Of a stretch of DNA of 18,982 nucleotides, positions 1 to 18,982 are shown piece by piece. Position 1 is the stretch's first letter; each line of letters opens with the position of its first letter. Source of the stretch: Candidatus Altimarinota bacterium (GTDB taxonomy: Bacteria > Patescibacteriota > Gracilibacteria > GCA-2401425 > JAJOLG01). Location: assembly GCA_021129445.1 (NCBI GenBank), contig JAJOLG010000008.1, positions 1 through 18,982 on the forward strand, given 5' to 3'. The notes below the pieces were generated by a model. It was not told the origin of the DNA, ran no database searches, and saw nothing but the letters and a program-made list of their open reading frames with translations. Position numbers and translations under genes: made by a program.

Positions 1-830
1 AATAATACCATAAATGACATAATTTTATTTTTAATTTCAGGTGATTTATTCATTGAATCCATAGCCCCTTTTATAAGTAAACCTTCACCTATTCAAGCAC
101 CTAACCCAGCAAGTCAAATTGCAAACCCAGCACCTAATGCAGCAGCAGTAGCTCCTTCAAATGATAATATTTGAAATGCAACTATTAATGCATAGATTGC
201 AGCAGATTCAATTAATGCTACTCAAAGAATTGAAACAGTTAAGAAAAATGAAATCATTTTAGGATTTTGTCCCATTATTTCTAATGATTTTTCAGACATA
301 TATCATCTTCAAATTGCAACCCCTAATCATGCTAATCAGATAGCAGAACCAGCAGCAACAGCAAAAATTGGATTTAAGTCAGCACCTTCACCAATAATTT
401 TAAATGCAATTATTAAACCATATATAGCAGTAACTTCTACTAAGGCAACAAATAATACCATAAATGTCATTATTTTACCTTTAATAGCAGGATTTCTATC
501 CATTGCTCATAACGCACCAGCAATAAGTTGACCTTCTCAGATTCAAGCACCCATACCAGTTAATCAAATTGCTAAACCAGCACCAATTGAAGCATATAAT
601 GGTAAACTTTCAGCAGCAAATAATTGAAAAGCAACTACTAATCAATATATAACAGCCGATTCTAATAATGCTACACCAAGAATTGTAACTGTTAAGTAAA
701 AAGTAATCATAGCTGGAGTTTTTCCCATAACTTCCATTGCTTTTTTAGCAAGTATTCATTGTCCAATTGCAACTCAAACTCAAGCTAATCAAACAGCTAA
801 ACCAGGTCATACATAATTTAAAAAATCCAT
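1..830 (-). CDS. atpE: F-type ATP synthase subunit c, tandem multi-hairpin fusion (3' end beyond window)
   Basis: Membrane rotor (c ring) subunit of F0, which carries ions past subunit a. The 276 visible residues contain three complete c-type hairpins and most of a fourth, joined in one frame. The glycine-rich first helices repeat at about residues 8-30, 82-105, 159-180 and 233-255. The carboxylate-bearing second helices are centred on E57, E132 and E208; a fourth is expected just past the window edge. The period is 75-76 residues. A normal bacterial c subunit is about 70-90 residues with one hairpin. Hairpins 1 and 3 resemble each other (LLESAVIY, LIESAAIY), as do 2 and 4 (GAGIGEG in both), so an A-B unit seems to have been duplicated. 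At the position of Ilyobacter Q32 the residues are Q24, E100, R175 and E250. ATG at 830 follows atpB by 40 bases. Many helix glycines are TGA. Identification is firm; total hairpin number is unknown. Confidence 0.93.
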
Positions 831-870
831 ATTGTGTTAAATTAAAAAATTAAATGTTTTAAAAATATTT

Positions 871-1701
871 TTAGTGTACTTTTGCTACTTTAATAAAGAT
901 AGCAATAAGTAATGGAAATACTAGTGCTTGTATAACAGCAACTAATAATTCTTGTAGATATAGTATTATAGGTCCTATAACAGGAAAATCTATACTAAAT
1001 AAGTTTTGGGTTAATCCAATAATTGCTCAAAAAAGCATTGCTAAAAGAATTCAACCAGAAGTCATATTTCAAAATAACCTAAATGATAATGAAATAACTT
1101 TTGCTGCATGTCATACTATTTCTAATACTCACAAAAATAATGAAATAGCTATATCAAAAAATTTAACAATAATATAAACAAACCAGTCAACAGCAAATGG
1201 AAGATTTCATCTTTCATAAGGAATCAAATCCTTTCATTTAATTGGAACATATTCATGAATAGCTTTCCAAAAACCTAATGCTTTGAACTGTTCAATTATA
1301 ACTATAACAACTCAAACAACTGCCATAGCTATATTAAAATTAATATCAGCTGTAGGTATTTTTATAAATTCTTCCATATGATGTCCAAAAATAGGAATAA
1401 GGAATTCTAAAAATACTCATAAAAGATTTGATAATAATATTATAAAAAACATAATAACAATATACATCTTTATCCATTTTTTTTCATCTTTTCATAGAAT
1501 ATCTTCAAAAAATTCATAAGATTTTTCAAAAAATTGTTCAAACATAACGAAAAATCCAGATTTTGGAAATTTTTTATATAAAAAGTATAAAATTCACAAA
1601 ATAAAAAGTTCAGCAACTAATCATGTAAAAGCAGGCTGCCAAGCAAATCCTGATTTTAAAAATGGAATAATTCATTCGATAAAAGCAATAAGTTCTTGCA
1701 T
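871..1701 (-). CDS. atpB: F-type ATP synthase subunit a
   Basis: Stator membrane subunit of F0 that forms the ion half-channels next to the c ring. The 276-residue protein has five to six hydrophobic segments. The conserved fourth-helix motif SFRLFGNM includes the essential stator arginine R208 (codon AGG). The last helix carries VIQALVFPLL with Q257, matching the family pattern around E. coli Q252. Length is typical. ATG at 1701 is the first start downstream of a good promoter (TTGACA-16-TATTTT, 1763 to 1736), giving a short leader with no clear Shine-Dalgarno. atpE follows on the same strand, so this is the usual atpB-atpE order. The gene order beyond the left edge is not visible. Confidence 0.95.
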
Positions 1702-1735
1702 GTCTTTTAAAGTTTTATTTTTTAAACGCCAATCG

Positions 1736-1763
1736 AAAATAGAAAAAAAATTTTCTATGTCAA
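1736..1763 (-). promoter_or_regulatory. sigma70-like promoter of atpB-atpE
   Basis: On minus, TTGACA (1763-1758), a 16-base spacer and TATTTT (1741-1736) lie 35 bases before the atpB start. The -35 box is embedded in one arm of the inverted repeat at 1754-1764. This is a motif match only. Confidence 0.5.
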
Positions 1764-1865
1764 ACAAAAAAAAATTTTATTTTTTTAAAAACTCATTTAT
1801 TTTTTTAAAAATTTAATTATAATGTTAAGATTTATTTTTTTAGTTAAAAAAAAATTTGACATAGA
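1754..1865. repeat. 11-bp inverted repeat spanning the divergent promoter region
   Basis: TCTATGTCAAA at 1754-1764 is the exact reverse complement of TTTGACATAGA at 1855-1865. Each arm contains the outward-facing TTGACA -35 box of one of two divergent promoters. The 90 bases between the arms are almost pure A/T. It could be two copies of the same promoter element or a pair of operator half-sites. Confidence 0.6.
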
Positions 1866-1884
1866 CAAAAAAATTTTTTATTTT
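1856..1884 (+). promoter_or_regulatory. sigma70-like promoter of the DHH phosphoesterase gene
   Basis: Consensus TTGACA (1856-1861), a 17-base spacer and TATTTT (1879-1884) precede the start at 1974 by about 90 bases. It mirrors the atpB promoter, sharing an 11-bp block that includes the -35 box. Confidence 0.5.
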
Positions 1885-1973
1885 AATCTCCTTATCCTTA
1901 ATCCTTATTTTTTCCCCAAAAAAACAAAAATAAAATAAAAATATTATTAAGACCAAGGAAAAATTTAAAAAAA

Positions 1974-2924
1974 ATGACAAAAATAGAAAAAATTTTAGAG
2001 ATTTGAAAATTAATTAAAGATGCACAGAAAATTTTAATAATTTCTCATAAACATCCGGACTGAGACACATTATGAGCTTGAACTGCATGGTTCGAATATT
2101 TAAAATCAATTTGAAAATATGTGGAAATAGCTTGTGATTCTGATGTTCCAATACTTTTACAATTTATCCCAAATTCTGAATTTGTTCAGAGAGATTTTGA
2201 TTTAGAAAAATTTGATTTAGTTATCATAAATGATGCATGAGCAAAGCAAATTGCTGGTTTTATTGATACAAAACCAGAACTTTATGAAAAAAGAGTTCCA
2301 ACAATAAACATAGACCACCATGCTTCAAATGATATGTATTGAACAGTAAATTTAGTTGAATTAGTACCATCAGCAACTTGTTTGATTTATGAAATTTTTG
2401 AAGAACTTTGATACAAAATCTCTCCAAACACAGCAACATCACTTTTAACCTGAATTTACACGGACACTTGAAGTTTTAAACATTCAAATACAAATTCTTA
2501 TGCTTTAAGAATTGCATCAAAACTAATGTCAAAATGAGCAAATTTAAAAAAAATTACAAAAAATTGTTTTCAAACGACAAAAATTGAAACAATGAAACTT
2601 TGGTGAAGAGTTTTATCAAATATTTTTAGAAATGAAGAATGAATTACAACTTCTGTTGTAAAACAAGAAGATTTTGATGAAACTTGAACAAAATATGAAG
2701 ATTTAAGCTGAGTTGTAGATTATTTAAATTCTGTACCATGATCTGAATATTCAATACTTTTAACAGAAAGAGAATGAAAAATTAAATGATCTTTGAGGAC
2801 AGAAAATAATATTGATTTAACAGAAATTGCTTGAAAATTTGGTTGAGGTTGACACAAAAAAGCCTCTTGATTTACGATTCCATGAAGATTACAGAAGGAA
2901 GTTGTACGGAAAGTGATTGAATAA
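1974..2924 (+). CDS. DHH/DHHA1 family phosphoesterase, NrnA-like (oligoribonuclease / pAp phosphatase type)
   Basis: Predicted cytoplasmic manganese-dependent phosphoesterase. NrnA-type members degrade short oligoribonucleotides or di-nucleotides and dephosphorylate pAp. The 316-residue protein has the DHH-domain motifs in order: SHKHPDGDTLGA near residues 24-35, IINDA near 84-88, IDHH ending at residue 116, and YTDTGSF near 160. The C-terminal DHHA1 motif FGGGGHKKASGF follows near residue 295; two of its glycines are TGA. Length matches the family (about 310-330). ATG at 1974 follows an AAGGA-like stretch at 1955-1959, one of the few Shine-Dalgarno-like sites in the window. Residue 312 is a CGG codon in a segment where the family usually has a polar residue. 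Family assignment is strong; the exact substrate cannot be told from sequence. Confidence 0.9.
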
Positions 2925-2935
2925 AAAATTTATTA

Positions 2936-2980
2936 AAAAAAAATATTTTTCAAAAATCTGGAAAATATTTTTTTATTTGA
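2936..2980 (+). terminator. possible intrinsic terminator after the DHH gene
   Basis: An A/T-only arm around 2939-2951 (AAAAATATTTTTC) pairs with 2961-2971 (GAAAATATTTT) with one bulge and is followed by a T-rich run. The stem has almost no G-C pairs, so it is a weak candidate. Confidence 0.35.
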
Positions 2981-3025
2981 GTTGTTTTTTGAAAAAAAAT
3001 TTATAAAATTATTTAGATTTTTTTT

Positions 3026-3102
3026 AGAGGTCTAGCTTAACAGGAATAGTGCCCAGCCTCCGAAGTTGGGAAACCTAGGTTCGAATCCTAGGACCTCTGC
3101 CA
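3026..3102 (+). tRNA. tRNA with CCG anticodon (nominally Arg, with tRNA-Trp-like acceptor end)
   Basis: A cloverleaf with encoded CCA. The acceptor stem is AGAGGTC/GACCTCT. The anticodon arm is CCAGC-CTCCGAA-GTTGG (a sixth C-G pair is possible), and the T arm is CTAGG-TTCGAAT-CCTAG. The anticodon CCG reads CGG codons, arginine in the standard code. Two features are odd. The acceptor starts with A1-U72 and has discriminator G73, the combination typical of bacterial tRNA-Trp. The D arm pairs poorly (GCTT against TAGT or GTGC), with one extra or one missing base next to the anticodon stem. Charging by ArgRS or TrpRS cannot be settled from sequence alone. The gene lies 94 bases before a tRNA-Arg(CCT) gene. 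Confidence 0.85.
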
Positions 3103-3119
3103 AATTAAAATCATAAAAC

Positions 3120-3144
3120 ATCAAGGTTTATCCTTGATTTTTTT
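3120..3144 (+). terminator. intrinsic terminator after the CCG tRNA
   Basis: ATCAAGG (3120-3126), a 5-base loop and CCTTGAT (3132-3138) form a perfect 7-bp stem followed by a run of T to 3144. Confidence 0.75.
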
Positions 3145-3195
3145 ATCATCAAAATTATTTGCAATCAAAAAAATATCAATTATTTTTTAAAAAAA

Positions 3196-3269
3196 GTTCC
3201 CATAGTTAAGTGGTATAACAAGGCCCTCCTAAGGCTTAGTCACAGGTTCGACTCCTGTTGGGGATACCA
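3196..3269 (+). tRNA. tRNA-Arg (anticodon CCT)
   Basis: A complete cloverleaf with encoded CCA. The acceptor GTTCCCA/TGGGGAT has G1-U72 and U3-G70 wobbles. The D arm is GTTA/TAAC, the anticodon arm AGGCC-CTCCTAA-GGCTT, and the T arm ACAGG-TTCGACT-CCTGT; the discriminator is A73. The body strongly resembles bacterial tRNA-Arg(CCU), which reads AGG codons. Unlike the upstream CCG tRNA it is a conventional arginine tRNA. Confidence 0.92.
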
Positions 3270-3294
3270 GTTTTTAATTAAGAAATTTTTAAGT

Positions 3295-3347
3295 TGTCAT
3301 TCTGAGCAACGCAAAGAATCTCAAACCTTTCACCACTTCACCCTTCA
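3295..3347 (+). repeat. possible dispersed-repeat fragment (TGTCATTCTGAGC...AAAGAATCTC)
   Basis: The 3270-3437 gap between tRNA-Arg and radA holds a stretch with clearly higher G+C than its flanks, starting TGTCATTCTGAGC and containing AAAGAATCTC. A similar phrase (CATTCTGAGCGAAGCGAAGAATCT) recurs, from memory, between genes in many unrelated bacterial genomes. Only one copy is visible here, so calling it a repeat rests on that resemblance. Confidence 0.35.
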
Positions 3348-3389
3348 AGATTACAAAAAATTTGTATTTTCTTAAAATATATTTTTTTC

Positions 3390-3420
3390 TTGTGCAAAAA
3401 AATTTTTTTCTCATTATAAA
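3390..3420 (+). promoter_or_regulatory. weak candidate promoter of radA
   Basis: TTGTGC (3390-3395), a 19-base spacer and TATAAA (3415-3420) lie just before the radA start at 3438. The spacer is long and the surroundings are A/T-rich, so chance matches are likely. Confidence 0.28.
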
Positions 3421-3437
3421 AAAAATAAAAAAATTTT

Positions 3438-4817
3438 ATGGCGAAACTCAAAACAATTTATGTTTGCGAAAAATGTTGAGAAAAATTTCCAAAATGGAGC
3501 GGACAATGTCTTTCTTGTAAAAATTGGAACTGCCTTTATGAAGATGTAATCGACACAAAAGAAGAAAAAAAATCTGAAAAATTAAAAGAGGTAAAAATTT
3601 CAAAAGCATCTGCAAATATTTCGAAATTATGAGATGAAGATTTTGAAGAAAAAATGAGGATAAAATCTTGAATTTGAGAATTTGACAGGGTTTTGGGATG
3701 ATGATTTGTTTCCGATTCAATCACTCTTCTAACCTGAGATCCATGAGTTTGAAAATCAACTTTGGTTTTGCAAGCATCGTGAGAAATTGCAAATTCTTGA
3801 AAAAAAGTTTTATATGTTTCATGAGAAGAATCACTTTCACAAGTTTCAAGTCGTGCAAAAAGAATTTTTTGAGAAAAAAAAGTTCCAGATGTTGATTTTA
3901 TTTCAACATCAGATATTGATGAAATTTTTTGAATTGTCTGAAAAATTTTACCAGATTTTGTAATAATTGACTCAATAAATACAATTCAATCAGATTATGC
4001 GAATTGATCAGCTTGATGAATTTCACAAATTAAAGCTTGTTCTGAGCTAATAATGCACTTTTTCAAAAAAATCTGAATTCCAGTTTTGCTAATTTGACAT
4101 GTCACAAAATGATGAGAAATGGCTTGACCACAAGCACTCGCCCATTTGGTTGATGTAGTTTTGCATTTTGAATGAGAAAGATATAATTCTTTAAAAATGC
4201 TTCGTTGAATAAAAAATCGTTTTTGAGCAACTTCGGAAATTTGAATTTTTGAAATGGAATGAGTTTGACTAAAAGAAGTAAAAAATCCAAGTGAAATTTT
4301 TTTAAATTGAAAAGCAAATTCAGAAGGATCTGCGATTTCTGTGACATTGGAATGAACGAGACCATTTATTTCCGAACTTCAAGCGCTTGTAAATTTCACA
4401 AATTTCCCATACCCAAAAAGAATTGCATCATGAATTGAGCTAAATCGTTTAAATATTCAAATTGCGATTTTATCGAAACATTGTAATTTAAAATTGGACA
4501 ATTGCGATGTTTTTGTTTCAACAGTTTGAGGTTTTAAATTAAATGAACCAGCCGCAGATTTGGCAATTTGTGCAGCAATAATTTCTTCAAAAAATAAAAA
4601 AACGATTCCAGAAAAAACTGCTTTTTTATGAGAAGTTTCACTTTCATGAGAAGTTAGAAATGTTTCACATTTGGAAAAAAGAATCAAAGAATTAGAAAAA
4701 TTATGATTTGAAAATTTGGTTTGCGGGAAAATTCCTGAAAAAGTGAAAAAAAATATTAAATCAAAGATGAATTTTGTGGAATTAAGTGTTATTAAAGGGA
4801 TTTTTAGAATTTTTTAA
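3438..4817 (+). CDS. radA: DNA repair protein RadA (Sms), branch-migration ATPase
   Basis: RecA-like ATPase that drives DNA strand branch migration during recombinational repair. The 459-residue protein has the full RadA layout. An N-terminal zinc finger has C10, C13, C24 and C27 around the FPKWSGQC phrase. The RecA-type core has Walker A GDPGVGKST at about 100-108, a Walker B-like VIIDS near 175-179, and the RadA-specific KNRFG motif at 259-263. A Lon-protease-like C-terminal domain contains FLGEVSLSGEVRN. Many glycines are TGA, including those of Walker A. KNRFG and other motifs show that CGT is Arg. Length is the family norm (about 450-460). ATG at 3438 has no Shine-Dalgarno, only an A/T-rich leader. 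Confidence 0.96.
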
Positions 4818-4823
4818 TTAAAT

Positions 4824-4851
4824 TTGAAAAACAAAAAAATTATTTTATAAT
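4824..4851 (+). promoter_or_regulatory. candidate promoter of the 116-residue orphan gene
   Basis: TTGAAA (4824-4829), a 16-base spacer and consensus TATAAT (4846-4851) sit 19 bases before the ATG at 4871, implying a very short leader. The following transporter could share the transcript. Confidence 0.45.
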
Positions 4852-4870
4852 AATAAAAACTCTCAAAAAA

Positions 4871-5221
4871 ATGCCAAAACTCCAAGAAAATTTTTTACTG
4901 AATGAAAAAAAATATTTTTTGGACGAAAAAAATATTTTTGAATTAAAAAAATTTTGTAAACAATTGATAAAAAATTTTTGAGAAATAAACAATGATGATA
5001 AATTTTTTTTAAATGAAAAAAATCTATCTGAGGATTTTTTTATAGAATTTTTTAAAAAAATATTAAAAAGAAGAGCAGAAAATTGAGAAAAATGAATAAT
5101 TTTTTTGATAAATGAAATCAGAAAAAATCAAGAATTATCAAAAATTTTTGAAGAAGATTTTTTATTTGTTGAAAAAATCTTGGATATAAGTTGAGAAATA
5201 AAAAAAATCTTGCTTAAATAA
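4871..5221 (+). CDS. uncharacterised 116-residue protein
   Basis: I do not recognise a family. The frame reads through TGA as Gly from ATG at 4871 to TAA at 5219-5221. The product is very rich in Lys, Phe, Glu, Asn and Ile. It has charged, probably helical segments (for example IEFFKKILKRRAENGEKG) and no signal peptide, membrane segment or cysteine cluster. It sits 53 bases after radA and 49 bases before the transporter gene, in the same direction, with its own candidate promoter. In-frame TGA codons fall at glycine-compatible places, which supports a real code-25 gene. The composition also reflects extreme A+T content, so distant homology would be hard to see. Confidence 0.7.
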
Positions 5222-5270
5222 TTTTTTTTAAAAAAAATAAAAAAAATTATTTAAATTAAGATAAAAAAAT

Positions 5271-6560
5271 ATGTTTTTTGATGAAAGATTTCAATCAATC
5301 CATTTTAAAAAATCAAGTATTCTAAACTTGATTTGATTTTTGCAAACAATGTGATTTGCAATTTCACTTTTTATAATCCCCATCTATCTTTATCAAATTT
5401 TTAAATCATGAGAAATTATTTGACAAATTAACTCATTTGCATGATTAATGTGAATTTTAGCAACTTTACTTATCTCATTTTTGTTAACAAAATTTGAAAG
5501 ATGAACAAATTTTAAAATTGCAACTTTTTCTATTTTAACAGCTTTAATTTGATTTATTTTTATTTCAAATTACATCGAAGCAATTTGATACAGATCTTTT
5601 TTAATGATTTGATGAGTAATTACTTGATCGGTACTTTCACTTTATTTAAAAGACATCTCAGAACTTACTGAATTATCAAAAAATCAATGAAAATTTCAAG
5701 TATCAAAAAATATTGCATGGTTAATTTGACCAGTTTCAGCATGATTCTTATTTGATTTTGTAGAAAAAAATAAAGAATTTTTAATAAATCTTTTTCAATT
5801 TTTAGGAAATTGAAAAAATTTGGAATATTATACATTATTTGCAAGTGCGTTATTTTTTTTCATTTTATCTTTTTTTGTATTTTTGTACTGAAAATTTATC
5901 ATAAAACATCCACACTTACAACAAAAACCACATTCTAAAAAAATAAATTCACATCATCATTATTCAAAATTTGAATTTATTTGGGAATATTTTCAAAATA
6001 AATATAGAACTTTAAGTTTTTTAAATATAATGTTTTTAAACACGTGGTTTGCAATTTGATATTCATTTTGATTTATAATTTTACTTGAACAATTTTGAAT
6101 TCCAAAATCACAAATGTGAATATTTTTCTGACTTTTATGATTACCATTAATTTTAATTGAATGATTTTTAGATAAATTTATCAAAAAATTATGATCAAGT
6201 TTAAATGTTTTAATTTTTTGATATTGATTTTTTATAACTTTTATTTCACTATCTTTTTTTGTGTGATTTGATAATTTTTACCTTTTTGTTTGACTTTATA
6301 TTTTTGCACATATTTGAATTGCAATGGTTGAACCACTTCAAGAATATCAATATTATGAATGAGTCAACGAAAAAAACCAAGAAAAATTTTATTCAATTCA
6401 TTCAATTTGATGAGCAATAGCGAGACTTGTTGCACCTGTTTTATTTTGAATTTGAATTGCAGAATATTGAATTTTAAAAACTTTTTATTTTTTACCTTGA
6501 TTGTTATTTTTATTTTTTATTTGATTACTGATTTTTAAATTTTGATTTGATAAAAAATAA
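5271..6560 (+). CDS. MFS-type multi-pass transporter
   Basis: Inner-membrane transporter of unknown substrate. The 429-residue product has about 12 hydrophobic segments in two halves. They are separated by a hydrophilic, His- and Lys-rich loop (HPHLQQKPHSKKINSHHHY, around residues 205-225). Glycine-rich helices such as GIPKSQMGIFFGLLGLP and SIGGAIARLVAPVLFG fit the major facilitator superfamily. The PLQEY...YYEGVNEKNQ segment resembles a cytoplasmic loop. Nearly all helix glycines are TGA. It ends 11 bases before a strong bidirectional terminator. The His cluster in the central loop could bind metal but may be coincidental. Superfamily assignment is moderate and substrate is unknown. Confidence 0.8.
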
Positions 6561-6570
6561 AAATAGAATT

Positions 6571-6603
6571 AAAAAATCCTGAATTTAATTCAGGATTTTT
6601 TTA
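6571..6603. terminator. bidirectional intrinsic terminator between transporter and surface-protein genes
   Basis: A near-perfect palindrome, CCTGAATT (6578-6585) with AATTCAGG (6587-6594), is flanked by A-run on the left and T-run on the right. It can therefore terminate the plus-strand transporter and the minus-strand surface protein, whose stop codon lies at 6604-6606. Confidence 0.85.
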
Positions 6604-9600
6604 TTATTTCAATAATTCTAATTCTGCATCGGTTAAATCACCTGTATCTTTATTTTTTCAATCATTATTTTCATCAAACTCCAAAGCATTTTTATCGTCA
6701 ACTACTGTTGAAGCGGTTCATGATATTGGTTTTTCAACAGGCTCAACCTCTTTTTTAATCTCTTCACATTTTCAATATTGTTTAGAAAAAATTGTAAAAT
6801 CTGTAAAATCCACTTTATTATCAAAATTGTAGTCAAAGAATTCTGACGATGGAACTCAATTTTTGTAATCCTTTGCAAACATTGTAAAATCTCTAAAATC
6901 AATACAATTATCTTGAACGGAATTTGAAAGCTCAAAAATTGATTTTTTCTCAGCTGATGCATGCATTTCTTCAATATCATTAAATCAAGTAAATTCTTTT
7001 ATAATTCAATAATATTGTCATTTTGAATATTTTAAATCTTCTTTTAAATCTCAAAATCTTACTCATGCAGCAGATTGAATATTTTTGATTAAAATTGCAT
7101 ATTTTTTATTTCTAACTTGCTTTTCTGTTGAAATATAAATTGTTTTATTATCATCACCAGAAAATTCTTTTGCTAAAACTTTTAAAGTTTTTGATGGGTT
7201 ATTTTTTTCAAAAATCTTGAAATTTTTTCATTTTTGTTCAAGAGAACTTGGCATAATTCATTGGTCAAAAGTTAAAGCAATTTTTGTATCTGATAAATTT
7301 TCAATATTTATCAAATGTGGAGCGATTTTTTCTTTATCAAATCCATAAAATATTTTATGATTATCAGTAAAAGAATCCTCTTTTAATCAAAGTTTTTCAG
7401 TATTTGCAATAACTGTATATTTTTTTCATGGCTCTTGATCTTTTGTTTCAAGTGTTACAATTGTTGCATTTGTATTTATTTTTAGATCTTTTATTACAAG
7501 CCTGTCTTTATCATTATTTTCATTTGCAATAATAAATGCATTTTTGTCAATTGATTTTCTATCAAGAGGATTTGTGAAAACCAATTGAACTTCATTTGAT
7601 GATAATGAAATTGCCATTTGTAATTTTGGACTTCAAAGTCATTCTTCTGGAAGTGTTCAATCAGAAACTGTAATGTATGAATACCCTTCTACTGATCTTC
7701 ATCAAGATTGAATTGCAATTGTTTTAATTCTATATCTTTCAGTTGATGGTTTTGTAGATTCTGGAATTACAATATTATCAAGTCTAAACCATTGTCATTT
7801 TGATCATTCTTTGACAGAATGTTTCATACAAACAATTCTATCATTTTGATTTTTACAATTTTCTGATGAAGAATTTTCTTCTCATCAAATATATTTTGCA
7901 ATATTTCAAAAATTTAAAATTACATCTTCAATTTCATGTCATTGATTTTCTACATAAACATTCATAGAAAATGTAGTTTTTCCGTCATTTATTGCTAAAT
8001 TTGGCTCATTATATCATTTTTCAGAATTTATTTTTATTGTATCTTTTGAATTTTCTAATTCTTTTGATGATGGATCCAAAACTTTAATTTCAATTGTTTT
8101 TGCAGTTTCATTTCATTGTTTATCGTAAGCAACAAGTTGAAATTCATGCCATCAAACTTTAACAGTCGATGGAATTCTAATTCATTTTAAATTATAAATT
8201 GCAGATTTTACATTTGATGATTCAACATCATCTCACATTTTTTCTAACTTTACAACATCTCCTCAAATTCAAGTTAAATCCGCCCTAACTTCAACAATAT
8301 CATTTGCTCAATCTTCATCTTTTACAATTGTTGAAATATTAAAAATTGTTGTGTAATCATTTGGAATTTTCCGCCTTGAAAGTCTGACATAATCCATATC
8401 ATAATCATCATCAACACTATCAACCTTTCTTACAAATTGAGGTGCAGATCATGCATTATGTGAATAATTATAAGTTAAAGTTGCTTCCTCACCACTTTTA
8501 TCAAGTGCTGTAAAAGTAATATTATACTCTCATTTTTTTACATCAGATGGAATCTCAATTGGAGATTGAAGCCTAAAAATTTCTGTTTTCTTCTCTGTTC
8601 TTCAAGAAAAAATTGAATTGTTCACTGTCTGCTCTCATCAAGTTGAATCTGAAAAAACTTGTCAGCTATCTAGAACTCCAAAATTTTGTTGATTATCAGT
8701 TCAAACATTTGAATTTTCTGTAACATTTGAAAGCGCAAAAAGTTCTTTATATCAAAGTCATAAACTTGTTAAATCTACATTTACCGATGAAATATCGTTT
8801 ATTCAATCATCATCAGACACCTTTACAAAAACATCAAGCTGTTTTGTTGTTTTATTAAATACAACACTTGTATTTGATAGAGTTGGAGTCGCAGAAATCA
8901 ATAAATCATTTGTCACATTTACAACAATATTTCAAGTTGCAGTATTTCATTCTGTATCCTCTGCTGTAATTTCCACAGCATGCTCTCAAATTGGAACTGT
9001 TTGGAAAATTTTTATTCATTTTAAAACATACCAAACTTTATTATCAACAATTTGAGCTTTTTCCATTTGTGCAACTGGACTTCATCATAAAACTGATAAA
9101 TTTGCAGTCACTTTGTTTATCAAATTTACTCAATTTGGAGAATCAACTTGCACCCATAAATCAATTGGCATTTTATTATTATTCAAAACTTTTTTTGGAA
9201 TAGTGTAAGATTTATCAGATAAAATCGTAATTTCTGAATTTAAATTTGTTCATAAATCTTCATTATGGTTTGCCAAATAAATCGCATTTTCTAATTTTAA
9301 AATATTTCATCAAGACGAAACAAAAGCATCATAAAGTCATTCCTTTTTTCAAGTAAAATCAAAAGTAATTTTATTTTCCGCATCCAAAGAAAATTTTTCT
9401 CATGCAATAGAACCTGAAAAATTTTCTATATTATTTCAGAAAAATTTTATTTCACATCAAGCAGTTGTTTCACAATAATTTTTTGAAATTGATAAAATTT
9501 TTGAATCATCAGATGGAGAAATATCCGCATCTCAAATTTTTAAATATCATTTTTTTCAAATTCCTCAAAACATTTTCATTGAATCATCAATAAATTGAAT

Positions 9601-10098
9601 TTTTCAAACTTTAATATCAATTTGAGAATTTGCAGATAATTTTTTTATAAAAGTTTCAATTTTCACAAAAGAAGTATTTTTTGGAATATTTACTGGATCA
9701 GAAGACATTAAAGTAATTGTTGATTTTCAAAAATCTTGATCAACTTTTATATCTTGAAAATCAAAATATCAAAATAAACCTTCGATATCCTGCTTTATCA
9801 TTATCTCATCTGGATTATAAGAAAGTTCAAAACTCAACATTTGAACATTATTCAAATCTTTTCAAGCAAAAAACCTTACAGAACCTCACTGCGCTGTAAT
9901 ACCTGTATAACTTCACATAAAAACATCATATCATTCTCAATCCACCAATTGATTTTCAAAAACATTCAAAAGTGATGCCTTAAAAAAACTTGATTGATTC
10001 GCAAAAAATATTGAAAACAATATTGTAAATCATGTAATTATTGAAAAAAGACTGACTAATCTTTTCTTTTCCTTTAAAAATTGTTTTAAATTAAACAT
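6604..10098 (-). CDS. large secreted or surface-anchored multidomain protein (cohesin-like N-terminus, Ig-like modules, dockerin-like C-terminus)
   Basis: 1164 residues, open throughout in code 25. An N-terminal hydrophobic segment (about 14-33) after KEKKR is a signal peptide or membrane anchor. Residues about 55-205 look cohesin-like (FELSYNPDEI, then alternating strands). Residues about 300-680 carry three similar modules with a D-rich turn (SDDDGINDISS, KDEDGANDIVE, DSPNGVNLINK), followed by a related region to about 815. Residues 824-920 and 927-1018 look like two SbsA/Big_5-type Ig-like domains (VQLVFTNPLD, IALTFDQGIM). The C-terminus has dockerin-type loops, the better one at 1089-1100 (D1089, N1091, D1093, D1097, D1100), and a final acidic EF-hand-like tail (1142-1159). 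Cysteines are few and could pair (C209/C215, C748/C756, C1065/C1111). No LPXTG motif is seen. Probably adhesive or structural on the cell exterior; domain names are by eye. Confidence 0.85.
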
Positions 10099-10365
10099 AT
10101 TTATTTTTATTTTTATTTCAAAAATCTGAATATTTTATTTATTTTTTTTTATTTTTCGTAATTTTTTATTTGTAAAATGTGTAAAAATATTTTTTTTTAA
10201 TAAAAAATTATAAATTATGAAAAAAATTTTTTAAATATTGAAAATTTTTTGTATAAAAATATAAAAAATATTTTTTTGTAATTTTTATCACATATTTTTT
10301 TATTTTCAGAACTTGCTTTTTTAAAAATAAAAAATATATTTTTTCCTTAAAAATAATTTATAATT
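10099..10365. other. A/T-rich divergent intergenic region
   Basis: Contains the leaders of the surface-protein gene (minus) and the small Cys-protein gene (plus). It is almost pure A/T with long homopolymers. I see no convincing open reading frame, RNA gene or palindromic operator. A TATAAT lies at 10359-10364, immediately before the ATG at 10366. Confidence 0.5.
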
Positions 10366-10617
10366 ATGGGATTTAAAAGATGAACAGACGGAAAACTTGT
10401 AATAACACAATGCGAATGATATTGTCAGACTCAATGATTCACAAAACCCTGCTGAGAATGATGTAGGAATGAAAAAGAGCCTGATATAAAAAATACTGAA
10501 TGATTAAGTAAAAACAACGAAAATTTAAAAGAATCACTAAAAGAAGCTCAAAAAATTATTTCTAAAATAGAAAAAAATTCAAAACAAAATATTCAAGAAA
10601 CATTAAATAAATTTTAA
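10366..10617 (+). CDS. small twin-CxxxC protein, 83 residues, function unknown
   Basis: I do not recognise a family. The N-terminal third has four cysteines as two CxxxC pairs, C16-x3-C20 and C29-x3-C33, with glycine (TGA) inside each. This is a pattern that could bind a metal or form a helical-hairpin disulfide pair like CHCH-type folds. The rest (about 45-83) is a Lys/Asn/Glu-rich predicted helix or coiled coil. No signal peptide or membrane segment is visible. It is divergent from the large surface protein and is followed by its own terminator, so it is likely monocistronic. Four in-frame TGA codons in the Cys region fit code 25. Confidence 0.75.
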
Positions 10618-10623
10618 ATAAAT

Positions 10624-10651
10624 TTGACTCAAAAAAATATTTTATTTTAAT
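10624..10651 (+). promoter_or_regulatory. weak candidate promoter of fusA
   Basis: TTGACT (10624-10629), a 16-base spacer and TTTAAT (10646-10651). If used, transcription would begin about where the hairpin at 10658 starts, putting that hairpin at the 5' end of the fusA transcript. Confidence 0.28.
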
Positions 10652-10657
10652 AAAAAT

Positions 10658-10682
10658 AGCGACAATTTTTCGCTGTTTTTTT
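10658..10682 (+). terminator. intrinsic terminator between small Cys-protein gene and fusA
   Basis: AGCGA (10658-10662) pairs with TCGCT (10670-10674) around an A/T loop, followed by G and seven T. It most likely terminates the small Cys-protein transcript before the fusA start at 10708. Confidence 0.65.
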
Positions 10683-10707
10683 AATAAATATCAAATAATT
10701 TTATAAA

Positions 10708-12783
10708 ATGAATTTAAAAAATGTAAGAAATATCGGTATTTTTGCACATATCGATGCCTGAAAAACGACAATGTCGGAAAGAATTTTATTCTATTCTTGA
10801 AAAATTCACAAAATCTGAGAAACTCATGATGGTGAATGAACAATGGATTGGATGGAACAAGAGCAAGAAAGATGAATTACAATTACATCTGCTGCGACAC
10901 AAACTACATGGAAAGAATATACATTAAATGTAATTGATACTCCAGGTCATGTGGATTTTACCGTTGAAGTTGAGAGATCTTTAAGAGTTCTTGATGGTTG
11001 AGTTGCTGTTTTTGATGGTGCGATGTGAGTTGAACCTCAGTCTGAAACTGTTTGGAGACAAGCTGATAAATACCAAGTTCCTAGAATTTGTTTTATAAAT
11101 AAAATGGATAAAATGTGATGAGATTTTAAAATGTCATTATGAACTATCCACGAAAGACTTTCAAAGTCTGCATATGCTATTCAATTACCAATTTGAGCTG
11201 AATCTGATTTATCTTGAGTTATTGATATTATTGAAAGAAAAGCATATAAATTTGAATGAAATATGTGATCAGAAGTTGTTGAAATAGATGTTCCTGCTGA
11301 TTTAGTTGACGAAATGGAAGAATACAGAAATACTTTAATGGAATGACTTTCTGAAGAAGATGAAGAATTTATGGAAAAATATCTTTGATGAGAAGAAATT
11401 TCTGTTGCAGATATTAAAAAAGCATTAAGAACCGCTGTTTTAACTTGAGAATTTTTCCCAGTAATGTGTGGTTCTGCACTTCAAAATGTTTGAGTACAAC
11501 TTGTACTTGATGCAATTTGATATTACTTACCTTCACCTCTTGATACCTGAGATATTCAATGAACTGATCCAAATGACGAAGAAAAAGTTTTGACAAGAAA
11601 AAACGATGTAAATGAAAAATTATCTGCACTTGCATTTAAAGTTGCAACTGATCCATTTATTTGAAAATTAACTTATACAAGAGTTTACTCTTGAAAATTA
11701 GAAGCATGATCTTATGTTTTAAATGCAACAAGTTGAAAAAAAGAAAGAATTTGAAGACTTGTAAAAATGCATTCAAATTCAAGAGAAGATGTTGATTTTT
11801 TAGAAGCATGAGATATTTGAGCTGTAATTTGATTAAAAGACACAAGAACATGAGATACACTTTGTGATGAAAAATCTCCAATTGTTCTTGAATCAATGAC
11901 TTTCCCAGAACCAGTAATTAGAATTGTTGTTGAACCAAAATCAAAATGAGATCAAGATAGAATGTGAACTGCTCTTTGAAAATTAAAAGATGAAGATCCA
12001 ACTTTACAAGTTTACACTGATGAAGAAACTGGACAAACAATTTTGGCTTGAATGTGAGAATTACATTTAGATATTATTGTTGATAGACTTAAAAGAGAAT
12101 TTAAAGTTGAAGCAAATATTTGAACACCACAAGTTGCATACAGAGAATCTATTCAAAAGAAAATTGAAAAAGCTGAATACAAATACAAAAAACAATCTTG
12201 ATGAAGATGACAATTTGGTCATGTTATAATGAATGTTGAACCATGAGAGCCTTGAACTTGATTTGAATTTGTAAATTCTGTTGTTTGATGAAGAATTCCA
12301 AAAGAATATATTTGACCGGTTGAAAAATGAGTAAAAGAAGCATTAACTCAATGAGTTGTTGCATGATACCCAGTGGAAGATGTTAAAGTTGAGCTTTTAG
12401 ATTGATCTTACCATGAAGTAGATTCATCTGAACTTGCCTTTAAACTTGCTGCTTCAATGTGTTTTAAAGATGCTTGTAGAATTGCAAAACCGTCTTTACT
12501 TGAACCAATTATGGCAGTTGAAATTACCACTCCAGAAGAATACATGTGAGATATTATGTGAGATATTTCTTCAAAAAGATGAAATGTTAAAGAAATGACT
12601 GACAGATGAATGGCAAAAATCATCAGAGCAGAAGTTCCACTTTCAGAAATGTTCTGATATGCAACTCAAATTAGATCAATTTCTTCTTGAAGAGCTGCAT
12701 TTGCAATGGAATTTAGCCATTACGAAACTGCTCCTGCAAATATTGTTGCAGAAGTTAAAAAGGCTAGATGAATTGAAGAATAA
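10708..12783 (+). CDS. fusA: translation elongation factor G
   Basis: Translational GTPase that drives ribosomal translocation. The 691-residue protein is full length for the family and conserved end to end. The G1 motif is AHIDAGKTT (residues 13-21), where the glycine before Lys is [17 protein letters not shown] is the switch I region, DTPGHVDF the G3 motif and NKMD the G4 motif. Domain IV contains GGRGQFGHV and the C-terminus has PLSEMFGYATQIRS. Most glycines are TGA, making this the clearest proof of code 25 in the window. ATG at 10708 gives the canonical [16 protein letters not shown] start; there is no Shine-Dalgarno. It stands apart from ribosomal protein genes and ends just before a strong terminator. 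Confidence 0.98.
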
Positions 12784-12802
12784 AAAAATATTTAAAAATT
12801 TT

Positions 12803-12835
12803 ATCCCAAGAAAATTTTTTCTTGGGATTTTTTTT
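12803..12835 (+). terminator. intrinsic terminator of fusA
   Basis: ATCCCAAGAAAA (12803-12814) pairs perfectly with TTTTCTTGGGAT (12817-12828), then T-run to 12835. This is the strongest hairpin on the plus strand. Confidence 0.88.
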
Positions 12836-12903
12836 ATTTGAAAAAATTTTGATATGAGAGGAAAAATTTTTATGTTGTTTGAAATATTTTTAAAGATATA
12901 AAA

Positions 12904-14115
12904 ATGAAAAAAAGAATCCTGCTTTGAATGTCCGGCTGAATCGACAGCACAGTCGCAGCATATATTTTAAAAGAACAATGATACGAAGTTGTTTGAGTTT
13001 TTATGAAATATTGGGTTGACCCGGAAATGTCAAAATGAATAGAAAAAGAAGATAAAATCACAGAAAATAAATGTTGTAGCATAGAATCCCAAATGGCAGC
13101 AAAAAAAACTTGTGATAAATTATGAATTGAATTTCATATTTTAAATATGATTGATAATTTTCATGAAGAAGTTGTGGAATATTTTTTAAAAATGCATAAA
13201 AAATGACTTACTCCAAATCCCTGTATTCAATGCAACAAAAAAATTAAATGGTGAGATATTTTTTGAAAAATGAAAAAATTTAATTGCGATTTTATCGCAA
13301 CTGGACATTATGCAAAAATCAAAGAATTTGAGTGAAAAAAATATATCCAAAAATGAGATGACTTAAAAAAAGACCAATCTTATTTTTTATCAGTTTTAAG
13401 CCACAAACAACTCGAAAAAATCATTTTACCACTTTGAAATTTTCAAAAAGAAGAAATTAAAAAAATGGCACAAAATTTTTGAGAAGAAGAAATTTTTAAG
13501 AAAAAAGAAAGTCAATGAGTTTGTTTTTACAACGAAAACTCGTATGTTCCTTTTTTAAAAAGACACTCCCCTGAACTATTTGAAGAATGAGATTTCATTT
13601 TTATTGACAAAAATTGAGATGAAAAAATCGTGTGAAAACATAAATGAATGCCATATTACACAATTTGACAAAGAAAATGAATCTGAGTTTGAGGTTTTGA
13701 AAATCCAGTTTTTGTAATCGGATTCAGAAGAGAAAAAAACCAAGTTTTACTTTGAGAAGACGAAAAACTGCGGTCAAAAAAAATTTTAATTAGCGATTTA
13801 ATTATTAAAAATGAATTAAAAAAAATTTTAGATGAAGAAAAAAAATTTTCTGATGAAAAAAATATTTTTAAAAAATTTTTATTTAAAATAAAAAAATTTT
13901 TCTGATGAAAAAAATATTTTTCCGCAATTCGCCATCTGTGAAAAATTTCTGAAATTAAAAAAATCGCAGAAAAAGAAAAAAAATTTTTAGACTGAAAAAC
14001 TGAAAAAATTTTGGAAATTACTTTGAAAAAACCACTCCGTGCAATCACACCTGGTCAATTTTTGGTAATTTATTCGGAAGACATGAGAGCGATTTGAAAC
14101 GGAATGATTATTTAA
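12904..14115 (+). CDS. mnmA: tRNA-specific 2-thiouridylase MnmA
   Basis: ATP-dependent enzyme that thiolates U34 of tRNA-Lys/Glu/Gln. The 403-residue protein has the PP-loop GMSGGIDST at residues 8-16, TPNPCIQCN with catalytic C107, ATGHYAKI (132-139), KDQSYFLS (156-163), SQGVCF with the second catalytic cysteine C207, and the YYTIGQRKGIGVGGF motif (251-265). The C-terminal barrel ends with PLRAITPGQFLVIY. It is about 40 residues longer than usual because of a Lys/Phe-rich insertion around residues 302-340 in the C-terminal domain. Residue 290 is a CGG codon at a place where homologues often have an aromatic residue. ATG at 12904 has no Shine-Dalgarno. Its TAA overlaps the convergent def stop. 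Confidence 0.95.
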
Positions 14116-14621
14116 ACTTTAATTCATAATTTCTCCAAATCTTTTTCAGTCATTTTTTTATCCATCTCAAACTCTCAATTCACCAATTTATCGAAAAATA
14201 AAACTCCTTCAAGGTGATCAAATTCATGCTGAAAAACAATTGCTCAAAATCATTTTAACTCCATTTTTATCTTTTTTCAATTTTCATTGAAATATTCAAC
14301 AACAATTTTTTTAGACCTTTCAACATCTCAAAAAATTCATGGAAGCGATAAACATCACTCTTTTCAGACAACTTTTTTTTCAGAAAATTTTAAAATTTTT
14401 GGATTTATCACAACTGTTGTATTTTTTTTATCAAATTGTGCTAAAAAAATTCTTTTTGAAAATCACACCTGAGGAGAAGCAACTCACACTCAGTCATCTG
14501 ATTTTTTTAAAAATTTTTTTAATTCTTCAATAAATTCTTTTTCATCAGAAATATTTTTTATCTCCTCTGCTTTTTTTCTTAAAATTTTATTATTTAAGCC
14601 TGTTTGGATTTGTAATTTCAT
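14112..14621 (-). CDS. def: peptide deformylase
   Basis: Metalloenzyme that removes the N-terminal formyl group from nascent proteins at the ribosome. The 169-residue product has all three family motifs: GVGVASPQVG (44-53, for the usual GxGLAAxQ), EGCLSLPG (88-95) with metal ligand C90, and QHEFDHLEG (131-139) with ligands H132 and H136 and catalytic E133. Length is typical. ATG at 14621 is the only sensible start before motif 1. It lies 71 bases downstream of lepA on the same strand, probably cotranscribed, which groups two translation functions. The stop overlaps the mnmA stop tail to tail. Confidence 0.95.
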
Positions 14622-14692
14622 TGTCAAGTAATTATATTTTGATTTTAATTTAAAATTAAAAAAATATTTTTCAAATAAAAAGTATCCAATTT

Positions 14693-16501
14693 CTAATCCC
14701 TTTTCAGCACTGCCATAAAAGCACCTTGTGGCAAATTAACTTTTCAGAATTCTCTCATCCTCTTTTTTCATTTCTTTTGCTTTTCCAAAAGCTTATTTTT
14801 ACGAGTCGCATCTCATCAATACAATTTTGCAGTCACATCTTTTCTAACTGCTGGAATTGTTTCACGGGCAACAATTGTTCATCAAACTGCGGCTTGAAGT
14901 GCAATTGGAAATTGTGCTCTTGGAATTACATCTTTTAATTTTTTCGCAATTCAAATTCAAATATTGTGCGCTTCATCTTTGTGTAAAATAATCGACAAAG
15001 GATCAACTTTTTCTCATGCAATTAAAAAATCCATTTTTACCAATTTATCAGAAAAATATCAAATAATTTCATAATTCATCGATGCATATCAAGATGTCAC
15101 CGATTTTAATTTATCAAAAAAATCCGCAATAATTGTCGCAAGTGGCATTTTATAAACCACCATATTTCTATGTTCATCAATTGTTTTCAATTCTTGATAT
15201 TTTCACCTTCTATTTTGACAAATTTCCATAACTGCACCAGTGTATTCTTGCGGAATAATCACTTCTAATTTTACAATCGGCTCACGAATTTCTCTCAAAT
15301 ATGAAGGATCTGGTAAATCCTCTGCCGATGCAATTTCTTCAACTTTTCAATCATTATAAACAATTTCATATTTTACTGATGGGGCAGAAATAATCAAATC
15401 CAAATCAAATTCCCTTTCAAGCCTTTCTTGTAAAATATCAAGATGCAAAAGCCCTAAACATCAACATCTAAACCCATTTCAAAGAGCCATTGAATTTACT
15501 GGATCAAAAACCAACGCTGCATCATTTAATTGAATTTTTTCAAGGGCACCTCTCAAAATATTGTAATCTGAGGTGTCTGCACAAAAAATTCATGCGTAAA
15601 TTGTTGGTTTCACCTTTATATATCAAGGAAGCATTTTTGCATTTTCCATATTTTCTCACGAATAAACCGTATCTCAAACTCTTGATTCAGAAGTAGATCT
15701 CAATCAAGTCACAATATATCAAACATTTCAAGCTTTTAAAATATCTTTTTTTTCATATTTTGGAGAAAAAACTCAAACTTCCAAAACTTCCATTTCTGCT
15801 CTTGTTCAAAGCATTTTACATTTCGTTCATCTTTTTATTTCTCAAGAAATAATTCTCACAAATGCCAAAATTCATTTATATTGATCATAAATTGAATCAA
15901 AAATCAAAGCTTTTGTTTCATTATCGTTATCAATTCACTCTTCAACTCTCAATCAGGATTCGTCAGGAGATGGAACTATTTCAATCACAGCATCAAGCAC
16001 TGTCTCAACATTTTCACCAGTTTTTGCAGAAATTGGAATAATATCCTCTCTTTTGCATCAAATTAAATTGATAATTTCATTCGCAACTTTTTCAACATCA
16101 GCAGCAGGAAGGTCAATTTTATTGATAACCGGAATAATTTCCAAATTATTTTCAATCGCCAAATAAACATTTGCCAAAGTTTGAGCCTCAATACCTTGAC
16201 TTGCATCAACAACCAAAATCGCTCATTCACAAGCTGCAAGCGATCTTGAAACTTCATATTGAAAATCTACATGACCTGGTGTATCTATGATATTCAATTC
16301 GTATCATTTCCAATGTAAAGTCACAGGTTGGAGTTTTATTGTAATCCCCCTTTCTTGCTCAATGTCCATTGTATCAAGCATTTGTCCGTGTTTCATTTCC
16401 CTTTCAGAAAGAAGTCATGTGATTTGCATAAATCTATCTGCGAGAGTTGATTTTCAGTGATCGATATGAGCGATTATTGAGAAGTTTCTTATTTTTTGCA
16501 T
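14693..16501 (-). CDS. lepA: elongation factor 4 (LepA), ribosome-dependent GTPase
   Basis: Translational GTPase acting on stalled or initiating ribosomes, membrane-associated or cytoplasmic. The 602-residue product is full length. The N-terminus [19 protein letters not shown] holds G1 (TGA for the P-loop Gly). It continues with [34 protein letters not shown] for G4, and the LepA-specific [21 protein letters not shown]. The C-terminal basic tail has [24 protein letters not shown] at 16501 matches the canonical LepA start; the stop is TAG. def follows. The divergent neighbour is the L,D-transpeptidase gene, with only about 100 A/T-rich bases between the two starts. Confidence 0.97.
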
Positions 16502-16529
16502 ATTTTATTTTTAATAAATTTTTTACCTT

Positions 16530-16557
16530 AATCTAAAAATTTTTTTCCACCTTGCAA
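16530..16557 (-). promoter_or_regulatory. weak candidate promoter of lepA-def
   Basis: On minus, TTGCAA (16557-16552), a 16-base spacer and TAGATT (16535-16530) precede the lepA start at 16501. TTGCAA is self-complementary, so it could also serve the divergent gene, but no well-spaced -10 is seen there. Confidence 0.3.
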
Positions 16558-16603
16558 AAAAATTTTTAATATTTAATTTTTTTCTAAAAAAAATAACTTT
16601 ATT

Positions 16604-17131
16604 ATGAAAAAAATTTTAGCAACATTTTTAATATTTTTCTTGTCATCTCAAAATATTTTTGCGACTGATTTTTCAAAAATCAAAGAAAGACCAGTGCAAA
16701 ATAATTATCATTTCACAAGCTATTTTCCATCAATGGATGAGCTTTATAAATACAGAAAAGCGATAGTTATTGACACAAAAATTTGAAATTTGAAGGCATA
16801 TTTTTATGGTCAGGAAATTTGGAGTTTTGATGCATCAGTTTGAAAATATAATTTTGAAACTCCAAAATGAAAATTTAGAATTGTGCAAAAAAACCGCTTG
16901 CCAAAATCAAAAACTTCATGACTTTATATGCCATTTTGGATGGAATTTCGGTGAAATTGAAAATATTGAATTCACGGATTTCCACTTTACCCAAATAAAA
17001 CCCCAAAATACCCAAATGAAGACAAATTTTCAAGAACAAAATTAGCTTGATGATGTGTTAGAGTGCAAAAAGAAAACATAAAAATTCTTTATGATTGGGT
17101 TGAATTATTGACAACTGTAATTATTTTATAA
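16604..17131 (+). CDS. L,D-transpeptidase (YkuD domain), secreted
   Basis: Predicted exported enzyme that forms 3-3 peptidoglycan cross-links or attaches proteins to peptidoglycan. The 175-residue product starts with a clear signal peptide (KK, then ILATFLIFFLSS, cut likely near residue 20, IFA|TD). The YkuD core follows: TPKGKF (86-91), GIHGF with catalytic-motif H124, and the nucleophile motif AGGCVRV with C151. The usual motif is S/T-H-G-C; here the residue two before Cys is Gly (TGA), not His. Spacing of H124 to C151 is somewhat longer than the family pattern, with a Pro/Tyr-rich insert. Residue 116 is a CGG codon. TGA restores at least nine glycines. Family assignment is good; activity depends on the altered motif. 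Confidence 0.88.
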
Positions 17132-17143
17132 TAATAAATTTCG

Positions 17144-17149
17144 TATAAT
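17144..17149 (+). promoter_or_regulatory. candidate -10 element for the winged-helix gene
   Basis: Consensus TATAAT at 17144-17149, about 50 bases before the TTG start, with no well-spaced -35. TTGACA at 17108-17113 is too far upstream (30 bases). Confidence 0.3.
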
Positions 17150-17199
17150 TTTTTTGGACAAAGACAAATTTTTTATACTTAAAAAAATAATTATAAAAC

Positions 17200-17766
17200 T
17201 TGCTTAAAACCCTTTTTACATCAAATGTTAGGCTAAAAATTTTAAAAAGATTTTTTCTAAATACTGAAAAAGAATACTATGTTCGTGAGCTTTCTCGTGA
17301 TTTAGATGAACAAGTAAATGCAATTCGCCGTGAACTTGACTCTATGCATAAAATCGGTCTTTTAAAAACAAGGGCAAAAAATAGAAAAAAATATTTTTAT
17401 TTGAATAAATTTTTTTTGATTTACAATGAACTTTCTTCAATTATTTTAAAAAATTTTGTTTTGGATTCTCAAATTCATGAAGATTTGAAAAAATTATGAG
17501 AAATAAATTTATTGATTTTAAATTGAATTTTTATTGATAAGCAAAAGGAAGCTGATATGTTGATAGTTTGAGAAATGGATTCAAAAAAACTTCAAGAATA
17601 CTTACTTTCTGAAATTTGACATAAAAATGTAAAATTTTCTCTGATGTCAAAAGATGAATTTCAATATCGTATTGATATAAATGACAACTTTGTAATCTCA
17701 CTAATCCGTGATAAAGATAGTATAATTCCGATAAATAAAGTGAAAAATATTTTGAAAAATATTTAA
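17200..17766 (+). CDS. winged-helix DNA-binding protein with nucleotidyltransferase-like C-terminal domain
   Basis: 188 residues. The N-terminal 80 or so form a winged helix (NVRLKILKRFF, YYVRELSRDL, then the recognition helix NAIRRELDSMHKIGLL, wing KNRKKYFYLN), like ArsR/MarR-type regulators. Residues about 100-188 (NGIF then ADMLIVGEMD, SLMSKDEFQYRIDINDNF) resemble the small nucleotidyltransferase-like domain often fused to such winged helices in CPR bacteria and archaea. The usual GS motif is degenerate, so catalysis is doubtful. The start is TTG at 17200: an in-frame TAA lies at 17194-17196 and no ATG precedes the conserved region. TGA is used as Gly here (for example near 17499 and 17620). 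Target genes are unknown. It ends 5 bases from the convergent methyltransferase gene. Confidence 0.85.
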
Positions 17767-17771
17767 AAATT

Positions 17772-18479
17772 TTAGTCAAGATTTTTTAAAACCAAAACAA
17801 CATTCCACCCATCATTTTTCTGTTTCTTAAAAAAATCAAAATAAAAATTCTCTCAAAAATCAGACTTTTTTATTTGATTTTCAATATTTTGTTTAAAATA
17901 TTTTTTTACTTCAAAAATATTTTTTTCCCTAAAAAGAGTTTTATTTTCATCAAAAAAACCTTCTCAATAATTCCAAAAATTTATATAAACCACTCATTTT
18001 TTATCCAAAATCGCATAAATTTTATTTAAAATTTTTTCATCAAATTTAAGAAAATTTTCAAAAATTCAGGATAAAATAATAAAATTAAATTTTTTATTTC
18101 ATACAAAATTTTTTGGATTTTCTAAAAAATCTTCAATTTTTGTATTTATTAAAACATCAGAAAAATTTCAATTAAAAGTTAATTTTTTTGAAGACTCAAA
18201 AAAATTTTTTTCAACTCAGTAAAAAATCTTTTTAACTCAAAAATTTTTCTTAACTCAAAAAAATTTTAAAAATCAAAAAAAATAATTTTTTAAAACAGAA
18301 AAATTCTTTTTATAAAAAAAATCAGCAAAAATCTTCTCAATCAATAAATTAAATCTACCATTTCCACATCACAAATCCAAAATCCTAATTTTTTTTGCAT
18401 AAAAAAAATCATCCTCAGAAAAGATTTTCTGAAAAATTTCATACTCCTCGAAAAAAATTTCATTTTTAATTTTAATCAT
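17772..18479 (-). CDS. class I SAM-dependent methyltransferase (divergent)
   Basis: 235 residues. The SAM-binding motif I is RILDLGCGNGRF at about 32-43 (first Gly is TGA), followed by a helix and a later hydrophobic strand NFIILSGIFENFL that fits motif II/III. The middle (about 65-105) is an unusually Phe/Lys-rich stretch with several FGVKK-type repeats, perhaps reflecting extreme A+T drift. Substrate cannot be predicted. The C-terminal DGGNVVLVLKNL resembles a final strand of the Rossmann fold. ATG at 18479 is 10 bases downstream of tRNA-Thr(GGT), also on minus, so the tRNA and this gene may share a transcript. Confidence 0.8.
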
Positions 18480-18489
18480 AAAAAAATTT

Positions 18490-18565
<76 letters not shown>

Positions 18566-18610
18566 ATTTTAGTTTTTTAAAAAGTATTTTATTTTTAAAT
18601 AATTTCAAGT

Positions 18611-18644
18611 TTTTATTAAAAAGCAGACTATTTCTCTAGTCTGC
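18611..18644 (-). terminator. intrinsic terminator of the right-edge minus-strand gene
   Basis: On minus, GCAGACTA (18644-18637) and TAGTCTGC (18630-18623) form a perfect 8-bp stem with a 6-base loop, followed by TTTTT. The stop codon of the degenerate open frame (18630-18628) lies inside the second arm. Confidence 0.75.
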
Positions 18645-18982
18645 CTGTGTATACATATTTTACAATATACAATACTATAAAATTTAATATTGGTACTAAT
18701 GAAATAATAACCAAATATGTATAATGCAAAACCTGTAACACCTTACTTTCATTATGTATATCAGAAATAATTCTTTTGTAATTTTCATCAAAAAAAATTT
18801 TTCTGAATATAAAAATAACTGAAAGTAAATAAATTACTAAAAAAACATACCCATCTTTTCCTCCTTTGTATTTATTTTTAGCTGGAGAAGAGTATATTTT
18901 TTTATTAAAATTGTCAATGAAATTTTATTGGCATAATCTCAAATCTTGTGGATTAAATTTTTTCAACTAAAATAAACACACT
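18628..18982 (-). pseudogene. degenerate or frameshifted small membrane-protein gene at the window edge
   Basis: One minus frame is open from 18924 to TAG at 18630-18628 (98 residues). It has a hydrophilic Lys/Gly stretch (SSPAKNKYKGGKDG) and two hydrophobic segments (FLVIYLLSVIFIF and TYLVIISLVPILNFIVLYIV) but no ATG, GTG or TTG start at a useful place. Upstream the same frame stays protein-like through TAA (18927-18925) and TAG (18969-18967), as if two glutamine codons had mutated to stops. Alternatively, a perfect AAAGGAGG (18867-18860) sits 5 bases before ATG 18854, but that frame stops at once after a run of seven T (18845-18839). One extra T there would join it to the membrane segments. 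The open part contains four glycine codons and none is TGA. It is followed by a good terminator. I do not recognise the family. Confidence 0.45.

What the first reader, a model, noticed from the sequence alone, without database searches (positions are those of the whole stretch)
1..830. ATP synthase c subunit is a fusion of at least four hairpins
Four c-type hairpins in one frame, with 75-76-residue periodicity, are seen directly. F-type c subunits normally have one hairpin. Fused multi-hairpin c subunits are known mainly from some archaeal A-type and eukaryotic/bacterial V-type enzymes, and two-hairpin forms from Acetobacterium. Hairpins 1/3 and 2/4 pair by similarity, pointing to duplication of an A-B unit. 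A c ring built from such a chain would have a fixed hairpin stoichiometry.
Basis: partly seen in the sequence, partly recalled or inferred. Interest (0 to 1): 0.85.

Follow-up and report, generated by a model that had tools for sequence, protein, structure and literature searches.

The report
Fused multi-hairpin ATP synthase rotor subunit
In these tiny code-25 bacteria the ring-forming part of the ATP-making rotary motor, normally about a dozen separate small proteins, is stitched into longer chains: four units in this genome, and up to all twelve in one chain in relatives, so that ring size and ion-to-ATP ratio may be readable from the gene.

Summary
The finding is real. Window 830→3 (minus strand, code 25) encodes an F-type ATP synthase c subunit with four PF00137 hairpins in A-B-A-B order; the contig ends inside hairpin 4. 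Contig C55 of the same genome starts with the missing end (FVALIEVVAIYGLIIAFKLMG*), followed by atpF, (atpH), atpA, atpG, atpD. The chain is about 297 aa with exactly four hairpins, unless sequence is missing at the unread junction. Three relatives carry complete four-hairpin orthologues at 80-84% identity; one is a closed genome (CP042461.1). Across code-25 Gracilibacteria and Absconditabacteria, chains of 2, 4, 6, 10 and 12 hairpins occur in F-type operons. Twelve-hairpin proteins (~900 aa) are the only c gene detected in five genomes, so there one polypeptide probably forms the whole ring. 2, 4, 6 and 12 all divide 12: best reading here is three four-hairpin chains per c12 ring. Ion-site residue 32 covaries strictly with residue 66 of the preceding hairpin, also from last to first, supporting head-to-tail closure. 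Hairpin 3 has Arg at position 32, possibly a locked site. Known parallels: 13-hairpin A-type K of Methanopyrus, 2-hairpin c1 of Acetobacterium. No report of this F-type series was found in the open-access library. Ring size and ion choice are untested.

The parts
3..830 (-). atpE: fused F-type c subunit, 276 codons present (17 TGA=Gly), cut by the contig edge inside hairpin 4; the last 21 codons are on contig C55 (near the end of L032, minus strand)
603..830 (-). hairpin 1 (A type, N-terminal cap; Gln24 = position 32, Glu57 = position 65, Ser58 = position 66)
375..602 (-). hairpin 2 (B type; Glu99 = position 32, Glu132 = position 65, Val133 = position 66)
150..374 (-). hairpin 3 (A type, penultimate class; Arg175 = position 32, Glu208 = position 65, Ser209 = position 66)
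3..149 (-). hairpin 4, first two thirds (B type, C-terminal cap class; Glu249 = position 32); its Glu65/Val66 are on contig C55
306..308 (-). codon AGA of Arg175, the Arg at ion-site position 32 of hairpin 3
871..1767 (-). atpB, subunit a of the same Fo (PF00119), directly upstream of atpE

Best explanation
The gene is a genuine F-type ATP synthase c subunit made of four covalently joined helical hairpins (two A-B units). Every hairpin keeps the ion-carrying Glu. Shown: sequence, operon, exact hairpin number apart from an unread contig junction, conservation in relatives, and the 2-4-6-10-12 ladder. Inferred: chain neighbours are ring neighbours, the last hairpin of a chain docks on the first hairpin of the next chain (or of itself in 12-hairpin chains), and three four-hairpin chains close a c12 ring that turns against subunit a as usual. 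Each ion site is built from positions 32 and 65 of one hairpin and position 66 of the preceding one. E32/E65/S66 sites are two-carboxylate Na+-type sites (as in Fusobacterium nucleatum). The chain-end site is Q32/E65/V66. In this chain the hairpin-2/3 site carries R32/V66 and is probably locked or impaired.
For: Four PF00137 domains in one frame. Operon atpB-atpE | atpF-(atpH)-atpA-atpG-atpD across the contig break, with the last 21 codons on C55. This is the only c gene detected in its genome. Complete four-hairpin orthologues in G198, G201 and G204, 80-84% identical; G204 is the closed genome CP042461.1. Hairpin 4 of the window groups with the C-terminal caps of all chain lengths and hairpin 3 with the penultimate class, so no unit is likely to be missing. 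Chain lengths among complete genes: 2, 4, 6, 12 and one of 10. Twelve-hairpin genes with diverged units (longest exact repeat 20-65 nt in four of them) cannot easily be assembly artefacts. In five genomes all c matches lie in the single 12-hairpin gene. Covariation: E32 faces S/T66 of the preceding hairpin in 167 of 167 cases; V/A66 faces Q/R32 in 38 of 38 (internal p 7e-16; last-to-first closure p 7e-6). Glu65 in 233 of 233 hairpins.
Against: The base-level junction between C5 and C55 was not read; the contigs share at most 3 nt, so an inserted A-B unit is not strictly excluded. The c12 ring rests on divisibility and on the 12-hairpin relatives; one relative (G193, 971-kb contig) has 10 hairpins with a longest exact repeat of 102 nt, so either ring size varies or that copy number is wrong. 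The p-values ignore shared ancestry: about three independent covariation events were counted by eye. AlphaFold of the 12-hairpin chain had mean pLDDT 74 and sequential neighbours fitted the known double hairpin poorly. No protein has been seen; all is from genomes.
Confidence: 0.75

Rival explanations
1. The four-hairpin frame is an assembly artefact (tandem duplication, chimera or collapse) of an ordinary one- or two-hairpin atpE.
For: The contig ends inside the gene and the gene is internally repetitive; the genome is a 77-contig draft.
Against: Units only 71% identical in DNA, longest exact repeat 14 nt. Same architecture at 80-84% identity in three other assemblies, one closed. Reading frame and hairpin-specific caps conserved.
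Confidence: 0.02
2. The gene in this genome is longer than four hairpins (4+2n): one or more A-B units are lost in the gap between contigs C5 and C55.
For: Relatives have 6, 10 and 12 hairpins; the break lies inside hairpin 4.
Against: Window hairpins 3 and 4 already belong to the penultimate and C-terminal cap classes, C55 starts with the cap signature IEVVAIY, and a 3-nt overlap joins them in frame exactly as in the relatives.
Confidence: 0.06
3. The chain is made as one protein but the ring is not c12: two chains (c8) or four chains (c16) close the ring, or ring size varies between lineages.
For: Known c-rings of other organisms have different sizes (own knowledge, c8 to c17); one relative has a 10-hairpin gene.
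Against: Chain lengths 2, 4, 6 and 12 in one clade share 12 as a common multiple, and 12-hairpin sole-gene genomes fix at least those rings at 12 if one chain makes one ring.
Confidence: 0.25
4. It is a V/A-type K proteolipid acquired by an F-type operon.
For: Fused proteolipids are common in V/A-type enzymes; NCBIfam V-type K model PRK06271 scores 100 bits.
Against: That score is far under its cut-off of 211, while F-type model PRK13471 passes its cut-off (130.5 against 124). Every hairpin keeps Glu, all surrounding recognisable subunits are F-type, and the nearest solved chain is the F-type c1 of A. woodii.
Confidence: 0.03

Closest known systems
Subunit K of the Methanopyrus kandleri A-type ATP synthase (13 hairpins, 1021 aa; described in PMC2359735, citing Lolkema and Boekema 2003)
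   Same: One polypeptide with many hairpins, each with its ion carboxylate, predicted to form the whole rotor.
   Different: Archaeal A-type enzyme and odd number 13; here F-type bacterial operons, even numbers built from A-B pairs, a graded series from 2 to 12, and only four hairpins in this genome.
c1 subunit of Acetobacterium woodii Na+ F-ATP synthase (PDB 4bem chain J)
   Same: Bacterial F-type enzyme with a fused c subunit; best solved match by sequence (E 4e-14) and by fold (TM 0.72 by target length).
   Different: Two hairpins, in a mixed ring with nine single-hairpin subunits; here four hairpins, the only c gene found in the genome, and every hairpin keeps Glu.
Fusobacterium nucleatum c11 ring, two-carboxylate Na+ site (PDB 3zk1, PMC3692424)
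   Same: E32/E65/S66/Y70 site chemistry, found at B-type hairpins and at most interior sites of the long chains.
   Different: Single-hairpin subunits in a c11 ring; here the sites differ along the chain (Q/V, E/S, R/V, E/S in the window).
Engineered single-chain c10 ring of Bacillus PS3 (Mitome 2004, used in PMC8809890)
   Same: Whole ring as one polypeptide, active in ATP synthesis: shows that such a chain can work in an F-type enzyme.
   Different: Man-made with Gly-Ser-Ala-Gly linkers; here natural, with diverged hairpins.
Enterococcus hirae V-type K ring (PDB 2bl2)
   Same: Covalently joined hairpins in which the site of hairpin 2 borrows ligands from hairpin 1 (direction from own knowledge of 2bl2).
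   Different: Only one of two hairpins carries the Glu; V-type operon.

Membership tests
F-type ATP synthase subunit c (atpE) | PF00137 c-type hairpin | tested here: met
   Four stretches, 159 bits against cut-off 24
F-type ATP synthase subunit c (atpE) | Lies in an F-type operon a-c-b-delta-alpha-gamma-beta | tested here: met
   atpB, then atpE, then on C55 atpF, a 115-aa ORF in atpH position, atpA, atpG, atpD; the atpH ORF itself has no Pfam match
F-type ATP synthase subunit c (atpE) | Conserved carboxylate in TM2 of the hairpin | tested here: met
   Glu in hairpins 1-3 in the window and in hairpin 4 on C55; 233 of 233 hairpins in the survey
F-type ATP synthase subunit c (atpE) | Single hairpin of about 70-90 residues | tested here: not met
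   Four hairpins in about 297 aa; hence a variant, not a standard member
V/A-type subunit K | Belongs with V/A-type catalytic and stalk subunits | tested here: not met
   Recognisable neighbours are F-type; V-type K models score below cut-off
Na+-coupled c subunit (Q/E32, E65, S/T66, Y70) | Full ligand set at every site | tested here: not met
   Two of four sites complete (E/S); the others are Q/V and R/V. In three 12-hairpin relatives 11 of 12 are complete
Na+-coupled c subunit (Q/E32, E65, S/T66, Y70) | Na+ transport or Na+-dependent labelling | not testable with these tools
   Needs protein
Single-polypeptide rotor (M. kandleri K kind) | One chain holds all hairpins of the ring | tested here: inconclusive
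   Not likely for the window (four hairpins; no such small ring is known); likely for the 12-hairpin relatives where it is the only c gene found

The most novel reading that the evidence does not exclude
A clade of bacteria has evolved F-type rotors from short c subunits to a single-chain c12 ring by stepwise end-to-end fusion (2, 4, 6, 12). Fusion let individual ion sites diverge, including Arg-locked sites, so that the number of ions per turn falls below the number of hairpins and the gene sequence sets the gear ratio of the motor.
Probability: 0.35. Interest if true: 0.88.

Novelty: new variant of a known kind. Interest (0 to 1): 0.78.

Why it matters
What sets c-ring size, and so the ion cost of ATP, is a long-standing question. 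Here nature offers a series of F-type rotors in one clade with ring size partly written into the gene, up to whole rings in one chain, so stoichiometry, ring closure and site heterogeneity become directly testable by sequence and by expression. The series is also an F-type counterpart of the duplications that made V-type proteolipids, with intermediates still present. Finally, it bears on how CPR bacteria that lack a respiratory chain use their ATP synthase: most interior sites of the long chains look like Na+ sites, whereas papers on these bacteria have argued for or assumed protons (PMC8080830, PMC6851277).

Tried and rejected
Artefact hypothesis: rejected. Continuation of the gene on contig C46 (weak DNA match): chance, no hairpins there. 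A further c gene in the own genome: none at E <= 0.001. V/A-type K identity: rejected. Ring closure by structure prediction: the four-hairpin model is good (pLDDT 86, pTM 0.87) and fits 4bem_J, but the 12-hairpin model (pLDDT 74, pTM 0.81, five rows) gave no significant Foldseek hit. VIA-align matched about two hairpins spanning residues 1 to 897 to known double hairpins (Z 13.6, 3.0 A), as expected if the first and last hairpins lie side by side, but sequential neighbours fitted badly (rmsd 9.9 A), so the order in that model may be wrong; treated as inconclusive. Papers: searches for Gracilibacteria or Patescibacteria with c-ring or subunit c, and for multi-hairpin c subunits, found no description of fused F-type c subunits there; the papers read on a BD1-5 gracilibacterium and on Vampirococcus discuss the ATP synthase without mentioning it in the passages found. 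The library is open-access only, so a report elsewhere is possible. A sample of 379 genomes across the phylum found no other match at E <= 1e-22.

Full report
What is in the window. The window is the whole of contig C5 of a 673-kb, 77-contig draft genome that reads TGA as glycine; under table 11 the frames fall apart. The minus strand from 830 to the contig edge is one frame of 276 codons with 17 TGA codons. It holds four PF00137 hairpins. The 3' third of hairpin 4 is missing because the contig ends. Upstream (871-1767, minus) is atpB (PF00119).

The missing end. A search for ATP-synt_ab in the same genome found one place, on the 4333-base contig C55. Read on its minus strand, C55 begins with FVALIEVVAIYGLIIAFKLMG and a stop, followed by atpF, a short ORF in the atpH position, atpA, atpG and the start of atpD. 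This is most of TM2 of a B-type hairpin. The two contigs share at most three bases (ATT); joined that way the frame runs on as FMVL-FVALIEVV, as in the relatives. The chain is then about 297 aa. The junction itself was not read. Two things argue that nothing is missing: window hairpin 4 groups with the C-terminal caps of all chain lengths (20 rows, support 99/87) and hairpin 3 with the penultimate hairpins.

Not an artefact. In the window the two A-B units are 71% identical in DNA and share no exact repeat longer than 14 nt. Complete four-hairpin genes in G198 (JAKVBB010000052.1), G201 (JAQVGG010000030.1) and G204 (CP042461.1, closed chromosome of Ca. Gracilibacteria bacterium 28_42_T64) align end to end at 80, 84 and 81% identity.

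The ladder. Among 353 genomes of the class, strong matches come only from code-25 lineages (families f1, f12, f15 of the tool). Counting hairpins per frame gives 59 distinct multi-hairpin proteins: 38 with two, 5 with four (one of them the cut window copy), 8 with six, one with ten, six with twelve and one cut off at eight. Twelve-hairpin genes are in G179, G194, G200, G205, G206 and G208; Pfam finds twelve domains in the two tested. In G194, G200, G205, G206 and G208 all c matches listed for the genome fall in that gene. In G179, G200, G205 and G208 the longest exact repeat is 20-65 nt, so their copy number is safe from short-read collapse; in G194 (599 nt) and G206 (192 nt) it is not; the ten-hairpin gene of G193 has 102 nt. 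Chain length changes fast: genus g60 holds 2, 6 and 12, genus g113 holds 6+6, 10 and 12.

How chains grew. Nearest hairpins in other genomes keep parity (160 of 164) and end position: first with first 24 of 24, last with last 23 of 23. In the tree the N-terminal hairpins form one group (one change, all 200 bootstrap trees), and interior repeats of one gene often group together. So caps are old and interior A-B units expand between them. In the six-hairpin gene of G207, hairpin 2 is sister to the C-terminal caps and hairpin 3 groups with the N-terminal caps, which looks like end-to-end fusion of a two- and a four-hairpin chain; this is my reading.

Ion sites and ring order. In Na+ rings the ion is held by positions 32 and 65 of one c subunit and 63 and 66 of its neighbour (PMC3692424). 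Position 65 is Glu in 233 of 233 hairpins. Position 32 of hairpin n covaries with position 66 of hairpin n-1: Glu32 always meets Ser or Thr66 (148 of 148 inside chains, 19 of 19 from last to first), and Val or Ala66 always meets Gln or Arg32 (16 of 16 and 22 of 22); Fisher p 7e-16 and 7e-6. The n+1 pairing breaks the rule eight times. The tests ignore shared ancestry; I count roughly three independent changes (chain-end Q/V, penultimate R/V, Q/A in genus g113). The closure result says that the last hairpin faces a first hairpin, as a ring of head-to-tail chains needs. In the 12-hairpin chains of G179, G206 and G208 the single Val66 is in hairpin 12 and the single Gln32 in hairpin 1. In the window the four sites are Q/V, E/S, R/V, E/S: two full two-carboxylate sites, one partial, and one with Arg, which I expect to pair with Glu208 and block ion binding (inference).

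Ring size. Two, four, six and twelve all divide twelve, and twelve-hairpin chains that are the only c gene would have to make the ring alone. Hence c12, four ions per ATP if all sites work, fewer if Arg sites are dead. The ten-hairpin gene is the exception.

Fold. The four-hairpin model is confident (pLDDT 86, pTM 0.87); its best solved match is the A. woodii double hairpin 4bem_J (TM 0.72 by target length, 2.6 A). The 12-hairpin model is not good enough to judge closure.

Comparison. Fused F-type c subunits were known with two hairpins (A. woodii); long fused chains were known from an archaeal A-type enzyme (13 hairpins, PMC2359735); a single-chain c10 has been engineered and works (PMC8809890). 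A natural F-type series up to twelve was not found in the library searched. It is therefore a new variant of a known kind.

Noticed in passing
L187, L189, L191, L192, L195, L196, L199 (and named L108, L115, L162): Several code-25 Gracilibacteria carry two Fo gene sets in one operon before a single F1: atpB-atpE(2 hairpins, Na+-type: mostly Q/E32, S/T66)-atpF, then atpB-atpE(1 hairpin, H+-type V/I32, A66)-atpF-atpH-atpA-atpG. Possibly two exchangeable Fo motors, Na+ and H+, sharing one F1.
   Followed up: partly
L069 10873-11766, L073 7782-9134, L077 7045-8397, L078 6928-9636: Some genomes have a second long c gene (4, 6 or 12 hairpins) upstream of atpB without its own subunit a nearby, preceded in L069 by a Beta_propel (PF09826) protein and a protein without Pfam match; similar-looking ORFs precede it in L073 and L078.
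   Followed up: partly
L086, L168, L169, L186: Two-hairpin c subunits with the order B-A instead of A-B (G022, G126, G127, G149), a circular permutation that a ring would tolerate.
   Followed up: partly
L188, L189, L190: Two-hairpin c subunits with Phe in place of the ion-site Tyr70 in both hairpins.
   Followed up: no
L032 3368-3715 (minus): The ORF in atpH (delta) position is short (115 aa) and has no Pfam match; no homologue of it was detected in the family f12 operons.
   Followed up: no
window 6604-10098 (minus): A 1164-aa protein with only weak Ig-like/HYR/DUF4625 matches and a hydrophobic N-terminus.
   Followed up: no
window (G000) against L067-L069: The genome is placed in another family and order than G198, G201 and G204, yet its atpE is 80-84% identical to theirs; horizontal transfer or an unsure placement of this reduced 673-kb genome is possible.
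   Followed up: no
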